A stretch of 64,000 bases of DNA from Schlesneria sp. (lineage in GTDB: Bacteria > Planctomycetota > Planctomycetia > Planctomycetales > Planctomycetaceae): assembly GCA_028291515.1 (NCBI GenBank), contig JAQGHU010000062.1:124001-188000 (forward strand), in the 5' to 3' direction. Below the pieces are notes generated by a model that worked only from the letters and a program-made list of their open reading frames with translations, had not been told where the DNA came from and ran no database searches. Positions 1 to 64,000 of this stretch are shown piece by piece; position 1 is the stretch's first letter; every line of letters begins with the position of its first letter. Position numbers and translations under genes: made by a program.

Positions 1-1
1 G

Positions 2-550
2 CTGGATGACGATCTGCGTCAACCGATCAGCCAAGGCGATGCAGAGATGCTCGTTCGACTGATCGCCGAATCTGCTCCGGATGCCATCATCGTGGCGGAT
101 CATGGTAAAGGAGTCGTGACCAGGGATCTGATGCGGCAACTGGGTCGGTCGAGGATCCCCGTCTATGTCGATCCGATCAAGACCACGCCTGGGGGCGATT
201 TCGTTCCGGCGGCCATGGCAGGGGGACCTCATGAACTGCCGGGATGGTGTCGTGCGAACTGTGTGATCACCAAACGGGGTGCGGACGGGCTGCACTGGCG
301 TGACGGGGAGCGAGAAGGGACGTTGTTGTCGACCTGCCGGAACCTGGTCGATCCGCTGGGGGCGGGAGATCAATTCATTGCGGGATTGGCGTATCAGAGA
401 TGCCTCGGGCGGGACTGGCCCCAGGCGATTGAATGGGCCAACGCCGCGGCGGGATTGCAGTGCGAACAGGCGGGTTGTCACCCGGTCTCCGTAGCAGAAG
501 TGGAGCAACGCGTCGAAACCAAGCTGGCGATGTCTGAGGAGTTACGTTGA
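2..550 (+). CDS. PfkB/ribokinase-family sugar kinase, 5' end outside window
   Basis: The reading frame is open to the window edge, so the N-terminal part is missing. The visible part carries an ADHGKGV segment, like the SDYAKG segment of heptose-phosphate kinases, then a VYVDPIK strand, a VITKRGADG turn and the PfkB signature DPLGAGDQFIAG, in which the Asp of GAGD is the catalytic base. The family phosphorylates sugars or nucleosides with ATP in the cytosol. Resemblance is closest to the kinase half of HldE/RfaE (D-glycero-D-manno-heptose-7-phosphate kinase), but no nucleotidyltransferase domain follows the stop, so it would be a stand-alone kinase. The substrate is inferred only. Confidence 0.85.
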   Translation: MDDDLRQPISQGDAEMLVRLIAESAPDAIIVADHGKGVVTRDLMRQLGRSRIPVYVDPIKTTPGGDFVPAAMAGGPHELPGWCRANCVITKRGADGLHWRDGEREGTLLSTCRNLVDPLGAGDQFIAGLAYQRCLGRDWPQAIEWANAAAGLQCEQAGCHPVSVAEVEQRVETKLAMSEELR

Positions 551-953
551 GGGAAAATGCGGTGATTTCTCGAAATCATCGGGTTTCTTCACATTGGTTC
601 ACAGAGTTAGGTCGCGCGTTCTGACCCCATTCAAAAATAGTTGAAAATCGCAACCTCAAGAGCGGTAGAACGATCTGAATACGATCGTATTCAAAAATAG
701 GATTTTGCTTCAAAACAGCGCACTTTTTTATTGACGGATTGGCGCTGGGGAAGGTAATCTTCCCCTGTCAGACGACCGTGACTCTTCACGGGTGCTTCGC
801 CGAGATTCGTGCTGATCTCGCCCCGGATCGAAGCAAGCCGCCGAACGTTTTTCGTGTTTTGGTGCGTCCTCAATCCGCACTCTTCCAAACGGTGCTGCGC
901 CCAGGTGTTGGTACGCCTGGCCTCATCGCGGCATTTTCGAAAGGGTTGTCGAA
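551..953. other. Intergenic region ahead of csrA
   Basis: No convincing gene is seen in these 400 bases. The 12-mer ATTCAAAAATAG occurs twice, at 629-640 and 689-700, exactly 60 bases apart in an AT-richer stretch, and could be part of the csrA control region. An AAGGG ribosome-binding site sits at 941-945 before csrA. Confidence 0.4.
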
Positions 954-1298
954 ATGCTAGTTCTGTCTCGTGGTTTGCATGATGAGATCAAGATTGGTGA
1001 TGACATTGTCGTGACCGTGCTGAGGGTCAGCGGCGGGAACGTCAAAATCGGCATCACGGCACCTCGGTCTGTGCGCGTGATGCGTGGCGAGTTCACCGTC
1101 GACCATGAAGAGGTGTCCGAGGGAGTTGTCGCGGCAGATATCGGATTGGCGGACATTATGTCCTGCGTCGGTCTGTCGGTCGCCAGCCTGTCCGCGACGT
1201 CGGGTCATTCAGCGGAAGCGACACGTGTGGACGTAAGGATGCCCGAAGCCGTTTCCTCGTCGGATGGGGGGCGTCGTTCGCCCAGCCTGAAGTCGTAA
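954..1298 (+). CDS. csrA: Carbon storage regulator CsrA, extended C-terminus
   Basis: The protein starts MLVLSRGLHDEIKIGDD and continues with VTVLRVSGGNVKIGI, TAPRSVRVMRGE and the Val/His-Glu pattern, the full beta-strand order of CsrA/RsmA. CsrA homodimers bind GGA motifs in mRNA leaders and alter translation or stability. The first 60 residues cover the whole known fold; about 50 further residues (polar, Ser/Ala-rich) form a tail not found in the 60-70-residue enterobacterial protein, so the tail may be disordered. The ATG is preceded by AAGGG at a good distance. Identity is secure; the role of the tail is unknown. Confidence 0.93.
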   Translation: MLVLSRGLHDEIKIGDDIVVTVLRVSGGNVKIGITAPRSVRVMRGEFTVDHEEVSEGVVAADIGLADIMSCVGLSVASLSATSGHSAEATRVDVRMPEAVSSSDGGRRSPSLKS

Positions 1299-1414
1299 CA
1301 TGCGCCACTTACTGTCGCGGGCTCGGGAGGGGCCGCGTTTGTCTGGTGGGCGCCGGCGGAGTTAGGAACCCGCCGCCCGCGATCGCCCACTGCTCCTTTG
1401 ATTGGAGTCGTTCG

Positions 1415-1840
1415 GTGACCAAGACTCGTTTGAAAGCAGGGAGTGCCTATTCATTTTTCTATCCACGACACAACTATGCCGGGATCCGCTCGCAACTGGA
1501 ACAGCGGTGCGTGTTGGTGATCAGTGTGCGAGACACCCGGAAGGAACGGTTGGACCCAACAACCAAACGGAATAACCCCCGGCTGAACCGCGGCCGGTGG
1601 CTGATGATCGGCCAGGATCTGGATAAAGGGTCCGAAAGGTCGTTCTACGTTTCGTCGATGACAGACATCCAGCCCGTGCAACGCGATCTACAACCTCTGG
1701 CATCGAATCGCTTCGCAGTGATCGATCGCAATCGAGTCGCGTTCTCGGGCGGATCGCTCGGGGAAGCGTTGGCATATGTCCTGGGATCCGGTCGGGGGGT
1801 ACTCTGCGGAGTGCTGCAGGATCACCGGGGCGAAGATTGA
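1415..1840 (+). CDS. Hypothetical protein, 141 aa
   Basis: I do not recognise this family. The GTG at 1415 is chosen because GGAG lies 7 bases upstream; the open frame runs further 5' (from 1346) but without a better start. The protein is basic in its first half (RKERLDPTTKRNNPRLNRGRW) and ends with a GGSLGEALAYVLG segment. No signal peptide or membrane segment is seen, so it is probably cytosolic. The 3' end is followed by an unrelated minus-strand gene at 1967. Confidence 0.55.
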   Translation: MTKTRLKAGSAYSFFYPRHNYAGIRSQLEQRCVLVISVRDTRKERLDPTTKRNNPRLNRGRWLMIGQDLDKGSERSFYVSSMTDIQPVQRDLQPLASNRFAVIDRNRVAFSGGSLGEALAYVLGSGRGVLCGVLQDHRGED

Positions 1841-1966
1841 GGTGTCGTTGCAGCAGGGCGTTGGCAAGCGGCGGGTGGCACAAGGCCCCCGGCCGGCCAC
1901 GCCCGATTCTTTTCTTTGCCCGCGACTCCGAGGCGAAGCGATTCGGCCGACAATCAATGCCGAATC

Positions 1967-2275
1967 TTAATCGGGAAGTTCAAGTCCCGCTCGCCGGGCC
2001 AAGATTTCCAGAGCCGCAGTAAATGACAAGTGGTCTCGTTTCATGAGGTACGAGAAACAATCGCCTCCCTCCCCGCAAACCCAGCACTTGTAGGATTGGC
2101 GGCTGGGATTGACGCTAAACGAAGCGCTGCGATCGTCGTCATGGAACGGACACAGGCCCTTCAAGACTTGGTTGGTCCGTTCAAGCTCCAATGTGACGGA
2201 TTCTGAGGTCAGTTGAACAAGGTCCGTCCGCGAACGAACCAGTTCAATGAATCGGAGTGGAAGACTTGCATTCAT
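1967..2275 (-). CDS. Stand-alone CHC2 zinc-finger protein, DnaG N-terminal-like
   Basis: The 102-residue product carries the DnaG zinc-binding motif: CPFHDD, then SFSVNP, then YKCWVCGEGGD and FSYLMKRD, giving the C-x2-H ... C-x2-C zinc site. In primase this domain reads single-stranded template DNA. Here the TOPRIM RNA-polymerase and helicase-interacting domains are absent: the frame ends at ...AGLELPD, exactly where the zinc domain ends in DnaG. The ATG at 2275 has GGTGAG upstream and gives the natural domain start (MNASLPLRFIELVR). It could be a host regulator or a leftover of a mobile-element primase. Confidence 0.8.
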   Translation of the reverse strand: MNASLPLRFIELVRSRTDLVQLTSESVTLELERTNQVLKGLCPFHDDDRSASFSVNPSRQSYKCWVCGEGGDCFSYLMKRDHLSFTAALEILARRAGLELPD

Positions 2276-2855
2276 TGGTAATCTCACCAGTGCCCATGAG
2301 TCGCACGAACCTAGGTTATCTCGGCTGCGACATGAATTTGCAAAGCGTTTTTCGTTTCGCCCGACTCGAATGAATGCGTCACCGTCACGGCCTGTTTGCG
2401 TCGGCACTGCGTTGTCCGCAGCGGCCAATGCAGTGGCACGGCTGTCGTTTTAGGGAGCGTCCCTTGCGGCCGCAAATCGGGAGTATGCGATACAGGCGTT
2501 ACGGTCGGCGTTGTTGAATGTCCTGAATCAGATCGTTGGCCCAGAGTGAGTGCGCGTGGAATCAATTTGATTTCAATTGGTGAGGTGGTGGGGCGATTCT
2601 TCGCTGTTTGTTGCGGGTGTCGAAGTGGTGTTTTTGACCAACTGGCGAGCGTCGCGACAGAAGGTTCAGGCCTGAAAATAAGACTTTTTGTGACTGGGCG
2701 GTCATTTCGAAAAGGTGTTGTCGGTGAGGCTCGGTTGTGCCCTCAAATTGCGAACTTGAGCGGATTTTTGGATTTGGCACAGTCTCTGCGTTCGTACTTG
2801 TTCCGTGTCCTTGAGACAAATTCAAAGCAAGTTCGAATAGGAAAGAGAGAACATC
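2276..2855. other. Long intergenic region upstream of Gly/Tyr-rich gene
   Basis: I see no convincing gene here; the long frames crossing it on both strands have no domain-like composition. It contains the sigma-54-type promoter at 2774-2789 and an AT-rich stretch at 2670-2770. Confidence 0.4.
2774..2789 (+). promoter_or_regulatory. Sigma-54 (RpoN) promoter candidate
   Basis: The sequence TTGGCACAGTCTCTGC has the invariant GG (2776-2777) and GC (2788-2789) separated by exactly ten bases and matches most of the consensus TTGGCACG-N4-TTGC. Transcription would start near 2801, leaving a 55-base leader before the ATG at 2856. An activator (bEBP) site was not identified. Confidence 0.6.
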
Positions 2856-3245
2856 ATGTTCCGTCGCACACTGTTGGGAATGGTTGCTGTTGCTGGTTTG
2901 TTGGTTGTGGGAGGCGGTTCGGCCTTCGCGAATGGTGGATGGGGTGGTGGTCATGGCCATGGTCACAATCACGGGGGTGGATACGGTGGCGGTTACCGTG
3001 GTGGCTATGGGTATGGGGGCGGTTACGGATACCGACCTGTCGTTGTTGCTCCACGACCAATCATTGTCGCACCTCCCGTTTATCCAGGTATGGGATGTAA
3101 CACCGGCTACGGTTATGGAGCTGGTTACAACACTGGTTACGGGGGAGGCTATGGCGGTGGATACGGTGGTGGCTATGGGTACGGCGGATATGGTCAAAGC
3201 GTCGGGATCTCGACCCCAGGCTTTGGGATGTACCTGAATCGGTAG
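2856..3245 (+). CDS. Exported Gly/Tyr-rich repetitive protein
   Basis: The 129-residue product opens with a clear Sec signal peptide (MFRRTLLGMVAVAGL... cleaved near SAFA-NG). The mature part is made of GGGYGGGY and GYGYG repeats, a His/Gly stretch (GGGHGHGHNH) that could bind metal, and a central VVVAPRPIIVAPP segment. The RBS AAAGAGAG lies just upstream. Gly-Tyr proteins of this type are structural envelope or matrix proteins in other bacteria; that role is inferred. A terminator follows at 3306, so the gene is probably monocistronic under the sigma-54 promoter. Confidence 0.85.
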   Translation: MFRRTLLGMVAVAGLLVVGGGSAFANGGWGGGHGHGHNHGGGYGGGYRGGYGYGGGYGYRPVVVAPRPIIVAPPVYPGMGCNTGYGYGAGYNTGYGGGYGGGYGGGYGYGGYGQSVGISTPGFGMYLNR

Positions 3246-3305
3246 TCCTGACCATCACGACGCCCGGCTGATCTCAGCCATCGTTTAGCAAACCAAATCA
3301 AGTCG

Positions 3306-3332
3306 GCCCCCGCTTATCACGGGGGCTGTTTG
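3306..3332 (+). terminator. Rho-independent terminator
   Basis: GCCCCCG and CGGGGGC pair around a seven-base loop, followed by TGTTTGCTTTG. It closes the Gly/Tyr-rich gene; the tail is an imperfect T tract. Confidence 0.7.
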
Positions 3333-3368
3333 CTTTGAAGAACTCGGAATGAGAAGCAAGCCGGTTAG

Positions 3369-4013
3369 CTAGCGGCGGCGCCACAGGCCGCGATGGATCG
3401 CGCAGCCCATTTTCTTGCGGCTGCGGTGGAACCCTGTCAGGTAATCGAGGTCGTCTTTGCCTTCGGGTTCTTCCGGCGGCGTCATCGGTTCGAAGTCGGA
3501 GTGATTGTTCATCAGGGCCGAGATGACTTTGAAATATTCTTCGACATCTGACCACGAATGGACGTGACCGCCGTGCATCACCACTTGAGACAGCAGGTTC
3601 GCGAATTCATCGGTGAACAGTCGTCGCCTGCGGTGCTTGGTCTTCCACCAGGGATCCGGAAAATAGACTCGTGCTGCTGCGACAGAATGAGGAGCGATTT
3701 TCTTTGCGAGCAAGTCCTTGGCATCTCCGCCAATGACGCGACCGTTCGGCAGGGCTCGCTTGGCGATCCGCAGGGCTCCGCGTCGACCTTCCTTGAAGTC
3801 GAGCTCCGCACCCAGCCAGTTTGTTTCGGGATGAGCCAACGTCGACTCGAACAGAAACTTGCCGCGACCGCAGCCAATATCCAGTTCAACCGGATGATCG
3901 TTCCCGAAGAACGTCTTCCAATCGATAACCCCTTCGACTTCGTCGTAGGTGATGAAATAGGGATGCAGATCAACGACTGGTAACGGCATGGCTCTATCTG
4001 AGGTCTTCAACAT
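3369..4013 (-). CDS. trmB: tRNA (guanine-N7-)-methyltransferase TrmB
   Basis: This SAM-dependent methyltransferase makes m7G46 in the variable loop of tRNA. Motif I for SAM is ELDIGCGRGKF (residues 43-53), followed by WLGAELDFK (66-74), and the TrmB-specific FPDPWWKTKHRRRR (118-131), matching the family's FPDPWxKxxHxxRR. The length, 214 residues, is typical. The ATG at 4013 has GGAG upstream; the longer open frame beyond it overlaps the neighbouring dehydratase gene and was rejected. It lies 218 bases downstream of the FabZ-like gene on the same strand. Confidence 0.94.
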   Translation of the reverse strand: MLKTSDRAMPLPVVDLHPYFITYDEVEGVIDWKTFFGNDHPVELDIGCGRGKFLFESTLAHPETNWLGAELDFKEGRRGALRIAKRALPNGRVIGGDAKDLLAKKIAPHSVAAARVYFPDPWWKTKHRRRRLFTDEFANLLSQVVMHGGHVHSWSDVEEYFKVISALMNNHSDFEPMTPPEEPEGKDDLDYLTGFHRSRKKMGCAIHRGLWRRR

Positions 4014-4038
4014 GGTCACTCCATCGGTGGAGTGAGCC

Positions 4039-4119
4039 GCCCTTGCAGGGCTTGTGGATTTGGATGGGCCCAAACCCCGGGTGGTGCCCGGGGCTGATTT
4101 GTCGGTGCCCCTGCGGGGC
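4039..4119. repeat. Cluster of three short GC-rich hairpins
   Basis: GCCCTTGCAGGGC (4039-4051), CCCCGGG/CCCGGGG (4075-4093) and GCCCCTGCGGGGC (4107-4119) are three perfect small palindromes in the trmB/FabZ spacer. They may be a decayed copy of a dispersed intergenic repeat or act on mRNA processing; no T tract follows on either strand. Confidence 0.5.
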
Positions 4120-4231
4120 GAAAACCGAATCAAGAGTAAGTCATGGCCTGACGGTAAAACAAGCCACAAGTTCCATCGCTTCGGCGAGAAGAGCGCCGGT
4201 AGGGATGCAAAACCCTCGGCATGGATATCCT

Positions 4232-4747
4232 CTATTCTGGGACAGCGCTGACGGTCTGGCGATCGATATGAATCGGCACTCCGATCATCTGCCCGCTGTA
4301 GACCATCTTCCCTTTGACGTAGCCCTGGAAATTGAATTCGGCTCGCTGGCCGGCTCGGATGCGGTGCAGTCGGGCCATGATGATCAGGCGATCGCCGACG
4401 AATACCGGGCTGCGGAACCGGACATCTTCCATCCCGCCGAAGGCCAGGAAGTCGCCACCCAGTAGCTTGTACTTGCGAGCATAGAAACCAGCGAGTTGAG
4501 CAGCACACTCACACAGCACCACCCCGGGCATCAATGGGAAAGCGGGCATGTGGCCGCGAACCCAGAACTCGTTCTCGGTAATGTCTTTGTATCCGACCAG
4601 TCCGTGGGCTTCGCGATCGACGGTCAGGATGCCGGTCAGTTGCTCCATCTCGAATCGCTGCGGATTGATCTCACGAATATCCTCGATCGTGAACAGCGGT
4701 TTGCTCTCGTCGAAGGAGTTGAAATCATAAAGTGTCTGCGGGGGCAT
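4232..4747 (-). CDS. FabZ-like 3-hydroxyacyl-ACP dehydratase
   Basis: The hot-dog-fold motif GHMPAFPLMPG (residues 65-75, catalytic His66) followed by VVLCECAAQLAG (catalytic Glu about 80) matches FabZ, which dehydrates (3R)-hydroxyacyl-ACP in fatty-acid or lipid A synthesis. The 171-residue length is slightly longer than E. coli FabZ (151), with an extra N-terminal segment. The ATG at 4747 has TAGGAG eight bases upstream; an in-frame ATG at 4765 precedes that SD and is less likely. The C-terminal half (GGMEDVRFRSPVFVGDRL) also fits the fold. It might act in a polyketide or unusual lipid pathway rather than housekeeping synthesis. Confidence 0.88.
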   Translation of the reverse strand: MPPQTLYDFNSFDESKPLFTIEDIREINPQRFEMEQLTGILTVDREAHGLVGYKDITENEFWVRGHMPAFPLMPGVVLCECAAQLAGFYARKYKLLGGDFLAFGGMEDVRFRSPVFVGDRLIIMARLHRIRAGQRAEFNFQGYVKGKMVYSGQMIGVPIHIDRQTVSAVPE

Positions 4748-4836
4748 CAAGCATCTCCTATGCATTCAAATATCTGGTCGCGAAGGATGAAGGAAGCTGC
4801 TCGAAAGTTCAAGCGGGCAGCGGTTCCTGTCTCCCT

Positions 4837-5793
4837 TTACACTCCCAGCAGATCGCGAATCTGAGTCAATTCCGTGATCAGGCGATCTGGTTTCGTGGCG
4901 GAATCTTTCAGGTCTTCCGGGGCCGCCTGCAGCCCCAGCTTTTCCGACGCATACAGCGCCGTGCGCATCCCGAGCGATTTGGCGATGGCCAGGTCGTCAT
5001 GCACTTTCGAGCTGACATGCAGAATCTGTTCCGGCTGAATGCCCGCTTTCACAAATCGGTCGACAGCCCGTAAATACAGCGTTTTCGCGGGCTTTCGCAC
5101 TCCTTCTTCATAGGAGAACGTGTTCAGTGACGGTGTAAAAAGTACATCGGGACGGGGAATCGCCCCCTGTTCGAGCAGTGCTCGGAAGAGCTGCACCAGC
5201 GTGAACGGCTGGGCATCCGTCAGCAATGCTTGTCGCAGTCCCGCCGCCTGAACGGCCTGAAGTGCGGGAAAGGCTCCGGGGGCGGCTTCCACTCCTTGCA
5301 GCGAACTGTGAAAGAAATAGGCAACTTTCTCGGACAACTCATCCATATCGCCGTAGAACGCGGTGTCGTACTCGTAGTCCTTCTTGTCGAGCATCGACAG
5401 CAGCTTCTTCCAGACGTGGGCCGAATTCACCTCGGTCGCATCCCCTTTTCGGCCGGACGAGGCCATTTTTAGTTCATCGACCGCCTGCAGATACTTCTGC
5501 TGCATGTACTCCCAGGGCTTGCCCGGCTTACGAGTCATGCTGTTCCACATGTTGAATTCCTGGATGGTCTTATCCAGGGCAATCTCCATGCGGATGGCTT
5601 GAGGGTGCTGAAACAGCAATTCGCCATCGGTGATTCGCAGCAGCGTTCCGTAGACGTTCCAGGTAATCGCGCGAATGCCAGTGAGAGGCTTGAGATACGC
5701 CGTCGCCTTGGCGGACTCGATCTTCGGTGCCGCTGGCCATCGCAATTTTCGTTCGGCCAACCATTCGGCATATTCGAGTAGCGATTTCGCCAT
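4837..5793 (-). CDS. HAD-like hydrolase with Asn at the nucleophile position
   Basis: The fold is haloacid-dehalogenase type: motif I appears as ITWNVYGTLL (43-52), motif II as LLTDAQ (190-195), motif III Lys in RKPAKT (233-238) and motif IV as HVSSKVHDD (259-267). In active members motif I reads DxYGTL or DxDGT with Asp as nucleophile; here the codon is AAC (Asn46), so ordinary phosphatase or dehalogenase chemistry should be lost or strongly reduced. The 318 residues include an insertion between motifs I and II, likely a helical cap. Start is uncertain: ATG at 5793 or TTG at 5835, neither with a good SD. Confidence 0.75.
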   Translation of the reverse strand: MAKSLLEYAEWLAERKLRWPAAPKIESAKATAYLKPLTGIRAITWNVYGTLLRITDGELLFQHPQAIRMEIALDKTIQEFNMWNSMTRKPGKPWEYMQQKYLQAVDELKMASSGRKGDATEVNSAHVWKKLLSMLDKKDYEYDTAFYGDMDELSEKVAYFFHSSLQGVEAAPGAFPALQAVQAAGLRQALLTDAQPFTLVQLFRALLEQGAIPRPDVLFTPSLNTFSYEEGVRKPAKTLYLRAVDRFVKAGIQPEQILHVSSKVHDDLAIAKSLGMRTALYASEKLGLQAAPEDLKDSATKPDRLITELTQIRDLLGV

Positions 5794-6089
5794 GCGGAGG
5801 TGACTCTGTTTTTCAAAGGTGATGATCGAGAGCAAACTTCATCAGACGATGGCATCCTAACCCAATCATAACCATAAACGTGAACCAACAAATCCCAATT
5901 TGGCCTAAGGGACTGGCGGCATGGAACTGCGCTGGCTCGCGAACCAAGGCGACGCTAGTTGTCGATAGCGCAGCGTAATGCAGCGAAATTGCTGGCATTC
6001 GCCATGTCTGTTAGCATCTTTATCGCGCCGCGGCACAATCTTCATTTCCCCGAGGCGGTGATCAAGATCGTAATTTCGGGAGCTAGCGA

Positions 6090-7223
6090 ATGCAGGTCAA
6101 CAGTATGAGCGCTCGCGTTTGGTCTATGTATTTGGCCATCGTTGGCCTCGCCCTGCTCGCCGGCACAGTCTCGGCAGCCGAAAAATCTGCGATCGATACA
6201 GCCATCAAAGACGTTCTCAAAGCTAGCAAAAAGGCGAACGTCGATACCGACTTCAAGCCACTAGTCGAGCAGTTGCTAAAGATCACAGATGACGCGATCG
6301 ACGAAGACAACTATCCAGACGCAGCTCGCGCCATGACCATGGCTGCGGACATGGCGCGAAAGGCCGGGAACAATCAATTGGCTTATCGAGCAAGTCAGAA
6401 GTCGGAAGAAGTCAAGATTCTAGCGAAGGAATACAAGCAGCTCGCACCTGCACTCAAGAAGTTGGCGAGCGACGAGAACGACGTGAAGGCCAATCGAGCC
6501 GTTGGACTTTTTCGATGTCTAGGCCAACGGCGCTGGGGTGAAGGTGCCGACTTACTGAGCAAAACGAATGATGATCGACTGAAAGAAATTGGTCGCCAAG
6601 AGGTTGCACCGCCAGCCAGTCCTCAAGATGAATTTGCGTTAGCCACAGAGTGGCAAGAGGCGGCCGTAGCTGATAACGGCTGGTTGCAGCAAAGTATGCT
6701 GCGTCGAGCTCATCATTGGGCGGCCAAGGCGTTTCGACAAACTCCGTCCGGTGCAGAACACGACAAAATATATGAGGTGATGAGCACGCTGCCAATCATG
6801 TATCTGACAGATATGCGCGAGGTCATCGTCAAATCCGGTCCGTGGGGGCTTGGCAAGTACGGCGACAATGGTACTGGCCGTCGGATTACCGTGGACGATA
6901 TCAAGTACGATTTAGCCTTCGGGGTTCATCCACCCAGCGATGACTCCTTCGTCATCAGATACAAGATCAATGGTCAATATCGCACGCTGAATGCAGGTTG
7001 TGGATTATGTGACAGCGAGGGGGAGTTCGGTGGGACGATCGCCTTCTCAATTGTTGGTGACGGTCGACAATTGTGGAGCTCGCAGGCGGTGAAGAAACGC
7101 CGGGATGCTCAATTCGCAACCGTGAATGTTAAAGGGATCCAGACGCTAGAACTCCGCTGTGAAGCGAAGGGCAATTCGGTCGGAGGTCACGGCGTGTGGC
7201 TGGATCCTTGTCTGTCCAAATAG
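6090..7223 (+). CDS. Secreted protein with C-terminal NPCBM carbohydrate-binding-like domain
   Basis: A signal peptide (hydrophobic LAIVGLALLAGTVSA, cleaved before AEKSA) leads a helical region of about 230 residues. Roughly residues 280-377 match the NPCBM pattern: YKINGQYRTLNAGCG, then FSIVGDGRQLWSS, VNVKGIQTLELR and a final HGVWLDPCL. NPCBM domains are beta-sandwiches thought to bind glycans and are frequent in planctomycete exported proteins. GGGAG sits seven bases before the ATG. No catalytic domain is recognised, so it is probably a binding or structural envelope protein. A Cys-rich turn (GCGLCDSEG) could form a disulphide. Confidence 0.78.
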   Translation: MQVNSMSARVWSMYLAIVGLALLAGTVSAAEKSAIDTAIKDVLKASKKANVDTDFKPLVEQLLKITDDAIDEDNYPDAARAMTMAADMARKAGNNQLAYRASQKSEEVKILAKEYKQLAPALKKLASDENDVKANRAVGLFRCLGQRRWGEGADLLSKTNDDRLKEIGRQEVAPPASPQDEFALATEWQEAAVADNGWLQQSMLRRAHHWAAKAFRQTPSGAEHDKIYEVMSTLPIMYLTDMREVIVKSGPWGLGKYGDNGTGRRITVDDIKYDLAFGVHPPSDDSFVIRYKINGQYRTLNAGCGLCDSEGEFGGTIAFSIVGDGRQLWSSQAVKKRRDAQFATVNVKGIQTLELRCEAKGNSVGGHGVWLDPCLSK

Positions 7224-7416
7224 CAATCAGGATCGCAATCAATTGCCTGTGAAACCCGCGGCAGATTGTTTAGAAGTCGGAAGTATCGGAACTCCTGCAA
7301 CGATTGAACGGCCTTGTTGAAGCAAACAATGCTGCACAGTTGCAGTTCCATGAACCTCGCCCGACAATCCGTGTCCACTGTGTGACCGATTTCTGCTCTC
7401 GAAAGTCCGCGTCCCG

Positions 7417-8493
7417 ATGAGCCTGTTTCGACCTGAGATTGATCGTATTGCCGGATATGTTCCCGGCGAGCAGCCGCAAGATGCCGGCTGGACCAAGCTG
7501 AACACCAATGAGAACCCGTATCCGCCGTCGCCACGCGTTGTCGAGGCGGTGACGGCGGCTGCTGAGGGGAAACTGAATCTGTACCCCGATCCGCTGGGGA
7601 CGAAGTTCCGCAAAGCCGCCGCGGAAGTCGTTGGGTTTGACCCCGATTGGATCCTGCCCGGGAACGGTAGTGACGAGATCCTGACGATTCTGACTCGATC
7701 GTTCGCTGGCCCGACCGACATGATTGCCTATCCGTATCCCAGTTACATCCTGTACGAAACCCTGTCCGATCTGCAGGGAGCCAAACACGAACGTCTGTTG
7801 TTGGAACCCGATTGGTCGTGGAACTTCGATAAAATCGGTGACCAGATCGCTCGCAGCAAGCTGATTTTCGTTCCGAATCCGAATTCGCCATCTGGCAATC
7901 GCTGGACGTGGGACGACTTACTCTCGCTAACGCCACCTCGCGGCATGCTGGTGCTCGACGAAGCGTACGGCGATTTTTGTGACGCTCCTCATCGCGGTGA
8001 ACTGCTCAACAGCGATGTCGGCAAGCAGGTGGTCATCACGCGGACGTTCAGCAAAAGCTACAGCCTGGCAGGAGTTCGCTTCGGATTCGCGATCGCTCAC
8101 CCCGACGTGATCGGCGGACTCCGCAAGATGAAAGACAGTTACAACTGCGATTCGCTGTCACTTGCGGCCGCAACGGCGGCGATCGAGGACCAGGACTGGA
8201 TGCAGCAAAATACCGCTCGTATTCGGACGACTCGCGAACGTCTGTCGGCGGCGCTCACGGAACTTGGATTCAATGTCGTCCCCAGCCAGACGAACTTCGT
8301 GTGGGCAACGCATCCGACGGGTGAACATCGGATGCAGTATGAAGCGCTCAAGATGAGAAAGATCCTGGTTCGTTACATGTCCTTCCCCGATGTCGATTGG
8401 GCAGCCGGTCACAAGCTGGACGGCCTGCGAATCACTGTCGGGACGGACCCAGAAATCGACAGATTGCTGGCGGCGTTGCGAGAGATTGTTTAG
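7417..8493 (+). CDS. hisC: Histidinol-phosphate aminotransferase
   Basis: HisC is the PLP enzyme converting imidazole-acetol phosphate and glutamate to histidinol phosphate. The protein (358 aa) has the N-terminal LNTNENPYPPSP (28-39), PNPNSPSG (153-160, Asn155 near PLP), LDEAYGDF (180-187, Asp181 pairing with the pyridine N) and TFSKSYSLAGVRFGF with Schiff-base Lys213. The C-terminal RITVGTDPEIDRLL carries the phosphate-binding Arg. It lies 188 bases before hisB on the same strand, separated by a palindromic repeat, so the two form a partial his cluster. Confidence 0.95.
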   Translation: MSLFRPEIDRIAGYVPGEQPQDAGWTKLNTNENPYPPSPRVVEAVTAAAEGKLNLYPDPLGTKFRKAAAEVVGFDPDWILPGNGSDEILTILTRSFAGPTDMIAYPYPSYILYETLSDLQGAKHERLLLEPDWSWNFDKIGDQIARSKLIFVPNPNSPSGNRWTWDDLLSLTPPRGMLVLDEAYGDFCDAPHRGELLNSDVGKQVVITRTFSKSYSLAGVRFGFAIAHPDVIGGLRKMKDSYNCDSLSLAAATAAIEDQDWMQQNTARIRTTRERLSAALTELGFNVVPSQTNFVWATHPTGEHRMQYEALKMRKILVRYMSFPDVDWAAGHKLDGLRITVGTDPEIDRLLAALREIV

Positions 8494-8515
8494 ACAGAAG
8501 ATCCACGAGAAGAGT

Positions 8516-8645
8516 TTGAAACACAGAGGCACAGAGAACACGGAGAGAGAAACAGAGATGAACCACGGAACGCGCTGAGAACACGAAATGAGGAATGTAG
8601 TTCTTCTCATTTCTCTGTTGTCTCTGTGCTTCTGTGTTTCAAGAC
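8516..8645. repeat. Imperfect inverted repeat between hisC and hisB
   Basis: GAAACACAGAGGCACAGAG near 8518 and its near-complement CTCTGTGCTTCTGTGTTTC near 8624 face each other across about 80 bases. This CACAGAG-type foldback belongs to dispersed intergenic repeats known in many environmental bacteria. It could fold in the hisC-hisB transcript. Confidence 0.65.
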
Positions 8646-8681
8646 TTCTTTCGTCGGGAATGTGTCAGCAGAAAGACCAAG

Positions 8682-9269
8682 ATGACCCGTATCGCGAAGA
8701 TTGAACGCAACACCGCCGAAACGCAGATCGTGCTGTCGCTGAACCTGGATGGCACGGGCGTCGCCAAGATCGAAACCGGGGTCGGGTTCCTCGATCACAT
8801 GCTGACGCTATTCGCCAAACACGGCTTGTTCGATCTGGAGGTTGAAGCCAAAGGCGACCTGCACATCGACGCGCATCACACAACGGAAGATGTTGGCATC
8901 TGCCTGGGTAAAGCGCTGCTGCAAGCCTTGGGAACGAAGCAAGGTCTAACTCGCTACGGCTCGATGACGCTGCCAATGGAAGAGACTTTGGTCACGTCGG
9001 CACTCGATCTGAGCGGCCGGATGAAGTTCGTTTACAAGGTCGAATTCCCCACCGAGAAGATTGGTGAATTCGATGCCGAGCTGGTTGAAGAGTTCTGGCA
9101 GGCGGTGGCCTCGAACGGCCTGATGAACCTGCACCTCGTGCTGCATCACGGCACGAACAGTCACCACATTTCCGAAGGTCTGTTCAAAGCCACCGCACGA
9201 GCATTGCGAATTGCGACGACGATCGATCCGCGCCAGACGGGGATCCCTTCGTCAAAGGGAACGTTGTGA
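8682..9269 (+). CDS. hisB: Imidazoleglycerol-phosphate dehydratase
   Basis: HisB removes water from imidazole-glycerol phosphate in histidine synthesis using two Mn ions. Metal ligands are visible in FLDHM (37-41), DAHHTTED (63-70) and the later [12 protein letters not shown] repeat of the same motif. The length of 195 residues equals that of monofunctional HisB, with no histidinol-phosphatase domain. The ATG at 8682 gives the usual [11 protein letters not shown] start; the frame is open further upstream only into the repeat. Confidence 0.95.
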
Positions 9270-9280
9270 CCGCCATCTTG

Positions 9281-9401
9281 TCATTCCCGCAGGCGGGGAT
9301 TAAGAAGGTGTCGGCGCGAGAACCTCGGAAATTCGTTCGATTCCTAGTGTCAGTGTGATTCGGTGCCGATGATCTGGATTCCCGCCTGCGCGGGAATGAC
9401 G
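9281..9401. repeat. Inverted repeat of the GTCATTCCCGC type
   Basis: GTCATTCCCGCAGGCGGGGA near 9281 is matched by ATTCCCGCCTGCGCGGGAAT plus GAC near 9380-9401 on the other strand. Such pairs are common REP-like intergenic elements. It lies between convergent hisB and the histidine kinase gene and may act as a terminator structure. Confidence 0.65.
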
Positions 9402-9411
9402 ACTAGAAAGT

Positions 9412-11787
9412 TCACAGAGAACTCCCCAGTTCCACCGGTGTGAGCGGGGCACCGAACGCAATCAGCAGCAGCAGGTGATCGAGACGGTCGAGGAGATCGT
9501 CAACATCCGCCAGATCATTCTTGTGCAGCTTCGTTTCCAAATCACGGGCCGCGTCTGTCAGGATCGGGAAGCCGGCAGAACCCCCGGCACCGGCTAGCCA
9601 GTGGGCCAGTTCGGCCATCGTCTGCCAGTCTTCGGAGGCACGCGCCTGATGCATCTCAGTCAACTTCGATCGGAATCGATCGACGAACTCGGTCACGATG
9701 TCGGCGAATTCTTGATCATCGACCGGCAGTTCCGAGACGACCGCGTCGTGCAGTAGTCGCTTCGACTCTGCCCTGGGAACGGCGACGGGAACCGGGTTGA
9801 TTTCGCACAGGATCGTGGAGATCTTCTCGATCAGCTTCTCGGGGTTGATCGGCTTGGTCAGGTAGTCCGAGCAGCCCGCTTCGATGCATCGTTCGGCATC
9901 GCCGCGCATCGCGTGAGCCGTCAATGCCACGATGGGAACTCGGCAGCCATGTTCGCGCAGTCGACCGGCGGCGGTGTAACCGTCCATCAACGGCATCTGC
10001 ATATCCATCAGGATCAGATCGAAGTGATAGGCCAGCCCCAGTTCGACCGCTTCGAGTCCATTTTCAGCCATGCGCGTCGTCGCACCGGCTCGATCCAGCA
10101 CCAGTCGAATCAGTTTGCGATTCGTTTCGCCGTCGTCGACCACCAGGACCGACAATCCATCCAGCCGATTGCGCGGTGGCGTGGGCTGAGGCCGCGCCAC
10201 GGTCATGATGTCTGAGACCGGATGATCCAACAGGCGGACTTCCGACAATGGTCCGGTCGCAATCGTCACAGAGAACGTGCTTCCCTTGCCGACTTCGCTT
10301 TGGACCGAGATGCGTCCCCCCAGCCCTGTCGCCAGGTGGCGGCTGATCGACAGACCCAAACCTGTTCCGCCGAATCGTCGCGTGACCGAGCTATCGGCCT
10401 GCGTGAACGGTTTGAAGATCGATTCGCACACGCCGGCGGGAATACCGATCCCCGTGTCGATGACATCCACGGTCAATTCACCGCGTTCCGTATCCAAACG
10501 TGCTACGGCCTGAACGCCGCCTCGTTCGGTAAATTTGATCGCGTTACCGATCAGGTTCAGCAGTAGTTGACGGAAACGAGCCGAGTCGCTGGTAATGAAT
10601 TCGGGAATCGATCCGTACCAGTGATAATCCAGAGCCAGCCCTTTCCCGTGAGCTCGTGCGCGCATGACCGACATGACTTCGGCGATCACCTGATGGGGCG
10701 AGAACTGCAGTTGTTCGTAGTCCATCTGTCCCGCTTCGATCTTGGTCAGATCGAGGATGTCATTGACCAGCGTCAACAAATGTTCGCCGCTGCGATGAAT
10801 CGTCTCGAGGAAATCCTGGCGTTCCGCCTCATTGTTGCGGTCGCCACCGACGCGCAACAGATCGGCAAATCCCAAGATCGCGTTCAGCGGAGTTCGAATC
10901 TCGTGACTCATGTTCGCCAGGAAGCTGCTTTTGGCCTGGCTGGCGGCTTCGGCACGCTCTTTGGCTTTGACCAGTTCCGACTGAATGCGCGTCCGGTGTT
11001 CGATTTCTTCCTGTAGCAGGAACGTGCGGTCGGCGATGCGGCGTTCCAGTTGCTTCTGGCCCAGTTCCAACTCGTTCCGTGAGGACTGCACCTGTTCAAC
11101 CATGCGATTGAACGAGTTGTACAGAATGCCCAGTTCGTCGCGAGAATCGGAATGGACGCGAATCGAGTAATCGTCGTTTGAAGTAATTTTCTGAGCGGCA
11201 GCGGCCAGTTCCAGGATCGGCTTCGATACCGTGTTCTGCATGACCGAGCCGAACAGCGTGGCGACCCCCAGCGCCAGGACCATCACCAGCAGCGACACGC
11301 GCGAGTAGCTGCTCATTTGCTCCCACAAATCGCGCATACTGGTCCGCAGATAGACGGTCCCGACGCGTGTCTCTTGCTCCATGATCGGTTGAAAGACTTC
11401 CAGATAGCCCGTCGCAGTGATCCGCACGCCATCCCGCATCGGCACTTTGCTCGGCACGACGAATGAAATATTCGGCGCGTAGGAGGCGACTCGCCGATCA
11501 TTGGCGTCATACAGACCGGCCATTTCAATAGTCGGCTGCGAACGCAGCGACGCCAGCAGTTCCTCGGCTTGATGCCGCTGCCCCATCGACACGACCACGG
11601 AACTACTGAAGCTCAGCAGTTCGGCCTGCATCTTCAAGTGGCGCAGCTTCGAATCGCGCAATAGCCTCAGGTCATTCAGCAGAAAACCGGCGCACGCCAA
11701 CACCAGGGCCAGTCCCACGGTGATCGCGGACAGCAGAATCAGCTTCGTTCGCAAGTGCAAGTTGCGGATCCAGCCTGCGGCGGGCAT
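9412..11787 (-). CDS. Hybrid sensor histidine kinase with REC and HPt domains
   Basis: The 791 residues run: TM1 (14-37), a periplasmic sensor of about 125 residues, TM2 (163-183), HAMP (185-237), coiled coil, HisKA with phospho-His295 in MSHEIRTPLNA, HATPase with N415, DTGIGIP (444-450) and GGTGLGLS (473-480), REC with Asp595 (LILMDMQMP) and Lys646, and a C-terminal HPt with His729 (ELAHWLAGAGG). This is a BarA/RpfC-like phosphorelay kinase. Its ATG overlaps the stop of the upstream YfiR-like gene by one base (TGATG), so the YfiR-like protein is probably its periplasmic signal input. The output regulator is likely elsewhere or the HD-GYP protein next door. Confidence 0.95.
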   Translation of the reverse strand: MPAAGWIRNLHLRTKLILLSAITVGLALVLACAGFLLNDLRLLRDSKLRHLKMQAELLSFSSSVVVSMGQRHQAEELLASLRSQPTIEMAGLYDANDRRVASYAPNISFVVPSKVPMRDGVRITATGYLEVFQPIMEQETRVGTVYLRTSMRDLWEQMSSYSRVSLLVMVLALGVATLFGSVMQNTVSKPILELAAAAQKITSNDDYSIRVHSDSRDELGILYNSFNRMVEQVQSSRNELELGQKQLERRIADRTFLLQEEIEHRTRIQSELVKAKERAEAASQAKSSFLANMSHEIRTPLNAILGFADLLRVGGDRNNEAERQDFLETIHRSGEHLLTLVNDILDLTKIEAGQMDYEQLQFSPHQVIAEVMSVMRARAHGKGLALDYHWYGSIPEFITSDSARFRQLLLNLIGNAIKFTERGGVQAVARLDTERGELTVDVIDTGIGIPAGVCESIFKPFTQADSSVTRRFGGTGLGLSISRHLATGLGGRISVQSEVGKGSTFSVTIATGPLSEVRLLDHPVSDIMTVARPQPTPPRNRLDGLSVLVVDDGETNRKLIRLVLDRAGATTRMAENGLEAVELGLAYHFDLILMDMQMPLMDGYTAAGRLREHGCRVPIVALTAHAMRGDAERCIEAGCSDYLTKPINPEKLIEKISTILCEINPVPVAVPRAESKRLLHDAVVSELPVDDQEFADIVTEFVDRFRSKLTEMHQARASEDWQTMAELAHWLAGAGGSAGFPILTDAARDLETKLHKNDLADVDDLLDRLDHLLLLIAFGAPLTPVELGSSL

Positions 11788-12473
11788 CAGCGACCTCGAT
11801 CCTCGTCCACGAGGACAGAGACGTTGACCAATCGAACGTCGACCTTCAATCGTTGCTTGGCCGCGGCCCGCTGACTGAGTTCCAACAGTGAACTATCGCC
11901 ACTCTTCACGATGCTCAACACACCCCCGGCTTTGGCGAAAGTGCTGGTCTCGCCAATCGTGAGCACCGACTTACCCTCAACGATTTCCAGCGCTCGACTC
12001 GCCAGTTTCTGCGGGTACGATTCGGCCACCAGCAGCACATGGCTATTGGCAACTTCATCGGGTGAGTCATATTTGCGAATCTCGACGATGCGCCCGTGGA
12101 TGCGTTTTTTTCCGTCCAGATAAGGGGCCTGCAACTTTTCATGAGCCGATGACACTTTGCCAAGCACCGCCATCACGAAGGGTGAATTATCGGCCTCGAA
12201 CGATTCCTTCGGCCAGGTGATGTACGACAAGGCCGAGTAGGCCAGCGACGAATCACCTCGGGCAATCATCTTGGAAGTTGTTCGCGCATCGTTGCCACGA
12301 CAGGCCGCCAAAGTCGAGAATCCGATCATCAACGTGGCGGCGGCCATCAAGACGGACTTGGCCGGCCAGGACAGTTCCTGCATGTGCGGGCTGACCGTTT
12401 TTGGCTTTGACGACTTCTCGATCCGGTTGCCAAAGAGTTGCTCCATCTCGACGGGATGAATGACGGACGACAT
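11787..12473 (-). CDS. YfiR/DUF4154-like periplasmic protein
   Basis: After a cytoplasmic N-terminal stretch and one hydrophobic segment (KSVLMAAATLMIGFSTLAA) the protein shows the YfiR pattern: YITWPKESF, PFVMAVLGKVSSAHEKL, a vLLVAES strand, SVLTIGETSTFAKAGGVLSIV and a final VRLVNVSVLV. In Pseudomonas YfiR holds a diguanylate cyclase inactive in the periplasm. Here the translationally coupled partner is a hybrid histidine kinase, so regulation of that kinase is the likely job. The ATG at 12473 has GGAG upstream. The hydrophobic segment ends in AACRG, so lipid attachment is conceivable, but the N-terminal tail of about 45 residues is long for a lipoprotein. Confidence 0.75.
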   Translation of the reverse strand: MSSVIHPVEMEQLFGNRIEKSSKPKTVSPHMQELSWPAKSVLMAAATLMIGFSTLAACRGNDARTTSKMIARGDSSLAYSALSYITWPKESFEADNSPFVMAVLGKVSSAHEKLQAPYLDGKKRIHGRIVEIRKYDSPDEVANSHVLLVAESYPQKLASRALEIVEGKSVLTIGETSTFAKAGGVLSIVKSGDSSLLELSQRAAAKQRLKVDVRLVNVSVLVDEDRGR

Positions 12474-12747
12474 CTTCACTCCAATGAACAACGAGTTCGG
12501 GCCCAAGGATGTAGACAAAACTTAGCACGCCTTTGGGTACGGGGGAGTTATTTCTGGTGCGGACTGCGGGTCTCGACGGAGTCGTCGTTTTGGTGATTGC
12601 GGCGGCGCGAAGAGAGGTCGCTGATTTCGCCAGAAATCCGGAGTCGTCGGACGCGATTCCATCACGTGATCGACCCAAATCCCTGGCGAGATGAGCGACA
12701 AAAGCGAGCGAGCCGGCGTTCGGCGAGGCCCAATCCATTCCTCTGGA

Positions 12748-14010
12748 TCACTCGGTATCGGCGAGTTCCAGTTGAGTTCGCACGACATCATCGCGGCGTG
12801 AGAAAAAGGCTTCAATCACTTTGGGATCGAAGTGCGTGCCGCTTTCGCTACGCAGAATGTTAAAGCACTTGTCAATCGGATAGGACGGCTTGTAGGGACG
12901 CACACTGCTGAGCGCGTCGAACACGTCGGCCACCGCAGTGATTCGACCTTCGATCGGAATGTCTTCGCCAGCCAATCCCAGCGGATAGCCCGACCCATCC
13001 CAGCGTTCGTGATGGGTCAACGCGATCCGTGAGGCCATCGTGAGCAACGGCGATCTGGGCGCGTCGAGGATTCGACAACCGATCTGCACATGCTGACGCA
13101 GCTTTTCCCATTCCCGCTCGCTCATCTGTTCGACGATCTTTCGACCGAACAGTGTATGCTTCTGCATCCGCTCGTACTCTTCCGGAGTCAACCGGCCCGG
13201 CTTCAGCAGGATGTCGTCGGGAACTCCGATCTTGCCAACGTCATGCAGTTGCGACGCCAGTTCGATCATCGAGCTGGTCGTCGGGTCCATCCCCAGCGTC
13301 CGCGCAATCATTCCCGAATAGCGACCGACTCGTTCGACATGTCGACCGGTATGGTCATCGCGATATTCCACCGCCCTGGCCAGGCAGTGAATGACATCCA
13401 TGCGAGACGACTCAAGTTCGGCGGTCCGCTGACGAACGGCCTCTTCCAGAGCTTGTGCATGGTTGCGCAGCGAATCGTGATACCGCTTGACCGACAGGAC
13501 GTTGCGGACTCGCGGGGCCATTTCACTGGGATCGATCGGCTTCGTCAAGAAGTCGGTCGCCCCCAGGTTCAGGACAGTCAACTTCGTCGTACGGTCGGCA
13601 GAGGCGGTCAGGATCAGGACGGGCAGATGAGCCAGTTCATCGTGTCGACGAATCAGCTTCAAGACATCCACGCCACTGACGATCGGCATCATCACGTCCA
13701 GGATGATCACATCCGGACGCTCATCCAGAATCACGGCAATTGTTCGTGTCGAGTCCGTCAGGCCGATGCACTTCTTATAGCCCAATTCGTGCAGGTACTT
13801 TTGACAGACCTTCACGTTGATCGGTTCGTCATCGACGATCAGGATCTTGGCATTTAGTAGCGACTCGTCTTGTTCACGGGGTGGCATTCCCGTGATCGAT
13901 GTTCGACTCGCGCCTCCATCAACCCGAGCGACCATTGAGGGATCGGACCCGAATTGGGTTCGAACCTCATTGAGTACGGACTCGATTTGTGGAGCAGCTT
14001 CTGTGCTCAT
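12748..14010 (-). CDS. Response regulator with HD-GYP c-di-GMP phosphodiesterase domain
   Basis: A REC domain (residues 54-172; acidic pair in VDDEP, phospho-Asp105 in LDVMMP, Lys157 in TKP) is joined by a coiled coil to an HD-GYP domain (205-405). The catalytic HD is in LASQLHDVGKIGVPD (256-257) and the GYP signature in HHERWDGSGYPLG (333-345), followed by ITAVADVFDAL. The family hydrolyses cyclic di-GMP to pGpG/GMP with a bimetal centre. Lying behind the YfiR/hybrid kinase pair, it is a candidate output of that phosphorelay. A 50-residue N-terminal tail precedes REC. Confidence 0.93.
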   Translation of the reverse strand: MSTEAAPQIESVLNEVRTQFGSDPSMVARVDGGASRTSITGMPPREQDESLLNAKILIVDDEPINVKVCQKYLHELGYKKCIGLTDSTRTIAVILDERPDVIILDVMMPIVSGVDVLKLIRRHDELAHLPVLILTASADRTTKLTVLNLGATDFLTKPIDPSEMAPRVRNVLSVKRYHDSLRNHAQALEEAVRQRTAELESSRMDVIHCLARAVEYRDDHTGRHVERVGRYSGMIARTLGMDPTTSSMIELASQLHDVGKIGVPDDILLKPGRLTPEEYERMQKHTLFGRKIVEQMSEREWEKLRQHVQIGCRILDAPRSPLLTMASRIALTHHERWDGSGYPLGLAGEDIPIEGRITAVADVFDALSSVRPYKPSYPIDKCFNILRSESGTHFDPKVIEAFFSRRDDVVRTQLELADTE

Positions 14011-14200
14011 GGCAGTGATCCATGTTTCGGGCGCGACTGCAATGCAGCCGAAACTGTTGGTAGGTCCGCAGTGGACGTAATCACTGTTGAATCTAGTTCG
14101 CAGTTCCTGATGTCAGGTCTGGACGCTCGGGATTTTTGGCAACGAGTCGTACACGGATCACAGTCTGCCCGACTGGCGCGATTACGTGGAATCTACTGAC

Positions 14201-15079
14201 TTATTCGCCTGCAACGCGTGTTGCGACAAAGCCGAATTTGCGGCCTGTCATAGTAACGGTTCCCGCCATCTGTGACTTGTCCTTCGTCCACAGAAAGCCA
14301 TCCACGGACAATTGTGTATTCGCCAGAAAGACTTCCAGCTTCACGTTATGTGGCGTGCTTCCAAGCTGTCCGGTGACCTCGTAAGAGTTCTTTGACTCGT
14401 CGGAGGTGAATGATCCGGTCGCTTTGCCGCCATCGGTCACTTTCAGTTCAAGCTCGCCCAGCCAGCGCCCGTCGGCGTTCAATTTCCAAGTTCCCGTGAA
14501 ATCTTCACCAAGGACTCCTTCATGATCCTGCGGGTCGCGGCGAGCGGCTTTGTCGGCTGGCGGCAACTGCGTGCCATTCAAGATCACCAGCTTGGCGTGG
14601 TCAGCCGGGATCAACTCACCGTCTGCGGTGAAGATAATGTCGCCTCCTTGCCCTTCAGGAACGACCTGCCCGATATCCAGGTTGAACGCGAAGCCGGGGA
14701 ACAGCATCACGTCTTTGCCGGTCGCCGAAGTCAGGTCCAGCCGATCACCCCGATAAACCACGTATCGCTCGATCAACAACACCGGCATCGGCTTCTCGGT
14801 ATTCTTCCCCTTTTTCAAGCCCCACGAGACCAGCAGCTTCGCGTAGCTCCCTTCGTCAGTCTTGGCGACAAAGCACGGCGAACCGATTGTCGGGGCGAGT
14901 GGCTTAATCTTGGACGCATCCTGCATCGTCACCAGTTTGACCGCCTCACCGTTCTCAGCCAGACGCTTGACCAAGGGGGCCGTATGTCGTTCGAAGACAT
15001 CTGCCGCCTGCAAATCGACCGCACTGATCGCAACAAAGCAGACACACAGACACGAACGAGCAAACCAGGTGCGAATCAT
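14201..15079 (-). CDS. Secreted hypothetical protein
   Basis: I do not recognise the family. ATG 15079 gives a Sec signal (IRTWFARSCLCVCFVAISAVDLQA, cut before ADVFE, residues about 1-25); the longer frame upstream would bury this signal. The mature protein of about 265 residues is beta-rich, with a C-terminal domain containing GTWKLNADGRW, ELKVTDGG and QMAGTVTMTGRKFGF, which looks like a beta-sandwich or calycin-type barrel. It is probably periplasmic. Single gene, no partner suggested by context. Confidence 0.7.
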   Translation of the reverse strand: MIRTWFARSCLCVCFVAISAVDLQAADVFERHTAPLVKRLAENGEAVKLVTMQDASKIKPLAPTIGSPCFVAKTDEGSYAKLLVSWGLKKGKNTEKPMPVLLIERYVVYRGDRLDLTSATGKDVMLFPGFAFNLDIGQVVPEGQGGDIIFTADGELIPADHAKLVILNGTQLPPADKAARRDPQDHEGVLGEDFTGTWKLNADGRWLGELELKVTDGGKATGSFTSDESKNSYEVTGQLGSTPHNVKLEVFLANTQLSVDGFLWTKDKSQMAGTVTMTGRKFGFVATRVAGE

Positions 15080-15300
15080 CGAAGGCCCCGCGAATGAATG
15101 AGATCGGTCAATCCTGCGAGGCACAATCTGTTGCCCCGGACATTCATTGTGGTTCTGCGACGACCATGAATCAATCTTCGCCATGATTTAGGGATTCTGA
15201 CAGCCGCTTTTTGGAGGGCGATGCGGCAAAGCTCCTGCCCCGCTCAAAAAAAGATGGCAGGGACTGAAGAGCAAGAACGATGGATGGGATACTCGTCCTA

Positions 15301-16542
15301 CTAAAGACCGCTCGGCGAGATCACGCTGCGACGCCTAGCGGCGATGAAGAGCAGTAGCTCGTGAGCGACGAACAACAACGCCGCCAGGGCCATCGCGAAT
15401 TGAGCGACCACTTCCAGGCCGAGCTTTTCGGCGAACAGGCCGGCCAAGCCGGGGACTAGGGCCGCGCCCAACATCCCCGAGCTGACTTGGAAGCCGACCG
15501 CATGCGTCGCGATTCCGGCTCCTAATCGAACGGGAGTCATCGTCATCAGGCAGGGAAAGATCGGGGCCAGGCCCAGGCCGATGATCACCAGACCCGCCGA
15601 ACCGACTTCCACCGGCTTGCCGAACGCGAACAGCAGCACTCCGACCAGCACGATCAACATCGCCACTCGCAGCAGTCGATCCAGGCCGACTCGGGATGCG
15701 ATCAGGCCAGAGAGGACTCGTCCGACACCAATCGCGCCGTAATAGCTGCTGGCCAGCGTGCCGGCGATGTCGGGCCGTACCCCGCGCGATTCCGTCAGCA
15801 CGGTGAAGCTCCATTGACCGACGGTGAACTCAAGTCCCACGTACAGAAAGAAGATCACGATCTGTAGCCAGACCATCGGCTCTTGCAAGGCGGTCTTCAT
15901 CGAGACGGGTTGATCAGCGGGCCCCTCTGCGGCTCGCGGCGAATCGTTCCAGCGTTCGCGAGTGACGAAGAACAGCACCGCCATCGCCAGCAGGATGCCA
16001 CCGACCAGTTCATAGCCCAGTCGCCACGATCCTCCTCGTACCAGCACGGCGGTCATCAGCAGCGGGCCCAGCGTCGCACCCACGCTGTAACAGGCATGCA
16101 ACCAGTTCATGTGGCGAGCCGAGAAATGAGTTGAAACATAAGCGTTCAACCCGGCATCAATCCCGCCGGAGCCAAGTCCCCAGATCACGCCGCACGCGAC
16201 GAAGAACGGCCACGCTGGAGCAACGCCGCTTCCCAGCATCGCCATCGCGACCAGACCACTGCTGATCCACAGCAGATTGCCCAGCCCCAGGACCGTGGTC
16301 AGCTTGCCACCAAAGAACCCCGACGCGCAGTACCCACAACCCAGAGCGATAAAGACCAGCCCGAAGCCACTTTGATGCAGCGAAAACGCCTGCCGCACCG
16401 AAGGCCACGCCACTCCCGCGACAGGGTCCGGAAACCCCAAGCTGATAAAGCCCAGGTACGCAATCGCCAGCAGCAATCCTTGGCTCAACGCACGAGTGCC
16501 AGTTGAAGTGGATGTCGTCCCGGTCGCAGAATTCTCGTCCAT
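15301..16542 (-). CDS. Major facilitator superfamily transporter
   Basis: The 413 residues form about twelve hydrophobic segments. The first helix pair has GFISLGFPDPVAGVAWPSVR, resembling the sugar-type MFS subgroup (FucP/GlcP-like) in which the DP motif lies in TM1; a second half begins near EPMVWLQIVIFFLYVGLEF. No substrate can be named. The ATG at 16542 lies just after a divergent promoter region shared with the lipoprotein gene on the plus strand. Confidence 0.88.
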   Translation of the reverse strand: MDENSATGTTSTSTGTRALSQGLLLAIAYLGFISLGFPDPVAGVAWPSVRQAFSLHQSGFGLVFIALGCGYCASGFFGGKLTTVLGLGNLLWISSGLVAMAMLGSGVAPAWPFFVACGVIWGLGSGGIDAGLNAYVSTHFSARHMNWLHACYSVGATLGPLLMTAVLVRGGSWRLGYELVGGILLAMAVLFFVTRERWNDSPRAAEGPADQPVSMKTALQEPMVWLQIVIFFLYVGLEFTVGQWSFTVLTESRGVRPDIAGTLASSYYGAIGVGRVLSGLIASRVGLDRLLRVAMLIVLVGVLLFAFGKPVEVGSAGLVIIGLGLAPIFPCLMTMTPVRLGAGIATHAVGFQVSSGMLGAALVPGLAGLFAEKLGLEVVAQFAMALAALLFVAHELLLFIAARRRSVISPSGL

Positions 16543-16723
16543 TCGTATCAGCCATCCCTGGTAAAAGGCGTGTGTGCAAGAAGCGGTTGATTATGGACAA
16601 AGCAAAGTGCAATCAACATGCCGCGGAGAGAATGTATCAAAGAGTACGAAGGAGATTGGGATTGATCCCAAATGGACCCTGCGGATACACCCGAGTTTGT
16701 TCGTTTCCGCAGAGGGCAATCAC

Positions 16724-17308
16724 ATGGATGGATGGCGACGAGAAGCAACCTGCATCCTCGCTGCATTGCTGTGTTTGTCGGGTGCCTGCGTCAGCAGTTC
16801 GAAGAACGCCGCCGAAGTTCGGTTCTCCGAGGACCTGCAGACGGATGGCTTCTCGATAGCACTTCTTGACGAGAACGGGGAACCAAGCCAGGAGATTCCC
16901 AACATCATTGTGACGGATGCGGATTCGATCGATCGGCTGCTGCAGTGGTTTCATCACCGGCCGAAGGGAACTCCGGAATCCGAAGTCGTGGGCACAATGA
17001 TGCTGCAGATGTTAACTCTTCCGGGCATGCAGATTCCCACCCTTTCCATAAGGACACCGCGTTGCCGGATTCACTTTGACGTCTTCCTAGTGGTCCTTGA
17101 AACACGATCTTCCACCGAGGCAACCTGGACACGAGTTTCGTGGGCACTGCGAGAAGAAGACAATGAGTTGCGAAATTGGGTGACCTCATTGATGAAAGGG
17201 GAGTACAAACGCAGCTTGCAGGAACGCGGCCTGTTACCGGCCGATGAGGATCTGCCGATTGATCCTGAGAATGCCATCGAACTGACTCCTGAGCCAGCAC
17301 AAAGCTAA
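16724..17308 (+). CDS. Putative lipoprotein
   Basis: ATG 16724 follows AGAGGGC and begins MDGWRREATCILAALLCLSGAC, a lipoprotein signal with lipobox LSGAC. The 194-residue protein has no recognised domain; the C-terminus is acidic (ADEDLPIDPENAIELTPE). A longer open frame extends upstream to 16574 but lacks an SD and would hide the signal. The next gene starts 45 bases downstream on the same strand, so the two may be co-transcribed. Confidence 0.7.
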   Translation: MDGWRREATCILAALLCLSGACVSSSKNAAEVRFSEDLQTDGFSIALLDENGEPSQEIPNIIVTDADSIDRLLQWFHHRPKGTPESEVVGTMMLQMLTLPGMQIPTLSIRTPRCRIHFDVFLVVLETRSSTEATWTRVSWALREEDNELRNWVTSLMKGEYKRSLQERGLLPADEDLPIDPENAIELTPEPAQS

Positions 17309-17353
17309 GATAGCACTGCAAGCGTCTATAACTCGTTGCTCGAAGGCCTTGGC

Positions 17354-17752
17354 ATGAAGTCTGTCATCAGGATCGCTGCGACCATCCTGGCACCGTGCGT
17401 GCCATTTATCGTGGGCGTGTTCCTAATGCTCCTGGCAGGGGTGGCCGAAGGCTATGTCCGCAGCCTGGCGAGAAAGCCCATTCCAGTTATCATCCAGGAT
17501 GATCTGCACGCGGTGATCACGGCGGATGTCGCACCAGATTTCTTGTGGATCGGACAAGCGTGGCGAGTCAACGTCGACTGCGACACTTCCGTGCTATTGG
17601 AGTTCAACAGCGACTGGACAGCCTCGCTGCCGCCGGGAAGGCATCAGATCTACTCCGATCATGACAACGACAACACGGCAGACTACGGATCCAAAGCGGG
17701 GTTTCGACAGAAGCCACCCACAGTCATCACAGTGCGAGCCGCGGAGTACTGA
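17354..17752 (+). CDS. Small membrane-anchored hypothetical protein
   Basis: The 132-residue product has one long N-terminal hydrophobic segment (ILAPCVPFIVGVFLMLLAGV) followed by an outside domain that includes a DFLWIGQAWRVNV strand and SDHDNDNTADYG, an Asp/Asn-rich loop that could bind calcium. GAAGG lies upstream of the ATG; a TTG at 17336 is an alternative. It follows the lipoprotein gene closely. Confidence 0.6.
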   Translation: MKSVIRIAATILAPCVPFIVGVFLMLLAGVAEGYVRSLARKPIPVIIQDDLHAVITADVAPDFLWIGQAWRVNVDCDTSVLLEFNSDWTASLPPGRHQIYSDHDNDNTADYGSKAGFRQKPPTVITVRAAEY

Positions 17753-17826
17753 TGTGCAATCGTGTCAGGCTTTCTCGTTCCACCCGCCGGCTTCCAGTCA
17801 ACCGCAGGATGTCGGTTCTTGCTCTT

Positions 17827-17920
17827 AGTCCTGGTAGGGACGACCGACAATAGCCCACCACTTTCCAGTGGTGGGTAAGCCGATTGTTAATGATCGCCCG
17901 TCCCGTCAGGGACGACAGAA
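17827..17920 (+). repeat. Three-hairpin dispersed repeat, copy 1
   Basis: Order: hairpin GTCCTGGTAGGGAC, linker GACCGACAATAG, hairpin CCCACCACT/AGTGGTGGG, a spacer of about 30 bases, hairpin GTCCCGTCAGGGAC and the tail GACAGAA. The same arrangement recurs at 23031, 48786 and (reversed) 56771. The stems are kept with changed bases, suggesting a structured RNA or DNA element. Confidence 0.8.
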
Positions 17921-18063
17921 GAGCTCGATAGCGGGTCCCTCGTAAGCCCAGAAGCAAGGCGATGCCCACCGCTATTTCTGGAGCCTATTGATCGAAGGCG
18001 ACTGGAAGTAGGTAAGATACAACCGTGAGGCCTCATGTCCCGCCCCAGACCGGAACCACCTCC

Positions 18064-18270
18064 ATGACCACCGATCAACTGATCCGCAACATCTTAGAAC
18101 GCGCCATCAGTGATGGGCTCGTGCTCCCGGCCACGAACCGCTTCGCTGACCCCGACCCGCAGCGACGAACTTATGAGGAGCTGAAAGAGTTGGCACAGAT
18201 GGTCGTGCGATGGCAAAAGGGCCGAATGGTGGCTTTCAACGCAGATCAGAGTGATATCCGTTATGACTGA
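18064..18270 (+). CDS. Small hypothetical protein, 68 aa
   Basis: The polar, helical product (MTTDQLIRNILERAIS ... EELKELAQMVVRWQKGR) is not recognised. Its ATG lies behind GGAACC; an upstream GTG at 18025 is possible. The 3' end overlaps the end of the convergent GWRRK-family gene by ten bases. Codon use looks normal, but the call rests only on an open frame and amphipathic composition. Confidence 0.45.
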   Translation: MTTDQLIRNILERAISDGLVLPATNRFADPDPQRRTYEELKELAQMVVRWQKGRMVAFNADQSDIRYD

Positions 18271-18758
18271 ACGACGCGCTTCCGTGATGGGACCAGGATC
18301 AGATAGGCGGAAAGCAGCGCGAGAGGCAGCACGACAAACCAGTAGGGGATCAAACAGATCCAGAACTTGGAGCCAACGACATCTCCTGTTCCGAATTGAA
18401 AGCCAAGTCCTTTCAGCCTCCACTCCCAGTCAATCCCTATTCCTCCATAGACTGGCATCAGGGTTTCGTCGTCGGTCAGGTATCTGCTCTTCATCGAGAA
18501 TGAATACCGCGGCGGGACCGGGTGCAGAAAACCGAGGCTGCTGAAATCGCCCATGGGTGGCGGCGGGGGGGAGATGGTTCGAAGCCACTTCAATTCCCCC
18601 TGAAACGAGGCAATAAAGTCGCACGTCGTCGTGCCTCGGTTGACCGTCACGGAATCGCCATATATCAGACTGCGCCCCCACAAGATCGCCAACGCGCACG
18701 CCATGGCCAGCGTGACGACGCCAACCTTCCGCCTCCAGCCTCGAAAGAACTCACGCAT
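18261..18758 (-). CDS. GWRRK-family two-TM protein, copy 1
   Basis: This is the reference entry for a small family repeated across 18-28 kb. Architecture: conserved start MREFFRGWRRKVG, TM1 (VVTLAMACALAILW), WGRSL, then a divergent 90-100-residue domain, a conserved WxWRLKGLGFQFGTG block, and TM2 with IPYWFVVLPLALLSAYLIL followed by a basic tail SRKR. Positive ends predict both termini inside and the variable part outside the membrane. Function unknown; I know of no named family. The ectodomain of this copy (GDSVTVNRGT...) is very close to copy 21509. The start overlaps the upstream gene's stop by eight bases. Confidence 0.82.
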   Translation of the reverse strand: MREFFRGWRRKVGVVTLAMACALAILWGRSLIYGDSVTVNRGTTTCDFIASFQGELKWLRTISPPPPPMGDFSSLGFLHPVPPRYSFSMKSRYLTDDETLMPVYGGIGIDWEWRLKGLGFQFGTGDVVGSKFWICLIPYWFVVLPLALLSAYLILVPSRKRVVQS

Positions 18759-19200
18759 GGGTCTGGCTCGTGGTTGTTGGTTGCTTTCGAGATGGGACCA
18801 GGATCAGGTAGGCGGATAGCATGGTTAGAGGAACTGTACAGAACCAATGCGGTATGACGTAGCACGTTGTCTCTGAGATGCCGTCAATCCAAGTGCGTTT
18901 TCCAGAGGCGAAACCGAAAAGTCGCGACGACTCGTTGAACCCGTGCATCAAATAGTTGATGTCATCCACGGAATACGAATACCACAGATACTTCGGAGGA
19001 AATTGTTCCTGAAACCGTGATTGCTCCCAGCGATAACCTTCGGGCGTCACCAAAACCCAAGTGGATGCATGTTCGCCTTGAATCAGGCCGAAGTGGTCGA
19101 CGATGCGAAGGGATCGTAGCCACATGCCCGTGACCAAACACGCCACCGTCAGCGTGACGCACCCAGCCTTCCGCCTCCAGCCTCGAAAGAAGTCACGCAT
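18751..19200 (-). CDS. GWRRK-family two-TM protein, copy 2
   Basis: Start MRDFFRGWRRKAG, TM1 CVTLTVACLVTGMW, then an ectodomain unlike the other copies (EGYRWEQSRFQEQFPPKY), and TM2 VIPHWFCTVPLTMLSAYLIL with the tail ending in SQTHA. The terminal codons form ATGCGTGA with the start of copy 1. The pre-TM2 W-x-W block is reduced. 149 residues. Confidence 0.8.
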   Translation of the reverse strand: MRDFFRGWRRKAGCVTLTVACLVTGMWLRSLRIVDHFGLIQGEHASTWVLVTPEGYRWEQSRFQEQFPPKYLWYSYSVDDINYLMHGFNESSRLFGFASGKRTWIDGISETTCYVIPHWFCTVPLTMLSAYLILVPSRKQPTTTSQTHA

Positions 19201-19666
19201 GGGGTTGGCTCGCGGTTGGTGGTCGCGTGCGTGACGGGACCAGGATCAGATAGGCCGACAGCAGTGCCAGAGGCGGAACGATCGACCAATACGGAAAGAC
19301 GCAGAAGGCGGTCTGGAGGTTGGAGCGGGGATATTGCCCGGCACCCGCGTGAAAGTCATAAAAGTCCCATCTCCAGTCGACATCAATCCCGTACCAGGGA
19401 TCACGGCTCTGACCAGGCTGATACGGCAAAAGCTCTTCCAGCTTGCCTGTGTCCCAACTCACGAGTTGCGGTGAATTCGTCGGGCCCTGCGTGATGAACC
19501 TCAGTTGGCCGCCGTGAGTTCCCAGGCGGTAGGTCATGCCTTGGATGTTCAAGTCAAAGAAGTCGTACTGAAACCCTCCACGCAGCCATGCCGCCATCAG
19601 GACGCACGCCGTCACCAGGAAGACGCATCCCGCCTTTCGTCGCCAGCCGTGGAAGAAAGTGTGCAT
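19193..19666 (-). CDS. GWRRK-family two-TM protein, copy 3
   Basis: Start MHTFFHGWRRKAG, TM1 CVFLVTACVLMAAW, ectodomain with GTHGGQLRFITQG and an IDVDWRWDFYDFHAGAG block, TM2 FPYWSIVPPLALLSAYLIL. The C-terminus SQPHA stop overlaps the start of copy 2 by eight bases. It appears to be the first gene of a three-gene minus-strand chain (19666 to 18261). No strong SD precedes the ATG (CCCCCTATG). Confidence 0.8.
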   Translation of the reverse strand: MHTFFHGWRRKAGCVFLVTACVLMAAWLRGGFQYDFFDLNIQGMTYRLGTHGGQLRFITQGPTNSPQLVSWDTGKLEELLPYQPGQSRDPWYGIDVDWRWDFYDFHAGAGQYPRSNLQTAFCVFPYWSIVPPLALLSAYLILVPSRTRPPTASQPHA

Positions 19667-19799
19667 AGGGGGAATGCCTTAAACGGTCAAATCGCCATAT
19701 CATCGGGCGGGGGCGAGTGCCTGTCAAAGAGACCGTCTCGCGGGGAGCGGGTCAGTTCGAATCAGTATTTGAATTCGCGGGTTTCTGCTTTCGCCGCGG

Positions 19800-20145
19800 C
19801 TAAAGAATCATAGCGATCGCGGTGATGGCAAAAGGCGTGGAGATTGTGGAACAGGAGGTACGCCACTTCTCGAAGCTGATATGTGGCTCATCGTACAGAC
19901 CATCCCAAGCTGCTGGCGAGAACCTCCAGAAGTCCGGCGTCACTGGAGTAGCAGACCAGCCCCAAAACAGCCCCGAATCCCGATTCCATCCGCCCCATTC
20001 GATAACGCCGTCGGACATCATAATCTCATGCTGTCGATTGCCGATTGAGAACTGAATGTCGTCCATCACAACGCGGCTTCTGAGCCGCCACCACGAGCGC
20101 AACAGATCCCACCTTTCGTCGCCAGCCGCGGAAGAAGTCACGCAT
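19800..20145 (-). pseudogene. Broken GWRRK-family copy
   Basis: The frame from the ATG at 20145 reads MRDFFRGWRRKVGSVALVVA and then stops after 40 codons. The expected continuation (RLRSRVVMDDIQFSIGN, an ectodomain, then a hydrophobic FAITAIAMIL end) is found in another frame, so a small deletion inside TM1 shifted the frame. The canonical TM2/KPRKR end is not recognisable. The start is overlapped by the upstream gene's stop in the usual ATGCGTGA junction, showing that this was once a coupled gene. Confidence 0.7.
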
Positions 20146-20890
20146 CGCCGCTTACCCGCTTCCGTGGCTTCCAGAGAATCAGGTAGGCGGAGAGCAAGCC
20201 GAGGGGGCCTGCGATCAACCAATGGGGCATGGCTGGTCCGGGGTGTCTCCATCGCATCGGATAGGTCTCAATCACTTTTCCGTTCACGTCCATGTACGTG
20301 ATCACGTCGGTCAATCTGCCAGTGGACAGGTCGAATGCGAAAGGCCCCGTATTGCCACCAATCGAGATTTCACCGCACTGAGACACGGCGCTCACATAGC
20401 CGAACGCCAACAGATCGCAGTAAAACTGGCTACGCACCCACATCACCATCAACACACACGCCAGCGCCAGCATGACAATCCCCGCCTTTCGTCGCCGGCT
20501 GTGAAAGAAGGTGTCGCTGGCGAGTTGGTGACCCGTAGTGTGGCATTCATCGTCGAATCGCCATCGCAAGATCGACAGCCGCTGAAAATGATCCAGCACG
20601 TGAAGCAGAATGTCGATCGAGCACTCTGGATCGGCCACATAAAACTGCGAGAGTCCTGCGTGATCGTTTGTATCGATCAGAAACGAATGCCCCTGATAGT
20701 GAAATGTCAGACTCCAGATCAGCCACGAATCGGTCTGCCCATCACTGATGACAAGCTCATCAAGTTTCAGGGCATGGGATCTGGCTTGCTTCAGGTTCGG
20801 CAACGCCATCGCCTCAAAGAAATGGCGCGAACCAGGGCCAAGTGAAGACTCCTGGATTGAGCATTCCACTTCATCGACCGCGATCGGCAT
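20138..20890 (-). CDS. GWRRK-family protein fused to an unknown N-terminal domain
   Basis: Residues from about 126 onward form a family member: DTFFHSRRRKAGIV, TM1 LALACVLMVMW, a short ectodomain (GGNTGPFAFDLSTGRL) and MPHWLIAGPLGLLSAYLILWKPRKR. In front lies an unrelated soluble domain of about 120 residues (FHYQGHSFLIDTND, SIDILLHVLDHFQRL). The normal MHTFFHGW start has become SDTFFHSR, so the preceding gene appears to have lost its stop and fused. The C-terminus runs into the ATGCGTGA junction with the broken copy. ATG 20890 is chosen; TTG 20935 is possible. Confidence 0.65.
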   Translation of the reverse strand: MPIAVDEVECSIQESSLGPGSRHFFEAMALPNLKQARSHALKLDELVISDGQTDSWLIWSLTFHYQGHSFLIDTNDHAGLSQFYVADPECSIDILLHVLDHFQRLSILRWRFDDECHTTGHQLASDTFFHSRRRKAGIVMLALACVLMVMWVRSQFYCDLLAFGYVSAVSQCGEISIGGNTGPFAFDLSTGRLTDVITYMDVNGKVIETYPMRWRHPGPAMPHWLIAGPLGLLSAYLILWKPRKRVSGDA

Positions 20891-20965
20891 CGGCTGTCGT
20901 TTTAAGATCCCAGAACAATCAACTGCTCCCTTCAATCGCAGAGATCATCGACTTGCCAGCTCGGT

Positions 20966-21075
20966 TCACTGGCCACTCTGCCGCTCCTCGACAACGACCC
21001 GCTTCCGTGGCTTCCAGAGTATTAGATATACCGAGATCAAAGTGGGTACTGACCAGCTACTTTGGGGGTGAAGAT
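20966..21075 (-). pseudogene. C-terminal remnant of a GWRRK-family gene
   Basis: The minus strand reads SSWSVPTLISVYLIL-WKPRKRVVVEERQSGQ-stop, the TM2 and basic tail of the family, with no N-terminal part upstream. A decayed relic left between two live copies, consistent with birth-and-death turnover of the array. Confidence 0.65.
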
Positions 21076-21116
21076 TAGCTGTCTGTCGCTCGTTTGCGCG
21101 GCCGGAGGGCGCGATT

Positions 21117-21485
21117 TCAGTACTTCACTTCTTCAAAATACAACGTTCCACCTAGGTACTCGGCCTTCTTGTGGTATTCACGCTCCGGCTCGTCAATGAC
21201 ATATAGCCTCGCATTCTGTCGGCTCGCGTCGGGGAACCCCATTCGTCGGGCAAAGCGGTCGAACTCATCCTGCGTGATATTGTCAGCTTCCAGCTTATAT
21301 GAGAAGTCCGGCAAGAATCCGCTGATGGATTCTACTTCCTTAATGTTGACAGCACGGAAAGGCAGTGCTTGCCTCGCTGACGGGAAGAAAAGGCACCCGC
21401 CGATCGACGGGAGGGCGCAGGTCGCCATGCCGATCACGAAACCGGCGAGCGCTGATTTTTTGTTATTCATCTTTCCTCGTCCCAT
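21117..21485 (-). CDS. Putative lipoprotein
   Basis: From ATG 21485 (or 21470, giving MNNKKSALAGFVIGM) the product has a lipoprotein signal ending SIGGC and a mature part of about 95 residues (ITQDEFDRFARRMGFPD, RLYVIDEPEREYHKK). No family recognised. The upstream 5' region is a partial copy of the three-hairpin repeat, whose CCGACAAT runs straight into the ATG at 21485. GAGGA lies between the two candidate ATGs, rather close to the second. Confidence 0.6.
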   Translation of the reverse strand: MGRGKMNNKKSALAGFVIGMATCALPSIGGCLFFPSARQALPFRAVNIKEVESISGFLPDFSYKLEADNITQDEFDRFARRMGFPDASRQNARLYVIDEPEREYHKKAEYLGGTLYFEEVKY

Positions 21486-21511
21486 ATTGTCGGTCGTCCT
21501 TACCGGGACTA
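21485..21511 (-). repeat. Partial three-hairpin repeat (first hairpin only)
   Basis: On the minus strand AGTCCCGGTAAGGACGACCG and ACAAT match the left end of the repeat described at 17827; hairpin 2 and 3 are absent. Confidence 0.6.
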
Positions 21512-22027
21512 AGGCAACTCCGCAGCCGAGCTTTGTGGTGGTCCTGAATCCCGCTTCCGTGGCTTCCAGAGTATCAGGTACGCAGCGAGCAGCGCGAGAG
21601 GCAGCACGACGGACCAGTAAGGGATCAAACAGGTCCAGAATCGGAAACCGCTGACAGTCCCTGTGCCGTATTGAAAACCAAGGACTTTCTGCCTCCAATC
21701 CCATTCGATCTGTGATCCTCCAAAGATCGGCATCAGCGTTTCGTCCCCGTCAACGTATCTGAAGTCCATTGACAAGACATAGCGAGGTGTCACAGGTGTT
21801 GGGATGCCGTTGAGTAAGCTTGAGCTTGGAGGTGCGGAAGCGGTGGATCGAATCCACTTCAGCTCACCTTGGAAAGAGGCAACAAAGTCGCAAGTCATCG
21901 TGCCTCGATTGACCGTCACGGAATCGCCGTAGACCAGACTGCGTCCCCACATGGTTGCCAACACGCACGCCAGCACGAGCGTTAAGCAGCCAACCTTTCG
22001 TCGCCAACCTCGGAAGAACTCACGCAT
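21509..22027 (-). CDS. GWRRK-family two-TM protein, copy 4 (close paralogue of copy 1)
   Basis: MREFFRGWRRKVG, TM1 CLTLVLACVLATMW, and an ectodomain nearly parallel to copy 1: GDSVTVNRGTMTCDF, ASFQGELKWIRS, DETLMPIFGG, then IEWDWRQKVLGFQYGTG and TM2 IPYWSVVLPLALLAAYLIL with WKPRKR. Insert and tail lengths differ (172 versus 165 residues). The shared ectodomain points to a recent duplication of this type about 3 kb apart. The start overlaps the upstream SQSHA stop by eight bases. Confidence 0.82.
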   Translation of the reverse strand: MREFFRGWRRKVGCLTLVLACVLATMWGRSLVYGDSVTVNRGTMTCDFVASFQGELKWIRSTASAPPSSSLLNGIPTPVTPRYVLSMDFRYVDGDETLMPIFGGSQIEWDWRQKVLGFQYGTGTVSGFRFWTCLIPYWSVVLPLALLAAYLILWKPRKRDSGPPQSSAAELP

Positions 22028-22463
22028 GGGACTGACTCGCGCTGGGAAGTCGCTTTCGTGATGGGACGAGCAGCAGGTAGGCGGAGAGAAGAGTCAGGGG
22101 AACGGCAATTGACCAATAGGGAAACGTGAAGAACTGAAACTTATTCCTTGCATACCCAAAACCGCCCCACTGAAAACTCCACTTCGTGTCCTCGGGAAGC
22201 AGTTCGTCGAGCGGTACAGACTTTTCCGTTTCCCAGATCAATCGCGATGAGTCGAACGTGTTCCAGGCAATTGGGATCTCCGCGATGATGCCGCAAGTGC
22301 CACTCACCGAAACGAACCACATCGGTAAAGCAGGAGCAGAATTCGCCCAGCCGAACGAGTCATATACCAAGAAGCTGCGTATCCACCCTCCACTCACGAC
22401 CAACGCCATGAGCAGCGTGACTATGCCCGCTTTCCGCCGCCAGCCGTGAAAGAAATTGTGCAT
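22020..22463 (-). CDS. GWRRK-family two-TM protein, copy 5
   Basis: MHNFFHGWRRKAG, TM1 IVTLLMALVVSGGW, ectodomain with SVSGTCGIIAEIP and LDELLPEDTK, a WSFQWGGFGYARNKF block and TM2 FPYWSIAVPLTLLSAYLLL. 147 residues. The C-terminus SQSHA overlaps copy 4. An in-frame ATG two codons upstream (22469) is possible; the longer frame enters a foldback repeat at 22478 and was rejected. Confidence 0.8.
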   Translation of the reverse strand: MHNFFHGWRRKAGIVTLLMALVVSGGWIRSFLVYDSFGWANSAPALPMWFVSVSGTCGIIAEIPIAWNTFDSSRLIWETEKSVPLDELLPEDTKWSFQWGGFGYARNKFQFFTFPYWSIAVPLTLLSAYLLLVPSRKRLPSASQSHA

Positions 22464-22477
22464 GGGCATCTCAAATC

Positions 22478-22551
22478 GTAGGGTATGCGGTTTTCGGAAC
22501 ACACCATCATGTCGCATCCGGGGTGCGTTTCGAAGACTGCACGCACCCTAC
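22478..22551. repeat. GTAGGGTG-type foldback repeat, copy 1
   Basis: GTAGGGTATGCGG...TTCGGAACACACC pairs imperfectly with GGTGCGTTTCGAAG...CACCCTAC. It separates divergent GWRRK-family genes (22463 minus, 22579 plus). Similar elements lie at 26274, 27136 and 28301. Confidence 0.7.
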
Positions 22552-22578
22552 ATCTGGAACGTATGATATCATGTCCCC

Positions 22579-22980
22579 ATGCGTACTTTCTTCCACGGTT
22601 GGCGACGAAAAACAGGCGTAGTCACGTTGGTGGTGTCGTGCGCGCTGATGGGATTGTGGATGCGGAGTCAACTGGTCGGCGACACGTGGTGCTGGTCCGT
22701 CGGTCATGAAACCGAAGTCGTGATCTCTGAGGACGGAATGCTGTCCTGGTGGAGATTGGCGACGCAGCGCCCGGTCGCTCGCTTCTGGAACCCCGGATTC
22801 GTCAGTCAATCACCCGACGGTACACGCTATGCGACAATCGGAGACTGGGGCGTGGAGCTTGGTTTGTCCGACTCATTGACAGTCCCTTACTGGCCCTTCG
22901 TGATCCCGCTGACGCTGCTCTCCGGTTACCTGATGCTCTGGAAGCCGCGGAAGGGAGATCCCGGACCGACACCACAATAG
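22579..22980 (+). CDS. GWRRK-family two-TM protein, copy 6
   Basis: MRTFFHGWRRKTG, TM1 VVTLVVSCALMGLW, ectodomain with TEVVISEDGMLSWWRLA and SQSPDGTRYATIGDW, TM2 VPYWPFVIPLTLLSGYLML and WKPRKG. At 133 residues it is the shortest full copy, and the W-x-W pre-TM2 block is replaced by GDWGVELGL. No SD; the 30 bases before the ATG (ACGCACCCTACA ... TATCATG-CCCC) are shared with the copy at 24249. Confidence 0.8.
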   Translation: MRTFFHGWRRKTGVVTLVVSCALMGLWMRSQLVGDTWCWSVGHETEVVISEDGMLSWWRLATQRPVARFWNPGFVSQSPDGTRYATIGDWGVELGLSDSLTVPYWPFVIPLTLLSGYLMLWKPRKGDPGPTPQ

Positions 22981-22982
22981 CT

Positions 22983-23276
22983 TCGTGGGATGGGCTTCCA
23001 GCCCGTCGCTCTGGCTTTCGGTCTGCTTCTCAGTCCCGGTAGGGACGGCCGACAATAGCCCACCACTTTCAGTGGTGGGTGAGTCGACGATCGAGGACCG
23101 CAGTCCCGTGAGGGACGACAGAAGGCTTCGATAACATTTCCCTGACGAGCTCAGAAACTAGGTAGCCTGCATGTCCCGACCAACTTGCACGTCAGGCAAA
23201 TGAACTTCTGTCGTCCCTCCGGGACTGGAAAGAAAAGGCAACAGCCAAGGCGACGGGCTGGAAGCCCATCCCACGA
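22983..23276. mobile_element. MITE-like element with 27-bp terminal inverted repeats
   Basis: The left end (22983-23009, TCGTGGGATGGGCTTCCAGC...) and right end (23250-23276) are perfect inverted repeats of 27 bases. Inside lies a complete three-hairpin repeat (23031-23122) and a reversed single hairpin (about 23205-23228). No transposase frame is present, so mobility would need an enzyme in trans. Target-site duplication was not recognised. Confidence 0.65.
23031..23122 (+). repeat. Three-hairpin dispersed repeat, copy 2
   Basis: GTCCCGGTAGGGAC, GGCCGACAATAG, CCCACCACT/AGTGGTGGG, spacer, GTCCCGTGAGGGAC and GACAGA, in the same order as at 17827. It is nested inside the 294-bp inverted-repeat element. 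Confidence 0.8.
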
Positions 23277-23407
23277 AAGAACAGGGATCGATGTCAGCCG
23301 ACTTGACCAGCAGTCGCTGGCGATTCAATGTGTTGCGGTGTTGTTCGAAAGCTTGTCGTCAATCGCAGACGCGTCCGATTCCACATTAACCGCATCGAGC
23401 ACTCCCT

Positions 23408-23917
23408 GTGAACTCGACCGTCACTCTGTCATTCCGCTACCTGGAGCGCGACTACGTTCGCGCGATGCGTGCCCACTACGCGACGCGGTGTCGTTTGCCG
23501 TGGGACATTGTCGCCGCGGTCGTTCTCGTCAGCATCGGCGCTTACCTCTGCTGGTCACAGGGGCCCGACTGGCTTGGCATTGGGTGTCTTGTCGTGGGAA
23601 TCGCGTTCGCCCTGATGCTGGTTGGCGCATTCATGGTGATCCCGCCGCTGGCCTTCCGTCGGGAGCCGAAGTTCCGCGACGACTATACGGTGACGTTCTC
23701 ACCGGACGGGATTCACTTCCGCACGACGCACATTGATTCGCAGTTGCAGTGGAGTCTGTATTCACGAGCGCTCGTTGATGCTCATTCCTACATGCTCTAC
23801 TACGGCAACCATCAGTTCACCGTGATTCCGAAACGCGTCCTCCAGAATGTCGAGCAGCAACAGGCGTTCGAACTGCTGCTGAGCCAGCATATTGCAAAGA
23901 TCGTCTGGAGACGCTGA
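23408..23917 (+). CDS. YcxB-like membrane protein
   Basis: Start is GTG 23408. Two adjacent TM segments (IVAAVVLVSIGAYLCW and GCLVVGIAFALMLVGAFMVI) are followed by a soluble domain: YTVTFSPDGIHFRT, LQWSLYSRALVDAHSYMLYYG, FTVIPKRVLQN and a C-terminal helix. This order (two TM, beta-rich domain with a pleckstrin-like IPKR strand) is that of YcxB-family proteins, whose function is unknown. It opens a plus-strand run that continues into the zinc-ribbon and GWRRK genes. Confidence 0.75.
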   Translation: MNSTVTLSFRYLERDYVRAMRAHYATRCRLPWDIVAAVVLVSIGAYLCWSQGPDWLGIGCLVVGIAFALMLVGAFMVIPPLAFRREPKFRDDYTVTFSPDGIHFRTTHIDSQLQWSLYSRALVDAHSYMLYYGNHQFTVIPKRVLQNVEQQQAFELLLSQHIAKIVWRR

Positions 23918-23952
23918 AAGGTGGTCCGGTCTTTTTCAAAAAGGAAATTTCA

Positions 23953-24186
23953 ATGAGTGAATCAGCGATGTCTTGTCCGAAGTGCCAAGGTGAGATGGTT
24001 CAGGGATATGTCCTGGATTTCACCCCCATTGGTTTGAGTGTCAGTCAATGGAATGCTGGTTCTCCAAAGAGGGCTGGTTTGAACTCCATCCTGGACTCCA
24101 CTTCACAAATCCCCATCGGCACATTCCGTTGCCGGTCGTGTGGCTTCCTCGAATCGTATGCTCGTGAAGAATTTGCGGCGAAGTGA
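23953..24186 (+). CDS. Zinc-ribbon protein (DUF6487-like)
   Basis: The 77-residue protein has two CxxC knuckles, CPKCQGEMVQG at the start and CRSCGFLESYAREE at the end, separated by a segment with SVSQWNAGSPK and IPIGTFR. This matches small PF20097/DUF6487-type zinc ribbons found next to immunity-like or membrane proteins. A purine-rich AAAGGAAA lies just before the ATG. Function unknown. Confidence 0.75.
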   Translation: MSESAMSCPKCQGEMVQGYVLDFTPIGLSVSQWNAGSPKRAGLNSILDSTSQIPIGTFRCRSCGFLESYAREEFAAK

Positions 24187-24248
24187 TTGGAATGCTGGCG
24201 ACCAGCGACCACGCACCCTACACCTTGACCACTTGGTATCATGCCCCC

Positions 24249-24704
24249 ATGCATGCATTCTTCCACGGTTGGCGACGAAAGTGGGCCTGCGTCACACTGG
24301 TGATGGCAGTCGCGCTGACGGGCATGTGGGTACGAAGCTTGATAGTTCGAGACGAAATCACGTTTCCCAATCCAGGATCCCGGCGTCAACTGGCGTCGGA
24401 TGCGGGAACACTGCGGCTGGGGTATGTGACTTGGGTCAGTCGCCGCAAAAGGGAACAGACATCATTCAGTTTTTTGATCTCGGAACGGCTCTCGGACAAC
24501 GACAATAATGAGTTCTGGACGGGATGCGACATGCAATGGCGGTGGAGCTTCGCAGGATTCGACTTCGGCAAGGGCGTCGACGACCGTATGCTGCCACAGC
24601 AGATTGAGCGATGGGTCATCCCCTATTGGTCCGTCGCGATTCCCTTCACGATGCTTTCGGCGTACCTGTTTCTCGGGAAGCCACGGAAGCGAGTTATGAC
24701 CTGA
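24249..24704 (+). CDS. GWRRK-family two-TM protein, copy 7
   Basis: MHAFFHGWRRKWACV, TM1 LVMAVALTGMW, an ectodomain with RRQLASDAGTLRLGYVTW and SFLISERLSD, the MQWRWSFAGFDFGKG block, TM2 IPYWSVAIPFTMLSAYLFL and GKPRKR. 151 residues. Its TGA overlaps the next ATG by one base. There is no SD; the leader resembles that of the copy at 22579. Confidence 0.82.
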   Translation: MHAFFHGWRRKWACVTLVMAVALTGMWVRSLIVRDEITFPNPGSRRQLASDAGTLRLGYVTWVSRRKREQTSFSFLISERLSDNDNNEFWTGCDMQWRWSFAGFDFGKGVDDRMLPQQIERWVIPYWSVAIPFTMLSAYLFLGKPRKRVMT

Positions 24705-25156
24705 TGCGAGAATTCTTCCACGGTTGGCGACGAAAACTGGGCTGCGTCACGTTGATGCTGGCCTGCCTTGCCACATTGTTCTGGGTCCGGAGCTTTCGCC
24801 ACAACGATGAAATGAACTTCTGGACCGGCACGCTGGCGATTGATTCCTTGAACTCTTCTCCCATGGGCTTGTGCTGGATGAGCCGAGACAAACTCGCTCC
24901 AAACGTGCCGATGCTCTCGGGCCGGTTTGGGTGGGTCGCGACTCAGACATTTGCCAATGACATCTGCGACCCGTTTCGCTGGTCGACGACGAGCTATCAC
25001 TTCCGTTGGTGCGGTTTTCAAGTCGCAGAAGCGACGATCAACCCGCCTGATCGCGGTGAACTGAAGATTTGGATCATCCCGCACTGGGCGCTGGCGCTTC
25101 CCCTGACCCTGCTGTCGGCCGGCCTGATTCTCTGGCAGCCACGGAAGCGAACATGA
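24704..25156 (+). CDS. GWRRK-family two-TM protein, copy 8
   Basis: MREFFHGWRRKLG, TM1 CVTLMLACLATLFW, ectodomain with TLAIDSLNSSPMGLCW, a YHFRWCGFQVAEATI block, TM2 IIPHWALALPLTLLSAGLIL and WQPRKRT. Coupled on both sides: TGATG with copy 7 and ATGA with the LRR gene downstream. 150 residues. Confidence 0.82.
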   Translation: MREFFHGWRRKLGCVTLMLACLATLFWVRSFRHNDEMNFWTGTLAIDSLNSSPMGLCWMSRDKLAPNVPMLSGRFGWVATQTFANDICDPFRWSTTSYHFRWCGFQVAEATINPPDRGELKIWIIPHWALALPLTLLSAGLILWQPRKRT

Positions 25157-26271
25157 TTCGATGTCTCAGGAAGTACGGTCTGCGGATGGTCATTGGCGCG
25201 GTCCTGCTGATCATCGCGTTCGGATCGATCAGCATCTTTACCGGTTATCAGCAGTACCAGCGCGAACTGCGGATCGCGACAAAGTTTTGGTCTACGTCCG
25301 GAAGCGTCAGCTTTCAATACATCGGGCCGAAAGGGATTTCGAAATCATTGCAGGGCAGGTTTCTTTTCTGGCATCGAATCTGTCGCGCCGCCTTCCGCTC
25401 GCGCAATAACTCGACCGAACAGCTCATTGAGTCATTAAAAGAGTTGCCGTACCTCGAAGAACTCTCGTTCGATTCCATGGAAATAACCGACGCCGATCTG
25501 GAGCGACTGCGGGATTTAACTGAGCTGAAAAGCCTCTGGCTGTACCACACGTCGATCAGCGACGCGGGACTGGAACATCTCGGTCGGCTCAAGAAACTCC
25601 AGTCGCTGCATATCTTCGGTTCGGACATCTATGGTAGTGGGCTGACGTTTCTCGGTGAACTGACGAATTTGGAGGAGCTCAATTTGAGTCAAACTCGCGT
25701 CGGGTCGGACGGCCTGCAGCACATCAGCAAACTGGCCAAGCTGCGAGTGCTCCGTATTGACCACACGCGAGTCGACGACGCCGGGATGGTTCACGTGCGA
25801 GGCTTGACAAACCTGGAGACCCTCGACGTGAATCGCAAACTTACTACAGACACCGGCCTTGAATCACTGCAAGGGCTAAGCCGCCTGGTCGCCCTCAATC
25901 TCGACAACACCCAAGTCACCGACATCGGCTTGAGCCATTTGAAAGGGCTGACGAGTCTGACCCGGCTCAGTCTCTCGAATACCTCAGTCACGAATGCCGG
26001 TCTGGAGCATCTTCAACGGATGACGAATTTGACTGACCTCAATCTGAAGCGAACACAGGTCACCGGTGTCGGCTTAATCCATCTGCAACAGATGAGGCAC
26101 CTCCAACAACTGGACCTCGAAGATTGTCGAGTCGCAGACGACGGACTGGACAACCTGAAAGGATTAACGAGCCTCAAATGGCTTGATCTGTTTCGTACCG
26201 ACACCACCCCCGCAGGCCACGACAGACTGCGGACTGAATTACCAGGCTGCCGAATCGAACCCAATCCTTGA
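25153..26271 (+). CDS. Membrane-anchored leucine-rich-repeat protein
   Basis: ATG 25153 overlaps the preceding stop (ATGA). One N-terminal TM (VIGAVLLIIAFGSISIF) anchors the protein, followed by about ten LRRs of 24 residues from residue 90 on, with the pattern LTSLTRLSLSNTSVTNAGLEHL (shown in part), the T-x-V-T-D-x-G-L type common in planctomycetes. LRRs form a curved protein-binding surface, here probably outside the membrane. Being translationally coupled to two GWRRK-family genes, it may bind their ectodomains or the same partner; that is inference. Confidence 0.88.
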   Translation: MIRCLRKYGLRMVIGAVLLIIAFGSISIFTGYQQYQRELRIATKFWSTSGSVSFQYIGPKGISKSLQGRFLFWHRICRAAFRSRNNSTEQLIESLKELPYLEELSFDSMEITDADLERLRDLTELKSLWLYHTSISDAGLEHLGRLKKLQSLHIFGSDIYGSGLTFLGELTNLEELNLSQTRVGSDGLQHISKLAKLRVLRIDHTRVDDAGMVHVRGLTNLETLDVNRKLTTDTGLESLQGLSRLVALNLDNTQVTDIGLSHLKGLTSLTRLSLSNTSVTNAGLEHLQRMTNLTDLNLKRTQVTGVGLIHLQQMRHLQQLDLEDCRVADDGLDNLKGLTSLKWLDLFRTDTTPAGHDRLRTELPGCRIEPNP

Positions 26272-26273
26272 TC

Positions 26274-26312
26274 GGTAGGGTGTGTGCAGTCGTCGGAACA
26301 CATCATCACTCG
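26274..26312. repeat. GTAGGGTG-type repeat, left half
   Basis: GTAGGGTGTGTGCAGT...CGGAACACA matches the left arm of the foldback repeats at 22478, 27136 and 28301; the right arm is missing. Confidence 0.6.
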
Positions 26313-26335
26313 TCCACGCAGCCAGTTCGCCGCAA

Positions 26336-27088
26336 TCACTCCTTGACGAATGCTATTGGGGCCGCGTTCAGCCTTCGACTCAGTTGCCACAGCGATCCCG
26401 CCTGGATCAGAACCGTGACTGACAAGGCAAACTTGACGAACGAGACTAGGCTGTTCGCGACGGACTCCGAAATAAGCAGCCATCGCGCCGCCTGTTTCAA
26501 CAGAAGCAGTAAGACCAATAGCACGATGATCGCGTGCAGGTTCTGTCTGATTCTTTTGGAGATGCCGGGACTTCCCGTCTTGCGAGCGATCTTAAAGCCC
26601 GCCACCAGATGCCCCAGAAAGATGACGATTGCTGCCACCGCGGCGAGAAACACCATTCCCTCAGTTTGAATTCCTGCACAGAGAAGCGGGATGAGCAGTA
26701 TCGACCCCACAGCAACGTATCGAGCCACAGTTTCTAAAGGAGTGAATGGCTGTTGCGTGATCTTCCAGGTTCCCACGATCAGCAGGCCGTAACCGAGAAT
26801 CGCAATCACCGCTCCACAGAACGTCACGATACGAAGAGTCTGCATTTCCCGGTACTGAGCTTCCAACTGCTCCGTTGCGATTCGAAGATGCTCCACATCA
26901 CGATTCTTGATCGCCGCGTCGCTCTGGCGATTGATATCGGCGACCTGCACATCGACCGCGGCAACGGAACTCTTCACATACTGCACGAAGACAGAAGCGA
27001 GCGTCGACCCGACGTAGAAGATCACCAGATATTGCAACCCGACCTGCCACGCGATCGGCCAGCGTCGGTCATCAGATTGAGCGTTCAA
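26336..27088 (-). CDS. Multi-pass membrane protein of unknown function
   Basis: TTG 27088 is preceded by GGAGG six bases upstream, the best SD nearby. The 250 residues have an N-terminal TM (YLVIFYVGSTLASVFVQYV), a helical polar segment (NRDVEHLRIATEQLEAQYREM) that may form a coiled coil, then about six further hydrophobic segments including FLAAVAAIVIFLGHLVAGF and AIIVLLVLLLLLKQA. No family recognised. It is transcribed against the LRR gene. Confidence 0.6.
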   Translation of the reverse strand: MNAQSDDRRWPIAWQVGLQYLVIFYVGSTLASVFVQYVKSSVAAVDVQVADINRQSDAAIKNRDVEHLRIATEQLEAQYREMQTLRIVTFCGAVIAILGYGLLIVGTWKITQQPFTPLETVARYVAVGSILLIPLLCAGIQTEGMVFLAAVAAIVIFLGHLVAGFKIARKTGSPGISKRIRQNLHAIIVLLVLLLLLKQAARWLLISESVANSLVSFVKFALSVTVLIQAGSLWQLSRRLNAAPIAFVKE

Positions 27089-27135
27089 ACATCGCCTCCG
27101 CCGTGATCGGATCTTACTGTCGAGATCAAGTCTTG

Positions 27136-27217
27136 TCGGGTGTGTGCAGTCTTCGGAACACACCACGAACGCAACGTGAAGATCCGATGGTGTGTTGCGA
27201 AGACTCCACAGACCCTA
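27136..27217. repeat. GTAGGGTG-type foldback repeat, copy 2
   Basis: CGGGTGTGTGCAGTCTTCGG...ACACACC faces GGTGTGTTGCGAAGACTCC...ACCCTA. The arms, about 30 bases each, pair imperfectly. Confidence 0.7.
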
Positions 27218-27286
27218 AATTGTGACTATACTAGCCGCCTCACTGAACGCGCGACCATTCGAGATATTTTGTTCGGAGTACCCGTC

Positions 27287-27439
27287 ATGAGACACGTTGT
27301 CGGCTGGTTGTTCTTGATCGTCGGGACCTTCGCGGCCTTCGCGGAACCGCACAGCGGAACTGGTTGCATCGCCATCGCCGGTGCGATCCTGCTCGCCGCC
27401 GAACGAATCGCTGTCTCACTGTCTCAACGCATCCCGAGT
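27287..27439 (+). CDS. Small membrane protein, 51 aa
   Basis: CGGAG lies eight bases before the ATG. The product (MRHVVGWLFLIVGTFAAFAE ... GCIAIAGAILLAAERIAV) has two short hydrophobic segments. No family known. It precedes GWRRK copy 9 by about ten bases and may be co-transcribed with it. Confidence 0.5.
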
Positions 27440-27451
27440 TAAAGAGGCCCC

Positions 27452-27955
27452 ATGCACACAGTCTTCCACGGTTGGCGACGAAAGCTGGGTTGCGTCACGC
27501 TGCTGATGGCACTCGCGCTAACAGGTCTGTGGATTCGGAGTCGTTCCACCTTGGATGAGTACCACCTCTGGAAGCAGCAGCAAACATCAGTGATCGTCGC
27601 CTCAGAGAAAGCTTGCCTGGTCTTAGGGAGATTGTGGAACGCGAGCCCCAGCGTCATCCTCGGCCCTTACATTGAAATGGATCGCGAGCGAATCATCTCG
27701 GGCGGACGGATTGTGCATGCGGCGGATCTCGACATCGAGTCGCGCTGGCAAGGCGGTGGCATCGAACTGGTAAAGCGATATCAGCAACCGCCACTCAGCT
27801 TGAAGAACATCAAGCTGGATTTGTTCATCATCCCATACTGGTGCGTCGTCTGGCCCCTGACTTTGCTCTCGGCCTGGCTACTGCTATCCAAGCCGCGAAC
27901 CAGAGCACCAGCCAAGATCGGAGACAGACTGTTTCAGGAGCATGATCACTCATGA
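27452..27955 (+). CDS. GWRRK-family two-TM protein, copy 9
   Basis: AAAGAGG lies before the ATG, a better SD than in other copies. MHTVFHGWRRKLG, TM1 CVTLLMALALTGLW, an ectodomain with TSVIVASEKACLVLGRLW and RERIISGGRI, LDIESRWQGGGIEL before TM2 IIPYWCVVWPLTLLSAWLLL, and a longer tail (SKPRTRAPAKIGDRL). 167 residues. Its TGA overlaps the next gene's ATG (ATGA). Confidence 0.82.
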   Translation: MHTVFHGWRRKLGCVTLLMALALTGLWIRSRSTLDEYHLWKQQQTSVIVASEKACLVLGRLWNASPSVILGPYIEMDRERIISGGRIVHAADLDIESRWQGGGIELVKRYQQPPLSLKNIKLDLFIIPYWCVVWPLTLLSAWLLLSKPRTRAPAKIGDRLFQEHDHS

Positions 27956-28296
27956 ACTTCCTGCGGCGGCTCTACAGCTTCGTCCAACCGAAACCAACGA
28001 AGTACCTTAGCGATTCCGATTGGGCAGTAGAGCACTTCCCGGCGGAGCAGCATGAACTTGCCATCTGCGTTGTCCACGTCCTGATCGAATACTTGCATGT
28101 CAGGCTTGATGACATCAAGGCGACGACACGGTTTATCCAAGATCTGCAGATGGACGACCTAGAACCGATGGAGGTCTTGACCGCCCTCGAAGCCGCATTC
28201 GCGATCTCCATACCTGTCAACGAGACATGGAATCTCGAGACCGTTTCGGATCTCGTTCAGTATTTGCACGCGAAAGTCCGGGCAGACGAGTCTTAG
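27952..28296 (+). CDS. Acyl-carrier-like protein lacking the phosphopantetheine serine
   Basis: Residues 35-110 follow the ACP four-helix pattern: FIQDLQMDDLEPMEVLTALE, AAFAISIPVNE, ETVSDLVQYLHAK. In true ACPs the helix II start reads D-S-L with the Ser carrying 4'-phosphopantetheine; here the codons give D-D-L (Asp69), so it should not be loaded. A 30-residue N-terminal extension precedes the fold. Coupled by ATGA overlap to GWRRK copy 9. Possible roles are protein-protein adaptor or degenerate ACP; not known. Confidence 0.7.
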   Translation: MNFLRRLYSFVQPKPTKYLSDSDWAVEHFPAEQHELAICVVHVLIEYLHVRLDDIKATTRFIQDLQMDDLEPMEVLTALEAAFAISIPVNETWNLETVSDLVQYLHAKVRADES

Positions 28297-28300
28297 TGTC

Positions 28301-28385
28301 GTAGGGTGGGTGTGCAGTCTTCGGAACACACCATCGGACTTCACCTCTCGTTCGTGGTGCGTTCCGAAGACTCCATGCACCGTAC
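28301..28385. repeat. GTAGGGTG-type foldback repeat, copy 3
   Basis: GTAGGGTGGGTGTGCAGTCT...GGAACACACC faces GGTGCGTTCCGAAGACTCC...GCACCGTAC; the best-kept copy of the element in the window. Confidence 0.75.
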
Positions 28386-28549
28386 GGCAAGCCGAACTTC
28401 ACTCCCCCCAGCCTCATCACGTGTTGATTCGTTGATTAGAGCAGCTGAGCGTATATCACGCCCTGTGAACGAAGTGTTGCACGGTCATAATGAGGTGGCG
28501 CGCCCGGATCCTCGTTTGATCGAGCCTATGCTTTCGGAGAGGCGGTGAC

Positions 28550-29836
28550 ATGCAATCACAATTGGCAACGATCCAAATGCGGGTATTCAGTGCCGTCATC
28601 GCCAGCATGTTGATGCTGCCCGGTTGGTGTCAGGCCGCCGAGTGGTACTGTGATCCCGTCAATGGCACGAAGTCTGGCGACGGTACGAAGGCGCATCCGT
28701 GGGGTGCGTTCGGGGAGGTTGTCGCGGCTCATACAGTCGGCCCCACCATCAAGTCGGGCGATACCGTCTTTCTACTGGATGGGCAGCATGGCAACGTCAC
28801 GCTGTATCCCAAGTTCGGCAACGTGAAAAACACGTCACACATCACTGTTCAGGCAATGCCGGGACACAAGCCGCTAGTGAGCCAACTGGCGGTTCGTGGT
28901 GCGGCGTTCTGGACGTTTCGCGAGATCACATTCGCCTTTGATCAGCCCCTTCCCAGATACGCACCGCTGGTTAAGATCGAGGCCGACGATATCGTGTTTG
29001 AGCGGAATACGATCTATACCGTGGAAGATGCGTCCAAGTGGTCGCCTGAGGACTGGGCGGCCAAGTCCATCACGGCCATGTCCTACGACGGAAGCCGGTG
29101 CGTGATCCGCGACAACACCATCAAGAACGTACGACACGGACTGTACGTCGGCGGCGATACGATTGAGGTGACCGGGAATACCCTTGAGCAATTCGCCGAC
29201 GACGGCCTCCGCTTTTCGGGCAGCAACATCACGATCAAAAACAATTCCATCACTGACAACTACTGCCTGCTCGACGACAAGAATCACAATGACGGAATCC
29301 AAGGCTGGAATCTCACCAAGAGCGACATGGAAAACGTCGTGATCGACAGCAACACCATCATTGCCAGCACGGGGAAGTATCCGAACCTGCCGCTGATTCG
29401 CAGCGGAGTCGATTCGCAAGTCCTGCAAGGGATCGTGGTCTTCGACGGCGGTTGGAAGAATATTACTGTCACCAACAACATCGTGATCACGGCGGCGTAT
29501 CACGGCATCTCGTTCTATGGTGTCGACGGGCTGAAGATCTCGAACAACACAGTGATCACCAGCTGTTCGACTCCGAAGATTCAAGCGTGGATTGGTGTCT
29601 TCAATCGTAAGAACGGAAACCCGTCAAAGTCTGTGGTCGTTCGCGACAACATTGCGGCCCGGTTCTCGCTGGCAGGTGATGTCAAGGCGACGCACAATCT
29701 GTCTCTCATTCCGTCAAAAGGCCAGGCTCCCGTTGATCCCAGCAAGATCTTCAAGGTGTGGAAACCAGCTGAAAATGTGTTCGATTTGACCGTGATTGGC
29801 GGTAGTTCGCATGGGGAGATCGGGGCGAAGCGGTAA
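28550..29836 (+). CDS. Secreted right-handed parallel beta-helix protein
   Basis: A signal peptide (MRVFSAVIASMLMLPGWCQA) precedes AEWYCDPVNGTKSGDGT, a start common to secreted beta-helix (pectate-lyase-like) proteins. Residues about 120-370 show repeated I-x-x-N-T-I turns (VFERNTIYTV, VIRDNTIKNV, EVTGNTLEQF, TIKNNSITDN, VIDSNTIIAS, TVTNNIVITA, KISNNTVITS). Polysaccharide binding or cleavage is likely, but catalytic residues cannot be assigned. 428 residues; GGAGAGG lies before the ATG. Confidence 0.85.
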   Translation: MQSQLATIQMRVFSAVIASMLMLPGWCQAAEWYCDPVNGTKSGDGTKAHPWGAFGEVVAAHTVGPTIKSGDTVFLLDGQHGNVTLYPKFGNVKNTSHITVQAMPGHKPLVSQLAVRGAAFWTFREITFAFDQPLPRYAPLVKIEADDIVFERNTIYTVEDASKWSPEDWAAKSITAMSYDGSRCVIRDNTIKNVRHGLYVGGDTIEVTGNTLEQFADDGLRFSGSNITIKNNSITDNYCLLDDKNHNDGIQGWNLTKSDMENVVIDSNTIIASTGKYPNLPLIRSGVDSQVLQGIVVFDGGWKNITVTNNIVITAAYHGISFYGVDGLKISNNTVITSCSTPKIQAWIGVFNRKNGNPSKSVVVRDNIAARFSLAGDVKATHNLSLIPSKGQAPVDPSKIFKVWKPAENVFDLTVIGGSSHGEIGAKR

Positions 29837-29932
29837 GTGAGCTGGACGTTCCACTCTTCCGTAAGATCGGCTTCCGTCGCTGAAGGCCTCTCCTACGGAA
29901 GAGCAGACAATCGGGTGGTCGCTCGATATCCT

Positions 29933-30250
29933 GTGTCTGTTTCGAACGAAGTCAAAATCAACCACGGTGAGGCGACTGGGGTGGAAGAACAGGCTGGCGA
30001 CGACGAACCGATGAACCTGGAGATGATTCTGGAGGCGCTCAAGGTCTCCAAGAGCTATCAGGATTCGTTTGAGGAACTGGCCGGCAATCTCCGCACGATG
30101 GATCCGTCGAAGATGACCACGGCCCAGGTCCGCAGCCTGTTCGACATGCTCGCCAACTTCTTCGAGGCGGTGGCCCAGAACGATCGGCAATCTCGCAAGC
30201 TGGTCGACGAAGCGTTGCGGTATGTGAAGATGTCTCAAGAGGGACAGTGA
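29933..30250 (+). CDS. Hypothetical helical protein
   Basis: The start is uncertain (GTG 29933; ATG 30011 is possible). The C-terminal 80 residues look structured and helical: MILEALKVSKSYQDSFEELA, TTAQVRSLFDMLANFFEAVA, SRKLVDEALRYVK. Acidic at the N-terminus. No family recognised; cytosolic. Confidence 0.5.
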   Translation: MSVSNEVKINHGEATGVEEQAGDDEPMNLEMILEALKVSKSYQDSFEELAGNLRTMDPSKMTTAQVRSLFDMLANFFEAVAQNDRQSRKLVDEALRYVKMSQEGQ

Positions 30251-30311
30251 CCTCGAAAAATGAAGAGGATTCTCAGGCGAAACCGCGGAGAGGGCAGGAG
30301 TAGAATCACAA

Positions 30312-30884
30312 GTGATAATTGGTGATCCTGTTACTTTCGCGGTCGAATCCCGAATTGAAGTCGCCTACGAAGAACAAGGGCTGCTCGCACTTGGTCTGTT
30401 CGTGATTCATGTCGGTGGCTTTCGATACGGCGTTTATCAGCACGACGCTTCTGCACTTGCGGTTTCGTTTGACGAAGTCGGGCGGCGTATCGCGCGGCGG
30501 GGCCAACATACCGCGCCCTTCGCTGATTCCGATGCTGCCGCAATTGCGGATGCCTATCGAGGTGCCATCTACGGCGAAGTTCAAGAGGATCACTATCTTG
30601 GACTGCCTCGGCAGGATTTTGAAGATCTGATCCATGATCATCGGATTGATTGGGCACCGGATGGTGATGAATGCTTTGACGACGGTAGCTATGTCCTTCA
30701 GTTTGATTCCGGCGATCGCGTTCGACTCATCGCATTTCGGACAGACAGTTGGCCGCACGACCCCGACACATTGCGAGATGTCTGGCTTGCCGCAGACGAC
30801 TACTACGGCATCCTCATTCGTTGGCGCGAGGCGTTTCAAGCCGAGTGGGAATCGATGCCACACAAGCACCGAGGCTTGATATAG
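30312..30884 (+). CDS. Imm42-family immunity protein
   Basis: The GTG start gives MIIGDPVTFAVESRIEV, the characteristic opening of Imm42 proteins, followed by GLFVIHVGGFRYG, an IADAYRGAIYG helix and a C-terminal VRLIAFRTDSW strand and GILIRWREAF helix. Such proteins neutralise polymorphic toxins of interbacterial competition. AGGAG is 11 bases upstream. No toxin gene adjoins it, so it is an orphan or anticipatory immunity gene. 190 residues. Confidence 0.72.
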   Translation: MIIGDPVTFAVESRIEVAYEEQGLLALGLFVIHVGGFRYGVYQHDASALAVSFDEVGRRIARRGQHTAPFADSDAAAIADAYRGAIYGEVQEDHYLGLPRQDFEDLIHDHRIDWAPDGDECFDDGSYVLQFDSGDRVRLIAFRTDSWPHDPDTLRDVWLAADDYYGILIRWREAFQAEWESMPHKHRGLI

Positions 30885-30912
30885 TGAGCCCATCTGAATG
30901 AAGGGGCTCAAC

Positions 30913-31338
30913 ATGTCCGACGAACAACCACGCACCTACAGCATCTTGGAATTGTTTAAGCCGGTTGTGTTGCTGGTGCTGATCGCGACCAGCGGTATTG
31001 TGGTTTGGTCCTTTTATCATTTCGAGTGGTCCGGCTTCCTGGTGTATCTGGTCGTGGCCTTCGTCGCGGGAAGCATGGCCGGGGCGATTGTTCGCGTGCC
31101 TTTGATTTCGACCTGGGGAGTGATGGGAACGGCCGGTGGTCTGTTCGCGGGTGTGTCTCAGGGCTGGCGATACGGTGGTTGGTTCGGCGTCGTTCCCGGC
31201 GGCGTGATCGGCGTTTCTTGCGGCCTGGTCATCGCCATGCTGCTTTCGATGTGCCTGTCGTTTGTCCTAGTGATGTGTGGCATCAATCCGTTTGTGTGTG
31301 CCGACGGAGAGGGCGAAACAAAGTCGAATGTGGCTTGA
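30913..31338 (+). CDS. Small multi-pass membrane protein
   Basis: AAGGGG lies seven bases before ATG 30913, which is preferred to ATG 30898. The 141 residues have four hydrophobic segments (VLLVLIATSGIVVWSFY, GFLVYLVVAFVAGSMAG, a Gly-rich WGVMGTAGGLFAGVS and GVSCGLVIAMLLSMCL). Gly-x3-Gly packing suggests tight helices. No family recognised. Confidence 0.6.
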   Translation: MSDEQPRTYSILELFKPVVLLVLIATSGIVVWSFYHFEWSGFLVYLVVAFVAGSMAGAIVRVPLISTWGVMGTAGGLFAGVSQGWRYGGWFGVVPGGVIGVSCGLVIAMLLSMCLSFVLVMCGINPFVCADGEGETKSNVA

Positions 31339-31423
31339 GACTAGTCACCTCCAACAGACTCATTAATCGCACCCGAGCGATGCCGCAAGCGGTGAAGCTC
31401 ACTCAGGTTATTTCCAACGAAAA

Positions 31424-31455
31424 CAGCCGCTTGACCTCGAGAGGTCAAGCGGCTG
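31424..31455 (-). terminator. Intrinsic terminator, minus strand
   Basis: A perfect 14-bp stem (CAGCCGCTTGACCT with its complement) and a four-base loop are followed on the minus strand by TTTTCG. It ends the transcript of the gene at 31530. Confidence 0.8.
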
Positions 31456-31529
31456 CATAGACGTCATCCGTGACGATAACCGAGCGGCTCGCTTTGCAGC
31501 GGACCGCTCAGATTACTTTCACGTCGGCA

Positions 31530-31967
31530 TTAGCGTGGCTGTCGTGGCAGATCTTCATTGCGGTGATACAGCCAGCCGCGGCGGATCGCTTCGCGGCGGC
31601 GTTCCCATTCGTTCTTGTCGGCCCACTCGGCCTGCATCTCTGATTCCGTCGTGTCGTCCCATTCGCGGTCGGCGTAGTGGCGGCTGGCGGCATAGCCGTA
31701 ACGATAGGCTGGTTCATCGGCGTCGTTGTACGCTTCGAGTTGCCCAGTCTTGTTGTGCGGTGTCTTGGCGTTGCCAGGTGGAATTGGCTTGGACCCGGTG
31801 GCTTGAGAAATTGTATCGCCCACCTGCTGATCCAGGTTCGGCTCATTGCCACCCATGTCGTGCTTCGTCTGGGTCCAGTCGCGTTGGAACGCGGCTTTGA
31901 CTTTCGACCAAGCAGTATCATCTTCTTCTGTGTACCACGCAGGACGCACTGGTTGTACGGTCGCCAT
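31530..31967 (-). CDS. Conserved hypothetical protein, planctomycete type
   Basis: AGGA lies nine bases before the ATG. The hydrophilic 145-residue protein reads AWSKVKAAFQRDWTQTKHD, NLDQQVGDTISQATGSKPIPP, EPAYRYGYAASRHY and ends with WERRREAIRRGWLYH. I recall similar proteins only as uncharacterised entries in planctomycetes; the WxxTKHD helix and the PAYRYGY core resemble small stress-related proteins. No signal peptide. Single gene with its own terminator. Confidence 0.7.
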   Translation of the reverse strand: MATVQPVRPAWYTEEDDTAWSKVKAAFQRDWTQTKHDMGGNEPNLDQQVGDTISQATGSKPIPPGNAKTPHNKTGQLEAYNDADEPAYRYGYAASRHYADREWDDTTESEMQAEWADKNEWERRREAIRRGWLYHRNEDLPRQPR

Positions 31968-32145
31968 AGTAGTCGTTCCTTAGTTGAGTAAAGAGACGCC
32001 GTCACCGCGCCAGATTAGTCGCAGTCGGTCGTGTCTCAGAAAGAGACTTTTGAACACTACGCAGATCGCGTGCCATGGCAGAGCGATTTCGAGGGGAAGC
32101 GGGACCGCGAATCTCATACAGGAAGCGTGGTCCTCACCTTCGATT

Positions 32146-33087
32146 TCATCCCGTCGCGCTGGTGATGGCTCGATGCAGCGCTTCCTTGACTCCCATCGGG
32201 TGGATTGCGAAGACCTTGTTGCATCGTTTGTCTCGCACGATCGTGGGATTCTTGAGACCTTCGATCAAATGTCGACCAATCGCGTATGTATTCGGTGTGA
32301 CCACTGCCAGCCACAAGCCTGACAGATACGGTGTCAGCACAGGAACGAAAATCAATAGTCTTCGCAGACACTTTTGATGAGCGTATTCGCGGATCAGGTC
32401 AGCGTAAGTGACGATTTCTGTGCCACCTATTTCGAAAACTCGATCCCGACCTGGCGGAAGTTGTCTGGCGGCAAGTAAATAGGCCAGCACATCGTCGACG
32501 GCAATTGGCTGCGTTGCAGTGGTCAGCCAGCGCGGACAGAGCATCACCGGCAGACGATCGGTCAGTGACTTCAGCAGCTTGTACGAAAGACTGCCAGCAC
32601 CGATCACCATTCCCGCTCGGAATTCGACCGTGTCGATCCCTGACGAATTCAGGATCTGGCCGACTTGGTGGCGGCTGCGCAAGTGTGGCGACAGCTTCGG
32701 ATCGTGGTCATCTCCCAAACCACCTAGGTAGATGATCCGTTGGACCCCGGCTTTGCTGGCAGCGTCGGCAAAGTTCTTCGCGGCTTGCCGATCCTGCTCT
32801 TCGAAGTCGCTTGAATCCGACATCAAATGGACAAGGTAATAGGCGGTATGCACTCCCTTTAACGCTTCACCCAGCGAGGCTGCATCGAGCACATCGCCCT
32901 GAACGATCTGCGTGGTCCCCTTTACATGCCGCCGCAATTTGTCTGGAGTTCGAGCCAGACATCGCAACTGAATCGGCAGTTGTTCGAGCAGCGGGAGCAG
33001 TCGCCCGCCGACCTAGCCGGAAGCGCCGGTGAGCAACACAATGGGATGATTTGCCGGTTCGTGATCGTCCGGCTGCGATGATGACAT
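32146..33087 (-). pseudogene. NAD(P)-binding epimerase/NmrA-like protein interrupted by an amber codon
   Basis: From ATG 33087 the frame encodes MSSSQPDDHEP, a VLLTGASG strand, then TAG at 33013-33015 (codon 25), then VGGRLLPLLEQ and a normal atypical-SDR sequence: LRCLARTPDKL, GDVLDAASL, AYYLVHLM, KAGVQRIIYLGGL, FRAGMVIGAGS, PIAVDDVLAYL. The stop replaces the Tyr/Phe of the GxxGxxG NAD loop, so one point change explains it. The 273-residue remainder lacks the dinucleotide loop. It stands divergent to a DUF1990 gene, a frequent partner of such epimerases. A sequencing error or readthrough is possible. Confidence 0.75.
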
Positions 33088-33208
33088 GGTGTTCGCCGAT
33101 TTTGTGGTGAAGTCGCGTATGCTATTTGCGAATAGGGTGCCGCAGCGAGATTATCGCTCGGTCTATGGCGACTGGGGCTCGGCGACGGGCAGGGATTGAA
33201 GGTGAAAC

Positions 33209-33787
33209 TTGTTTCTTCAAAAGCCGTCAGCCGAAGCCGTCGATCGTTTCCTGGCCACTCAAGTCGATCTTCCGTTCACCTATCCCGATGTGGGCGCGTC
33301 TGCGAGTACGCCTCCGGTCGGTTATGACGTGGATCGGACACGCATCAAGCTGGGGGAAGGTGAAGCGGTGTATTTAGCAGCGGCCTCCGCGATTAATCGC
33401 TGGCAGCAATTTCGACTCGGCTGGGTCGACGTGTGGCCTCGTGATACTGCGATTCGAGAAGGGGCAATTGTGGCGGTGATGGGTCAAGCGATCGGCGTCT
33501 GGTGGCTGAATGCGTGCCGGATTATTTACGTCGTTAACGAGACCGGTCCGATCAGCCGCTTCGGGTTCGGGTACGGGTCGTTGCCCGGACACGTGGAAAG
33601 CGGCGAAGAACGATTCCTGATCGAATTCAATCGAGCCGACAATTCAGTCTGGTACGACATCCTGGCTTTCTCTCGGCCGAATCACTATCTGACGCGTCTC
33701 GGTTATCCAGTCGTCCGCCGCCTGCAAAAGCGCTTCGGCCGCCATTCCAGTGCGGCGATGCTGAAGGTCTGTTCGCTGATCGAGTGA
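33209..33787 (+). CDS. DUF1990 family protein
   Basis: TTG 33209 has AAGGTG upstream. The DUF1990 pattern is clear: FRLGWVDVWP, IREGAIVAVMGQAIGVWWLNACRIIYVV, FGFGYGSLPGHVESGEERFLIEF and ILAFSRPNHYLTRLGYPVVRRLQKRF. Function of the family is unknown; it often neighbours NAD-epimerase genes as here. 192 residues, cytosolic. Confidence 0.88.
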   Translation: MFLQKPSAEAVDRFLATQVDLPFTYPDVGASASTPPVGYDVDRTRIKLGEGEAVYLAAASAINRWQQFRLGWVDVWPRDTAIREGAIVAVMGQAIGVWWLNACRIIYVVNETGPISRFGFGYGSLPGHVESGEERFLIEFNRADNSVWYDILAFSRPNHYLTRLGYPVVRRLQKRFGRHSSAAMLKVCSLIE

Positions 33788-33930
33788 CGTCGCGGGAATG
33801 AGGCCGAAGAGTTCACGCAAAGCCTCGGAGAGATCACGAGCGTCTTGCTAATCGCAACTGAACGTGCCGGGGCTAACCTGACATCAATGTGGTGTCCTGT
33901 CGCAGATTGGGAGCGACCCATAAAAAATTG

Positions 33931-33959
33931 TTGACGATTGAATCGCCGCGCATTAGCAT
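33931..33959 (+). promoter_or_regulatory. Sigma-70-type promoter candidate for DUF1559 gene
   Basis: TTGACG and TAGCAT are spaced by 17 bases, about 80 bases before the ATG at 34038, in an AT-rich stretch (TAAAAAATTG). Confidence 0.45.
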
Positions 33960-34037
33960 CATTCCCCTCATGTCTTCGGGCCAGATCTGGTCTTTATTTT
34001 TTCGGTTCCTCCTCGTCTCTCGTTTGGAAGGGAACAC

Positions 34038-35057
34038 ATGTCACATCGACTCGCCTGTCGGAAATCTCGTGGGTTTACTCTGATCGAACTGTTAGTGGTG
34101 ATCGCGATTATCGCGGTCCTCATCGCATTGTTGCTGCCCGCCGTGCAGCAGGCGCGTGAGGCGGCCAGGCGCAGCCAGTGCAAGAACAACATGAAGCAGC
34201 TGGGGCTAGCACTGCACAATTATCATGACACGTTCTCGGCATTCCCCATTACGTATTTCGATACCTCAACTGGTTTGGGAGGTCCCATCCAGGGACGATC
34301 GACGAGTTGGATGATTGGGATCATGCCCTATATCGATCAGGCACCGCTGTTCAATCTGATTAACACCGGAGTCGGCCTGACGACCGATCCTCGATGCAGT
34401 TATCCGGCCACAAATCCGCCGACCAATCCCAGTAACCCCTGGGCGGCGACTCAAAGTCTTTCGGTCTTCAAATGTCCCACCGATACCAGCCCCGACAAGC
34501 TGGCAGGCCGGTCCGATAGCGCTGGTCCGGCGGCGATGGGCGTCACCAGCTACAAAGCCTGCGCGGGTTCGAACTGGGCCTGGGGAACCTGGCAATCGGG
34601 ATCGACCGGCGTTTACGCTCAGACACGCTGGGGGGCTGACGCCAATGGACTGGATCGAGGCAACGGCTTCATGTTCCGCGGCTGGGGCTTCCCCTATACA
34701 ACCAAGATGAAAGACATCAGTGACGGGACCTCGACCACTTTTGCGGTGGGTGAAGCGATTCCGAGCTATTCGCAATGGAATTGGTGGTGGCTGCACAATG
34801 CCACGACAGCGACCTGCTCTATCCCGCTGAACGCAGCCCCTCAGTGCGGCGGAGCGGCCGGTTTGAGCAATGACAGCGGCCTGAAAGCGTGTGCTGGTGA
34901 CTGGCCGAACAACTATTCGTTCATGAGTCAACATACCGGTGGTGGTCACTTCATGATGGCGGACGGGTCGGTGACGTTCGTGTCGAAAAACATCGACTAC
35001 AACACCTATCGCAGCCTCTCGACGATTCAGGGCGGGGAAATCGCCTCCAACCAGTAA
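34038..35057 (+). CDS. DUF1559 pseudopilin-like protein
   Basis: A class III signal ([18 protein letters not shown], cleaved after RG) is followed by [20 protein letters not shown] and [16 protein letters not shown], the hallmark start of DUF1559 proteins, and by the C-terminal [15 protein letters not shown] with the H-X9-DG signature. These type-II-secretion-pseudopilin-like proteins are hugely expanded in planctomycetes and probably lie at the cell envelope; their job is unknown. GGAAGGGA is a strong RBS. 339 residues. The lipoprotein gene following by about 110 bases is the usual neighbour. Confidence 0.96.
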
Positions 35058-35165
35058 TCCGGCCCGTGCCTTCGCACAGTCCGGCGACCAGCGTCGTCGC
35101 CGGACATCTTGTCTTCAAGGCGATCGCCCTATCTCACATCTCCTTCAACCAGAGGATTGCGCCCG

Positions 35166-35573
35166 ATGCGTATGCGTTTGTTCGTTGTCATCATTCTCGC
35201 CGGTGGCTTATGCGGTTGTTCCAGCGGTGAGAAACCAATCAAAACAGCCTCTCTCACGGGTGAAGTCAAGCGGATGTCGGGCGAGCCGGTTGGCAAGGTC
35301 AAAGTCGTATTTCATCCGAAGACGGGGCCGACCGCGGTCGCCACGACCGACGATGCGGGCAAGTTCACCGCGACCGTGCCTTTGGGCGAATGCCGTGTCG
35401 CTGTCGTTTCGGGTGGGGAAGCCAAGTCGGCCGACATGTCTCCTGAAGCGACGGCCAAAGCCGCGGTTGGAGACGCCCGAGTAGAACCGCAATTTGCCAG
35501 TCCTGAATCATCAGGTTTGACTGTGAAAGTCGAACCGAAACAAGCCGAAAAGGTCGTGTTCATTGTCAAATAA
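35166..35573 (+). CDS. Lipoprotein with carboxypeptidase-regulatory-like domain
   Basis: MRMRLFVVIILAGGLCGCSS is a lipoprotein signal with lipobox LCGC. The rest is a beta-sandwich pattern: ASLTGEVKRMSGEPVGKVKVVF, TTDDAGKFTATVPLGECRVAV, typical of the small transthyretin/CarboxypepD_reg-like lipoproteins that follow DUF1559 genes in planctomycetes. AGAGGA lies upstream. 135 residues; probably co-transcribed with the DUF1559 gene. Confidence 0.85.
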   Translation: MRMRLFVVIILAGGLCGCSSGEKPIKTASLTGEVKRMSGEPVGKVKVVFHPKTGPTAVATTDDAGKFTATVPLGECRVAVVSGGEAKSADMSPEATAKAAVGDARVEPQFASPESSGLTVKVEPKQAEKVVFIVK

Positions 35574-36081
35574 GAGCGGCGGATGAACGAGACTTCTCGT
35601 TGTCGTTCCTCTGTCCGTCTGCGATTCACTCTTGTCGGCCTGATCTGTGACGGAAGTCCCTCGACGTTCGCGGGACGTCGGGTGCTTCGTGCGCCAAGTC
35701 ATCCTGAGGAGGCGTACTTGTTTAGCCTGCTGCCTCCACCTGAGAAATCTGCGTCCTCTTTCGAAATCCTCGAAAACCAAGTGGAAAAACAGGGGAGGCG
35801 CCAGCAGTGATGCTCTTGTTGAAAATTCTTGGCGAGTTTCCAAAATCGTGGTTGCGATTTGGAGAAGTGCGATTATCTTAGTGAGTGTCTTCGACGCACG
35901 TCATTCAAACGATGTTGAAGACGGGTTGACGATCGCGACGCGACAGGAATTGACAGTCGCTCGTGATTGGTCCCCTGGGATGCGGCGGATGGCTTCGCCC
36001 TTCATTTCCATGCTGTCATTACGTCAGCTCGATCTTCCGGCAGTGTGATGCCCGAACGCTGACGAAAGTGAACATCGACAC
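35574..36081. other. Intergenic region without a clear gene
   Basis: About 500 bases separate host genes from the first phage-like module. Short open frames exist on both strands but show no SD, signal or domain pattern. I see no strong repeat here. Confidence 0.4.
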
Positions 36082-36324
36082 ATGCGAGCGACGACGATTC
36101 ACACGGACACGACCGAACAGAACCTCGACCTGGCCATCGACCGATTGGAAGTGGATGCGGCCGATTACTCTCAGCGACGCGTGCATGGTGAGATCACCGT
36201 GCGGCTGCGATTCGTTGATGGAGTCGCCGTGCAGTGGGGCGTCTGTCATGAAGAAATTCACAAGACGGGTCGCGATTCGTTGCCGAATAGCGGTCTGACG
36301 GAAGCGAGGGTGAGACGGTCGTAG
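36082..36324 (+). CDS. Small hypothetical protein, 80 aa
   Basis: The product (MRATTIHTDTTEQNLDLAI ... GEITVRLRFVDGVAVQWG) could form an alpha-beta fold with two amphipathic strands. No SD is evident. It precedes the repeat and leader of the first phage-like block and may be its outermost gene. Low support. Confidence 0.4.
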   Translation: MRATTIHTDTTEQNLDLAIDRLEVDAADYSQRRVHGEITVRLRFVDGVAVQWGVCHEEIHKTGRDSLPNSGLTEARVRRS

Positions 36325-36331
36325 TCCCATT

Positions 36332-36383
36332 GTAGACCGCACACTCCGTGTGCGGAGAACGGCACACGGAGTGTGCCTGCTAC
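36332..36383. repeat. GTAG-CACACTCCGTG palindromic repeat, copy 1
   Basis: GTAGACCGCACACTCCGTGT followed by GGCACACGGAGTGTGCCTGC form overlapping palindromes. Related copies lie at 43306 and 61070, all in spacers of phage-like genes. Confidence 0.75.
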
Positions 36384-36418
36384 ATTGAGACTACCATTTA
36401 AGACAATTCGATTTCGGG

Positions 36419-36482
36419 ACTGTAACCAACAGCCCGGCAATTCTTCCGCGAATCGCGGTTGAGCTGCCGGGCTGTTTTGTTT
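36419..36482 (+). terminator. Conserved ACTGTAACCAACAG motif plus terminator, copy 1
   Basis: ACTGTAACCAACAG (36419-36432) leads into a hairpin with arms CAGCCCGGCA and TGCCGGGCTG, an inner stem CCGCG/CGCGG, and TTTTGTTTT. The same motif and a similar terminator stand before the head-gene block at 59363. Both lie immediately ahead of the first gene of a phage module, so they may be module boundaries or leader attenuators. Confidence 0.75.
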
Positions 36483-36520
36483 TGACGTTGTTGTGTTCTT
36501 CCTCGCTAAAAGGCAGATCC

Positions 36521-36958
36521 ATGTTTACGAAACCTGTCACGTTTGACCTTGCCGGCCTGTTCCACAGTTCCTTCCTGCTGCGATTGGTCGCTCTGATCCT
36601 CGGTGCTTGCGGTGTCTATGGAGCGGTCGACTCGGTGCCGAAGATGGCGAGTGCTGCGGGGGCTCCGATTAATGACGTGCTCAACACGCTCTTGCCGACC
36701 TTGGGTGCGGTCGCTACGTGGTTCGCGTCGAACTGGTTCCAGGTGAAGCCCGATCTGATCCAGGCGGTGACGACGGTGATCGCCAACCCCAAGGATCCTG
36801 TCGCCGATCTGCAACTGGCCGCGAAATTACTCGGTTACCTGCAACAGCAGTGGCCTAACGAGCCCGAAATGCTGCGGAGTTTTAGCGACGGCGTGAAGAA
36901 GCTGACCGATGCCGTGGTGAGTGACCTTTCAAAGCAGCAGGGGGCGACCACTTCGTGA
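36521..36958 (+). CDS. Phage-type small membrane protein (holin-like)
   Basis: AAAAGGCAG lies before the ATG. The 145 residues have a hydrophobic LLRLVALILGACGVYGAV and a second LLPTLGAVATWFASNWF, then a soluble amphipathic tail (LAAKLLGYLQQQW). Size, two TM helices and position at the head of a lysis/tail module fit a holin or related membrane protein, but no family is named. Confidence 0.55.
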   Translation: MFTKPVTFDLAGLFHSSFLLRLVALILGACGVYGAVDSVPKMASAAGAPINDVLNTLLPTLGAVATWFASNWFQVKPDLIQAVTTVIANPKDPVADLQLAAKLLGYLQQQWPNEPEMLRSFSDGVKKLTDAVVSDLSKQQGATTS

Positions 36959-37042
36959 TTCCAGCGGATGCAGAAACAGAGCGAGCTTTGTCGCGATTGT
37001 GTGTTCGATTACAGCAAGCGTTTGAACGGCGAGTGAAAAAGC

Positions 37043-37510
37043 ATGAAGTCCCTATTGCGAACAAGTCAGATGATCGTCGCTGCGATGCTGCTGTGGTGCA
37101 GCGGGTGCCAAGTCCAGTGGGATCAACTGTTGAAGGTCGATCACACGACAATCGATCCCGCACCGCCTGCCGTCGTCATACAGCCGCAGTTTCGGCTACT
37201 GATCATTGAAGAGACGGCCGATCGACCGACGTTGCCCGCCGAGCAACTCAGCATTTTCACGTCGACAACGGTCCGGGACTACCTCGACGAGCATTGCGTG
37301 ACGCTGGCGGATGGATCGCACGGCTATCGCATTGTCGATCAGGACGATGTCGCCAACCTTCCCGCGGAATTTCAAGCGACCGCAAAGCTGAAACGAGAAG
37401 CCACGCCCTGGCTGTATTGCACGGATGGAACTCGGGGATTGAGCGCGCCGCTGCCGGACAGCGTTGATGAGTTGTTGGCGAAGATCGGGACCTATGCCGA
37501 GGGGAAGTAG
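37043..37510 (+). CDS. Putative lipoprotein in phage-like module
   Basis: MKSLLRTSQMIVAAMLLWCSGC is a lipoprotein signal. The 155-residue product has FRLLIIEETADRP, LSIFTSTTVRDYLDEHC and WLYCTDGTRG, a pattern suggestive of a small alpha-beta, perhaps thioredoxin-like domain without a CxxC. AACGGCGAGTG precedes the start. It may be an outer-membrane spanin-like or lysis accessory protein; not established. Confidence 0.6.
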   Translation: MKSLLRTSQMIVAAMLLWCSGCQVQWDQLLKVDHTTIDPAPPAVVIQPQFRLLIIEETADRPTLPAEQLSIFTSTTVRDYLDEHCVTLADGSHGYRIVDQDDVANLPAEFQATAKLKREATPWLYCTDGTRGLSAPLPDSVDELLAKIGTYAEGK

Positions 37511-37625
37511 GACGAAGAGTTAGCCACGGATGGACACTGATCAACACGGATAAGGGATCAATACGGATCAAGTCAACGGCGAGAAAACCAAGGTCCTGGT
37601 GACCCTGCCTACGAGGAGAGGAAGA

Positions 37626-38450
37626 ATGCTCTACATCAATGAACCGATCATCAATGAAACGACGATCGATCAGCATCTGGGTAATGACACGGATCGTCGC
37701 TGCGGGACGAGGCCGCGGATCTGTGCGGTGGGGTCGATGACGTACGCTCCGCAGATTCCCGCAGATTTCAAGGTGATTCCGCGAGATCAATGGCGGACGC
37801 GCATTCAACAGATGGATGGTGAAAAGTCGCGGCTCTCGGACTTCATTCTGCATCAACAGATCCCGTGTAAGTCTCAAGAACAGACGTTGTATTGCCACGG
37901 CAACTCGCCGGCCGCCGCGATCGAATACCTGCGTGCGATGGAGGGCCAGCAATATGTGCCGCTATCCCCAGCTTCGATCGCGGGGCCGACGGTCGGTTTT
38001 CAGAACTCCGGTGGCTACATCTCCGATGACCTGAAACAGGTGACCGATGTCGGGGCGGCGTCCGAGTACTTTGTCCCCGCGAATCAGGTCGGCGAACGAG
38101 GCTTTCGAACGGGCTGGCAGCAGGATGCGGCGAACTACAAAGCGAAGGAATGGTGGGACCTGGGCCATCGCTCGCGGTACTCATTCGATCTCTTGATGAC
38201 GCTGATGTTCGCTCGGATCCCGGTTTGTGTCGCCTACAACTGGTGGGGCCATGCCGTGACGATGACCGATCCGGTGCTGATGCCCAACGGACGCTATGGA
38301 GTTCGCGGCCGCAATTCGTGGGGCGATGGCTATGGAGCTCACGGGTTCTTCGTTGTCGAGGAATCTTATGCGGCCCCCGACGAGGCGTATGCGTTGCGAT
38401 CGATCACGCAGTCGCACGTGACGTACGACGGGACGCACGTTCTTGGGTGA
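37626..38450 (+). CDS. Papain-like cysteine peptidase
   Basis: AGGAGAGG lies five bases before the ATG. The C1 fold is read from LYCHGNSPAAAIEYL (likely nucleophile Cys90), GYISDDLKQVTDVG, VAYNWWGHAVTMTD (His209) and GRNSWGDGYGAHGFFVVE (Asn230, matching the NSWG of papain). No signal peptide. The normal CGSCWAF box is altered to YCHGNS. In a phage-like block it could be a virion-associated or lysis peptidase, or a domesticated cargo enzyme. 274 residues. Confidence 0.78.
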   Translation: MLYINEPIINETTIDQHLGNDTDRRCGTRPRICAVGSMTYAPQIPADFKVIPRDQWRTRIQQMDGEKSRLSDFILHQQIPCKSQEQTLYCHGNSPAAAIEYLRAMEGQQYVPLSPASIAGPTVGFQNSGGYISDDLKQVTDVGAASEYFVPANQVGERGFRTGWQQDAANYKAKEWWDLGHRSRYSFDLLMTLMFARIPVCVAYNWWGHAVTMTDPVLMPNGRYGVRGRNSWGDGYGAHGFFVVEESYAAPDEAYALRSITQSHVTYDGTHVLG

Positions 38451-38470
38451 TGAAGGGCATCTGAGATCTC

Positions 38471-38556
38471 TGGGAGGGCGAGGCTCCTGCCGAGCCGTCT
38501 GAGTGATTGTGATCCCATCGACATTTGCGGCTCGACAGGAGCCTCGCCCTCCCAGA
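38471..38556. repeat. GGGAGGGCGAGGCTCC foldback repeat, copy 1
   Basis: TGGGAGGGCGAGGCTCCTGC is mirrored by AGGAGCCTCGCCCTCCCA across about 35 bases. A second copy is at 43331. It sits between the two peptidase genes. Confidence 0.8.
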
Positions 38557-38587
38557 AGCATGACCAACGAATAGAAGAGGACTGACT

Positions 38588-39610
38588 GTGAATCGAATCT
38601 GGTTGACAAGCTTGTTGATCCTGAGTGCGGTGTCTTCTGGTTGTCGCGAACAGCAGTCGCGTGCGTTTGCGATCACATCGCATGAATCTCGCTCGGCAGA
38701 GACTCCGGAGTCCTCTGGCGGAAATGCTCCGCAGCCGACAGAAGCGGCCGAGCGAGATTCTCTGTTGAACTACGCCTGCTCGATCAAGCCGAATCGCGGC
38801 AGCGGGGTGAACACAACGTCCGGCGTGGTGACGTGTTGGCATTGTGTCAGCAACGTGGCCGGGCCCGTCCAGGTGAACTGTCATGGCGAAACGGCTGCAG
38901 GTCGTGTGATCGCTTTTGATGTGGAACAGGATCTCGCCCTGATCGCGGTGACGTGGCAACAGCAGCATCGGGCAGCAGTCGTTTCAACCGATGCCGTGAC
39001 CACCGGCGAGGTCCTGTTCAGCGCGGGTCGAATGCGAGACGGCCGCGTGGGACTGGATCGCTATCGCGTGGTCGATTCGCCGTTCCACGACGCGGGGACT
39101 TCGATCTACACCGACAACCCGTTTGTCAGCGGTCAATCAGGCTCGGGCCTGTTTAATGCCGCGGGGCAGTTGGTCGGGATCGTCAAAGCGGTCGACATGA
39201 CCGACGAACCTTATCGCGGCTTGTCGACTAGTACGGCGGCGATCACCAAGTTACTACGCGCGGCAGCGGCAGCGAATGGCTCATCGACGACAACGAAGCC
39301 GCAACCACGCCAACGACGTCGAGCAGTCATCGGGGCCGCGGCCTGGTGCGAACCGTGTCGCGTGTTTCGATCGCGGAATGGCAGCGGCAATGGCGAGTTG
39401 GAACTCGTGTATGTCGACATCGAACAGCCATGCCCCGCGACAGTGACTCACGAGGAGTGGGATCGGTTGGTGTCGACGACACGCGGCTTGTACGGGCCAC
39501 AGGTTGAGCAAGCGATCCCGCTGGCATTGTGGCAGGCCGAGAACGGCAAGTGGTACTGCAAAACAGTCGGTGGCTGGTCGGCTGATTCGCTGGCGGCCTG
39601 GGTGCGCTGA
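38588..39610 (+). CDS. Trypsin-like serine peptidase fused to a thioredoxin-like domain, lipoprotein
   Basis: GTG 38588 follows AGAGGACTGACT. A lipoprotein signal ends SAVSSGC. Residues 65-225 are trypsin-like: GVVTCWHCVSNV with His85, EQDLALIAV with Asp115 and SGQSGSGLFN with Ser184, followed by GQLVGIVKAVD. Residues 245-340 form a thioredoxin-like domain with AAWCEPCRVF (CxxC at 254/257), ELVYVDIEQP and WYCKTVGGW. A protease plus redox fusion is unusual for a phage-like block. It would act on the periplasmic face, perhaps in quality control or host-surface modification. Confidence 0.82.
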   Translation: MNRIWLTSLLILSAVSSGCREQQSRAFAITSHESRSAETPESSGGNAPQPTEAAERDSLLNYACSIKPNRGSGVNTTSGVVTCWHCVSNVAGPVQVNCHGETAAGRVIAFDVEQDLALIAVTWQQQHRAAVVSTDAVTTGEVLFSAGRMRDGRVGLDRYRVVDSPFHDAGTSIYTDNPFVSGQSGSGLFNAAGQLVGIVKAVDMTDEPYRGLSTSTAAITKLLRAAAAANGSSTTTKPQPRQRRRAVIGAAAWCEPCRVFRSRNGSGNGELELVYVDIEQPCPATVTHEEWDRLVSTTRGLYGPQVEQAIPLALWQAENGKWYCKTVGGWSADSLAAWVR

Positions 39611-39657
39611 AGACATCGGAATACGGATTGTGCCTGCTACCTTGGGAGTACATTGAC

Positions 39658-40314
39658 GTGAATATGCCTGCTTCGACATCGCCGATTGGGCCGCAAGTCC
39701 GGCTCATCCTCGATGGGTGTGTTCGAGCGATTGGCGTGGGGAATCGGGTGGCGTTGCGGTGGGATCGGACCGGGGCCGCGACTGTCGATTTGATCGGTGG
39801 CGTGCCGGAACAATGGTCGGCTGAAAGGATCTATGGGCGGCTGGGGCGGTTCTCGGCCGAGTGTTCGAATCTGGCGGTGGCGGTTAACAGTCCGTACCTG
39901 CAATACGAACTTTGCGGGGCGAATAGCAGCGATCTGCGACTGACGGCCGGAGCTGAACTGCCAGGGTTTGCCGAGCGGTTATCGCCGGTCAGTCCGCAGG
40001 CAGTCGGTGCGAGCCAGATGGGATCTCCGGTAGGGGCCATTGGGCTGACGACCGTATTCAGCGTGTTGTCCCTGGTGTGGATGCTGCTGCATCCCCGAGC
40101 CACGTTGAACCTGCCGGGCACGATGGAACTGGATGCCGTTCTGACTGATGCCAACACGTTGCAGGTCACGTTCAAAACGCCGCCGACAGTCACTGTGGCC
40201 TGGGGACTGCAGTTCAGTTGTGCCCCGAATCAACTGACGCTGACCGAGCGGTCGGCTGTCGTGCAGTACAAGGCGGGTTGGTTTGCTCGAACAAAAGAAT
40301 GGAGCTGGTCGTGA
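39658..40314 (+). CDS. Hypothetical phage-module protein with one TM
   Basis: GTG 39658 follows GGAG at nine bases. The first 120 residues are beta-rich (VRLILDGCVRAIGVG, VALRWDRTGAATVDLIGG), then comes a hydrophobic GLTTVFSVLSLVWMLLH, then a short beta tail. The stop overlaps the next ATG (TGATG). Structure prediction would be needed to place it; a tail or envelope role is a guess. 218 residues. Confidence 0.55.
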   Translation: MNMPASTSPIGPQVRLILDGCVRAIGVGNRVALRWDRTGAATVDLIGGVPEQWSAERIYGRLGRFSAECSNLAVAVNSPYLQYELCGANSSDLRLTAGAELPGFAERLSPVSPQAVGASQMGSPVGAIGLTTVFSVLSLVWMLLHPRATLNLPGTMELDAVLTDANTLQVTFKTPPTVTVAWGLQFSCAPNQLTLTERSAVVQYKAGWFARTKEWSWS

Positions 40315-40655
40315 TGACATTCGCGATTGTGATTGATGACAACTACGTCAACTGGCTATTGGGGCTGATTGCCGTTGCGCTCCCCACCATCGGGACCACG
40401 ATTGTGCTGCTCTGGAAGAAGTTTCTGGCGTACATCACCCCCAAGGTGACGGAGGCGTTTAACGCTCACACCGGCCTGGTCAACGAGATGAAACTTCAGA
40501 TCCCGATCGTCGGGGAAACGCTGAAGAAACTTGGCGATACGCAGGAGAAACAGTGTGACACGCTGGAACGACACAGCAAGTGGCACGAACAGCACGCCGA
40601 GAAGCTGAACAAGCTGATGACCAGTTGGTCTGACAATCATCAGGTGCAGCCATGA
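40314..40655 (+). CDS. Holin-like membrane protein with helical tail
   Basis: Coupled to the previous gene (TGATG) and the next (ATGA). One N-terminal TM (YVNWLLGLIAVALPTIGTTIVLLW), then a charged helical tail (TLKKLGDTQEKQCDTLERH, HEQHAEKLNKLM). The size of 113 residues and the neighbouring TM-coiled-coil gene suit a holin or i-spanin in a lysis cassette. Confidence 0.55.
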   Translation: MTFAIVIDDNYVNWLLGLIAVALPTIGTTIVLLWKKFLAYITPKVTEAFNAHTGLVNEMKLQIPIVGETLKKLGDTQEKQCDTLERHSKWHEQHAEKLNKLMTSWSDNHQVQP

Positions 40656-40963
40656 CAGTTATCACAGTTGTGCTGACGCTCGTCTGCCTGGGACTGGCGA
40701 CCCTGTGGCAATGCTCGTTGCGATGCAGTCGGCAGCGCGGGCTGCGGCTGGCACTGCTCGCCACCGAATTGCGACGAAGCGAACAGTGTGAGCGATCTCA
40801 ACTACAGGTCGTTCGCGAGTTCAAAGTGACTATCGCCGAACAGACTGAGCAGATCGAAGAGTTGGAGCAATCACTGAGTCAGTGGCGTCAGCGACACACT
40901 GCGGAGGTTCAGCATCGCCAGGCCCTGCTGGCCAGTCGCACCACCCACGAACAGGAGGACTAA
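40652..40963 (+). CDS. TM plus coiled-coil protein, spanin-like
   Basis: An N-terminal signal anchor (VITVVLTLVCLGLATLW) is followed by a continuous coiled coil (VREFKVTIAEQTEQIEELEQS, in part). This is the layout of inner-membrane spanins (Rz), which help disrupt the outer membrane at phage lysis. No partner o-spanin is proven, though the lipoprotein at 37043 is a candidate. 103 residues. Confidence 0.55.
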   Translation: MTVITVVLTLVCLGLATLWQCSLRCSRQRGLRLALLATELRRSEQCERSQLQVVREFKVTIAEQTEQIEELEQSLSQWRQRHTAEVQHRQALLASRTTHEQED

Positions 40964-40965
40964 CC

Positions 40966-41250
40966 ATGCCTACGCCGGAAGTCGTTTACTGTTTTGTCAC
41001 ATCAAGTACTCGAGGCAATCACCTCGCCAGGACCGAACGTGTTCGCGAAGAGGACGGGGCGGCCACGCAGCATCGACATAACAGCTTGACGCTGTGCGGA
41101 GCGAAGATCGAGAAGTTGTATCCCTTCTTTTCGGCCGATTGGGCTTGCGAGAAACGAGTCGGCGGAATCTGCCCGGACTGCTCTGCCAAGTGGCTGAAAG
41201 ATCGACGTGGTCGCCACAACCAATCCGTCGCCCGGGCGGTGCTGCCATGA
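40966..41250 (+). CDS. Small Cys-containing phage-module protein
   Basis: AGGAGG lies before the ATG. The 94 residues include LTLCGAKIEKLYPF and KRVGGICPDCSAKWLKDRRG; the Cys residues (LCG, CEK, CPDC) could form one zinc site. The stop overlaps the next start by ATGA. No family recognised. Confidence 0.6.
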   Translation: MPTPEVVYCFVTSSTRGNHLARTERVREEDGAATQHRHNSLTLCGAKIEKLYPFFSADWACEKRVGGICPDCSAKWLKDRRGRHNQSVARAVLP

Positions 41251-41585
41251 ATCAAATCAAACTGACCGCGGTCAAGCTGGCCGTCTGTGCAGACGCCGGA
41301 GATGACATCCTGCTGCCGTTCACAGCAGCGGACATCGACACGACTGGCTGGACGCTCGACTTTACGTTGCATGTGGCGAACCCGTCGCGCGATGGACCGC
41401 AGGGGGATGCAGTGGGAAGCGCGACGGTGACAAATACGCCCGGGTCACCCGATTCCTCGCTCGTGGTCCGCATCGCCGGAAGCGTGACCACGGTCTACCA
41501 GAACGTGCCGCTGTGGGGCGTGTTCCGGCGGACGAACGCGGGAAGCGAACGAACGCTGGTCAAAGCTCTGTTCAGCCTGGAATGA
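41247..41585 (+). CDS. Phage-module beta-rich protein
   Basis: The start overlaps the previous stop (ATGA). The 112 residues (DILLPFTAADIDTTGWTLDFT, VVRIAGSVTTVYQNVPLW) resemble the small immunoglobulin-like baseplate or fibre-associated proteins that precede fibres in many tailed phages; the NVPLWGVFRRT end is typical of such domains. No firm family. Confidence 0.6.
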   Translation: MNQIKLTAVKLAVCADAGDDILLPFTAADIDTTGWTLDFTLHVANPSRDGPQGDAVGSATVTNTPGSPDSSLVVRIAGSVTTVYQNVPLWGVFRRTNAGSERTLVKALFSLE

Positions 41586-41594
41586 GGCCCCTTC

Positions 41595-42212
41595 ATGTCA
41601 GTCACAGATTGCCGCGAAATCGATTTGCGATGGGGGGCGGTTGAGCCGATCCAGTTGGCGATCCTTTCCCAATCGATCGAACTGCGAATGGCTGCCGTAC
41701 CGATCGAGCTGGAAGTTGTGCCGACTCCGATCGACCTGTCGATCGCAGCACAGCCGATCCGGCTCGAGATCACTGGCGTCGGCGTGCAGGGGCCGCCCGG
41801 GCCAGCAGGATCGGGAACGGGTGGCAGCGCTGTCGGCCTGGTTCAAGTGCGCTGGGGAGCACCAACGACCGAATCGGGCAACGTGATTGAGATTGCGGGC
41901 AGTGTGCTGGATTACGACGGCCAGCCGCTGGCGTCGTCGGTCGCGGATATCGAAGTCCGCGTGACCGATGGAGCGGTCGATGGGGAACCTTCGGCGACAG
42001 CCGTTCTGACGGCAGCGGGGACTCCCATCGGAACGGTACTGGCAGGCAGCGGCACGGCGTCGCTGGTGATTCGGTCGGACAGTGGATCACTGGCGATTGC
42101 CGTACATGAGTCGACAGCGAACTGCCACCGCTATTTGTGGATCAGGGCGGCCGGCCACGAGCGGTTGTGGGTTCGTGCGGCCGATGGCGTTCAAGAATTG
42201 ATATTTGCATAG
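41595..42212 (+). CDS. Tail-fibre-like protein A with collagen-like segment
   Basis: Three parts: residues 1-60 of alternating Ile/Leu/Glu strands (PIQLAILSQSIELRM, PIELEVVPTPIDL), a short collagen-like GPPGPAG linker, and a C-terminal Ig-like module of about 110 residues with DGEPSATAVLTAAGTPIG. The same C-terminal module ends fibre protein B. Fibres of this sort form trimeric host-recognition rods. 205 residues. Confidence 0.72.
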   Translation: MSVTDCREIDLRWGAVEPIQLAILSQSIELRMAAVPIELEVVPTPIDLSIAAQPIRLEITGVGVQGPPGPAGSGTGGSAVGLVQVRWGAPTTESGNVIEIAGSVLDYDGQPLASSVADIEVRVTDGAVDGEPSATAVLTAAGTPIGTVLAGSGTASLVIRSDSGSLAIAVHESTANCHRYLWIRAAGHERLWVRAADGVQELIFA

Positions 42213-42220
42213 GGACAACA

Positions 42221-43039
42221 ATGGCAACGAAAAAACTTGGCAGTACGAAGGCGACGGACACGATCCTGGTGACATCGGTGAACCTCGCCAGCGAAGTCAC
42301 CGGCAACCTGTCGGTCTCTAATCTGAACGGAGGAACTGGGGCCAGCAGCACAACGTTCTGGTGTGGTGACGGAACCTGGAAGGCGGTGGCGGCAGATCTG
42401 ACGACCGCCACCGGCACATTGGGCGTGACTCACGGCGGCACGGGCCTGACCGCGGGAACCAGTGGCGGGATTCCCTATTTCTCATCGACGACAACGATCG
42501 CGAGTTCAGCACTGCTGACGGCGAATGCTCTTGTATTGGGTGGTGGAGCGGGTGTGGCTCCGACTGCTCTAGGGTCGCTCGGCACGACATCGACTGTGCT
42601 GCATGGCAACGCCGCTGGAGCGCCAACGTTTGGGGCGGTGGCGGCAGCTGACTTGACGGCAGCGCTGCAGGATATGCTCGCGTCAATCGCCTGGGGAACG
42701 GCGGGGGCTCAGGCGTCACGCACGATCGAGATTCAAGCGACGGCCAACGATGCTACCGGTACCGCGATCGCCGCAGCAACAACGGACGTCACCGTGACAG
42801 TGTCCGACAGTTCGACCGATGGCGAACCTTCCGCGACCGCGACTTTGGCGGCAGCGGGAACACCGATCGGGACGGTCCTGGCCGGATCGGGGACCGCCAC
42901 GATCTCAATGAGGACCAACGCCAGCGGCTTGTTCTCAATCGCCATCACCGAGCCCTCCGCCGGAAGCCGCTACCTGAATGTGCGGCAAGGCCCCAACAGC
43001 AGGCGTTCGTTCGTGCGACCGCGGCCGCGAAACAAGTGA
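42221..43039 (+). CDS. Tail-fibre-like protein B
   Basis: Starts MATKKLGSTKATDTILVTS, shared with protein C, followed by Gly/Thr/Ser-rich repeats (NLNGGTGASS, THGGTGLTAGT) typical of phage fibre shafts, and ends with the Ig-like module of protein A (DGEPSATATLAAAGTPIG, TVLAGSGTA). GGGACAAC lies before the ATG. 272 residues; low-complexity shaft. Confidence 0.75.
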   Translation: MATKKLGSTKATDTILVTSVNLASEVTGNLSVSNLNGGTGASSTTFWCGDGTWKAVAADLTTATGTLGVTHGGTGLTAGTSGGIPYFSSTTTIASSALLTANALVLGGGAGVAPTALGSLGTTSTVLHGNAAGAPTFGAVAAADLTAALQDMLASIAWGTAGAQASRTIEIQATANDATGTAIAAATTDVTVTVSDSSTDGEPSATATLAAAGTPIGTVLAGSGTATISMRTNASGLFSIAITEPSAGSRYLNVRQGPNSRRSFVRPRPRNK

Positions 43040-43063
43040 CCTTTACGTGACAGGAGCATTTCA

Positions 43064-43300
43064 ATGTTGAAGCAGAAACAGCGTGATTCGAAGCGGAAGC
43101 CCACCAGTGCAGCAACCTCATCCGAGGCACCTCCAATCGTCGCCACCGAATTGACCGATGACGAGAAGAAAGCGAAGACCGAAGCCGTCGCCGCCGAGAT
43201 CAAAGCCTCATTGGAACGACACGGATGCGCGTTATCGGTCAGTCGCTGGATCGACGACGAAGGCCGCATTCAAGCCGGCATGACGATCACCGTCAAATAA
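43064..43300 (+). CDS. Small basic/acidic hypothetical protein
   Basis: GGAG lies nine bases before the ATG. A charged, likely disordered N-terminus (KQKQRDSKRKPTSAA) is followed by a helix (DDEKKAKTEAVAAEIKASLE) and a short beta region (GRIQAGMTITVK). 78 residues; function unknown, inserted among fibre genes. Confidence 0.6.
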   Translation: MLKQKQRDSKRKPTSAATSSEAPPIVATELTDDEKKAKTEAVAAEIKASLERHGCALSVSRWIDDEGRIQAGMTITVK

Positions 43301-43305
43301 AAGTA

Positions 43306-43325
43306 GTAGGCACACTCCGTGTGCC
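43306..43325. repeat. GTAG-CACACTCCGTG palindromic repeat, copy 2
   Basis: GTAGGCACACTCCGTGTGCC is a perfect short palindrome related to those at 36332 and 61070. Confidence 0.7.
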
Positions 43326-43330
43326 GAAGG

Positions 43331-43428
43331 CTTGGGAGGGCGAGGCGGGCGAGGCTCTCGCCGAGCCGCGCACGTCGATGAGCTCACAATAACATGCGCG
43401 GCTCGGCAGGAGCCTCGCCCTCCCAAAG
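43331..43428. repeat. GGGAGGGCGAGGC foldback repeat, copy 2
   Basis: CTTGGGAGGGCGAGGC on the left pairs with GCCTCGCCCTCCCAAAG on the right; the left arm carries an extra nine-base duplication (GGCGGGCGA). It lies directly before the GTG of fibre protein C. Confidence 0.8.
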
Positions 43429-43459
43429 ATGTAGTCCATTTCATTTCAAAGGCAATCTC

Positions 43460-44635
43460 GTGGCGACCAAGAAGCTGGGGAGCGTGAAGAACATCGACAC
43501 CGTGCTGGTGACGAGCGTGAATCTCGCCGCCGATGTCGGAGCGACGATTCTACCGGTGGCCAATGGCGGGACGGGAAACGGATCGTTCACCGACGGCCAA
43601 TTACTGATTGGCAATACTACCGGCAACACGCTGGCCAAGGCGACTCTGACGGGCACCGCGAATCAAGTGATCGTGACGAACGGCGGCGGGTCGATCACTC
43701 TGTCGACGCCGCAAGGTATCGCAACCACCAGCAGCCCGACGTTTGCAGGACTGACGCTGACAGCGGCGCTGTCGATCGCCAACGGCGGCACGGGGCAGAC
43801 CACTGGCTATGCCGCGTTGGACGCTTTGACTCTGAAAGGCTCCGACATTGCCTCGGCCAGTACAACGAACCTGGCGTCGGCCACCGGCTGCTACGTCAAC
43901 ATCACCGGTACCACGACCATCACCGCGCTGGGTACCGCCGCGGCAGGGGTCGAGCGTGCCTGTCAGTTTGCGAGTTCGTTAACACTGACTCACAACGCCA
44001 CATCGCTGATTTTGCCGGGGGCGGCGAACATCACGACGAACGCCGGCGATGTGGCGACGTTCGTGTCGTTGGGATCGGGCAATTGGATCTGCACGGGGTT
44101 GACCCGCAACGTCCAGCCGTGGGGCGGCCAGATGGTTCTGCTGGCGACGGCGACCGCCTCAGCCTCTGCCACAGTCGATTTCGTCTGGGCTGCTGGACAG
44201 GCATATCAAGAGTATCTCGTGATTTTCAGCAACCTGCTTCCGGCAACAACATCTGTCGCATTGCAGGCTCTCACAAGTCCGGACGGCAGTTCATGGGATT
44301 CGGGGGCGAGTAACTATAGCTGGGCCGTGACGCAGTATCTGTCGGGCACCTTTTCAAGTGCCGATGTGAAACTCCAACTGGCAGGGGGTACGGTCGCGTG
44401 GACAACAACTGCGAATCGTGAAGCCAGCGGGGAAGTGAGGATCATTGATCCGGGTGCGTCAAAGAACTGCAAATTGAGCTGGCACATCTCCAGCGCGGCC
44501 GACGGAACGTCACGGCCAGAGGTGGGGGCGGGAGCCCGGTTGTCTGCGGCGGCAGTGCGCGGGATTCGCTTCAAATTCTCCAGTGGCAACATCGCGACTG
44601 GCGACTTTCGTCTGTACGGAATCACGAGGTCTTGA
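43460..44635 (+). CDS. Tail-fibre-like protein C
   Basis: GTG 43460 has AAAGGC upstream and yields VATKKLGSVKNIDTVLVTS, the same N-terminal anchor as protein B. Residues 30-230 are Gly/Thr/Ala-rich shaft repeats (VANGGTGNGS, SIANGGTGQTTGYAALDALTL); residues 235-391 form a C-terminal receptor-type domain (YQEYLVIFSNLLPATTSVAL, VRGIRFKFSSGNIATGDFRLYG) typical of fibre tips. 391 residues. Confidence 0.78.
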   Translation: MATKKLGSVKNIDTVLVTSVNLAADVGATILPVANGGTGNGSFTDGQLLIGNTTGNTLAKATLTGTANQVIVTNGGGSITLSTPQGIATTSSPTFAGLTLTAALSIANGGTGQTTGYAALDALTLKGSDIASASTTNLASATGCYVNITGTTTITALGTAAAGVERACQFASSLTLTHNATSLILPGAANITTNAGDVATFVSLGSGNWICTGLTRNVQPWGGQMVLLATATASASATVDFVWAAGQAYQEYLVIFSNLLPATTSVALQALTSPDGSSWDSGASNYSWAVTQYLSGTFSSADVKLQLAGGTVAWTTTANREASGEVRIIDPGASKNCKLSWHISSAADGTSRPEVGAGARLSAAAVRGIRFKFSSGNIATGDFRLYGITRS

Positions 44636-45037
44636 ATGGAACAGCCAACTCACAAGATCGTGAATGGCATCGCGATCACACTTTCGCCCGATGAAATCGC
44701 TGCGACAGTTGTCGAATGGGAAGCCAACGAAAACGCGCCACAGATCGTCTTCGCGGACAAAGTTGCCGCGGGATACGACACGGGTCAGGGATGGCTCCTG
44801 CCAATTGACGATGCCAGCCGGGCATCGCTTGGCGAATTACGAGTGCAGATTCGCGAAGGATTGGAACTAGGGGCCTGGATGTCGGATTCGCTATGCCCCG
44901 TGCAGATCCTCGCGATGGATGGCAGCTTGCAACCACTGACCATTGGCCAGGTCCGCGAGCTGATCTTTCAGGCTGGAAACTACTACGCCCAGCTTGTTGC
45001 CGAACTGCAGATCGCGCGGGCGGCACTAGCCAGCTGA
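44636..45037 (+). CDS. Fibre-associated protein, DUF4376-like
   Basis: Starts directly after the fibre C stop. The 133 residues contain IAITLSPDEIAATVVEWEAN, GLELGAWMSDSLCPVQILAMDGS and LTIGQVRELIFQAGNYYAQL, similar in layout to the DUF4376-like proteins encoded after tail fibres, which act as assembly chaperones or fibre caps. The assignment is tentative. Confidence 0.6.
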   Translation: MEQPTHKIVNGIAITLSPDEIAATVVEWEANENAPQIVFADKVAAGYDTGQGWLLPIDDASRASLGELRVQIREGLELGAWMSDSLCPVQILAMDGSLQPLTIGQVRELIFQAGNYYAQLVAELQIARAALAS

Positions 45038-45064
45038 CAACCACAACCCTCAGAGGAGATTCAC

Positions 45065-45343
45065 ATGCAGACAGCAGGTCCGATTATTCATGGAGCCCTT
45101 GGTTCGATCGGGGCGACAGCGTTGCAGCTCACAACGAACACCTCGCCGTTGAACTCGGGTGTGCGAATCAAGGCCCTCGCCGGTAACACCAACAAGGTCT
45201 ATGTCGGCCTGACCGGGGTGACGACGGCAACAGGTTATGAGCTGTCGGCGGGCAACGATGTGCTGGTGCCGTGCAAGGACGCGTCCACGATCTTCGTGAT
45301 CGGCGGTGCGACGGGCCAGGAAGTGCGGTTCATCGCGAACTGA
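45065..45343 (+). CDS. Small phage structural-like protein
   Basis: AGAGGAG lies before the ATG. The 92 residues (LNSGVRIKALAGNTNKVYVGL, GYELSAGNDVLVPCKDASTIFVIGG) look like a small beta-barrel decoration or fibre protein. No family is named. Confidence 0.6.
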   Translation: MQTAGPIIHGALGSIGATALQLTTNTSPLNSGVRIKALAGNTNKVYVGLTGVTTATGYELSAGNDVLVPCKDASTIFVIGGATGQEVRFIAN

Positions 45344-45489
45344 CAGAGATCGCGTTCCCAAAAGCGCACGGCCATGTCGAAGACTCCAAGTCCGTGGCAC
45401 CCGGGTTGGACATCCAGCCCACGTAGAGCAAAAACACAACTCGACTCAGATTACTCCCCTCCACTTCGAAACACGGAGCCAACACCACA

Positions 45490-46494
45490 ATGCCAGGTTC
45501 AACACCAGTGACACAGTCAATTCTTCAAGCGGTCGACGAGCTATTGCGTCGCGTAATCGCATGGACCCAGGATTCACACGGCACGCCGATCACGCCTCCT
45601 GCCGTCGCGACCCAGATTCAAGTTGTTGACGAGCTTTGTCAGTCCCGCATGCTTCCCGAACTGTTCATGCCGCTGCACACCGCCAGCGGTCGTATCATGG
45701 TCGAGTACGAAGGCTATCTGATCCACGAACTTGGCAAGTATCGTCCTGAGAACGGATCGCCCGGTCCTGGATTCTGGGCGTCGATTAAAGAGCTGGCGGT
45801 GGCTCGTCAGGAGGCCGATCAACCGCCAATCGAACGACTCGAACCAGTCAGCACGTTGTTGCAAGCGGGGGTCTCACATGCCCAGATTGGTCTGCAGATC
45901 TATGGCCGACGCGGTGTCGGCCCGTTCATACAGTCCAACGGCGATGTCGATGTCGCACTGATCGAACTGGAAGCTCGTGAGCCTGGATCGGTGATCGCTG
46001 ACGATTGGGTCCCGCCTTGGCATCTGGAAGCGATTGATCGGCGACGACAACAGCTCGAACAACAGACGGCAATCCTTTCCAAGATGGAGACAGCTCGTCA
46101 CTACGATGACCCTTGCACCGTAGAAGAGATGTTGCAGCAGGGAGCGTTCGTGCAACAGGTGCAGCGAGCCAAAGGGGTGAGTCGAGCGAAGGTGCTCGTA
46201 GCGGCCCAGCGGATCGGCGTTACTCCAGTCGACGGGCCGGGCTATCAGCAGTCTCATCCCGGGGGAGAGGTGTCCGCGGCGACACTTGAACCAGACGATG
46301 ATGAACAGTCGGAACGTGAGACGGTGCGCAGCCTGGTGATTGAAACATACCAGCAGTCGAACGGTGAGAAGACCGCCGCCGAGATCGTGCAGGAGCTTCG
46401 TTCGTGGGGCCACGATGTCAGTGTCAACGTGGTGTCCGGTTTCATCGGCCACTGGAAACGCCGCCAGAAATTAGAAGCGGCCGGAGCGGTGTGA
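45490..46494 (+). CDS. Possible DNA-binding protein upstream of terminase
   Basis: The 334 residues are mostly helical, with ELFMPLHTASGRIMVEYEG early, a possible HTH at HAQIGLQIYGRRG and another at the C-terminus (TAAEIVQELRSWGHDVSVNVVSGFIGHWKRRQK). Position two genes before the large terminase suggests a small-terminase or packaging-regulator role, but no family match is evident. Confidence 0.5.
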   Translation: MPGSTPVTQSILQAVDELLRRVIAWTQDSHGTPITPPAVATQIQVVDELCQSRMLPELFMPLHTASGRIMVEYEGYLIHELGKYRPENGSPGPGFWASIKELAVARQEADQPPIERLEPVSTLLQAGVSHAQIGLQIYGRRGVGPFIQSNGDVDVALIELEAREPGSVIADDWVPPWHLEAIDRRRQQLEQQTAILSKMETARHYDDPCTVEEMLQQGAFVQQVQRAKGVSRAKVLVAAQRIGVTPVDGPGYQQSHPGGEVSAATLEPDDDEQSERETVRSLVIETYQQSNGEKTAAEIVQELRSWGHDVSVNVVSGFIGHWKRRQKLEAAGAV

Positions 46495-46516
46495 GGCGCG
46501 GGGAAGAGAAGGCAGG

Positions 46517-46653
46517 TTCTCACGCGAAGGCGCGGAGGCGCGAAGAAGCGAGCGAGGAAAAAGAGAAGGAGGCATGTGGACAACACGACTGTCAATTTTC
46601 GCTTTCGTCTCTTTTCGCTTTCCCCCTCCGCGACTTCGCGTCTTCGCGTGAAA
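46517..46653. repeat. CACGCGAAGGCGCGGAGGCG foldback repeat
   Basis: CACGCGAAGGCGCGGAGGCG (from 46521) is mirrored by CCGCGACTTCGCGTCTTCGC and GTG near 46629-46650. Common intergenic palindrome type; here it separates two phage-like genes. Confidence 0.7.
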
Positions 46654-46757
46654 CATGCATTCGTCTTCGCCTGAACGAAGTCATCGCGTGCTGACGCAGC
46701 GCGGCTCACCTGGGGCTATTGGGGCGTCCCTCTGATCACTATTGAGAAGGAGCAATC

Positions 46758-47282
46758 TTGAAAAAACTAACGAAAGCAAAGGCCGATGATCGGCCGAATG
46801 AGCGTGATCTGGGCTGGTATCACCAGTGGGGGGTATTGCATCGGCGGTTGGGAGCGATCGCGGCCGAGGCCAATGCTGAACTGCTCGAGGTGCGGCAAGC
46901 GGTGGACAAGGTCGATGCGTGGATGCGGACGCGGGTGATTGAAGATGTTCCTTCGCTGAGGCGACGGCATTCAGAGACGCTGGAACAGCTCACCTCCGAT
47001 TGTCTGCGTAAATGGAATGGCTCCGACCAGGTGGGCATGGCCGAACAGGCTCGCAAGTTCCTCGCCGATCTCCGTCGGCTATGGAATGTCGATGTTCAGG
47101 CCGAGTCTGAATCTGACGAAGAGAGCGAACCAATGGATTGGCCGCCAGGAATGACGCGGAACGAAGCCATTCAACATCAGATCGACTTGTTGCAAAAGGC
47201 CCTCCATGAGAACAACGACGAGAGTCAGGCAACAGCTCGGCCGGGGCAATCAAGCTTGCTTTCAATTTACAGCGAGACGTGA
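46758..47282 (+). CDS. Hypothetical helical protein, possible small terminase
   Basis: TTG 46758 has AAGGAG five to ten bases upstream. The 174 residues are helical (LGAIAAEANAELLEVRQAVD, LRRRHSETLEQLTSDCLRKW) with an acidic region (ESESDEESEPMDWPP). Adjacent to and overlapping the large terminase gene, it is a small-terminase candidate by position only. Confidence 0.5.
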   Translation: MKKLTKAKADDRPNERDLGWYHQWGVLHRRLGAIAAEANAELLEVRQAVDKVDAWMRTRVIEDVPSLRRRHSETLEQLTSDCLRKWNGSDQVGMAEQARKFLADLRRLWNVDVQAESESDEESEPMDWPPGMTRNEAIQHQIDLLQKALHENNDESQATARPGQSSLLSIYSET

Positions 47283-48714
47283 TCAACCGCAGCGACACGA
47301 TCAACAGCGTTCGTTCTTCGAATCAAAGCACCCGGGCGTGACGTTCTTGCTTGGCGGGAACGGTGCCGGAACGACGACGCTGGCCCTGCGCAAGGCGGCC
47401 GATTTCGTGCTGACGACGCAACCTCCTCGCAAAGACACTCCATTCTGGATTATCGCGGAATCGTTTGAGCAGACGATGAATGTCTGCTGGAAAGAGAAGC
47501 TGCATCAACAGGGGCACTTGCCACGCGGAAACATCGATTGGGATCGCATTCGCTGGTACAAGCCCAATAACGACTGGCCGTTTGCCGTGCCGCTGAAGCC
47601 CTGGTCGGACGGCCGCAACTGGCAACTAGTCTTCAAGTCGTACGATCAAGGCCGATCGAAGATGCAGGGGGAATCGATCGGTGGCTTTCTGTTTGTGGAA
47701 CAGTTTCCGTGGGGGATCCTCGAAGAAGTCTTACGCGGCTGTCGCGAGTACGCCTTCACGGGCAACAAGCTGGCCGAGTTCACGCCGGTCGACCCGTCGC
47801 TGTCGCTCGCATTGCAGGAGATGGAAGAGAACAACTCGCTGCCACCGGGCTGGGCGATCTATCGAGCCAACACCGAATGCGCAGTGGAGGCGGGCCACGT
47901 CTCGCGGCAATGGTTCGAACAGTTCTTCGGCATGATCCCCGACGCCATGCGTGATGTCCGCATGAAAGGCTTGTGGGGCGGCTTCGAAGGTTCGATCTAC
48001 CCCGAGTTCGATTCTGCGTTGCACTGCCTGCCGCCGCATTGGACTGTGCCGCCAGGATTCCACCATCGCCGCATGATCGACTGGGGCTTCGGCGTCGACA
48101 ACGCGTTTTGTTGCCTGTTCGCCTGTCGCAACGGTGTTGGTCAGTGGTTTGTCTACGACGAGTACTATTCAACCGACACTCGGTACACGGTTGTCGAACA
48201 TCTCAAGGCGATCAGTAATCGGCATCCGTGGCCGCTGCGTAATCCCTACTACGGCACGACATGGGCCGATCCCAGCAACATCAACTGCCATCGCATCGCG
48301 TCGAAGTTCAGCATGTACGCTCCAGGCTACGAAGCGATCCACTGCCAGCCCGCTAACAACTCGGTCGAAGAAGGAATCGAACACGTCAAGTGGCTACTCC
48401 GGCCTGACCCGGCCCTCGCTATGGAAGACGGTCAGCCGCAACCGAGACTGTTCATCGTTCGCGACCGCTGCCCCAACCTGGTCCGCCAATTACGAACCTA
48501 TCGACGAATGCTCAGCGAACGATCCGGCTTGAACCCGCGAGACGCCATCGACGTGCCTCTGAAGTCTGACGATCACGCGGTGGATGCGTTGCGTTACGGC
48601 CTGTTCTCTGAAGCGGCAATGCAAGGCCTGAGTCCGTCCGTCATCGCGCGGCAACATCGCCCACAGCAGCACGGCGTGCAGATCAACTCGTCGAGGTCGC
48701 GGGGGAGGCGCTGA
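47206..48714 (+). CDS. Phage terminase large subunit with aberrant Walker motifs
   Basis: The C-terminal nuclease is well kept: MIDWGFGVDN (Asp292), TTWADPSN (Asp355) and SDDHAVDALRYG (Asp456/460). The N-terminal ATPase is not: Walker A reads GGNGAGTTT (50-58) where the family has GGxxAGKT, so the catalytic Lys is Thr (ACG codon), and the Walker B region reads FLFVEQFP without the usual Asp-Glu. Packaging ATPase activity should be lost or impaired. 502 residues; ATG 47206 overlaps the preceding gene by 77 bases and no better start is seen. Confidence 0.87.
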   Translation: MRTTTRVRQQLGRGNQACFQFTARRDQPQRHDQQRSFFESKHPGVTFLLGGNGAGTTTLALRKAADFVLTTQPPRKDTPFWIIAESFEQTMNVCWKEKLHQQGHLPRGNIDWDRIRWYKPNNDWPFAVPLKPWSDGRNWQLVFKSYDQGRSKMQGESIGGFLFVEQFPWGILEEVLRGCREYAFTGNKLAEFTPVDPSLSLALQEMEENNSLPPGWAIYRANTECAVEAGHVSRQWFEQFFGMIPDAMRDVRMKGLWGGFEGSIYPEFDSALHCLPPHWTVPPGFHHRRMIDWGFGVDNAFCCLFACRNGVGQWFVYDEYYSTDTRYTVVEHLKAISNRHPWPLRNPYYGTTWADPSNINCHRIASKFSMYAPGYEAIHCQPANNSVEEGIEHVKWLLRPDPALAMEDGQPQPRLFIVRDRCPNLVRQLRTYRRMLSERSGLNPRDAIDVPLKSDDHAVDALRYGLFSEAAMQGLSPSVIARQHRPQQHGVQINSSRSRGRR

Positions 48715-48718
48715 CGTA

Positions 48719-48740
48719 GGTTATGCTTCAGCATAACTTT
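48719..48740 (+). repeat. TTATGCT-AGCATAA hairpin repeat, copy 1
   Basis: GTTATGCTTCAGCATAAC with flanking GTAG. Reversed copies are at about 49649 and 50299, both next to CGCGGGCGAAAAA. Here it lies just after the terminase stop and may end transcription. Confidence 0.75.
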
Positions 48741-48785
48741 GATCATGCAGCGACGAGTTCTAGAACCGTCCGGCGGTAGCGTCTT

Positions 48786-48876
48786 CAGTCCCGGCAGGGA
48801 CGACCGACAATAGCCCACCGATTTATCGGTGGGTATTCGATCGGTCACGGGTCCGCAGTCCCGGAGGGACGACAGA
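48786..48876 (+). repeat. Three-hairpin dispersed repeat, copy 3
   Basis: GTCCCGGCAGGGAC, GACCGACAATAG, CCCACCGAT/ATCGGTGGG, spacer, GTCCCGGAGGGAC and GACAGA. Hairpin 2 keeps pairing with a changed sequence relative to copies 1 and 2 (ACT/AGT to GAT/ATC), a compensatory change. Confidence 0.8.
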
Positions 48877-49018
48877 TATTCCGTTGAAACCAAAGATCCT
48901 TCCACCTGTTTCAACGTTCATCCATGTCGTATGACGTCAACATCGTTCTGCCGTCGCTACCGGGACTAGGCCGGTGTCGGTTATCCTTCAACATCATTCT
49001 TCGTCGCGAGGACGACCC

Positions 49019-49546
49019 ATGATGCTCAAGCGACTTGTCAGCATCTTAAGAAAGCACTGGCGGCTGTTCGCATTGCAGTTCCTTTGGATCGTCGGCATCT
49101 GGCTGCTGAGAGATGCCCGAGACTGGATGATCGCCGATCATGTGGAGTTGAAGCTGGTGGTTGTCGTGCCGGCGGGTGTTCCCGAGTCGGTGGAGGTAAA
49201 GACCAAAGCCCACGAGTCGATGACGCTGAAGCCACGAGATGGCTATCCTCATCATTTCGTTCAAGGATGGAGTGAATGCCTCGAGAGCTTCCTCAAACCA
49301 CAGCATCCAGGCTTCAACCCGTATCCGGTTGACCCGTTCGATGAATCAAGCAAGCCAAGGCTCAAGCAAATCTACGGCTTCTCCTACATGCACCAGACCG
49401 ATGGTTACACGGATTGCCGGAAGCAGTTGGCGGCATTATCTCAGGTCTACGGGACGGCCACCGTTCGCCGTATTCTTCGTCGGAAGTATGGATTCGAGTG
49501 GAAAGCAATCGAGCAAAGCGTCGACCGATTGAAAGAGGCAACATAA
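49019..49546 (+). CDS. Membrane-anchored hypothetical protein
   Basis: GAGGA lies six bases before ATG 49019. A TM segment (FALQFLWIVGIWLL) near residue 20 is followed by an outside domain of about 135 residues (ELKLVVVVPAGVPESVEVK, YMHQTDGYTDCRKQLAALS, TVRRILRRKYGFEW). No family recognised. Confidence 0.6.
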   Translation: MMLKRLVSILRKHWRLFALQFLWIVGIWLLRDARDWMIADHVELKLVVVVPAGVPESVEVKTKAHESMTLKPRDGYPHHFVQGWSECLESFLKPQHPGFNPYPVDPFDESSKPRLKQIYGFSYMHQTDGYTDCRKQLAALSQVYGTATVRRILRRKYGFEWKAIEQSVDRLKEAT

Positions 49547-49629
49547 GTCCGAATACAGAGACTTCTGGTTCTCTCTTCGCGTGAAAAACGCATTTCGTCT
49601 TTTGTTGTCTGCGAATGCGTCCCAAATCA

Positions 49630-49671
49630 TCGCGGGCGAAAAACGTTATGCTGAAGCATAACCTACGAAAG
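49630..49671 (-). repeat. TTATGCT-AGCATAA hairpin repeat, copy 2
   Basis: CGCGGGCGAAAAAC then GTTATGCTGAAGCATAAC and CTACGAAAG; almost identical to 50282-50325. Confidence 0.75.
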
Positions 49672-49690
49672 AACGACGAAGTCGGGGGGG

Positions 49691-50014
49691 TTATTGCTCG
49701 CCGCTGTACCGCACGCCCAGCCACACGGTCGGCTCATCTGGTGTCGTCCATTCGACCCGGTGCTTTTTGAATGCGGGGATGTTGATGAAGTCGCCAGGCT
49801 TCATCTCAACCATGCAATCCTCGAACTGCAATATCGCTGCTCCTTTCAGAACGATCACCCATTCGGCCTGCGGTTGGTCGTACCAGAAGTCTAGTGCCGA
49901 AGCATGGCCGCGCGAGACGATTCGCTCAATGCGCATGTCGGCCGCCTGGATGAGTGTCTGGACCACTTCCTTGGGCAGGTTCTGCGGGAGGTCATCAAAG
50001 ATGTTGGCCGTCAT
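49691..50014 (-). CDS. Cupin-domain protein
   Basis: The 107 residues fit a small single cupin: DFWYDQPQAEWVIVLKGAAIL, MVEMKPGDFINIPAFKKHRVEW and TVWLGVRY. Cupin motif 1 has replaced some metal ligands (no clear HxH), while motif 2 keeps PGD...P....H. Possibly a sugar or lyase-type cupin or a binding protein. Host-type gene between phage blocks. Confidence 0.85.
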   Translation of the reverse strand: MTANIFDDLPQNLPKEVVQTLIQAADMRIERIVSRGHASALDFWYDQPQAEWVIVLKGAAILQFEDCMVEMKPGDFINIPAFKKHRVEWTTPDEPTVWLGVRYSGEQ

Positions 50015-50051
50015 GACTATTTCACTTTCGCATCCAGAGACTCAGGCAGGC

Positions 50052-50192
50052 TTACCCTTCCCGAATCAGATCCATGATGTCAGGCCATCGCGTGAACGCT
50101 ACCCATCCGACATAGCCTATGAGAAGACACCACGCCACCACCAGCGTGATTGCTCCCGCCTTTCGTCGCCAGCCGTGGAAGTAGGTGTGCAT
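50052..50192 (-). CDS. Truncated single-TM GWRRK-family protein, 46 aa
   Basis: ATG 50192 begins MHTYFHGWRRKAGAITLVV, the family start, followed by one TM (AWCLLIGYVGWVAF), a short TRWPDIMDLIREG tail and TAA. The ectodomain and TM2 are absent, with no remnant downstream. Either a decayed copy or a deliberate single-TM variant, lying 22 kb from the main array. Confidence 0.6.
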   Translation of the reverse strand: MHTYFHGWRRKAGAITLVVAWCLLIGYVGWVAFTRWPDIMDLIREG

Positions 50193-50281
50193 GGTTTACG
50201 GCTTGATAGGCGATCTCTTCAACGCCCAGCCACAAAGCTAGGACGGACCCGTTTCTTGTTGAACGCGAATGCTGTCACATC

Positions 50282-50325
50282 GCCGCGGGCGAAAAAAGTT
50301 ATGCTGAAGCATAACCTACGAAAGA
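50282..50325 (-). repeat. TTATGCT-AGCATAA hairpin repeat, copy 3
   Basis: CGCGGGCGAAAAAA then GTTATGCTGAAGCATAAC and CTACGAAAG, at the 3' side of the response-regulator gene, where it may serve as its terminator. Confidence 0.75.
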
Positions 50326-50335
50326 CAACGCGCGG

Positions 50336-52060
50336 TCACACTTTCACAGCAGATGGGTCATCTGGCGGGGCCATGGCTTTTTCGAGTTCGGCCAGCAGCA
50401 GATCGAGGCGGAAGGGTTTGTAGAGGGCCAGGCGGAAGCCCATTTGGCGGGCTTTCACCATGCGGTGGGCTCCGTCGTAGCCGAAGCCTTTCATCAGCAC
50501 GACTGGCAGATGCGGGTGGATGTCGCGGATCTGCGTGAGGGCTTCGATCAGGTGCATGTCGGGCATTTCGGCATCGAACAGCACAACATCGTAGTGGAAG
50601 CTGCGAATCATCAGCAGCGTCTCTTCGCCGTTGTGAGACGTCTCGACTTCGCAGCCGTAACGAGCCAGCAGTTCGTGAGCGGCTTGCCTCACTGATTCAT
50701 CGCCGTCGGCGACCAGCACGCGTTTCAGACGCAGCTTGGGCCGGGGAGGGTTCTGGTGCATGACCGGGGTCGTCGCCTTGGGAGCGACCTTTTCGCCTAC
50801 CCCGTGAATCAACTGGCGAATTGTTCGCGTTTGTTTCAGCATCCGCTGCAGGCGACTGGCCGCTTCCGGATCGAAGCCGACATACTTCGTCTGCAGCCAG
50901 GCAATGTCGTTCAGAATCTCATCGACCGGCTTGGCGGCGTCTCGCAGCAGGACGATCGAACTTTCCGAGGCCGTGGTCGCTCGTTCGAACACCAGCAGTT
51001 CGAGCGTGTTCAACGCGACAGCCAGGTCTCGACAGAATAGTTCCAGGAACTGCTGATCCTGTTCCGAGAACGCGTTCGGCTTGGTGCTTTCGACGTTGAA
51101 CGTTCCCAGCACGCGATCGTGATGCAGCAGCGGGACTGTCAGCGAACTGCAGGCTCCGACGGCCCCTTGCAGATACAGGACATCGCTGGACGTGTCGCGA
51201 CAGAGATAGCTTTTGCCCGTCGCCGCCACAAAGCCGGTCACGCCATTCCCCTGGGGTTCGGCATACAGTTCGCGTTCGGCTGCTTCGGTTGTCATGCCGA
51301 CGTTCAGCAGTGGCTGCAGCCGGTTCGTCCGTTCGCTCAGCAGGCGGACTTCGATCGTTTCAAAGTTCAGCACATCTTTGGTGTGTTGAACGATCTTCTG
51401 TTTCAGTAGCTCAATTCGTTCGTCGACGTTCATCGACGCCAGGTCTTCGGGAGCGAGGTCGCCCAGGTCTTCGCCCGCCTGGTGAATCGCCTTCAGTTTT
51501 TCGACCTGCAACTGTTCGGCAGAGATATCTCGCACGGTGACGACCAGCAGCGACGGGTATTCCGCGTTGTCAGCGTAGACCGGAGTGGCCAGCACATCGA
51601 AGTAAACCTTTTCGCCGGCGCGATACGTCGTGCGAGCCAGGCTGCCTGCGCCGAGCGCCGTGTGAAACGGTGAGAAGTCGGGACCGATAATCTGTGGTGA
51701 GCCGAACGCATCGTGAAAAGTCAGTCCCACGGGTGAGACCGAATCGGGTTCCGTGCGGCCGGTCAAATCAAAGAAGCGATTGTTGCACCAGCGGATCTGC
51801 AGATTCGTGTCCAGAACCGCCACGCCTTCTGGCAGATGCTTCAAGACATTTTCAAAGGCCAGCAGGGCCGGTAACCGGCGCGCAGGTTCGCCTAGGACAA
51901 CCGCACCCGAATATTCCTGGTCGGTGTCGAACGTATCGGAAGGCCAGCCATCGTCGGGAGCAGTACACAACGTACACGCCAGCGACTGGATCGCCTCCAG
52001 CAGCGAACGATCCGCTTCTTCGCCGGAGCCAACGACTAGTAATCGAGGACGATTTGGCAA
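50336..52060 (-). CDS. PAS-GAF-REC signalling protein
   Basis: Order in 574 residues: a short N-terminal strand-rich region, PAS (about 66-185: VLKHLPEGVAVLDTNLQIRW, in part), a coiled coil, GAF (about 210-355: GVTGFVAATGKSYLCRD, LGTFNVES), a helical linker and a C-terminal REC (about 442-565) with VADGDES, phospho-Asp in VVLFDAEMPD and Lys in LYKPF. The REC acidic pair is D-G-D-E. No kinase or output domain is present. The start appears to be TTG 52060; the upstream GGAAAG is far. Likely partner of a separate histidine kinase. Confidence 0.85.
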   Translation of the reverse strand: MPNRPRLLVVGSGEEADRSLLEAIQSLACTLCTAPDDGWPSDTFDTDQEYSGAVVLGEPARRLPALLAFENVLKHLPEGVAVLDTNLQIRWCNNRFFDLTGRTEPDSVSPVGLTFHDAFGSPQIIGPDFSPFHTALGAGSLARTTYRAGEKVYFDVLATPVYADNAEYPSLLVVTVRDISAEQLQVEKLKAIHQAGEDLGDLAPEDLASMNVDERIELLKQKIVQHTKDVLNFETIEVRLLSERTNRLQPLLNVGMTTEAAERELYAEPQGNGVTGFVAATGKSYLCRDTSSDVLYLQGAVGACSSLTVPLLHHDRVLGTFNVESTKPNAFSEQDQQFLELFCRDLAVALNTLELLVFERATTASESSIVLLRDAAKPVDEILNDIAWLQTKYVGFDPEAASRLQRMLKQTRTIRQLIHGVGEKVAPKATTPVMHQNPPRPKLRLKRVLVADGDESVRQAAHELLARYGCEVETSHNGEETLLMIRSFHYDVVLFDAEMPDMHLIEALTQIRDIHPHLPVVLMKGFGYDGAHRMVKARQMGFRLALYKPFRLDLLLAELEKAMAPPDDPSAVKV

Positions 52061-52435
52061 CTGAACCCGCTTTCCCTGTTGTGACCAAAGTTCGTGGCCA
52101 AATTATAGGCGGTAGGCAAGAGCAGGAGCAACACGGCTTCGCCTCTGGGGAGTTTTATTACGGGAATTGCCCCGACCAGATGAAGATGTGAATTCCCTTG
52201 CGATTCCTCAGTTTGAGCCGCGTCACTGCAGTTACGTTGATGTTGTACAACTTCTGACCTGGGCCCGACATCGGCTGTCTCTGCCGTTTGCGCGTGATTT
52301 GAGACAGGTTAATCGAGATGCACGATCAGAGTGCGAAAAGGATAACTTGGTTAAACTCGAAAATACGACGACATCAGTATTCGGGTCGCGTCTTAGCCAT
52401 GATCTATTCTGAAGTGACGTGTGGGAGTAGCCGAC
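52061..52435. other. Intergenic region without a clear gene
   Basis: About 370 bases between the divergent regulator gene and the hypothetical gene at 52436. Open frames lack SD and domain signs. I see no strong repeat. Confidence 0.4.
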
Positions 52436-52852
52436 GTGGCACATGAAATCCGTGTTCACCCGGACGATACTGATGTTCTGCGATCTGAACTCCGTTTCAT
52501 GATCCAGTATTTCTTGAAGCTCGGACAGACGGAATGCGATCTCGTATTTGGCTGGCATTGGGGTGTGAATTATCCACCGGGACGTCCCTGGGGAATAAAT
52601 CTGACCTCACTGTCAGATGTCGAGGCCGCAATTGGACAGCCGGAACTCGCTGGCCTGGGAAAGCTTGGCCATGATGATGTTCAGATCCTATATCCTTTGC
52701 TCCACTTGGATTTTCAATTCTGTCATCATTGTGGCATTCATTTGACGTTCGTCACGGAAGATCAGGTCTCACGTGATTTCTTTAAACAGTGGTCGGACGC
52801 GGAACTTGGCCCGATCGAACGTGAAGTCTTCGACAACGAATCGGGACACTAA
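52436..52852 (+). CDS. Hypothetical protein, possibly immunity-like
   Basis: GTG 52436 has GGGAG eight bases upstream. The 138 residues (VHPDDTDVLRSELRFMIQY, VFGWHWGVNYPPGRPWGI, LLHLDFQFCHHCGIHLTFV) make a cytosolic alpha-beta protein. Composition recalls small immunity-type proteins, but no family match is seen. Confidence 0.55.
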   Translation: MAHEIRVHPDDTDVLRSELRFMIQYFLKLGQTECDLVFGWHWGVNYPPGRPWGINLTSLSDVEAAIGQPELAGLGKLGHDDVQILYPLLHLDFQFCHHCGIHLTFVTEDQVSRDFFKQWSDAELGPIEREVFDNESGH

Positions 52853-52905
52853 ACGAGTGTGATCCACCCCCACCCGCCAGGGGCGACAGAATAGCGGCGG
52901 TTCAA

Positions 52906-53061
52906 TTAGCGGTAGACCGACTCAACGCCGAAATCGAGAATCAGCTTCTCGCGCACTTCCTCTGGCAACATAGTGAATTGCGAGCCGGCAACGAATGGGA
53001 CTGAATGCCCTTGCTCTGTAAGCGTCGTGAGAATACGGTGCAATGCGAGTCTGGTTTGGTG
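52906..53061 (-). pseudogene. C-terminal gene remnant
   Basis: A 51-codon frame ends LTEQGHSVPFVAGSQFTML, PEEVREKLILDFGVESVYR-stop, which looks like a genuine protein C-terminus. Upstream the frame is closed by TGA and no start with SD is present, so the rest of the gene seems lost, perhaps when the plus-strand gene at 53121 arrived. Confidence 0.35.
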
Positions 53062-53120
53062 TCAGGCTCAACCCCAACCGGGGGCCAATCGGTCGAATGT
53101 TCAGGTGGGAGCGCAGACAG

Positions 53121-54414
53121 ATGTCATCGGGCCAGACATTAATCGCAGACGTTGATCGACTTTGTAAAGGCCGTTCGGACCATGTCGAGCACCGCACACG
53201 ACCTTTCATCAATTTCGCTGCCTGGCGAGCTGTCGGCGGATCGTTACGTCGCCTTGTCGCGGCGTGTGCGTTCTTCATCGCGCTCGTGATCTCGATCCCG
53301 TCGTTTGGTCAACCGCCCGAAACTAAACCCGCGGCTCCTGCGGACGCCGCTTCGAAGGAGGTCGCGAGCACGGAAAAGTTGACGCTTCAGCAAACGATTG
53401 ACCAGTTGAAGACTCAGGGCAAAACGGAAGAAGCCACTTTCTTGACCAAACAGCAGGAGAGAGCCACTAGCTATGGGAAGATGGCCTGGCCTGAGAAATG
53501 GGGGGTGATCTTTGGACGGCTGGTCGCTTCCGAGTCCGACAATCCGCAGTTGTGCGATGCCCAGATGGCGATCCATCCGTCCGGTTGGTTTGCCGGAGAT
53601 GTGGGCGATATCGAGAAGCCCGTCGAGTTCCGTATGTGGGGCTATCACCCCGTGTTGATCAAGCATGGCGGTATTGGTGAAACAACCGTGAATGTGGGCG
53701 ACATCGTGTTGAAGCCGTTCCTGTTCGACGAACTGGCAACCGTTCGCGCTGAACTTCTGTTTGAAGGCAAGGTCGATCCCGCCGCGGTCTCTGTCAGCGT
53801 CATCATGGAACATCCGCGGGTCAACAGCCGGTCCAACGGCACGGACGGCAACATTCCCTGGCCTAAGAAGGAACGAATCGCGATCGGCCCGGACTTTCGC
53901 ATCCAACGCACAGGCCTGAATCCGATTCCGCACTACTTCGTGATCAAGGCACCGGGTCATCCCGTTCTATCGAGAATTCAAGCTGGAACCTGGAGGAACC
54001 GCGGACCTGGGCGTCCTGAGAATCGCGGCATCACCGGCGTTTGAAGTGGAGTTTGCGATTGCTGACGGTCTGGAGTTTACTAAGGCCGAACGTCGCACGC
54101 AGACAGTTCACGCTGGCGATCCGTTCCAGACGAACCCCGCAGGTAAAGAATGGGTTGAAGCGGGAACTCTTGAGTTCCAGGAAAAGAAGAGGGTCTACAC
54201 GTTTCGCTGTCGCCTGGCATCACTGATCGTCACCGACCTGGGCGAAGGGACACTGGACGATCACTTGAAGCCGGTTCACCGCGAGCGCCAGCGAGGCGAG
54301 GCGGTTGAGCTGCCGGCGATTATGGACGGCCATGTCTATCTGATCACTCACGACATGAACAAGATGTGGAAGCACTGCACCTTGATGCGAGTGAAAATGC
54401 AGTCAGGCCAGTAA
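53121..54414 (+). pseudogene. Secreted carboxypeptidase-regulatory-like protein, frameshifted
   Basis: The first frame (to 54044) has a signal peptide (LVAACAFFIALVISIPSFGQ), a helical region (TLQQTIDQLKTQGKTEEATFL) and beta domains, and reads PHYFVIKAPGHPVLSRIQA. The natural continuation, VIPFYREFKLEPGGTADLG, is in another frame that stays open through LITHDMNKMWKHCTLMRV to 54414. A one-base indel near 53950-53965 therefore splits one gene. It may be a real mutation or a sequencing error. ATG 53121 is chosen; the start is uncertain. Confidence 0.65.
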
Positions 54415-54477
54415 GCCGACGCGAAGTGCATGCTGTTCCTCTGGTGGTTAGCAAGATCCACTCACAACAGGATTGTC

Positions 54478-54726
54478 ATGTCGCAATATTTTTTAGCCGG
54501 AAACGCCTGGTCAATCTTCGCTGTCTTGGCCTTCATCGGCTGTAAAGAGGAGCGGTATCAGCCAACGATGTACTCCTTCTTCGGTGTCAGCGGATGGCTG
54601 TCTCCCGAACAATACACCAGATTTCAATCAGGTCTGATCATCGTGGCGATCGCCTGCTTTGTGCTGCACTGGTGGCCACGTCGTACTGCGGCTTCCCGGC
54701 AGAATGATCAAGGCGTCACGGAGTGA
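54478..54726 (+). CDS. Small membrane protein, 82 aa
   Basis: AGGA lies six bases before ATG 54478. Two hydrophobic segments (NAWSIFAVLAFIGC and SGLIIVAIACFVLHWW) flank YSFFGVSGWLSPEQYT. No family recognised. It converges on the phage replication genes and overlaps the end of the minus-strand gene by about ten bases. Confidence 0.55.
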   Translation: MSQYFLAGNAWSIFAVLAFIGCKEERYQPTMYSFFGVSGWLSPEQYTRFQSGLIIVAIACFVLHWWPRRTAASRQNDQGVTE

Positions 54727-55117
54727 CCGGCAAACCCATGGCTTCGCCCATCGTCAGGATCTCCAGTTGCGACACGATCTGAGCGTCGTTGCCGGCGCGG
54801 GCGTAGGGTTCCTTTAGCAGACCGGCCTGAAGTGCTTCCCGGCGGCAGATTTGATAGACATCGCCGAACTCGGTGAAGCGGTCCTTCGACGTGGCCACTC
54901 GCAGGACAGCTCGATTGATGATCCACGCGGGGAACGTCGCCAGGCCGGCGTACCATGTTAGGACCTGGATATCGGTGAACTCACTGGTTCGTTTCAAGGC
55001 GCACAGGTGGGCCATCGCCTTTGCGAACTCGGCCTTCGTCACCGGCTGCGAAGCGCTGGAGCGCACTGAGATTGGATTCGAGGCTGGTTTGCTTTCGCCC
55101 TTGAGTTCGTTCGGCAT
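54716..55117 (-). CDS. Phage replication accessory protein (helicase-loader-like)
   Basis: The 133 residues include TKAEFAKAMAHLCALKRTSEF, IQVLTWYAGLATFPAWIINRAVLRVA and FTEFGDVYQICRREAL, a pattern of phage proteins that follow a replication initiator and load the helicase (lambda P/DUF6475-like). Its 5' part overlaps the preceding gene by 137 bases. Assignment by pattern and context. Confidence 0.6.
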   Translation of the reverse strand: MPNELKGESKPASNPISVRSSASQPVTKAEFAKAMAHLCALKRTSEFTDIQVLTWYAGLATFPAWIINRAVLRVATSKDRFTEFGDVYQICRREALQAGLLKEPYARAGNDAQIVSQLEILTMGEAMGLPVTP

Positions 55118-55712
55118 GATCTCGTTTCTCCCAATTGCGCAGGGCGGCCTTCCAGTCTTTCATCTTAGCGGCACCCACCAGCCACCCCTTGGACTCGTAG
55201 AAATCCCGGAACTGTTCCGGGTCGACGGTGCTGTTGCGAGCGGTGCAGTAGTCCCGAATCTCTTCCACCGTAGGTGGTCGAAAAGAGGGAGCGTTCTCTT
55301 CTTTCTTAGAAACCTTCTTCTCTTCTCTTTTCTTCTCTTCTCTGGGAACGCGGGTGGCCTTCGTCGAGCGTTCCCGCAACCCTTGCTTGCGATTGTTGGC
55401 AAGTGCCCGCTTCTTCGAGCTTTCCGACAAATGGCGGTCGAAATTGGTCACGCGAATTCGCCCGTATCGCGTCGTCATCCAACCGACCTTCACGAGCGCT
55501 TCGCAAAACCCCTGGTGCCCCAGCAGCGCATCGAGCGTCTGATAGGTCACGCTCATCGCGTCACCATTTGTCATCTGATCATCGCACCAGCACCAGAACT
55601 GCACGCACAGTCCAAAGGCATGAGTGGGATGGACATGCAGCAACTCGGCAATTCGCAGGACTTCGGGTTTGCCCCCCGATGCCTTTTCCACTTTGATCCA
55701 ATCGCCAGCCAT
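54981..55712 (-). CDS. Phage replication initiation (replisome organiser) protein
   Basis: GGGGAGG lies six bases before ATG 55712. The N-terminal 100 residues form a winged-helix-type domain: DWIKVEKASGGKPEVLRIAELL, AFGLCVQFWCWCDDQ, VTYQTLDALLGHQGFCEALVKVGWM, VTNFDRHLSESSKKRA. A Lys/Glu-rich linker (PREEKKREEKKVSKKEE) leads to VEEIRDYCTARN and FYESKGWLVGAAKMKDWKAALRNW, the C-terminal motif of O-like/DnaD-like phage initiators. 243 residues. Host-type genes surround the pair. Confidence 0.8.
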   Translation of the reverse strand: MAGDWIKVEKASGGKPEVLRIAELLHVHPTHAFGLCVQFWCWCDDQMTNGDAMSVTYQTLDALLGHQGFCEALVKVGWMTTRYGRIRVTNFDRHLSESSKKRALANNRKQGLRERSTKATRVPREEKKREEKKVSKKEENAPSFRPPTVEEIRDYCTARNSTVDPEQFRDFYESKGWLVGAAKMKDWKAALRNWEKRDHAERTQGRKQTSLESNLSALQRFAAGDEGRVRKGDGPPVRLETNQ

Positions 55713-56175
55713 TGAGCACCTCCCCATTTCCGCGAACCGCGCCGAAAAGTTCGCGACGCTTGACGTGAATGTTGAAAACAACTATGCCGCAAGGGACATC
55801 CTCTTCGGCGCCGTCAAGCATATCGCAATTGGCGTCACTGTAAACAGAGAATATTCTGACGCAATCTCACATTACACTGTGGAGAGACGGAACTGATTGA
55901 CTGTGAGGCATTTCCGGCCACGCGATTTGTTCGTGAATTACCGGTTTACCTCGACCTCGTATCCGCCATAGTCCCGCCAGGGACTCGAAGGCATCTTCCT
56001 GATGCGACTAAGACGCGGGAGTTCGGCCGCGGCGGCACAATGCCGGAGCTGGAACGCTTCGCGAAATCCGGGTTTTGTTCAGGTCGCCGTTTCTATCAAT
56101 GTTGATCTCCCATCGCTTGACGCAATTCGCGACGATTTACTACATGGTCGTCTTCGTATCAATGGAGCACAATAG
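55713..56175. other. Intergenic region upstream of phage replication genes
   Basis: About 460 bases with no clear gene. It should hold the minus-strand promoter of the replication pair; the AT-rich GAGAATATTCTGAC at about 55847 includes the palindrome GAATATTC, a possible operator core. An isolated hairpin AGTCCCGCCAGGGACT at 55971-55986 resembles hairpin 1 of the dispersed repeat. Confidence 0.4.
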
Positions 56176-56637
56176 ATGGCAATAATTTACGAATGTCGAA
56201 CGTCGCTCGAGGAAGATCGACCAGAAATCGACTTCAGAGATCCAATAAACCGGCGGAATGATTGGTTGTTAATCGGCGATGTGATCGACGGATCACGCCC
56301 GCTCAGTGACTTCCCTGTGAACGTAAAAGTCCGAGTTGCATACCCTGACGCAACGCATTGGGACTTCTATCAAGACGGCGGAATGCGAGGACTGATTTCA
56401 CAGAGATTCGTGAACTCAGTAGGAGTAGACTCGTTTCTTGGATTATGTTTAGTACCGACGAGCCTGAACGGCGCGCAATACTACTTGTTGCGCCTCGACT
56501 ATTCCATTGACTGTTTTGATAGAGCCGCATCCAGGTTCAAGACATTTCGCTCTGATCCGACCGCAATCCAAAGTGTAAGCCATTATTCATTTCGTGAAGA
56601 GCGCCTGCCAACAGACGGTTGTTCTTTGTATACCTGA
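56176..56637 (+). CDS. Immunity-protein-like hypothetical protein
   Basis: GGAG lies eight bases before the ATG. The 153 residues have IYECRTSLEEDRPEIDF, DFYQDGGMRGLISQRFVNSV, LGLCLVPTSLNGAQYYLLRL and IDCFDRAASRFKTF, a layout similar to Imm11/DUF1629-type immunity proteins (S-x-RF followed by hydrophobic strands and an ID..DR.. turn). No adjacent toxin. Tentative. Confidence 0.55.
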   Translation: MAIIYECRTSLEEDRPEIDFRDPINRRNDWLLIGDVIDGSRPLSDFPVNVKVRVAYPDATHWDFYQDGGMRGLISQRFVNSVGVDSFLGLCLVPTSLNGAQYYLLRLDYSIDCFDRAASRFKTFRSDPTAIQSVSHYSFREERLPTDGCSLYT

Positions 56638-56770
56638 AGTCCCATATTTCCTACTCACGGAGTCGGTTGCCCAACGTTTGCGATCCGCGAATCTTAAAGG
56701 GTTTCGGATTTTGCCACTTCCTTGATAGAGCGACCGGGTGGCCGGCCGGTGCGTTGGACATTAGCTTCTT

Positions 56771-56859
56771 TCTGTCGTCCCGGCGGGACTCATTTTCTTA
56801 TCGGCTACTTCACCCTCCGATGAATCGGTGGACTATTGTCGGTCGTCCCTATCGGGACC
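56771..56859 (-). repeat. Three-hairpin dispersed repeat, copy 4 (reverse)
   Basis: Read on the minus strand: GTCCCGATAGGGAC, GACCGACAATAG, a hairpin-2 stem CCACCGATTC/GAATCGGTGG-like region that is partly decayed, and GTCCCGCCGGGAC with GACAGA. It lies 150 bases before the helicase gene. Confidence 0.7.
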
Positions 56860-57005
56860 AAAACAACAACGGTACCCCGACTTGAATTCGAAGCTTATGC
56901 TCGAACATTTTCGTCGCATGTTGCCAGAGCGACTCTCTCGCGTGATACTTGTTGGTTCGGCTGGCGGCGAGGTGCCGCGGCGTGATTGGAAGGACCGGAA
57001 CGCGT

Positions 57006-59099
57006 ATGTCACGGACGGCGGCTGCTGCGGCAGGCATTGATGCTCTTTTGGCGGACCTGAACCCGCAGCAGCGGGCGGCGGCTTTGCATGGTGATGGGCC
57101 GTTGCTGATTGTGGCCGGGGCCGGGACGGGCAAGACGACGACGCTGGCTCATCGTGTGGCCAGCCTGGTCGCTCGCGGAGTCGAACCGGGCCGCATTCTG
57201 CTGCTGACGTTTACCCGTCGGTCGGCGGCCGAGATGCTGCGACGAGTCGATGCACTGCTGGTGCATTGGCGAAAGCTGGCGGGTGATGGGTTGTTCATTT
57301 CTCCGTCGGCCTCGCGCGAAGTCTGGGGGGGCACGTTTCACTCGGTCGCCTCGCGATTGCTGAAGCAGCATGGGGCGCTGATCGGATTGGAGCCCGACTT
57401 CACGATCCTGGATCGCAGCGATGCCGAAGATCTGATGAACGTGATTCGGGCCGAGCTGGAACTTTCGAAGGCCGACAAGCGGTTCCCGCTGAAGGGGTCA
57501 TGCCTGGATGTGTACAGTCGCGCCGTCAACACGCAGCAGCCGCTGGAGCTGGTTCTGAAAGAATCGTTTCCGTGGGTCGTCGATCAACTGGATGGGCTGA
57601 AGAAACTGTTCGCCGCGTACACCGAACGAAAGGAACAGCAGCAGACCTTGGACTACGACGACCTGCTGTTGTTCTGGCATCACTTGATGACCGAGCCTTC
57701 CGTCGGCGGCATCGTGCGGCAGAAGTTTGATTGCGTGCTGGTCGACGAATACCAGGACACGAACACGCTGCAGGCCGAGATCGTCAAGGGGCTGTCTCCC
57801 GAAGGGAAGGGGCTGACGGCGGTTGGCGATGACGCTCAATCGATCTACTCATTCCGCGCCGCCACCGTCCGCAATATTCTTGATTTTCCCACGATGTTCC
57901 CCGGCACGACGGTACAGCCGCTGGAGCAGAACTATCGCAGTACGCAGCCGATCCTCGAAGCGACTAATCGTGTGATCGCGATGGCGGCCGAAGGGCATCG
58001 CAAGACTCTGTGGTCGACGCGACTGGAAGGGAACCGGCCGAATCTGGTGTCGTGTCTGGATGAGACCGAGCAGACGGACGCCGTGATTGAACGAATCATC
58101 GCTCACCGTGAAAGCGGGATCGAACTGAAGAAGCAGGCGGTCCTGTTCCGGGCGAGTCATCACAGCTTGTCGCTAGAACTGGAGCTATCGCGGCGAAACA
58201 TTCCGTTCCATAAGTTTGGCGGCTTGAAGTTCGTCGAAGCGGCGCATGTGAAGGATATGCTCGCGTTCCTGCGACTGGCTGAAAACCCGCGCGATTCGGT
58301 GTCGGCCCTGCGAATCCTGCTGCTGTTGCCCGGCATCGGTCCGAAGAAGGCGACGCAACTGGTCGAGCAACTTGTTACGAACAAAGGCGACTTCAGTGCG
58401 TGGAGCAGCTTCAAGCCACCCGAGGCGACGGCGACACATTGGCCATTGTTCATGGCGTTGCTGAAGGCTTTGTCCGGTCGACACGGAACGCCGCTGACGT
58501 TGCAGGTCGAGATCCATTACGCTCGCACATTCTATGCGCCGCTGCTCGAACAGAAGTTTGATGATGCCTTCACGCGGCAGCGGGACCTCGAGCAACTCGA
58601 ACAGATGGCGGCTCGATTTGAATCGCGTTCGCAGTTCCTGAACGACATGACGCTGGATCCGCCGTCTTCCACTCAGGACTTCGCCGCCGATCCGCTGCTC
58701 GATGATGACTATCTGATCCTCAGCACGATGCATTCGGCGAAGGGCCTGGAATGGGAATCGGTCTACATCCTGCACGCCGCCGACGGCAACATCCCGGCTG
58801 ACCTGGCGACATCGTCGACGGCCGAGATCGAAGAAGAGCGCCGCCTGTTCTATGTCGGACTGACACGAGCCCGATCGAACCTGTACGTGATGCATCCGCA
58901 GCACTACTACTTCCACCCGCACCACAAGAGCGACCGGCATTCATTCTCGCAACGAACGCGGTTCATCCCCGATGAACTGTTGCCGCACTTCGCCCAGGTG
59001 AACGCCGGGAAGTCAAAGCAGGATTCCGCGCAAGACGCAACCGCCAGCCACATCACGACCGCCGACGTGCGACACAAGATCGGCCGGATGTGGGCGTAG
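57006..59099 (+). CDS. UvrD/Rep-family ATP-dependent DNA helicase
   Basis: All superfamily 1A motifs are present: Q-motif LNPQQRAAAL, I VAGAGTGKTTTL (37-48), Ia LLLTFTRRSAAEM, II LVDEYQDTN, III GDDAQSIYSFR, IV EQNYRST, V STMHSAKGLEWESVYI and VI FYVGLTRARSNLY. These 3'-5' helicases unwind DNA in repair or replication. 697 residues; ATG 57006 is preferred to an upstream GTG/TTG. No RecB-type nuclease domain follows. A HhH-like LLLLPGIGPKKATQLVEQL occurs in the 2B region, as in some planctomycete UvrD homologues. Confidence 0.94.
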   Translation: MSRTAAAAAGIDALLADLNPQQRAAALHGDGPLLIVAGAGTGKTTTLAHRVASLVARGVEPGRILLLTFTRRSAAEMLRRVDALLVHWRKLAGDGLFISPSASREVWGGTFHSVASRLLKQHGALIGLEPDFTILDRSDAEDLMNVIRAELELSKADKRFPLKGSCLDVYSRAVNTQQPLELVLKESFPWVVDQLDGLKKLFAAYTERKEQQQTLDYDDLLLFWHHLMTEPSVGGIVRQKFDCVLVDEYQDTNTLQAEIVKGLSPEGKGLTAVGDDAQSIYSFRAATVRNILDFPTMFPGTTVQPLEQNYRSTQPILEATNRVIAMAAEGHRKTLWSTRLEGNRPNLVSCLDETEQTDAVIERIIAHRESGIELKKQAVLFRASHHSLSLELELSRRNIPFHKFGGLKFVEAAHVKDMLAFLRLAENPRDSVSALRILLLLPGIGPKKATQLVEQLVTNKGDFSAWSSFKPPEATATHWPLFMALLKALSGRHGTPLTLQVEIHYARTFYAPLLEQKFDDAFTRQRDLEQLEQMAARFESRSQFLNDMTLDPPSSTQDFAADPLLDDDYLILSTMHSAKGLEWESVYILHAADGNIPADLATSSTAEIEEERRLFYVGLTRARSNLYVMHPQHYYFHPHHKSDRHSFSQRTRFIPDELLPHFAQVNAGKSKQDSAQDATASHITTADVRHKIGRMWA

Positions 59100-59362
59100 G
59101 TGGGGGCTTGTTATCTAGTCCTTACCGGGGCTAAGACATGGACGAATGTGCCCAACTCTCTGGGTCGAACAGGGTTGCTGACCATGCACGAAGCGCATGT
59201 GAACAGATGCAAATGGCCCTTCCCCAACTCTTTCGAATGAAGTTCCAAAAAACCTCAAATGTCATATTGACCCGCGCACCGAAAACGGATTTATTAGCTC
59301 TCGCCAACGACGTGATCCACATCAATGATCACTGCGATTGGTGATCGGACAATTGGTGTGGC
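59100..59362. other. Intergenic region before head-gene block
   Basis: Contains a decayed repeat hairpin (TAGTCCTTACCGGGGCTAAG, about 59115) and a 68-codon frame at 59138-59344 without SD or recognisable features. Confidence 0.35.
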
Positions 59363-59415
59363 ACTGTAACCAACAGGCCGCGGCTCTTCATGGAGACGCG
59401 GCCTTTTTCTTTTTT
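59363..59415 (+). terminator. Conserved ACTGTAACCAACAG motif plus terminator, copy 2
   Basis: ACTGTAACCAACAG (59363-59376) runs into a hairpin with arms GGCCGCG and CGCGGCC and then TTTTTCTTTTTT, a textbook intrinsic terminator. The first head gene starts only 12 bases later. The same arrangement precedes the module at 36521; GACAATT also occurs shortly upstream in both. Confidence 0.85.
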
Positions 59416-59427
59416 ATGGGCTGAACG

Positions 59428-61050
59428 ATGACAACACAGGTTCTATCGAAGACGCCGGGTGGCTTGAAGAGGTTCGCAGCGCCGGGACAGGCGGGTGGAA
59501 CTGCGACGCCGGATGTGAAGAGACAGGGTCAGAGGGCTTTGGTGCCGATGGCCGGGGAGACTCAGCCGCAGTTCTTCGCTCGTGCGTCGCGCGCTTTGCA
59601 GCGGCAGATTCCGTCGGTGAATCGACGCACCATCGAGATCCTGCGGATCTGGAAGTTATCTTCCAACGATAAGGATCTGCGCGACAAAGCCGCGGCCATG
59701 TTTCCGAAGGCGAAGTTCGTTCACTTCGGGCCGCGTTGCATCTTCCTCGAACACACTGTCCCTGCGAGTGTCGATACGCAGCAACCGGAGATCACATACG
59801 GGCAGCAGGAACTGCAGCAGTTAGTCGATTGGGCGAACTATCGCATTCGCAACAGCGATAACTTCGCGGTGATCAGTGACGGTCACACGCCTTCGCAGGA
59901 TGAGAAGGCTAAGGGGGCAGGGATGCCTTCGCCACTGGGTTACTCGGGCCCGTTCTATCTGGGGCAGCTTGGTGATGTCGATCCGTTATGGGCGATCTAC
60001 GCCGATGAGTGGGTGCATCGGGACGATGTGCCGCGATTTGAAAAGTTGCAGCGTCGTTCGCCCGAAGTCTGGGCGAGCGAGCCGATGTCGCAGCGGACTT
60101 TGGATCCCATCGCCGCCTTGGGGGCTGAGACTCCCAAGCTCGACTGCGGCATGAATCTTTACGCTCGTGCGAGCGATGGGCAGTTGGTGATGCGGTATTC
60201 CGCGGCGACGTTGCCCGGACCGACAAACAGTTTCGTTCCGTCTGCTGAAAGGCGGACCAGGCAACATTACTCCGGAGAACCTCGGATGGATGGCGACAAC
60301 ATGAATGCGACACCCGACCTGACGACCGCCGTGGGTCAGGCCCTGCAGGACTTACTGCCCAGCATCGTCCAGGCGGTGGTCGCGCAGGTGGCGAGTCAGA
60401 CAGAAGGACCAAGCGATGACGACGTGAATTTGCAGCCTCAAGTTCCTGAGGATGACGATGGACCAGATGAGCCCACGGCCGAGCCCGAAGCGGCTGAAGT
60501 ACCGGACGATGATGATCCTGAAGCAGACAAGTACAAGGCGATGGGGCCGGATTGCCATGCCGCTTACTTGGCGGGTCGACGCGGCGCGACCAAGTATTCT
60601 CGAATGGCCGATGATGGGTTGACGGGAATCATCAGTCGCCAGGTGGCGCGGATCAGGATGCTGGAAGTGACATCCGCAGCCGATCGACGGGATGTGGCGC
60701 GTTATCAGCGATTGGGGAATCTCAGCCGCGAATATGCGTTTGATCCGAATGAGGAACTGCAGACGTGCCGGGACATGACGGACGTTCAGTTTGAACGGCA
60801 TTGTGCAGCGACGGTCACCAAGTATTCGCGTCGCGGTGACATCACGAGCGTCGAACTGTTCGAAGATCCTGGCTTTGAACCCGACCGTTATTCACGAGGC
60901 GGTCTATCGCGAGTGAGCCCCGATCAGGTCGAGCGCTATTCGCGTCAGGCGGCTCTGGCAGCGGCACATAAGAACGCGATGAAGAAGGGTTCGACGACGT
61001 TTGAGCAAGAGTTCGATGCGATCTGTCAGAAGCATGGTATGACCTTGTGA
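59428..61050 (+). CDS. Phage head-maturation/scaffold-like protein
   Basis: The 540 residues precede decoration and capsid genes, the usual place of a prohead protease or scaffold. The first 250 residues look enzymatic or structural (RRTIEILRIWKL, FGPRCIFLEHTVPA, GYSGPFYLGQLGDVDPLWAIYADEW). Then come an acidic linker (DDDGPDEPTAEPEAAEVPDDDDPE) and a helical C-terminal region with repeated KYSR/RYSR motifs (TKYSRMADD, TKYSRRGD, DRYSRGG, ERYSRQA). The acidic low-complexity middle fits a scaffold. No certain protease triad. Confidence 0.65.
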   Translation: MTTQVLSKTPGGLKRFAAPGQAGGTATPDVKRQGQRALVPMAGETQPQFFARASRALQRQIPSVNRRTIEILRIWKLSSNDKDLRDKAAAMFPKAKFVHFGPRCIFLEHTVPASVDTQQPEITYGQQELQQLVDWANYRIRNSDNFAVISDGHTPSQDEKAKGAGMPSPLGYSGPFYLGQLGDVDPLWAIYADEWVHRDDVPRFEKLQRRSPEVWASEPMSQRTLDPIAALGAETPKLDCGMNLYARASDGQLVMRYSAATLPGPTNSFVPSAERRTRQHYSGEPRMDGDNMNATPDLTTAVGQALQDLLPSIVQAVVAQVASQTEGPSDDDVNLQPQVPEDDDGPDEPTAEPEAAEVPDDDDPEADKYKAMGPDCHAAYLAGRRGATKYSRMADDGLTGIISRQVARIRMLEVTSAADRRDVARYQRLGNLSREYAFDPNEELQTCRDMTDVQFERHCAATVTKYSRRGDITSVELFEDPGFEPDRYSRGGLSRVSPDQVERYSRQAALAAAHKNAMKKGSTTFEQEFDAICQKHGMTL

Positions 61051-61069
61051 ATCGCCACTAAGCCGCCAT

Positions 61070-61141
61070 GTAGACCGCACACTCCGTTTGCGGAAAGTCA
61101 TCCGCAAACGCGAAGAACGGCACACGGGGTGTGCCTGCTAC
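61070..61141. repeat. GTAG-CACACTCCGT palindromic repeat, copy 3
   Basis: GTAGACCGCACACTCCGTTT pairs in part with GGCACACGGGGTGTGCCTGC and AC; an internal TTTGCGG/CCGCAAA stem is also present. It sits between two head genes. Confidence 0.75.
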
Positions 61142-61187
61142 TAAAAGAGATTCGTTACGAAGATCCCACTTTGAGAGGAATGTTTGC

Positions 61188-61595
61188 ATGAGCACTTTGA
61201 TGAACGCCCGGGCGGGTGGCACGATCAATACCTGCCGCTTTGTGGTGCCCGACACCAGTCACGCGAACGGCGCGATCCAGGCGAGCGATGGGACGCATCT
61301 ACCGCTGGGGATCGCTCAGCAGGCAGGTCGGTTGCGACCCGATCCCGCTTTCACGTCGACGCAGGTCCTGGAAGCGGCCGAAGTCGGTGAAGTGATTGGA
61401 ATCTATCCGCCGGGCAGTGTTGGTGTCGGCCTGTTGTGCAATGCGGCGTGGAGTGCCGGTGACCTGCTGATGGCGGACAGCACGGGTCAGGGAGTCGTCG
61501 CGACAACTGGCAAGTTCTATGGGGCTCGCGCGGAAGGGCCGGGGACCGTCGGTGCGATCTGTCCTGTCATGGTGGTCACCGGTTTGCTCCCCTGA
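61188..61595 (+). CDS. Capsid decoration-like protein (DUF2190-like)
   Basis: AGAGGA lies before ATG 61188. The 135 residues are beta-rich and Gly/Ala-rich (RFVVPDTSHANGAIQASDG, GEVIGIYPPGSVGVGLLCNA, SAGDLLMADSTGQGVVATTG), as in DUF2190-type head-decoration proteins encoded just before the major capsid protein. Confidence 0.68.
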   Translation: MSTLMNARAGGTINTCRFVVPDTSHANGAIQASDGTHLPLGIAQQAGRLRPDPAFTSTQVLEAAEVGEVIGIYPPGSVGVGLLCNAAWSAGDLLMADSTGQGVVATTGKFYGARAEGPGTVGAICPVMVVTGLLP

Positions 61596-61668
61596 TCCCC
61601 GCTGTTCGTTCTGTGTTTGAGATTTGAATGACCTTCCTGGCGGACGTCCGCCTTCTGGAGAAATGCTC

Positions 61669-62727
61669 ATGCCGAAAGTTCTGCCAGGTGCTTACAACAC
61701 CTTTGTTCCGAATGCGAAGTCGAGCGGGAATCTGTTCGTCGACTTCTCGCGCAACGTTAACGATTTTGCCTGCCTGCGATATTGCCAGCCGGTCCCCGTC
61801 CAGCAGACAGTGGGGATCTGGTATCAGATGGGCCTCGATCAGCGAGCTCGCGTCACCGAGGACGACAGTGCGAAACAACTGTGGGCCGATGGAACCCCGC
61901 GACCGAAGGACAACGGCAACGACGAATACTTTGAAGAGAAGTCATTTCGTTGCAGTCGCCGCAGTTACTCCAGCACACTCGGGAAGATGACGTCCGAGCA
62001 GGCGGCGTGGGACGAACGCGATCGTCGCAGTCGCATGCTGGCTCAACAGGCGATGACGGTTCGCACGAACATGATCCTGGCGAAGATGTCGGATCCATCA
62101 CAGTACGATACGTCGCACGTAGCGGACCTCAGCAGCCCAGGAGCGATCACCGGCGTGACCGGGAACTGGGCCGCCTCGACATCAGCTCGGTTGGCGATTC
62201 GTCGTTCGCTGAACCATATCAAGAACCGCATCACACTCGACACCCGAGCGGCGGTGAACTCGGATGACCTGGTGCTGGTGATGTCGCCCGACACGGCCGA
62301 ACAGATTGCGGTCAGCCAGGAGATTGTCGAGCTGATCAAGCAAAACGTCGGCGGTCTGAAGTTCCTACGAGCAGACGATGACTTCCCGAAGGACACCTAT
62401 GGTCTTCCCCCACGGCTCTATAACACCGATGTCGTCATCGAGAAGACGGTGAAGGTGACGAGCCAGAAAGGGCTGGTCACGCAGACGGCGAGTTACTGTC
62501 TGCCGTTCGGCACGGTCATCGTCGCTCACAAGCCCGATTCGCTGGAAGGTGTCGAAGGAGGCCGATCGTTCTCGACCTGCTCGATCCATATCTATCGCGA
62601 CGACGACCTGGCTGTGGAAACCGATGACATCCGCTGGGACCGCCTGACCAACATCGCAGTCACCGACAACTTTGACATCAGCATGACGGCACCGGTCACG
62701 GGCTACCTGCTCGAGAATGTTTGTTAA
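61669..62727 (+). CDS. Phage major capsid protein
   Basis: GGAG lies eight bases before ATG 61669 (an ATG at 61663 is too close to it). The 352 residues show a capsid-like pattern: an N-arm (AYNTFVPNAKSSGNLFVDFSR, in part), a central region with SQEIVELIKQNVGGLKFL and SYCLPFGTVIVAHKPD, and a C-terminal DDIRWDRLTNIAVTDNFDIS, typical of HK97-fold capsid subunits. Position between decoration and connector genes supports this. Confidence 0.82.
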   Translation: MPKVLPGAYNTFVPNAKSSGNLFVDFSRNVNDFACLRYCQPVPVQQTVGIWYQMGLDQRARVTEDDSAKQLWADGTPRPKDNGNDEYFEEKSFRCSRRSYSSTLGKMTSEQAAWDERDRRSRMLAQQAMTVRTNMILAKMSDPSQYDTSHVADLSSPGAITGVTGNWAASTSARLAIRRSLNHIKNRITLDTRAAVNSDDLVLVMSPDTAEQIAVSQEIVELIKQNVGGLKFLRADDDFPKDTYGLPPRLYNTDVVIEKTVKVTSQKGLVTQTASYCLPFGTVIVAHKPDSLEGVEGGRSFSTCSIHIYRDDDLAVETDDIRWDRLTNIAVTDNFDISMTAPVTGYLLENVC

Positions 62728-62734
62728 CGATCAA

Positions 62735-62850
62735 GTAACGAGTGACGAGATGAAAGTGACGAGGGAAGAAAGGCATGTTGGTATCTGATGCCGAAAGCCT
62801 GGCTCTTTCTTTCTTCCCTCGTGACTCGCCACTTGTCTCTCGTCACTCCC
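62735..62850. repeat. Imperfect inverted repeat (GTGACGAGGGAAGAAAG type)
   Basis: GTGACGAGGGAAGAAAG near 62757 is mirrored by CTTTCTTCCCTCGTGAC near 62808, with further AGTGACGAG/CTCGTCACT pairing outside. It fills the spacer between capsid and connector genes. Confidence 0.7.
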
Positions 62851-62868
62851 TCCTTTATTTGGCTTGCT

Positions 62869-63372
62869 ATGCCCTATTCAACTCCGTCCGACATGCTGCA
62901 GCGATATGACGCTCGACTGATTGGTGATCTGGTCAGTGACAATGGTGTGCAGGTCGCTGCGGGTGACTTGCCGGCCAATGCCGTTCTGTTGTCTGTACTG
63001 GAGGATGCCAGCGCCGCGATCGATGCGGCGGTGTATGTCGGCAATCGATATACGCCGACTCAGATGTCTGCGTTGTCGACGACGGCCGCGGCATTTGTGC
63101 GGAGACTGGCGTGCGACCTGGGGCTGATCTACCTGAAGCGTCGTCGCGGTCGATTCGATCCCGAGAAGGATGGAGCCCTGCTGACTGAGATCAACTCGAC
63201 GTTGGACGCCTTGCGCGACGGCAAAGACTTGTTACTGATGAGCGACACAGTGTCGACAGCAGGCACGATGGAACTGGTGCAGCCGCATCTGGTTCGCGTC
63301 CCGACACGGCAGACGATTCGCAATCGAACTCAGAACTATTATCCCGACAGTCCCAACGACGCGAACCGTTAG
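62869..63372 (+). CDS. DUF1320/gp36-like head-tail connector protein
   Basis: The 167 residues begin MPYSTPSDMLQRYDARLIGDLV, the usual DUF1320 start, followed by LSVLEDASAAIDAAVYVGNRY, AAFVRRLACDLGLIYLKRRRG and LDALRDGKDLL. Such proteins join the head completion ring. No SD is visible at ATG 62869, but the frame upstream is repeat-derived. Confidence 0.82.
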   Translation: MPYSTPSDMLQRYDARLIGDLVSDNGVQVAAGDLPANAVLLSVLEDASAAIDAAVYVGNRYTPTQMSALSTTAAAFVRRLACDLGLIYLKRRRGRFDPEKDGALLTEINSTLDALRDGKDLLLMSDTVSTAGTMELVQPHLVRVPTRQTIRNRTQNYYPDSPNDANR

Positions 63373-63414
63373 CACGGCGACGGTCGTTTCCATGAACAAT
63401 AAAGAGGTGCATAG

Positions 63415-63948
63415 ATGACGATTGCCCCTGGCAGTCCCCCCGCGGTTTGTGCGGTGGTCGCCGGTCCCATTGAGATCTGGGTCGGTACCGGAACGTCCGA
63501 AGCTCTGGAGTTTCTAGGTTGGACGGTGAACGGCGTTTCAATTCAAGAACGTCCTTTCATCACCCCCATTGTCAGCGACGAATACGGCGGCTCCGGCGGA
63601 CCACCTGCCGATTATCAGTTGATGGGAGTGCAGCATCGGATCTCGATGGAACTTTCCAAGTATCAGGCCGGCGTGTTTGCAAAGCTGGACCGGTTCTACA
63701 ATTCCATTGCGCTCGGCAGCGGTGCGGCTGGTGTCGGCATGCTACTGGGTTGTGGGGGCCTTACGACACGATTGTTGATGCGATCCGGGCCAGCAGGCGC
63801 GTCGACTTTTGTCAGAAACTACAGCCAGGCATTCGTGATCGATCCGGTCGAACTCGCCCCCATCGGCGCTCAAGCGACGCGAGCTCGAGTCAACTTCGTG
63901 GTGAATGCCAAAGCGGGCGTCATTCCCTGGGACACGAGCGAGACGTAG
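63415..63948 (+). CDS. Phage tail/structural protein
   Basis: AAAGAGGTG lies before the ATG. The 177 residues (GPIEIWVGTGTSEALEFLGWTV, PFITPIVSDEYGGSGGPPADYQ, MGVQHRISMELSKYQAGVFAKL) resemble tail-tube or stopper proteins that bear a conserved DEYGG-type loop. Follows the connector gene, as expected in a head-to-tail order. Confidence 0.65.
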   Translation: MTIAPGSPPAVCAVVAGPIEIWVGTGTSEALEFLGWTVNGVSIQERPFITPIVSDEYGGSGGPPADYQLMGVQHRISMELSKYQAGVFAKLDRFYNSIALGSGAAGVGMLLGCGGLTTRLLMRSGPAGASTFVRNYSQAFVIDPVELAPIGAQATRARVNFVVNAKAGVIPWDTSET

Positions 63949-64000
63949 ACCGCGCCATGTTCAGACGCACGCGATGCGCGAAGTCACGCGTCTTAGTCCC

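What the first reader, a model, noticed from the sequence alone, without database searches (positions are those of the whole stretch)
18261..27955. Expanded family of two-TM proteins with conserved ends and divergent ectodomains
Ten apparently intact copies and two relics in 10 kb (plus one stub at 50 kb) share FFxGWRRKxG-TM1-W-x-RS at the start and (I/F)PYW-PLxLLSAYLxL-KPRKR at the end, while the roughly 100 residues between are mostly unalignable. Charge distribution puts the divergent part outside the inner membrane. Conserved ends with rapidly changing centres suggest a diversifying surface or periplasmic recognition system. I know of no named function.
Basis: partly seen in the sequence, partly recalled or inferred. 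Interest (0 to 1): 0.8.

Follow-up and report, generated by a model that had tools for sequence, protein, structure and literature searches.

The report
Mobile, end-swapping planctomycete membrane-protein family
A planctomycete bacterium carries about ninety copies of a small membrane protein whose outward-facing part appears to be exchanged as a block between copies that share similar DNA at both ends, and some copies sit inside small jumping elements; this suggests how a bacterium can build a large, shuffled repertoire of envelope proteins whose function is still unknown.

Summary
The family is real: nine copies with a start codon, one without, and relics at 18-28 kb, plus a stub at 50 kb. 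The own genome gave 89 near-full-length copies (88 clusters with fragments). Eleven of 14 congeners (Schlesneria) have it; outside the genus I saw single matches at most. It is a ribbonless branch of a wider planctomycete two-TM family often ending in a zinc ribbon (HHalign 98%, shuffles at most 8%), named in neither Pfam nor NCBIfam.

Fast ectodomain mutation is not supported: dN/dS is about 0.3 in all regions, and two ectodomains are predicted with the same seven strands. The unusual part is modular. In this genome paralogs share synonymous codons only in codons 2-21 and 133-146; between them sharing is near background. At several syntenic loci flanks are about 90% identical while ectodomains share 8-26%. 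Inverted-repeat ends lie near 29 of 88 clusters; six copies lie between paired ends with 6-8 of 8 matching flanking bases, and one element interrupts a family gene. Best reading: a dispersed repertoire of periplasmic beta-domains, spread by tandem duplication and non-autonomous elements and reshuffled by recombination at the gene ends. Function is inferred only.

The parts
18261..18758 (-). family copy m1 (165 aa); its 5' end overlaps the 3' end of m2 by 8 nt
18751..19200 (-). family copy m2 (149 aa)
19193..19666 (-). family copy m3 (157 aa); ectodomain relative in G011 (0.75 of residues)
   Evidence: (s53/s17)
20086..20145 (-). relic: 5' tract of a copy (codons 1-20); a family-like ectodomain continues in another frame in ORF 19800-20252
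20138..20512 (-). family copy m4; N-module present but without the conserved ATG
20999..21043 (-). relic: C-module only; a TIR-like end begins 1 nt away
21045..21067 (-). TIR-like end (GCTGGTCAGTACC, type B) beside the C-module relic; no partner end found in the window
21509..22027 (-). family copy m5 (172 aa); AlphaFold2 model: TM helix, seven strands, TM helix
22020..22463 (-). family copy m6 (147 aa); overlaps m5 by 8 nt
22579..22980 (+). family copy m7 (133 aa); ortholog in G012 with syntenic flank
   Evidence: (s96/s60)
24249..24704 (+). family copy m8; absent from the syntenic G012 interval
24704..25156 (+). family copy m9 (150 aa); ortholog in G012, ectodomain 94% identical
   Evidence: (s55/s70)
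25153..26271 (+). LRR protein with an N-terminal hydrophobic segment; ATG overlaps the m9 stop (ATGA); absent from the syntenic G012 interval
27452..27955 (+). family copy m10 (167 aa); ortholog in G012; AlphaFold2 model has the same strand order as m5
   Evidence: (s93/s152)
50109..50192 (-). stub: 5' tract of a copy; the syntenic G012 copy is longer and the alignment stops about 62 nt into the gene

Best explanation
Each gene encodes a membrane hairpin: a basic N-terminus in the cytosol, TM1, a small seven-stranded beta-domain on the periplasmic side, TM2 and a basic C-terminus. The genome keeps about 90 such genes and many fragments. New loci arise by tandem duplication and, in this genome, also by transposition of small elements without a recognised transposase (terminal inverted repeats GGTACTGACCAGC..., 8-bp target duplications) that carry a copy as cargo. 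The first ~63 nt and the last ~40 nt of the genes act as homology arms: recombination or gene conversion between copies keeps these tracts alike within a genome and can replace the interior of a copy at a fixed locus, or fuse neighbours in an array. Ectodomains are thus old modules under purifying selection that are re-dealt among loci, not fast-mutating sequences. Shown here: expansion, kinship with zinc-ribbon proteins, terminal codon sharing, different ectodomains behind the same flank at some syntenic loci, inverted-repeat elements with cargo copies. Inferred: membrane orientation, that recombination (gene conversion or unequal crossing-over) does the replacing, and that a transposase elsewhere moves the elements. 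Most likely role, unshown: periplasmic ligand or partner binding by a large repertoire, with immunity or exclusion against neighbours as one possibility.
For: Expansion: searches (152 matches; 89 distinct near-full-length copies from G000), (84 and 88 clusters, fragments included). Codon sharing in G000 (88 copies): (codons 2-21 0.61 against 0.34 background; 133-146 0.61 against 0.31; 22-36 0.33/0.27, 37-120 0.29/0.27, 121-132 0.37/0.30; conserved R29 0.20 against 0.19; within-genome minus between-genome +0.067 and +0.131 in the two end tracts, 0 of 300 permutations); preferred codons at conserved residues differ between genomes (P142, R143, S134, R10, G13); holds with one copy per cluster (51) and at loci without TIR-like ends (69 copies); N-tract excess in all 7 other genomes tested. 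Replacement at fixed loci: 20 pairs whose flank match breaks at the gene; three read base by base; of 13 pairs with a flank match of 300 bp or more, 8 have different and 5 the same ectodomain; s13/s223 matches on both sides at 92% and 93% with ectodomain 0.15. C-end turnover: (s79/s138, synonymous difference 0.74 at C against 0.18, Fisher 9e-6). Elements: 13-mer 21 times in 8.59 Mb, reversed control 0; 19 of 21 within 1 kb of a family segment; target site in L300. Purifying selection. Fold. Zinc-ribbon kin, similar tendency.
Against: The sharp tract boundary is clear in G000, G012 and G011 but blurred elsewhere: in G008 (14 copies) and G005 (12) codons 22-36 and 121-132 are raised as well, and the C tract is weak in G005 and G001. 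Over the whole ectodomain within-genome sharing also exceeds between-genome sharing slightly (+0.006, 13 of 300 permutations), and the permutation ignores shared ancestry. TIR-like ends are near only 29 of 88 clusters (82 held), and in loci of other genomes there were 6 hits in G012 (at least two the same place in two loci), one each in G002, G006 and G013, none in nine others, so they cannot explain the family's spread in the genus. No transposase with these ends was found. Of the 71 flank-linked pairs most rest on 65-150 bp and may be small repeats or array misassignments; only two pairs with different ectodomains (s13/s223, s41/s68) match on both sides. Ortholog-like pairs were chosen by ectodomain similarity, which favours low ectodomain divergence; even so synonymous divergence at N is not significantly higher (Wilcoxon p 0.21), at C it is (p 0.007), by sign test neither (1.0 and 0.33). 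Differential loss from tandem arrays could mimic cassette replacement. Nothing here tests binding, expression or location.
Confidence: 0.6

Rival explanations
1. Birth and death only: tandem duplication followed by differential loss through unequal crossing-over at the similar ends gives different ectodomains at the same place; there is no gene conversion and no shuffling system.
For: Clusters with two or more segments are common (30 of 84; segments, not whole genes); the array 18261-22463 shares only short matches with the copies in the syntenic G012 interval; junctions of overlapping copies are regular.
Against: 54 of 84 clusters hold a single segment, and the ectodomain change at s13/s223 has long matching flanks on both sides. 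Genome-specific end codons beside a saturated interior need exchange among ends.
Confidence: 0.3
2. The end tracts are constrained at DNA or RNA level (translation start, an mRNA element, a transposon subterminal site, a recombinase site) rather than homogenised by recombination.
For: The boundary in G000 is sharp inside a conserved protein run (L132 0.27, L133 0.55); single positions keep one codon in most genomes (R9 CGA); a TIR-like end often lies about 20-30 nt after the gene core.
Against: At several conserved residues the preferred codon differs between genomes (P142, R143, S134), and within-genome exceeds between-genome sharing in the tracts. Loci without TIR-like ends show the pattern too.
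Confidence: 0.2
3. The family is mainly selfish cargo, amplified because it rides on elements, with no selected recognition role.
For: Strong association with inverted-repeat elements in G000, many partial copies (85 of 471 matching ORFs, loci overlapping), and one element inserted into a family gene.
Against: Purifying selection in all regions, an ortholog pair with ectodomains 94% identical, and expansion in congeners where these ends were hardly seen.
Confidence: 0.2
4. A diversifying surface antigen or recognition family driven by positive selection on the ectodomain.
For: Paralogs share only 23% of ectodomain residues against more than 50% at the ends.
Against: Ectodomain dN/dS 0.35 (95% 0.29-0.43), overlapping the N end (0.24-0.39) and the C end (0.22-0.34); same predicted strand order.
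Confidence: 0.08

Closest known systems
Unnamed planctomycete two-TM family with C-terminal zinc ribbon (CxxCGYDLR...CPECG), e.g. L187, L225, L241
   Same: TM1 ending WxRS(Y)...D, SxxGxL, GF, (I/V)P(Y/H)W starting TM2, basic end; multicopy in several genomes; codon sharing at one or other end and background in the few middle positions that could be scored
   Different: Schlesneria copies lack the ribbon and carry FFxGWRRKxG at the start; HHalign 98% over 126 columns, but per-genome sequence searches barely reach from one to the other
Segmental gene conversion systems (Neisseria pilE/pilS, Borrelia vlsE, Anaplasma msp2; recalled, no call)
   Same: variable interior exchanged between flanking conserved DNA
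   Different: here 89 near-full-length genes dispersed over at least 51 clusters instead of one expression locus with silent cassettes; exchange is seen between species, not within a culture
Non-autonomous inverted-repeat elements and mobile insertion cassettes (recalled, no call)
   Same: paired inverted ends, 8-bp flanking duplications, no transposase recognised inside
   Different: the cargo is a large family of membrane-protein genes; no partner element identified
Planctomycete paralog expansions (PMC8567305, passages read)
   Same: paralogization and domain shuffling giving new proteins
   Different: the passages seen name other families (BamB, MutS, RapA, serine/threonine kinases), not this one

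Membership tests
wider planctomycete two-TM family | profile-level homology over TM1-ectodomain-TM2 | tested here: met
   HHalign probability 98.0, E 1.8e-13, score 79.6, 126 columns, 17 ribbon proteins with the ribbon cut off; best of 60 within-segment column shuffles: score 21.95, probability 7.9
wider planctomycete two-TM family | C-terminal zinc ribbon | tested here: not met
   Schlesneria copies end at KPRKR plus a short tail; an exact DNA pattern for CGYDLR(A/G) gave 0 matches in 21 genomes
a Pfam or NCBIfam family | match over the curated cut-off | tested here: not met
   10 window copies and 9 relatives; only sub-threshold matches
gene-conversion diversification systems | conserved flanking tracts with exchanged interior | tested here: met
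   tract boundary blurred in some genomes
gene-conversion diversification systems | exchange within a clonal lineage, with an identified donor | not testable with these tools
   only one genome per species is held
inverted-repeat transposable element | paired inverted ends with flanking target duplication | tested here: met
   8 distinct paired elements: flanking 8-mers agree 8/8 in one, 7/8 in four, 6/8 in two, 5/8 in one; in four of them (C85 40175, C21, C61, C59) the best of two or three possible ends was taken; the C61 right end scores low (13.2) and two elements pair an A-type with a B-type end
inverted-repeat transposable element | transposase acting on these ends | tested here: inconclusive
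   none recognised by eye among ORFs listed for 6 loci with such ends; Pfam on five proteins only, among them a serine recombinase in the C61 element
known fold in the PDB | confident structural match | tested here: inconclusive
secreted-toxin immunity proteins | cognate toxin gene beside the copies | not tested
   recurrent neighbours were sought by BLAST clustering only; no toxin search was done

The most novel reading that the evidence does not exclude
A genome-wide shuffling system: short terminal tracts inside about 90 dispersed genes are recombination arms through which periplasmic beta-domains are re-dealt among loci, small inverted-repeat elements seed new loci, and a similar arrangement recurs in the zinc-ribbon branch across Planctomycetota, giving a repertoire of binding or immunity proteins unlike single-locus antigenic variation.
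Probability: 0.3. Interest if true: 0.9.

Novelty: new variant of a known kind. Interest (0 to 1): 0.72.

Why it matters
It turns a list of uncharacterised paralogs into a testable system: where exchange happens (two tracts inside the gene), what moves (the ectodomain, and whole copies inside inverted-repeat elements) and which wider family it belongs to. If right, part of the paralog wealth of planctomycete genomes comes from recombination at conserved gene ends. A complete-genome comparison of two strains of one species would settle the main claim.

Tried and rejected

Limits of the counts: one search scored 150 of 233 candidates; searches scored at most 65, 23, 13 and 11 candidates per genome, so copy numbers there are lower bounds and absences are at that depth. 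Many of the matches cover only TM2 and the ribbon. My first two criteria for full-length copies left an empty set; one search used a looser C-end limit and the 241 sequences come from it. Copies outside 105-185 residues were dropped in the codon tests. dN/dS used pairs with at least 50% identity and total dS 0.02-1.5 (25 pairs kept). The 17 ortholog-like pairs were picked by hand by ectodomain identity. In one search the list of loci with TIR-like ends was typed and counts the window array as without. The end model was built from sites found, so those sites match by construction; the 13-mer had itself been noticed downstream of family copies, so the P of 1e-28 is not that of a blind test. Assignment of loci L031-L157 to genomes was typed. 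The output was cut; I used its visible parts.
Full report
What is in the window. Nine copies with an intact start and one (20138-20512) that has lost its ATG lie between 18261 and 27955, with an N-only relic (20086-20145), a C-only relic (20999-21043) and a stub at 50109-50192. Neighbouring copies overlap by 8 nt (m1/m2, m2/m3, m5/m6) or 1 nt (m8/m9), and m9 overlaps the start of an LRR gene by ATGA (Pfam). No Pfam family matched the ten copies, and NCBIfam gave only sub-threshold matches.

How far it reaches. The own genome (8.59 Mb, 119 contigs) gives 152 matches at E <= 0.01, 150 of 233 candidates scored. My set holds 89 distinct near-full-length copies from it. By coordinates 141 listed segments, fragments included, fall into 84 clusters on 47 contigs, 54 of them with a single segment, or 88 clusters when weaker rows are added. 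Of 59 genomes in the relatives search, the own genome and 11 of 14 congeners match, and 0 of 44 others at E <= 1e-4; the 41 named loci are from Schlesneria MAGs and one Planctomycetota MAG. With a deeper profile (90 sequences), 27 of 170 family genomes match at E <= 0.1; outside the genus each has one match, two of them strong (2e-19 and 3e-19). Of the weak ones L170, L172, L174 and L177 keep WxRS, S..G or W..G, GF and PYW; L171 is doubtful; L173, L175, L176 and L178-L182 look like chance. A phylum search (6 of 294 genomes at E <= 0.01) and a class search (22 of 347 at E <= 0.02) add a few more distant hits; one of them, L187 (E 8e-4), ends in a zinc ribbon.

Kinship. L187 finds relatives in 56 of 150 genomes of its class, eight of them with 21-22 of at most 22 scored places matching, many only over TM2 and ribbon, some side by side. 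The architecture of the longer ones is TM1-WxRSY...D - S/T..G.L - GF - VP(Y/H)W-TM2 - basic stretch - CxxCGYDLR...CPECG (31 ORFs listed, a few unrelated). After removal of the ribbon, 17 of them align to the Schlesneria profile by HHalign with probability 98.0 over 126 columns, against at most 7.9 in 60 column shuffles that keep segment composition. I had recalled such a family before finding it; the call results, not the recollection, carry the claim. The body of these relatives has no Pfam or NCBIfam name either.

Structure and selection. AlphaFold2 with 90 sequences gives m5 a helix 8-30, seven strands and a helix 138-153 (pLDDT 85.5); m10 with 69 sequences gives the same order (84.3), with the caution that the alignments share most rows. 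No solved structure is a convincing match (viral models). dN/dS over 25 independent pairs is 0.31 (0.24-0.39) for the N end, 0.35 (0.29-0.43) for the ectodomain and 0.27 (0.22-0.34) for the C end.

The ends. For random paralogs of this genome, same-amino-acid codons agree at 0.525 (N) and 0.509 (C) where codon usage predicts 0.335 and 0.303, but at 0.335 against 0.320 in the ectodomain. By column (88 copies) the excess is confined to codons 2-21 (0.61 against 0.34) and 133-146 (0.61 against 0.31). Codons 22-36 (0.33 against 0.27), the ectodomain (0.29 against 0.27) and 121-132 (0.37 against 0.30) are near background, including conserved residues in gap-free columns such as R29 (0.20 against 0.19), so misalignment does not explain the contrast. 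The sequence upstream of the ATG shows little conservation beyond two C's, apart from a GGTATCAT-type motif 14-16 nt before the ATG in 11 of 89 copies. Within-genome agreement exceeds between-genome agreement by 0.067 and 0.131 in the two tracts (0 of 300 permutations each), by 0.006 over the whole ectodomain (13 of 300) and not in codons 22-36, 121-132 or the five conserved ectodomain columns. Preferred codons differ between genomes at conserved residues (P142 CCA, CCG or CCC; R143 CGG, CGC or CGA). The pattern holds with one copy per cluster (51) and at loci without inverted-repeat ends (69 copies). Among seven other genomes the N tract is above background in all; the C tract is weak in G005 and G001; and in G008 and G005, with 14 and 12 copies, the inner stretches are raised too, so the sharp boundary is best seen in G000, G012 and G011. 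In two genomes of the zinc-ribbon branch (15 usable copies each, from 20 and 19 fetched stretches), the few scorable middle positions are at background in both; the start is clearly above it in G814 (0.50 against 0.36) and the end in G808 (0.54 against 0.38), the other ends less so.

Exchange at fixed loci. Flank matches between species that break at a family gene gave 20 copy pairs with ectodomain identity of 0.08-0.26, some with flanks of only about 100 bp. Three were read base by base: upstream identity of 81-86% over 90 nt continues through the first 63 nt of the gene (50, 49 and 57 of 63) and then falls to 9-10 of 21 and 15-22 of 56. Non-syntenic copies share about 0.64 in the first 63 nt anyway, so the first two examples show a modest and the third (s19/s212) a clear excess. 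s13 (G012) and s223 (G000) match on both sides (2234 bp at 91% and 5935 bp at 89%) while their ectodomains share 15%. In a wider scan of 71 flank-linked pairs (9 with the same, 61 with different ectodomains), 13 pairs have a flank match of 300 bp or more: 8 with different and 5 with the same ectodomain. The 18 upstream-linked pairs with different ectodomains had 0.79/0.74/0.74 identity in the first three 21-nt windows against 0.63/0.66/0.64 in 396 non-syntenic pairs, and almost none of that difference beyond 84 nt. In the window, the interval between the MFS gene (15287-16660, 89% to G012) and m7 (22557-23905, 91%) holds different copies in the two species, with short matches only; m7, m9 and m10 have orthologs, m8 and the LRR gene have no counterpart in the syntenic interval. 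One ortholog pair (s79/s138) has a C end at paralog-level synonymous divergence (0.74 against 0.18, Fisher 9e-6); over the 17 pairs, chosen by ectodomain identity, the excess at C is p 0.007 by Wilcoxon but not by sign test (11 of 17, p 0.33), and absent at N (9 of 17).

Mobile elements. The 13-mer GCTGGTCAGTACC, noticed downstream of some copies, occurs 21 times in the genome, its reversed control never; 19 of 21 lie within 1 kb of a family segment, a zone that covers 2.6% of the genome (binomial P 1e-28, not a blind test). It is the outer end of inverted repeats of 28-50 nt, 73-96% complementary, around copies at four loci. A weight-matrix scan of 420 kb of held own-genome sequence found 46 ends (53 against 1 in reversed sequence before merging), 40 within 1 kb of a family segment, near 29 of 88 clusters, 82 of which are held. 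Eight distinct paired elements carry flanking 8-mers that agree 8/8 (one), 7/8 (four), 6/8 (two) and 5/8 (one), the best of several ends being taken in four; six hold a family copy, one is 411 bp without a copy, and one (2236 bp) interrupts a family gene: taking it out with one 8-mer gives an uninterrupted family protein, and pieces of a decayed family copy lie inside it. In the window one such end (21045) lies 1 nt from the C-module relic. In the fetched loci of other genomes the ends are rare (6 hits in G012, at least two of them one place; one each in G002, G006 and G013; none in G001, G003, G004, G005, G007, G008, G011, G808 and G814), so they account for part of the spread in this genome only.

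Reading. Whether exchange is gene conversion, unequal crossing-over in arrays, or both cannot be decided with one genome per species. Function remains inferred from topology and repertoire size.

Noticed in passing
L111:2453-4237 (own genome C61): Serine recombinase (Resolvase from profile position 36 on, Recombinase and zinc ribbon domains), lying between two divergently oriented family copies and inside a paired-repeat element.
   Followed up: partly
L300:3592-5827 (own genome C67): 2.2-kb inverted-repeat element inserted in a family gene; carries a tRNA_anti-like lipoprotein-type gene and pieces of a decayed family copy.
   Followed up: yes
window 25153-26271; L131, L099, L067: LRR proteins directly adjoining or interleaved with family copies on the same strand at several loci; weak enrichment.
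   Followed up: partly
upstream of 11 of 89 own-genome copies: TTTGGTATCATGCC-type motif about 15 nt before the ATG, possibly a -10 element of a leaderless transcript.
   Followed up: no
L293:2614-3024 (own genome C32): 411-bp element with the same kind of inverted ends and no family copy, like a miniature element.
   Followed up: no
window 43382-44632: One of three mutually similar ORFs with GGTGNGSFTDGQLLIGN-type stretches, reminiscent of phage tail-fibre proteins (recalled likeness).
   Followed up: no
window 23408-23917: YcxB-like protein gene inside the array, within the stretch syntenic in G012.
   Followed up: no
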